Source of the DNA: Campylobacteraceae bacterium
Lineage (GTDB): Bacteria > Campylobacterota > Campylobacteria > Campylobacterales > Sulfurospirillaceae
Direction: 5' to 3'
Assembly (NCBI GenBank): GCA_027040375.1
Contig: JALUMJ010000048.1
Coordinates: 1-12,722, forward strand
DNA length: 12,722 bases
The notes beneath the pieces are model-generated. The model was given only the letters and a program-made list of their open reading frames with translations. It had not been told where the DNA came from and did no database searches. Each line of letters begins with the position of its first letter. Position 1 is the first letter of the stretch. Positions 1 to 12,722 of the stretch are shown here, one piece after another. The translations under genes and the position numbers were made by a program.

Positions 1-9
1 CCATTTAAC

Positions 10-69
10 AGGGGTCAGGGTTTGAATTTTGAATTTATATATAAATTCAAAATTCAAACCCTGACCCCT
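10..69. repeat. Perfect 60-bp palindrome (copy A) upstream of miaA
   Basis: The two 30-base arms (10-39 and 40-69) are exact reverse complements with no spacer; pairing stops at 9/70. Each arm begins AGGGGTCAGGG, continues with a short internal direct repeat of TTGAATT, and meets the other arm in TATATATA. It ends only 1 base before the purine-rich ribosome-binding site of miaA. A near-identical copy lies at 918-975, on the far side of miaA. The lack of a loop, the GC-rich ends and AT-rich centre, and the second copy point to a dispersed repeat (MITE-like or REP-like) rather than a simple terminator. The family is inferred. I recall GGGGTCAGG-ended repeats from other genomes but could not check this. 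Confidence 0.9.
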
Positions 70-70
70 A

Positions 71-77
71 AAAGGAG
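71..77 (+). promoter_or_regulatory. Ribosome-binding site fixing the GTG start of miaA
   Basis: AAAGGAG lies 5 bases before the GTG at 83. The only nearby ATG, at 81, is out of frame and immediately followed by TGA, so it cannot start the gene. The site sits directly against the right end of palindrome A. If transcription comes from further left, the mRNA would therefore carry a 30-bp hairpin immediately upstream of the ribosome-binding site. Confidence 0.7.
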
Positions 78-82
78 TTAAT

Positions 83-916
83 GTGAAGATAACAGCACTA
101 CTTGGTCCTACGGCTTCTGGCAAAACTGCTCGTTCGATTGAGATGGCTGAAAAAGATGATGCTTATATACTCTCTTTGGATTCACTTAGCATTTACAAAG
201 AAATCAACATTGTCTCAGCTAAACCAACCATAGAAGAGAGAAAGGGCATAAAACACTTTGGCATAGACGAGATATATCCCAATGAAAATTTTAATGTTTC
301 TATATTTTTTGATATATTTAAAGAAGCTAAACAACTTGCGATAGAGGATGGTAAAAATCTTATCATAGTTGGTGGTACAGGTTTTTACTTAAAATCTTTG
401 ATAACAGGATTAAGCACGAAACCTGATATCTCTTCAAGCACCAAAGATAATATTAAAGAGATTATGAAAAATCAAAACTATGCTTATGAAATGATTGTTA
501 AAAATGATTATAAATATTCACAAAAGATATCAAGTAATGATTCTTACAGAATAGAAAAGTGGTTAGAAATATTTATAGAGACAAATATTCCGACAAGTGA
601 GTATCTTGCAAAAAATAGACAACCCCCAATCATAAAAGATTTAGAAATCTTAGAAATCTCCATATCAAAAGATATGCTAAGGCAAAGAGTCCAACTAAGA
701 ACCAAAGAAATGTTAAAACAAGGACTTATAGATGAAGTTATTTATCTCGAAAAAAAATATGGACGAACCCCAAACTCTATGAGATCTATTGGCATAAAAG
801 AAGGCTTAGAGTTTTTAGATGGCTTTTTAAACAAGCAACAACTAGAAGAAAAAATAATCACAAACACTATGAGATTGGCAAAACGACAAAGAACCTTCAA
901 CAGAACTCAATTTTAA
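83..916 (+). CDS. miaA: tRNA dimethylallyltransferase MiaA
   Basis: MiaA transfers a dimethylallyl group to N6 of A37 in tRNAs that read codons beginning with U, in the cytoplasm. The 277-aa product has the family signatures in order: P-loop GPTASGKT (8-15), DSLSIY with the probable catalytic Asp33, SAKPT (45-49), the HFGID segment (58-62), IIVGGTGFYLK (94-104), SIGIKEG (235-241) and the C-terminal LAKRQRTFNR (265-274). The start is GTG at 83, supported by AAAGGAG 5 bases upstream. The protein stops only four residues after the KRQRTFNR motif. Relatives I recall are about 290-310 aa, so a short C-terminal tail may be missing. The stop (914-916) is one base from palindrome B, which suggests the element trimmed the 3' end. 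The core is intact and probably functional. The gene converges on pflA. Confidence 0.93.
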   Translation: MKITALLGPTASGKTARSIEMAEKDDAYILSLDSLSIYKEINIVSAKPTIEERKGIKHFGIDEIYPNENFNVSIFFDIFKEAKQLAIEDGKNLIIVGGTGFYLKSLITGLSTKPDISSSTKDNIKEIMKNQNYAYEMIVKNDYKYSQKISSNDSYRIEKWLEIFIETNIPTSEYLAKNRQPPIIKDLEILEISISKDMLRQRVQLRTKEMLKQGLIDEVIYLEKKYGRTPNSMRSIGIKEGLEFLDGFLNKQQLEEKIITNTMRLAKRQRTFNRTQF

Positions 917-917
917 A

Positions 918-975
918 AGGGGTCAGGGCTTGAATTTTGAATTTATATAAATTCAAAATTCAAGCCCTGACCCCT
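918..975. repeat. Perfect 58-bp palindrome (copy B) between miaA and pflA
   Basis: The 29-base arms (918-946 and 947-975) are exact reverse complements with no loop. It matches copy A except for two central bases missing (TATATA instead of TATATATA) and one base pair: C929/G964 here against T21/A58 in copy A. Both arms changed together, so pairing is preserved. It begins 1 base after the miaA stop, and its right end supplies the last two bases of the TAG stop of pflA on the minus strand. The five bases after the right end (AAAAG) are the same in both copies. The element thus lies exactly at the junction of two convergent genes and sets the end of pflA. Confidence 0.9.
918..975. terminator. 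Possible bidirectional terminator formed by palindrome B
   Basis: In RNA from either strand this palindrome can fold into a very stable hairpin with GC-rich base, between two converging genes. Read on the minus strand (from pflA) the stem ends CCCC followed by TTTT, a short U-run. On the plus strand (from miaA) it is followed by TAAAAG, with no U-run. It may therefore stop pflA transcripts moderately well and miaA transcripts poorly. The terminator role is inferred from position and structure only. Confidence 0.4.
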
Positions 976-3361
976 AAAAGAGTTTTAGGTTGTCCTTACA
1001 TAGTGAAGACCATGCGTCTTTTGTTTTTGATGATACACATTTTGTAAAATACTTTTTGGCATTTTTTGTGTCTTTTAGCTTGATGCTTAGCTCGCCTAAT
1101 TCATAAAGTATTCTTGATCTATATTTGCTGTTTACAGATTTTTTGTTTAAATTTATTAGCAACTTATACGCATCTTTATATCTTCCTAATCTTTTAAGTG
1201 CTCCCATATATAGCAATTCTACCTTAGGAGTAAAATCAAAAAGTTTATTTTTATTTTGCATATCAACAATCTTTTTAGCATATTTAATCAACAACAAATC
1301 ATCTCTTGAGTCATCAGCATAATTTACAATTTTCATATAAGAATCTAGGTTTTTTATATCTTTTGGCCATTTCTTAGATAGAACATCTAGTATATCAAGA
1401 GCTTTATCATACTGTTTTTTATAAAAATAGGCATCAAAAATATATCTGTAGCTCGAAGCATATATTTTCTTTTTAAGTATTTTTGATAATTTATACAAAT
1501 CAGTTTTATATTTTATGATATCATCAAATTTTCTAAGTTTTGAATCCACCTCTATTGCTCTTTGTAACCATTTAAAATTTTTAGACAAATTTTTAGATTC
1601 CAATTTATCCATAGTCAACATCTTGGCTTTTTTATATCTCGCACTTATTAAAAAACATTTATATAGCGTATCCTCATCATCTACTTCATAAATATTTAGT
1701 TTATATTTTTCTACTAGATTGACGGCCTTATTGCAATCTTTTGTCTTTAAATTTTTAAATAGAAGATCTGTTGCTGCAGAAACAAGTAAATCTTTTGCCA
1801 CGGTAGAGTTCTTATCGACTGCCCGCTCAAGCATATTTTGCATCTTTAAAACTTTTTTATATTTTTTTTCTTTTAATAACAACTTAGTTTTTTCTATGAT
1901 AGCTTTATCTCGTATGTCGTTATCGTATTTTGAAATAAGTACATCATAATATGCCACTAATTTGGTAGTATTTGTCTCTTTCAATTTAAAAAAAAGTTCA
2001 TCTAAATCCTTTTTTACTTCCTGAATATATAGACCATCTTTATAGAGTTTTTTATAGTCTGTATATCTGGCATATGCTTTATTTATCTCATTTGCTTTGG
2101 CATACCAATCGCCACTCTCTCTTAGGAGCAATTCTCTCGTTTCTCTATCGTTTTTGTTTGTATTTTTATAGAGTAAATCATTTATCACTGCAGCAATTTT
2201 ATATAAACCGTTTGCTGCCAATTCACCTGAGAGCATATGTGAAGCATCTTTGTCTTTTAAAAGATAGTTTTTGTTGGCATTTAAGACTTTTAGTAAATAA
2301 TTCTTAGCTTCTAGCACTTTGCCTATGCTTATATTTGATTTTGTCAATTTAATAGCAGCCATTGATGCTATGTCTAAATTTTTCACACTATACAAAACAT
2401 CTTGATATAATTTAATAGCTTTTTCTTTTTTATTTTTTGCAAAAAGTGAATCTGCATAACGCAATATCGCTTTTTTTGTATAAATGCTATCTTTATGTTC
2501 GCTAACTAAAATATCTAAAAAATAATTTACATCAGAAGCAGAACCTGATCTTAGATAATCTTCTACTAAAATCAACAATACTTGTGGTATATTTTCACTT
2601 GAAGCAAATTTTCTAATCCACTCTTTTCCAAGATTTGCTACATCTGAATTTGTATAATCATTTGAAATTGGGGATAGATTTTTTTCGATAGATTTATTTA
2701 TGACTCTAAGTTTATAGAGCATCATGTCACTCTTAAAGATGCTATTAGGGTATAATCTTAACACCTTATCAACATCTTTTACAACTCCGTCATAATCACC
2801 TTTTTTATACTCTTTTTGTATATCTAGATAATAATTTATATCTTTACTCTGAGCATATGCTATTGGTTTTCCATTTAAATCAACAGGACCAACATGAGGT
2901 TTTAAAAATTTATCATAACTAACAGGAAAATTTATACCATCATTTTGTAATTTTTTACCAAATGGTGGTTTTTTATATAGCAATATTGTCCAATGCTTAG
3001 TATTTTTATTTTCAACTTCGCTTGATACCTCTTTTGTATTATATAATATCTCATTGATTGGAATTAATTTTGAATCAACTTTCGGAGTTATTTTTATATA
3101 AAATTCTTTCTTTTTTTCTAAAAAATCTATATTGACTAGTCTTAATTTTTTAATTTTTATCGGGGTTTTTACTATTTTTTTAAATTGACAAATATAATTC
3201 TTCTTGTCTAGTGCTAGGTGTATAACTTGACAATCAACTGGTTCTTTGTCAATTATATGTAATATAGCATAAGGAAGTCCATTTTCTTTTGCACTATTTA
3301 CATATATATTTAATGCATATAATTGAAAAGTTAAAAGCGGGATTAATAGTATAAATTTCAT
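974..3361 (-). CDS. pflA: Paralysed-flagellum motor scaffold protein PflA (periplasmic TPR protein)
   Basis: In Campylobacter and Helicobacter, PflA is a periplasmic part of the enlarged flagellar motor. It partners PflB in the spoke-like scaffold that holds stator units, and mutants have immobile flagella. The 795-aa product begins with a signal peptide (MKFILLIPLLTFQLYA, cleavage probably near 16-17). A beta-rich N-terminal region follows to about 170, with Cys44 and Cys58 well placed for a disulfide. From about 175 to the end it is helical and TPR-like, for example 185-205, 296-325, 648-668 and 712-775. A second cysteine pair (775, 788) lies near the C-terminus. The assignment rests on length close to known PflA, the architecture, and the position directly after nuoN; TPR sequence alone would not prove it. 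The start is fixed by the signal peptide, yet no ribosome-binding site precedes it. The TAG stop is completed by palindrome B. Confidence 0.82.
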   Translation of the reverse strand: MKFILLIPLLTFQLYALNIYVNSAKENGLPYAILHIIDKEPVDCQVIHLALDKKNYICQFKKIVKTPIKIKKLRLVNIDFLEKKKEFYIKITPKVDSKLIPINEILYNTKEVSSEVENKNTKHWTILLYKKPPFGKKLQNDGINFPVSYDKFLKPHVGPVDLNGKPIAYAQSKDINYYLDIQKEYKKGDYDGVVKDVDKVLRLYPNSIFKSDMMLYKLRVINKSIEKNLSPISNDYTNSDVANLGKEWIRKFASSENIPQVLLILVEDYLRSGSASDVNYFLDILVSEHKDSIYTKKAILRYADSLFAKNKKEKAIKLYQDVLYSVKNLDIASMAAIKLTKSNISIGKVLEAKNYLLKVLNANKNYLLKDKDASHMLSGELAANGLYKIAAVINDLLYKNTNKNDRETRELLLRESGDWYAKANEINKAYARYTDYKKLYKDGLYIQEVKKDLDELFFKLKETNTTKLVAYYDVLISKYDNDIRDKAIIEKTKLLLKEKKYKKVLKMQNMLERAVDKNSTVAKDLLVSAATDLLFKNLKTKDCNKAVNLVEKYKLNIYEVDDEDTLYKCFLISARYKKAKMLTMDKLESKNLSKNFKWLQRAIEVDSKLRKFDDIIKYKTDLYKLSKILKKKIYASSYRYIFDAYFYKKQYDKALDILDVLSKKWPKDIKNLDSYMKIVNYADDSRDDLLLIKYAKKIVDMQNKNKLFDFTPKVELLYMGALKRLGRYKDAYKLLINLNKKSVNSKYRSRILYELGELSIKLKDTKNAKKYFTKCVSSKTKDAWSSLCKDNLKLF

Positions 3362-3367
3362 AGTGCC

Positions 3368-3376
3368 ATTATATCA
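3368..3376 (-). promoter_or_regulatory. Extended -10 promoter for pflA
   Basis: Read on the minus strand, the sequence is TGATATAAT, a perfect extended -10 (TGN plus TATAAT). Six bases (GGCACT) separate it from the pflA ATG, so the usual start of transcription, about 7 bases past the -10, falls on the A of the start codon (3361). No purine-rich ribosome-binding site is present between it and the ATG. Promoters in this phylum often lack a clear -35 box, and none is evident here. Promoter function is inferred from the match. Confidence 0.55.
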
Positions 3377-3401
3377 TATTATCAACACATCTTATTATCT
3401 C

Positions 3402-3430
3402 ATTTCTTAGGAGCATTACTCCTAAGAAAT
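3402..3430 (-). terminator. Hairpin after nuoN (terminator, attenuator or 3'-end stabiliser)
   Basis: Arms 3402-3413 and 3419-3430 form a perfect 12-bp stem (ATTTCTTAGGAG) with a 5-base loop. It begins 5 bases beyond the nuoN stop codon. No U-run follows on the minus strand (the next bases are GAGATAATAAG), so a classic intrinsic terminator is not seen. It may reduce read-through from nuo into pflA, or protect the 3' end of the long nuo mRNA. It lies upstream of the pflA promoter candidate, which fits a transcriptional boundary. Confidence 0.6.
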
Positions 3431-3435
3431 AACTA

Positions 3436-4923
3436 CTAATATCCGCTTGATTGTATCATTTGAGTCACAAATGACAATATCGGTTGCACAAATACAGCTG
3501 CGGTTACTGTAAAGAATAGAGTGATTCCAACGATCACTTTTATTGGAGTTGATGAATTTGCTTCATATATGTTGCCGTCTTCAGTAATAGGGTCTTTCAT
3601 AAACATATAAACGATGAGTTTCATATAATAATATACAGCTATAGCGCTATTTGTTACCATAATCACAGCAAGCACTACATGTCCACTATTTACAACCGAG
3701 CTAATCAAATATAATTTACCCCAAAAGACAGAAAATGGAGGCATTCCTGCGAGTGTAAACATAAATATTCCAAAGATAGTGGCCATCATAGGTGATACTT
3801 TTACCATGCCTGAAAATTTTGCAAATGGATGTTGATATCTCGTATCCCATAGGTTTCTTTTATGTCTTGCAATCCAAAGCATAGTAAATGCGCCAATATT
3901 TGTAAACATAAATAAAATCCAATACAAAAATATAGCTGAATTTGCTTGAGTCCCACCTACCATAATGGCAGTTAAAACAAAGCCTGCATGTGCAATCGAG
4001 CTAAATGCAAGCATTCTTTTTACATCTTCTTGGACAAGTGCAGTTATATTTGCCAAAGTCATGGTGATTACCGCTAAAAATATCAGTATATTTTGCACCC
4101 AAACTATCTGTGATGATAAAAATATATCAAAAAATCTAATTGCTACTACTAAACCCGCAATCTTTGGCACAACTGACATGTAACCTGCAAGTGGAGCGGA
4201 ACTTCCTTCATAGACATCTGGTGTCCAAGTATGAGTGGGTACAATTGAAAGCTTAAATCCTAGGGCTATGAGCATAAATACAACACCAGCGAGTACAAAA
4301 GCTCCCGGAGCAAAGTTTCTTGCTATTAACACTTTTGATATGACTGATAGTTCTATACTTCCGGTTAGTGTATAAAGTATCAAGGATGCCATCGCAAAAA
4401 ATCCAGCCGCTAAAGCTCCCATAGTAAAATATTTTATAGCTGCTTCAAAAGCTTTGTTTCTGTTGTGCAATGCAATCAATGTATATAAAGACAAGCTTGC
4501 AGTCTCTAAGCCTAAAAATATGAGTACAAGATTGTCAGTCGCCACCATAAATTGGAAACCTATAATCATAAACATAAACAAAGCATAATATTCAGCTTTT
4601 TTAAACTCTTTAAATGGCTTATTACTAAGTGCTGTTATTATAAATAGGGCTGAGCTTATAAGTATGACTCCTTGGGCTAAGGTTGACATTCCATCTACTA
4701 AAAGTACATCAAAAAATCCTCTGCTTGGTCCATTTATCCCTATAAGTGCGGTAAAGTCCAAAAGTATAAAAAGCAGCGTAAACATAACAAAAAAGCTTTT
4801 TGATAAATCTTTTACAAATAAGTCTATACATATAAGAGCAAGTGCTCCAAAAGCCAAAACAGCCATCGGGGTTAAAAGAGCCAAATTTAAACTTGCTATA
4901 TTTACTGTTATTGGATCTAACAT
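3436..4923 (-). CDS. nuoN: NADH-quinone oxidoreductase subunit N
   Basis: NuoN is an antiporter-like inner-membrane subunit of complex I, forming one of the proton channels next to the quinone-side module. The 495-aa product is almost entirely hydrophobic helices. It carries the family landmarks: Glu140 in GLETASLSLY, Lys164, Lys224 ahead of PTHTWTPDVYEGSSAP (229-244), Lys254 in VVPKIAG, and Lys403 in GMPPFSVFWGKLY. These correspond to the charged residues of the proton path in the E. coli subunit. Its ATG overlaps the nuoM stop by one base (TAATG), indicating translational coupling; AGGGGG lies about 10 bases upstream. It is the last gene of the nuo operon, followed by a hairpin and pflA. 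Length is normal and nothing is broken. Confidence 0.97.
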   Translation of the reverse strand: MLDPITVNIASLNLALLTPMAVLAFGALALICIDLFVKDLSKSFFVMFTLLFILLDFTALIGINGPSRGFFDVLLVDGMSTLAQGVILISSALFIITALSNKPFKEFKKAEYYALFMFMIIGFQFMVATDNLVLIFLGLETASLSLYTLIALHNRNKAFEAAIKYFTMGALAAGFFAMASLILYTLTGSIELSVISKVLIARNFAPGAFVLAGVVFMLIALGFKLSIVPTHTWTPDVYEGSSAPLAGYMSVVPKIAGLVVAIRFFDIFLSSQIVWVQNILIFLAVITMTLANITALVQEDVKRMLAFSSIAHAGFVLTAIMVGGTQANSAIFLYWILFMFTNIGAFTMLWIARHKRNLWDTRYQHPFAKFSGMVKVSPMMATIFGIFMFTLAGMPPFSVFWGKLYLISSVVNSGHVVLAVIMVTNSAIAVYYYMKLIVYMFMKDPITEDGNIYEANSSTPIKVIVGITLFFTVTAAVFVQPILSFVTQMIQSSGY

Positions 4924-6452
4924 TATTTTGTACCCCCTATGCTATTTACTTTTACCAGAAACTCTTTTGTATCTGGCAATAGTGCTTTTCTCTCCATCAA
5001 ATTAATCATCTTTTTAACACTCAAATCTATAGTGCTTAAGATTGGTTTTGGATAAACTCCAAGTATCACCACCAATGCAACAAGTGGTATAAGCGCTGTA
5101 AACTCTCGTTTGTCCAAATCTTTTAAATTTTTATTTTTTTCATTTGTGACTTTTCCAAAAAATGACTTTCTAAATAGAGTCAACATGTAAACTGCACCTA
5201 GTATGATGCCACTTCCTGCAAACAGTGTAATTATCCAACTTACCCTATAAAAGCCAAGTAGTGACAAAAATTCACCAACAAAACCTATAGTCAAAGGCAA
5301 TCCAACTGCCGCCATCATCAAAACACCAAATATAGCAGCATATCTTGGCATCACAGTTGCCAATCCACCAAATTCACTCATCAACTTAGTGTGTCTTCTG
5401 TCATAAATCACACCAACTAACATAAACAAAGCACCACTGACGATTCCGTGACTTAACATCAAAAAGATGGAACCTGTCAAACCCTCAGCATTCATAGCAA
5501 ATGTACCTAATATAATAATTCCCATATGAGAAATCGAGCTATATGCGATAACTTGTTTCATGTCTTTTTGTGCATATGCAACCATCGCAGCATATATAAC
5601 CATAATTGTAGCAACAATTGCTACAGGATACAAAAAATACACAGAAGCATCTGGGAAAAATGGAAGCGAAAACCTTATAAAAGCATAAGTCCCCATCTTA
5701 AGCATAACAGCGGCTAACAAAACTGAGCCGATTGTCGGTGCTTGTCCGTGTGCATAAGGCAACCAAGTATGAAAAGGAAACATAGGCACTTTTACGGCAA
5801 ATGCTAAAAAGAATGCTCCAAATAACCAAAGTTGCGTATTAAATGGTAAAACCAACAAATACCAATCTGGCACTGCAAAACTCCAAGTTCCAGTAGCTAA
5901 GTAGTATTGATATCCTAGATATAAGATTCCAACTAACATCAAGGCTGAGCCTGCAAATGTGTATAAGAAAAATTTTATAGCTGCATATACTCTTTGTCCT
6001 GAACCCCAAGCACCAATAATATAAAGCATAGGTATAAGTGAAAGTTCCCAAAAGATGTAAAACAAAATCATATCTAAACTTAAAAATACACCAACTAGCG
6101 TCATCTCTAAAAATAGTATTGTAATGACTAAGTTTTTGATATCTTTTTTGATATTTAAACCTACTAGCGAAATCAAAGTCATTAGAGTACTTAAAACGAC
6201 TAAAAATAGTGATATTCCATCGACTCCTAAGTAATAACTCACTCCAAATTGAGGAATCAAAGCAACATACTGTACAAATTGATAACCAGCATTTGTTGAA
6301 TCAAATCCAATCCAAAGAATGATAGAAAATATAAATTCTACCAACGCTACAGCAATACCAAAAGTTTTGATATTTTCTTTATTTACAACTAATCCAAAAA
6401 GTCCTGCAATAAGCGGAAAAAATACGATTAATGATAATATGTGTTCCATCAT
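4923..6452 (-). CDS. nuoM: NADH-quinone oxidoreductase subunit M
   Basis: NuoM is the central antiporter-like proton-pumping subunit of the complex I membrane arm. The 509-aa product has the expected charged residues in membrane helices: Glu136 in FWELSLIPM, Lys221 leading into KVPMFPFHTWLPYAHGQAPT, Lys252 in LKMGTYAFIR, and Glu394 in GFVGEF. The HTWLPYAH stretch and the ISHMG motif (308-311) are typical of NuoM rather than NuoL or NuoN. Two ATG codons stand in tandem at the start. The second (6449) is better spaced from AGGAG, so the true product may be 508 aa. It lies 6 bases after nuoL and overlaps nuoN by one base, inside one operon. Confidence 0.97.
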   Translation of the reverse strand: MMEHILSLIVFFPLIAGLFGLVVNKENIKTFGIAVALVEFIFSIILWIGFDSTNAGYQFVQYVALIPQFGVSYYLGVDGISLFLVVLSTLMTLISLVGLNIKKDIKNLVITILFLEMTLVGVFLSLDMILFYIFWELSLIPMLYIIGAWGSGQRVYAAIKFFLYTFAGSALMLVGILYLGYQYYLATGTWSFAVPDWYLLVLPFNTQLWLFGAFFLAFAVKVPMFPFHTWLPYAHGQAPTIGSVLLAAVMLKMGTYAFIRFSLPFFPDASVYFLYPVAIVATIMVIYAAMVAYAQKDMKQVIAYSSISHMGIIILGTFAMNAEGLTGSIFLMLSHGIVSGALFMLVGVIYDRRHTKLMSEFGGLATVMPRYAAIFGVLMMAAVGLPLTIGFVGEFLSLLGFYRVSWIITLFAGSGIILGAVYMLTLFRKSFFGKVTNEKNKNLKDLDKREFTALIPLVALVVILGVYPKPILSTIDLSVKKMINLMERKALLPDTKEFLVKVNSIGGTK

Positions 6453-6455
6453 ATA

Positions 6456-6460
6456 CTCCT
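6456..6460 (-). promoter_or_regulatory. nuoM ribosome-binding site choosing between tandem ATG codons
   Basis: AGGAG on the minus strand overlaps the nuoL stop codon. It is 3 bases from the ATG at 6450-6452 and 6 bases from the ATG at 6447-6449. The second spacing is the more usual one, so initiation at 6449 is favoured, giving a protein that begins MEHILSL. This is a judgement from spacing alone. Confidence 0.5.
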
Positions 6461-8315
6461 ACATACCTGGTCTATAAAATATCGCTAGAGCCAAGAGGAC
6501 AACTATGCCCACAACCATCCACCTGAGCATATCAGATAAATTTCCACTCTGCATTTTTCTACTTCTTTGACCAAGCAAGTATAAAATTTTCGCTATCAAG
6601 TCAACTGTAAAATCTATAATCCTAACATCTATCTGTTTCCAAGCAAACCTTGAAAGCACATAGTATGGTCTAAATATCATCGTTTCATAAATCTTAGGGA
6701 TAAAATATTGATTTTTTAACAATATATATAGAGGCATTGTCTCTATTTGTTTGCTAAATCCGCCTCTTCCATACTTGTAAATAGTAGCGAGAACCACTAA
6801 AATCACGAATGTTAAAGTTAAAAATATCAACCCAATTTCTGTGGTATGAGAGAAACTAAAATCATATTTACTAAGCAATCTTGTTGTAAATTCTTCAAAT
6901 GGATGCTCAAAAAATCCTGCTATAGTTGAAAGTATTCCTAAAGGCAACAATGTCCAAAGCACAAATGGATAAGTTTCATGTGGGTGAAAGCCCAATTTCT
7001 TATAAACTTTATCGCCAAAAAATACCATCATAATCAATCTAAAACTATAAAATGCTGTCATACCAGCTCCAATAAATAGTGCAGCCCATATATAATAGTT
7101 TCCGCCATTAAATGCGGCAGCTAAAATCATATCTTTACTAAAATATCCAGCAAATGGATAGATACCACAAAGCGCTACAGAAGCCACTGCCATCAATATA
7201 GCAGTATATGGCATAGCATTAAACAATCCGCCCATCTTTTTGATATCAAGTTCATCATCCATAGCGTGCATGATATTTCCAGCTCCTAAAAATAGAAGTG
7301 ATTTAAAAAATGCGTGAGTCATCAAGTGAAACAATGCTATCCAATAAGCTCCAAGACCAGCTGCTACAAACATGTATCCTAACTGTGAGAGAGTAGAGTA
7401 GGCTATAATTCTTTTTAAATCTCGATTTACAAGTGCCATAGAAGCTGCAAAAACTGCTACAAAAGCTCCTAGAGTCGCTATTACATGTCCGACTTCAGGC
7501 ACTAGCGAAAATAATGCACTAGCACGGATAATAAGATAAACACCAGCGGTTACCATGGTAGCCGCGTGAATCAAAGCTGAAACGGGTGTTGGTCCTTCCA
7601 TCGCATCAGCAAGCCAAGTGTGAAATGGAAATTGAGCTGATTTGCCCATAGCACCGATAAACAGTAAAAGTCCGATAGTTGTAACGACTGCTGGATTTAT
7701 GCCTCCAATATGAGCAAAAACAACATCGTACTCAAATGAGCCAAACTGCCAATATATCAAAAATAACCCCATAAGCATACCAAGGTCTGCTACTCTATTC
7801 ATGATAAAGGCTTCATTTCCTGCCCAAGAAGCCGTATCTTTTTCGTACCAAAATCCAATCAATAGATATGAACAAAGTCCAACGCCTTCCCAACCTATAA
7901 AAAGTCCTATAAAATTATCACTCATCACCAAAATCAACATAGAAAAAACAAATGCTGATATATATGTAAAAAATCTATTATACCCTTTATCGTGCATCAT
8001 ATAACCCATAGAATATATATTTACTATGCTCGATACTAAGGTTACTGTAACCATCATAACAACAGATACATTATCTACTACAAATCCAAATGGTAGATTC
8101 AAATTTCCAGCACTTATCCAATCCATCATCTTTACATGTATAATCATATCACTATGTACTGCGTACATTAAGGACAAAGAAGAAACAAAAGACAACAATA
8201 ACAGACCTGAAGTGACAAGTGCTGTTATAACATTTTTCTTTTGCGCAGTAAAAAGAAGACTAAACAGTGAACCAACTAGAGGAGCAAAAAGTGCTACATA
8301 TAAATACTTTTCCAT
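6459..8315 (-). CDS. nuoL: NADH-quinone oxidoreductase subunit L
   Basis: NuoL is the distal antiporter-like subunit of complex I, with the long lateral helix that runs along the membrane arm. The 618-aa product shows Glu143 in GWEGVGLCSYLLI, Asp177 in NRVADLG, Lys225 in GKSAQFPFHTWLADAMEGP, His250 in ALIHAATMV, His330 and His334, Lys338 in AFFKSLLFLGAG, and Lys394 in FSKDMI. These match the proton-path residues of the family. The C-terminal extension (about 500-618), with final membrane helix 597-613, provides the lateral helix and anchor. AAAGG lies 8 bases before the ATG. The gene follows nuoK after 4 bases and precedes nuoM by 6 bases. It is intact and of normal length. Confidence 0.98.
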   Translation of the reverse strand: MEKYLYVALFAPLVGSLFSLLFTAQKKNVITALVTSGLLLLSFVSSLSLMYAVHSDMIIHVKMMDWISAGNLNLPFGFVVDNVSVVMMVTVTLVSSIVNIYSMGYMMHDKGYNRFFTYISAFVFSMLILVMSDNFIGLFIGWEGVGLCSYLLIGFWYEKDTASWAGNEAFIMNRVADLGMLMGLFLIYWQFGSFEYDVVFAHIGGINPAVVTTIGLLLFIGAMGKSAQFPFHTWLADAMEGPTPVSALIHAATMVTAGVYLIIRASALFSLVPEVGHVIATLGAFVAVFAASMALVNRDLKRIIAYSTLSQLGYMFVAAGLGAYWIALFHLMTHAFFKSLLFLGAGNIMHAMDDELDIKKMGGLFNAMPYTAILMAVASVALCGIYPFAGYFSKDMILAAAFNGGNYYIWAALFIGAGMTAFYSFRLIMMVFFGDKVYKKLGFHPHETYPFVLWTLLPLGILSTIAGFFEHPFEEFTTRLLSKYDFSFSHTTEIGLIFLTLTFVILVVLATIYKYGRGGFSKQIETMPLYILLKNQYFIPKIYETMIFRPYYVLSRFAWKQIDVRIIDFTVDLIAKILYLLGQRSRKMQSGNLSDMLRWMVVGIVVLLALAIFYRPGM

Positions 8316-8319
8316 CCAA

Positions 8320-8622
8320 TCAACCTTTCATCATTTGCAAGCTATCTAAATCAATAGTACCGCTTCTTTTATACCAAAGCACCAAAAGTCCAAGTCCGAC
8401 TGCCACTTCACTAGCAGCAATAGCGATTATAAAAAATGAAAATATTTGTCCACTTAAATCTCCATAATACTTTGAAACTGCTGCAAAGCCTATATTTACA
8501 GCGTTTAATAGTATCTCAGTTGAGAAAAAAAGCATTAGTAGATTTTTTCTTCTGAGCACGCCCACAATTCCTATAGAAAACAAAATTCCACTCAAAACTA
8601 AATAGTGTGTTAGAGTTATCAT
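8320..8622 (-). CDS. nuoK: NADH-quinone oxidoreductase subunit K
   Basis: NuoK is a small three-helix membrane subunit that links the quinone-side module to the antiporter-like subunits through buried glutamates. The 100-aa product has both key residues, Glu36 in FFSTEILLNAVN and Glu72 in AASEVAVGLGLL, at the same positions as in E. coli. Length is exactly typical. Its ATG overlaps the nuoJ stop (ATGA), so the two are translationally coupled. The ribosome-binding site is the AAGGGGGG stretch that also encodes the end of NuoJ. Confidence 0.97.
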   Translation of the reverse strand: MITLTHYLVLSGILFSIGIVGVLRRKNLLMLFFSTEILLNAVNIGFAAVSKYYGDLSGQIFSFFIIAIAASEVAVGLGLLVLWYKRSGTIDLDSLQMMKG

Positions 8623-9161
8623 TTTTCCCCCCTTGCGACTTCAATATCTGTTGGAGTCTCTTCCATCTTTATTTTTACTAAAACAATACCTGAAATCATG
8701 GCTGCTAATAGCATAATAGCTGCTAATTCAAACGGAACTAAGTATTTTGTAAACAAAATCAAGCCTATCATTTGAATATTTCCAACTCCTTGAATACTTG
8801 GATACAATGCTTCAATCTTTCCTGAATACACAGGAGCTAAAAGTATAAATATTAAAAAAATCGCTGATAAGATTGAGAGTCCGTAAATAATCTTTTTAAA
8901 TCTTATATTTTCTTTTACATCTCTAGTTGTATCAAAAAACATCATACCAAATGCATACACCGCCATAATCGCGCCTGTATAGACTATGATTTGCACAACT
9001 CCTAAAAAATCAGCATCTAACAAAAAGAAAAAACCAGATATAAATATCATTCCTCCTGCTAGTGCACTCATGGAATATAGTGCATTTTTGCTAAAAACTA
9101 CTATTAAGAACATCCCAATTACTAAAATCGAAAACATATAAAATGCTATTACTTCAAACAT
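8619..9161 (-). CDS. nuoJ: NADH-quinone oxidoreductase subunit J
   Basis: NuoJ is a five-helix membrane subunit of complex I whose third helix changes shape during turnover. The 180-aa product has the most conserved NuoJ stretch, VQIIVYTGAIMAVYAFGMM (56-74), including Tyr61 in the region of the pi-bulge. The rest is hydrophobic helices, plus a short charged loop (77-90) and a charged C-terminal tail (167-180). GAGGT just before the ATG overlaps the nuoI stop codon, and 7 bases separate the two genes. It overlaps nuoK by 4 bases. Confidence 0.95.
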   Translation of the reverse strand: MFEVIAFYMFSILVIGMFLIVVFSKNALYSMSALAGGMIFISGFFFLLDADFLGVVQIIVYTGAIMAVYAFGMMFFDTTRDVKENIRFKKIIYGLSILSAIFLIFILLAPVYSGKIEALYPSIQGVGNIQMIGLILFTKYLVPFELAAIMLLAAMISGIVLVKIKMEETPTDIEVARGEK

Positions 9162-9168
9162 CTTTACC

Positions 9169-9783
9169 TCAATACGCTAATGGAGTTTTTTTGACAAATT
9201 TATCAGCATCTTTACTTAATGCACCAAAACCAGGAAACTCTTTTTGTTTATTCGCTTTAAATTTATCCAAAGGCGTCAACATATCTTCTTTTAAACCAAA
9301 GCTAGCTCGCTGCTCACTTGCGTGTTCATAACTACTGCCATGTACGATAGCAAGTTCTGGACAAACCTCAGCACAATACCCACAAAATATGCATCTACCA
9401 AAATTTATACTATACTGCGTTACTAATTTTCTGCTCTTTTCATCTACTTTTGTGTCCATCTTGATGCAATTCGATATACATATCTTTTCGCATAAGCCAC
9501 AACCTATACATCTCTCGTGTCCACTTTCAAATAGACGCAAAAGCTTATGTATAGCTCTGTATCTCGGACCCATTCTTAATTTTTCCATAGGATACTGAAC
9601 TGTATGAATATCAAATCTAATCATCTCTCTTAATACAATCCAAAGTCCAACAAAAAGCTCACCCTTAACGGCTCTACTTGAAAATCTCTTAAATCGTTCC
9701 CACGAAGTTAAAGGCTTTGGTTCACCTTCAAAAAAGATATATCCAGGGGACACATTTCTATTTTTAAATCCTCTTAATTCCAT
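9169..9783 (-). CDS. nuoI: NADH-quinone oxidoreductase subunit I (2x[4Fe-4S])
   Basis: NuoI carries clusters N6a and N6b and passes electrons from NuoG toward N2 and quinone, on the cytoplasmic side of the membrane next to NuoH. The 204-aa product has two four-cysteine motifs: Cys92, 95, 98, 102 (CIGCGLCEKIC) and Cys131, 134, 137, 141 (CIFCGYCAEVCP). In the first, the residue after the fourth Cys is Ile rather than the usual Pro, and an extra Cys106 follows. Upstream, YPMEKLRMGPRYRAIHKL (64-81) matches the conserved NuoI segment. The N-terminal 30 residues and a lysine-rich C-terminal tail (about 150-204) are less conserved. It lies 10 bases after nuoH. AGGGAG and TAGGAT precede the ATG. Confidence 0.97.
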   Translation of the reverse strand: MELRGFKNRNVSPGYIFFEGEPKPLTSWERFKRFSSRAVKGELFVGLWIVLREMIRFDIHTVQYPMEKLRMGPRYRAIHKLLRLFESGHERCIGCGLCEKICISNCIKMDTKVDEKSRKLVTQYSINFGRCIFCGYCAEVCPELAIVHGSSYEHASEQRASFGLKEDMLTPLDKFKANKQKEFPGFGALSKDADKFVKKTPLAY

Positions 9784-9793
9784 ATCCTACTCC

Positions 9794-10786
9794 CTAAACC
9801 AAAACTATGCCGGTGATTAGCACATTTATCAAAGCTAACGGCATCAATACTTTCCAACAAACCCACATAAGTTGGTCTGGTCTCACATGTGGCCAAGCAG
9901 CTCTTACCCATAAAAATAAAAATATCCACAAAGATACTTTTATCAACATCGCGATTGCGCCTGGTATAAACCAAATATCATTATAACCGCCTAAAAATAT
10001 GATACTTACCAATACAGATATCGTTATCATATTTGCGTACTCACCGATGAAAAATAGCCCCCATCTCATACCTGAATATTCGGTGGCATAACCTGAGACA
10101 ATCTCAGCTTCAAACTCAATCAAATCAAATGGTGTTCTATTGGTCTCTGCAAATCCTGCTATAGCAAAAAGCACAAATGCTAAAGGTTGTTTCCATATAA
10201 GCCAATTTGCAACTCCTCCGATTTGATAATCATTCATGTCTATCAAAGATAAAGAACCTATCATCATAATTGGTGCCAAGATAGACAAGCCACTAACCAC
10301 TTCAAAACTAAGAAGCTGGATGACTGCTCTTGCACCTCCAAGAAGCGACCATTTATTGTGCGAACTAAGCCCTGCTAATAAAGGTCCATACATCCCAACT
10401 GATGCAGCTCCCATGATGAACAATAATCCTACATTTATATCTGATATGATTGGGTGAATCGTATATCCAAAAACCGTAAATTCTGGAAAATACGGAACCG
10501 CAGCAATTGCTACAAATGCTGAAGCTGAAGCGATAACAGGAGCAATCACAAATATCGGCTTAACTACATTTTGAGGAATGATATCTTCTTTTGTAAAAAG
10601 CTTGATACCATCAGCTGCTAATTGCAATAATCCATAAGGGCCAACATGCATAGGGCCAAGACGACGCTGCATAAATGCCAATATCTTTCTTTCTATAAAT
10701 GTCGCAAAAGCTCCCATCCCAGCAACAACTGCAAGTGCAATTACTGCTTTTACTACCGTTTCAACAATTAAGGCTGTTTCAATCAT
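9794..10786 (-). CDS. nuoH: NADH-quinone oxidoreductase subunit H
   Basis: NuoH forms most of the quinone-binding chamber and the first proton channel at the junction of the two arms of complex I. The 330-aa product has the classical stretches: ERKILAFMQRRLGP (32-45) followed by VGPYGLLQLAADGIKLFTKE (48-67), the SSHNKWSLLGG loop (141-151), Glu162 in LLSFEVVSGL, AETNRTPFDLIEFEAEIVSG (213-232) and TEYSGMRW (235-242), and VRAAWPHVRPDQLM (294-307). The position usually Asn-Arg or Asn-Val in RxGPNxVGP is Met-His here (residues 46-47). The ATG overlaps the nuoG stop (ATGA), with AAAGGTG about 8 bases upstream. Confidence 0.97.
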   Translation of the reverse strand: MIETALIVETVVKAVIALAVVAGMGAFATFIERKILAFMQRRLGPMHVGPYGLLQLAADGIKLFTKEDIIPQNVVKPIFVIAPVIASASAFVAIAAVPYFPEFTVFGYTIHPIISDINVGLLFIMGAASVGMYGPLLAGLSSHNKWSLLGGARAVIQLLSFEVVSGLSILAPIMMIGSLSLIDMNDYQIGGVANWLIWKQPLAFVLFAIAGFAETNRTPFDLIEFEAEIVSGYATEYSGMRWGLFFIGEYANMITISVLVSIIFLGGYNDIWFIPGAIAMLIKVSLWIFLFLWVRAAWPHVRPDQLMWVCWKVLMPLALINVLITGIVLV

Positions 10787-12722
10787 TTTTCTACACCTTT
10801 CATTTCTACTTTAGCAAACCTATAACCATCTTTGAAAAATGGTAAAACATCAAGTTTAGAATCAAATGTCGGAAGATAAGGAATATCTCCTTTGATTTGC
10901 ATATCAAGTTTAAGTGCGATTGCTAGCTTAGCATCACCATTTGAGAGCAGAATCATTCCACCATCTTTTAAACCTCTTTTTTCTAAAAAGTCACTTGAAA
11001 CATATAATGCACCTGCTTCATTTAATTGATGAGCTTTGTTTGTAAATGCACTAAATTGCATAACAGGATTTGCAAGATAAACCAAATCTCCATCACCAAA
11101 CGATACATCTTTTATCTCTTGTACATCATCTTTACATGTAAGGGTTTTTTCTTCTAATAAATAACCTCTATTTTCAAAGCCTGAATTTTCAAATTCATTT
11201 GGTAAATCATCAAATTCTTCGTTTTTATATCCCTCTATGCTACCAAGTTTAGATGTATAATCTATCGTATTTTCAGCATCAAATCCAAGTTCAGTTGCTA
11301 TGTCATTTAGGCAATATCCATTGAATGGCAATGCAACATTGGTAGGAACCACTCTTTTATCCATAGATGTAAATGTTCCTTCTTGCTGATTAAGAGCTGG
11401 CATAGCCAAGTCGCCTTTTCCTAAAGCACTTAGTGTAAAATCTGCTTTTTCATTATAACCGATAACTTTTTTGCCGACACTCTCATCTAAGTCACATATC
11501 AAAGAGACGCCAAGTGTATTTGTTGAAGTTGGGATTATAAGTGTATTAAAATCTGTAAATCGCTCGATCAAACCAACAAGCTTAGCTATATTTTCAGCTC
11601 TTTTATGGTTATATAAATCTTCACCGACTATGAGTGAAAATTTATCTTTCTTTGCCAAAAACTTAGTGAGTTTAGCGTCAAAGTCATCTGGCAATCCAAC
11701 TACGCCATACAAAGCATTAACATCAACTTCTATCTCTTTTTCGATATTTTTACTTACAGTTTTTACGACTTCTTTCTCTTCACCATTTTCATCTTTAACC
11801 ATCTCTTTTACTTGCTCTTTAACAACTTCTGTGATAGTTTTTTTCTGGGTTTTATGAAATGATGCAAGATAATCTACAACACTCTTTGGCATAGCCTCTT
11901 TATCTCCAAAGAGGTCAAGCAATAGATATAAAATACTCTCTTCAACCCCAACTTGGTGATTTATACTCATCAAGTTTTTAGAGTAGCCATCAACTACTGG
12001 GTCAGCGATAGGGTGAAAATACAAACCCGCACCCTTATTCATAGTTAATGCATTATTTATAGCATAACCCGCATTTGGACTATCTGATTTTACAAATGAG
12101 CCAACACTTACTACAAAATTGCTATCTTTTACATCTCTAAGATTGCTAGAGTATAGAGATTTTCCGCTGGCTTGTCTGTAATTTTGTAAAAATTTATTAT
12201 ATGCAAAGGCATCATCATTTACGAGTTTATACCCAAACTTTTCTTTTAGTTTTTGCAAGATATATGCTTCTTCATTTGTGATGAAGCTATTAAACTTGAT
12301 GGTGTCTGCCTCTTCTTTGAAAAATTTTACTGCTTTTTTAAAAGCTTTTTCATCTTTTTTATCTATCTCATTTGCAAAATCATATCCATATCTTGCACCA
12401 CCATGTAAAGTGGAAAAATGAAAATCGCTACTGACTCTATAAATCTTATCTTTATGGTCTTTTATACTCGTATGTTTGATATCATAATACATAAGCGAAC
12501 AATCGCTACTGTGAGGATTTGCGGCAGGAATTTTTGTTAATTCCCAAGCATTTGAAGTGTATTGAAAATCACTTCCAACAAGTGCTCCAACTGGACAAAC
12601 AGCAGTACATTCACCACAATTTGTACACTCTAGTGTATCACCACCACTAGCTAGGCCTATGAGAGATTTTTGCAATTTATTCCACATGGCATATGTGTCT
12701 TTTGGAGCGGTATCTTTCCAAG
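10783..12722 (-). CDS. nuoG: NADH-quinone oxidoreductase subunit G, C-terminal part (runs off the right edge)
   Basis: NuoG is the large iron-sulfur subunit of the peripheral arm of complex I. The frame stays open through the last base, so the Met at 12687 is internal and the N-terminal [2Fe-2S] and upstream clusters lie outside the window. Numbering from that Met, CTNCGECTAVCPVGAL (21-36) contains the CPVGAL of cluster N4 but with three extra cysteines just before it. A molybdopterin-oxidoreductase-like fold follows, with ALNQQEGTFTSMDKRVVP (431-448), the degenerate form of the family's N-x-EGT motif. Cluster N7 ligands are absent: only Cys63 remains in SSDCSLMYYDI, and the later Cys position reads STLHGGARYGYDF (92-104). 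Residues 280-325 are a Lys/Glu/Val-rich insert. The gene overlaps nuoH by 4 bases. Confidence 0.93.
   Translation of the reverse strand, partial: WKDTAPKDTYAMWNKLQKSLIGLASGGDTLECTNCGECTAVCPVGALVGSDFQYTSNAWELTKIPAANPHSSDCSLMYYDIKHTSIKDHKDKIYRVSSDFHFSTLHGGARYGYDFANEIDKKDEKAFKKAVKFFKEEADTIKFNSFITNEEAYILQKLKEKFGYKLVNDDAFAYNKFLQNYRQASGKSLYSSNLRDVKDSNFVVSVGSFVKSDSPNAGYAINNALTMNKGAGLYFHPIADPVVDGYSKNLMSINHQVGVEESILYLLLDLFGDKEAMPKSVVDYLASFHKTQKKTITEVVKEQVKEMVKDENGEEKEVVKTVSKNIEKEIEVDVNALYGVVGLPDDFDAKLTKFLAKKDKFSLIVGEDLYNHKRAENIAKLVGLIERFTDFNTLIIPTSTNTLGVSLICDLDESVGKKVIGYNEKADFTLSALGKGDLAMPALNQQEGTFTSMDKRVVPTNVALPFNGYCLNDIATELGFDAENTIDYTSKLGSIEGYKNEEFDDLPNEFENSGFENRGYLLEEKTLTCKDDVQEIKDVSFGDGDLVYLANPVMQFSAFTNKAHQLNEAGALYVSSDFLEKRGLKDGGMILLSNGDAKLAIALKLDMQIKGDIPYLPTFDSKLDVLPFFKDGYRFAKVEMKGVEK

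Follow-up and report, generated by a model that had tools for sequence, protein, structure and literature searches.

TIRYTs, the terminal-inverted-repeat-associated Y1 tyrosine transposases, were described from TIRtrons, in which a Y1 gene lies inside long terminal inverted repeats (TIRs), many of them bearing GGGGWSAS; TIR families were given as moderately abundant in some genomes, many as dimers or clusters (Di Nocera et al., 2013; PMC3733652). In a survey of TnpA-Y1 enzymes, 20 of the 26 published TIRYTs fell into subclass 2.1, which equals Bertels group 1, is prevalent in epsilon-, beta- and deltaproteobacteria, and carries NH[YF]H and Y---NP motifs together with a C-terminal helix-turn-helix (Bac_DnaA_C, HTH_23 or HTH_28); the survey's account of this subclass associates no REP-like sequences with it (Quentin et al., 2018; PMC6006769).

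Here we report on a stretch of 12,722 bases (the window), which is contig C48 of our genome, G000. Like the TIRtrons as described, this genome has Y1 genes between long TIRs with GGGGWSAS, and TIR families that occur as dimers or clusters; unlike them, it has TIRs fused without a spacer into palindromes of 58-60 bp, and in much of a family a gene of this kind is found ahead of gyrA. The NH[YF]H and Y---NP motifs are shared with subclass 2.1, as may be a C-terminal helix-turn-helix, here a sub-cut-off HTH_23, whereas palindromic repeats that match the TIRs depart from what the survey of that subclass records. As in the RAYT/REPIN proposal (Bertels and Rainey, 2011; PMC3116915), paired inverted ends would be the mobile unit, single ends would be remnants, and a cognate enzyme gene lies elsewhere in the genome. 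In contrast to that system, there is no GTAG foot (the GT[AG]G of REP/REPIN sequences is absent, the window-family ends reading AGGGGTCAGGG and pairing fully), the arms abut in one palindrome, and the copies are few rather than hundreds; the copy number of usually more than 100 per genome given for REPs (PMC2817692) is not approached by about eight palindromic loci and two single ends. With the MITEs of PMC3733652 the palindromes share that they are short, non-coding, and have ends common to a transposase-bearing element (26-27 of 27 nt), but no internal sequence is left, and because 60 and 58 bp fall below the 70-300 bp given there, we term them MITE-like.

Two perfect palindromes beside miaA

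The earlier note on this DNA had described a 60-bp and a 58-bp palindrome on either side of miaA (Table 1), and both proved exact, each being its own reverse complement throughout. Since the third-longest perfect palindrome across the window measures just 12 bp, the two are not there by chance; compared by halves, the two copies show 95% and 97% identity across 38 and 37 nt. Copy 1 directly abuts AAAAGGAG, the ribosome-binding site of miaA, and a single base separates the miaA stop (914-916) from copy 2. The 2 nt that copy 2 shares with the stop of the convergent gene had been overlooked. A stop at the equivalent place in a relative without the palindrome (L048) indicates that this gene was not shortened by copy 2. 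An NCBIfam search of the ORF gave no match over cut-off, and the name pflA, taken from the earlier note, is thus not family-based.

Table 1. Features of the window, of the rest of G000 and of the gyrA-linked locus
Feature	Position	Strand	Remarks
Probable palindromic mini-element, copy 1, in miaA 5' leader; two fused TIRs, TTGAATTTTGAATTT type	10..69	.	Perfect palindrome; arms match each TIR of the C45 Y1 element at 26/27 nt
miaA, resident gene between both insertions	83..916	+	GTG start; ribosome-binding site 70-77; TIGR00174 226.6 bits (cut-off 148.65); neighbour order as in relatives
Probable palindromic mini-element, copy 2, between convergent miaA and pflA ends	918..975	.	Perfect palindrome; arms match right TIR of the C45 Y1 element at 27/27 nt, left TIR at 26/27
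Gene named pflA by the earlier note	974..3361	-	ORF; TAG stop 974-976 overlaps copy 2 by 2 nt
Palindromic loci, G000	Both window copies (copy 1 also at C121 end), C50:1319-1373, C96, C98, C104, C132		C104 has lost its 3' end
Shortened palindrome, G000	C50:1 and C45:78-126		One locus
Single ends, G000	C209, C214		
Y1-gene element, G000	C45:5404-6245		842 bp; TTGAATTTTGAATTT end type
Y1-gene element, G000	C211:1308-2151		844 bp; TTAAACTTTAAACTT end type
TIRYT gene of the C211 element	L017:1376-2140 (G000:C211)		gyrA at L017:2215

The window contig starts 9 bases from copy 1, and contig C121 terminates in a near-identical palindrome (71 aligned bases, 99%). Because 598 nt on the left side of this palindrome in C121 align at 91% with the sequence that flanks copy 1 on the left in a relative (L045), C121 very probably continues the sequence upstream. 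Contigs C48, C121 and C50 all start or end in a palindrome or at most 14 bases from one, as would be seen if repeats had been collapsed or contigs misjoined there. Against such an artefact, the genes are in the same order in an independent MAG, where both palindromes lie inside a contig of 48,641 bases (JALUXT010000116.1), and we consider an assembly origin of the arrangement extremely improbable.

A palindrome family with the ends of Y1 elements

Our genome, a 91% complete MAG, comprises 224 contigs that total 1.67 Mb. It holds 20 exact matches to AGGGGTCAGGG, each palindrome counting as two, as opposed to none for the reversed-pattern control, and the palindromes are hence a repeated element, as had been supposed. 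With one mismatch allowed, GGGGTCAGG was no commoner than its reversed control (25/30 versus 20/31), so exact ends alone were counted, and diverged copies are uncountable in this way. Across 120 genomes searched, our own included, the 11-mer was present in 51 and was most frequent in G000 (10/10) and G007 (12/8). Rather than the window pair alone, the incomplete MAG contains about eight palindromic loci, two single ends and two Y1-gene elements. Several contigs break in or near palindromes (position 1 of the window; the ends of C121, C50 and C45), and copy number is therefore probably understated.

Two end types were found among the palindromes, each fitting the TIRs of its own Y1 element, on C45 or C211. 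The arms of the window copies are identical to the C45 TIRs at 26-27 of 27 nt, versus 20-21 of 27 for the C211 TIRs, and so the Y1 gene with the same ends that the earlier note had anticipated is present in the genome; the palindromes on C96, C98 and C104 are of the C211 type. Pairing is free of mismatches from end to end in four of nine stretches (both window copies, C96 and C98). The C132 and C50:1319 palindromes each have a single mismatch at the very centre, C104 pairs as far as its lost 3' end, the version of copy 1 at the end of C121 has one arm mismatch, which may reflect assembly or strain, and the shortened copy is mismatched once at the centre and once in an arm.

None of 11 sites in G000 has an ORF of at least 90 aa spanning the element, and six of them overlap a gene end by 2-22 nt, always the 3' end. 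These overlaps would suit ordinary intrinsic terminators or regulatory hairpins, selected site by site and alike through convergence, and as RNA the palindromes would form very stable folds (-47.3 to -52.4 kcal/mol; z -10.0 to -10.7). Copy 1, however, sits in a 5' leader, and 26-27 identical nucleotides at unlinked sites, which are also those of transposon ends, are not expected by convergence. A scan of both strands of window positions 1-1200 for terminator-like sites found none (0.5 expected), and the window held no Rfam match at gathering scores; the terminator reading was rejected on these two results. The scan demands five T in eight bases and copy 2 is followed on the minus strand by TTTTAAAA, so a weak terminator there may have escaped it. 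Overall, we regard convergence of terminators as very improbable.

Y1_Tnp was matched five times in G000. The C45 and C211 proteins (260 and 254 aa) both exceed its cut-off and have a weak C-terminal HTH_23 match near residues 218-253 (E 8.9e-5 and 0.0012), below the curated cut-off. By eye, their ORFs contain NHYH and YIExNP (YIEYNP and YIETNP), the class 2 HUH and Y motifs (NHuH, Y---NP), and both elements carry GGGGTCAG, which fits the TIRYT consensus, at both ends. The NCBIfam model for REP-associated tyrosine transposases scored 71.2 bits for C211 and 68.9 for C45, both under its cut-off of 80, and the C211 protein had no sequence match among solved structures. By their motifs and TIRs, the two enzymes fit the TIRYT group and would belong to TnpA-Y1 subclass 2.1. 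Two further Y1 genes, L035:1525-2268 (G000:C31) and L039:1576-2247 (C172), are 40% and 43% identical to C211; the former has GGGGTCAGG upstream and the latter is cut by a contig end.

The miaA locus in relatives

MiaA was found in 57 of the 60 genomes searched (our own included), and the misses within the genus, G004 and G006, are MAGs of 92-93% completeness. The best 30 of the 57 matches were compared, i.e. 28 relatives besides our genome and G007. In 12 of the 28, pflA lies downstream of miaA, tail to tail, with 36-88 nt between the matches in 11 and 1173 nt in one; the other 16 have no pflA match within the locus. The miaA flanks of these 28 relatives contained no window palindrome (the downstream flank of L061 covers 12 nt). 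The nearest relative compared, G007 (JALUXT010000116.1; MiaA 92% identical), carries the two palindromes where our genome has them, and its miaA has the same orientation.

The earlier note had proposed that the pair carried miaA to this site. Such a compound cassette would agree with the closeness of both copies to miaA, and either copy could recombine with the other, but the miaA-pflA order without palindromes in 12 of 28 relatives led us to rule it out; together with the presence of MiaA in nearly all the genomes searched, it leaves the cassette hardly any probability. Since relatives have this order without palindromes, the comparison of loci identifies miaA as an ordinary resident gene that was there before them. 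Because G007 has both copies at the same places, the palindromes probably stem from two separate and older insertions that took place before the split of G000 and G007. The geometry would allow the excision or inversion of miaA that had also been envisaged; no case was seen, the orientation being as given above. Nor do the 28 relatives fit the possibility, raised at the same time, of unrelated terminators at the same places, as inverted repeats with arms of at least 14 bp beside miaA were limited to L050 (upstream, 27-bp arms, unrelated) and L071 (downstream, 15-bp).

In 20 of the 28 relatives, the 170 nt upstream of miaA include the sequence G[TC]TATAAT, which is absent from this position in G007 and, by eye, in the C121 sequence; that copy 1 altered the miaA promoter would be a guess. 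The repeat upstream of miaA in L050 (555-670; G008:C22) has a 39-nt loop between its arms and was seen across the genus, with at least 42 matches in G008, 10 in G005 and 9 in G000. In the relative, the interval that separates pflA from the following gene holds a frame resembling aspartate/glutamate racemase by eye (L045:9297-9980); the corresponding part of the window lacks one.

Y1 elements are not known to make a target duplication. The relatives without palindromes, including the nearest one, G001 (75% MiaA identity), are too diverged at the junctions for insertion boundaries to be placed. A site on C180 of G007 with a single end, where C36 of G000 has two bases, is readable as an insertion or a deletion. 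For the C98 site, matches to both flanks were found in G001, G005 and G008 at a separation of 171-750 nt, and the intervals contain no palindrome match; in G007 only repeat matches were found for this site. The flanks of C132, C209 and the C211 element had no match among the G007 loci compared, which does not imply absence.

Substitutions on both arms

Five palindromes are common to G000 and G007 by flanks or place. The comparison took in 5' arms over 27 nt and 3' arms over 21-24 nt (cut outer ends, on C50 and C104, and differing centres excluded). Four of the five have exactly one arm substitution between the species, present on both arms. The change from G000 to G007 is C to T in the miaA-3' copy and the C50/C28 copy, and A to T in C96/C141 and C104/C111. 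The fifth pair shows zero substitutions in the compared arms and a 2-nt difference in the centre. One-sided arm substitutions were not seen in these five pairs, and the flanks of the shared palindromes differ by 3-9% (the left side of C50, one of the five sites, gave no result). A candidate sixth pair, C50:1/C45:78 and G007 C28:13683-13723, was excluded since its members are no more than candidate orthologues and both are degenerate; it carries one-sided mismatches, which speaks against two-arm change as a rule without exception.

The recurrence of the same change at two unlinked sites per type points to copying between sites or to shared pressure. The joint change of the arms may have come about by template switching from arm to arm in replication, by overwriting with fresh copies, or by selection for matching ends. 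As described in PMC7202029, template switching turns imperfect palindromes more perfect.

A TIRYT gene upstream of gyrA

The C211 protein had matches in 43 of the 60 genomes (our own included), and in 27 of 30 loci, one per genome, a gyrA start lies downstream of the TIRYT gene on the same strand, at 72-165 nt in 26 and at 528 nt in one. Seven of eight pairs of the gyrA-linked gene gave a dN/dS of 0.05-0.10 (dS being saturated in one), and the remaining pair is identical; together with the conserved position, this suggests purifying selection and a function in the host, not pure selfishness. A tree of 30 proteins, L181 left out, placed all 16 g3 sequences together (support 0.994) and four g1 sequences of the C211 type together (support 0.988), with g5 and g2 mixed. 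In nine family members without a close TIRYT match, gyrA was found in seven (that of G007 was not), and GGGGTCA was present in none of the seven in the 181-220 nt upstream of gyrA. Given the partly mixed tree and the members whose gyrA has no TIRYT end, losses of the gene or some transfer must be allowed, mostly within the genus of the window. Among the matches listed in our literature search, no title concerned a gyrA-linked tyrosine transposase in Sulfurospirillum, and a search for the end motif together with palindromes and transposase found no match.

TIR pairs could be read in 25 of the 27 gyrA-linked elements; L160 and L181, with one TIR not found, were dropped, and L157, L182 and L183, loci in which gyrA was not found, lie outside the set. 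The paired TIRs of one element were identical over 28 nt in 15 of the 25, and the mean match was 27.2 within and 25.3 between elements. A permutation reached this in 0 of 10,000 trials, a descriptive figure in that it ignores the relatedness of the genomes and that the TIRs had been chosen for their fit to two reference ends. Departures fell on both ends in 25 cases and on one end in 21.

The conservation and low dN/dS of this gene would also suit a different origin, in which the palindromes are host binding or processing sites that Y1 genes took as their ends or were domesticated to process. The sites are few and scattered, however, the C98 flanks occur in three relatives with no palindrome match between them, and each palindrome type matches the ends of one Y1 element; we think this origin improbable. 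We give somewhat more room, though still doubtfully, to a reading in which a host-retained, mostly vertically inherited TIRYT is maintained upstream of gyrA by purifying selection and its ends, about 0.8 kb apart, evolve together. Likeness among the arms of dispersed palindromes, and among unlinked copies, would be upheld by the HUH enzyme or by template switching at hairpins as the copy-editing agent of a small, self-homogenising, REPIN-like population, in a subclass believed to have none. The imperfect copies led us to lower our estimate of it slightly.

Discussion

We judge it highly likely that the palindromes represent non-autonomous mini-elements belonging to a TIRYT system (TnpA-Y1 subclass 2.1) that arrived by two separate insertions beside a resident miaA. 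Each palindrome would consist of two transposon ends joined directly, head to head. The TIRYT HUH/Tyr enzyme, supplied in trans, most likely recognises the AGGGGTCAGGG end on single-stranded DNA, and would cut both ends and rejoin them elsewhere, as has been proposed for RAYT/REPIN. The insertion in the miaA leader and that in the gap separating miaA from pflA would both have preceded the species split from G007, and the palindromes may still be mobile. Of the earlier proposal of a mobile MITE- or REP-like element moved in trans by a Y1 enzyme, the family and the Y1 genes with the same ends thus hold good, the carriage of miaA does not, and mobilisation is what we infer from the common ends.

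Several points count against the mini-element reading: no movement of a palindrome was observed, and the one G007 half-copy with a shorter site in G000 fits a loss as well as a gain; to these come the low copy number of about eight loci, the limitation of end-to-end perfect pairing to four of the nine stretches, the sub-cut-off scores for the REP-transposase model and HTH_23, and the account of subclass 2.1 in PMC6006769, which reports it without REP-like sequences.

If the mini-element reading is true, TIRYTs, a large and little-studied group of Y1 enzymes, would gain a dispersed palindromic partner like that of the RAYTs. For annotation, miaA here is to be treated as an ordinary resident gene. 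The two-arm substitutions make the persistence of long palindromes directly testable, and the gyrA-linked locus is a natural setting in which to ask what makes a bacterial family retain a TIRYT beside gyrA.
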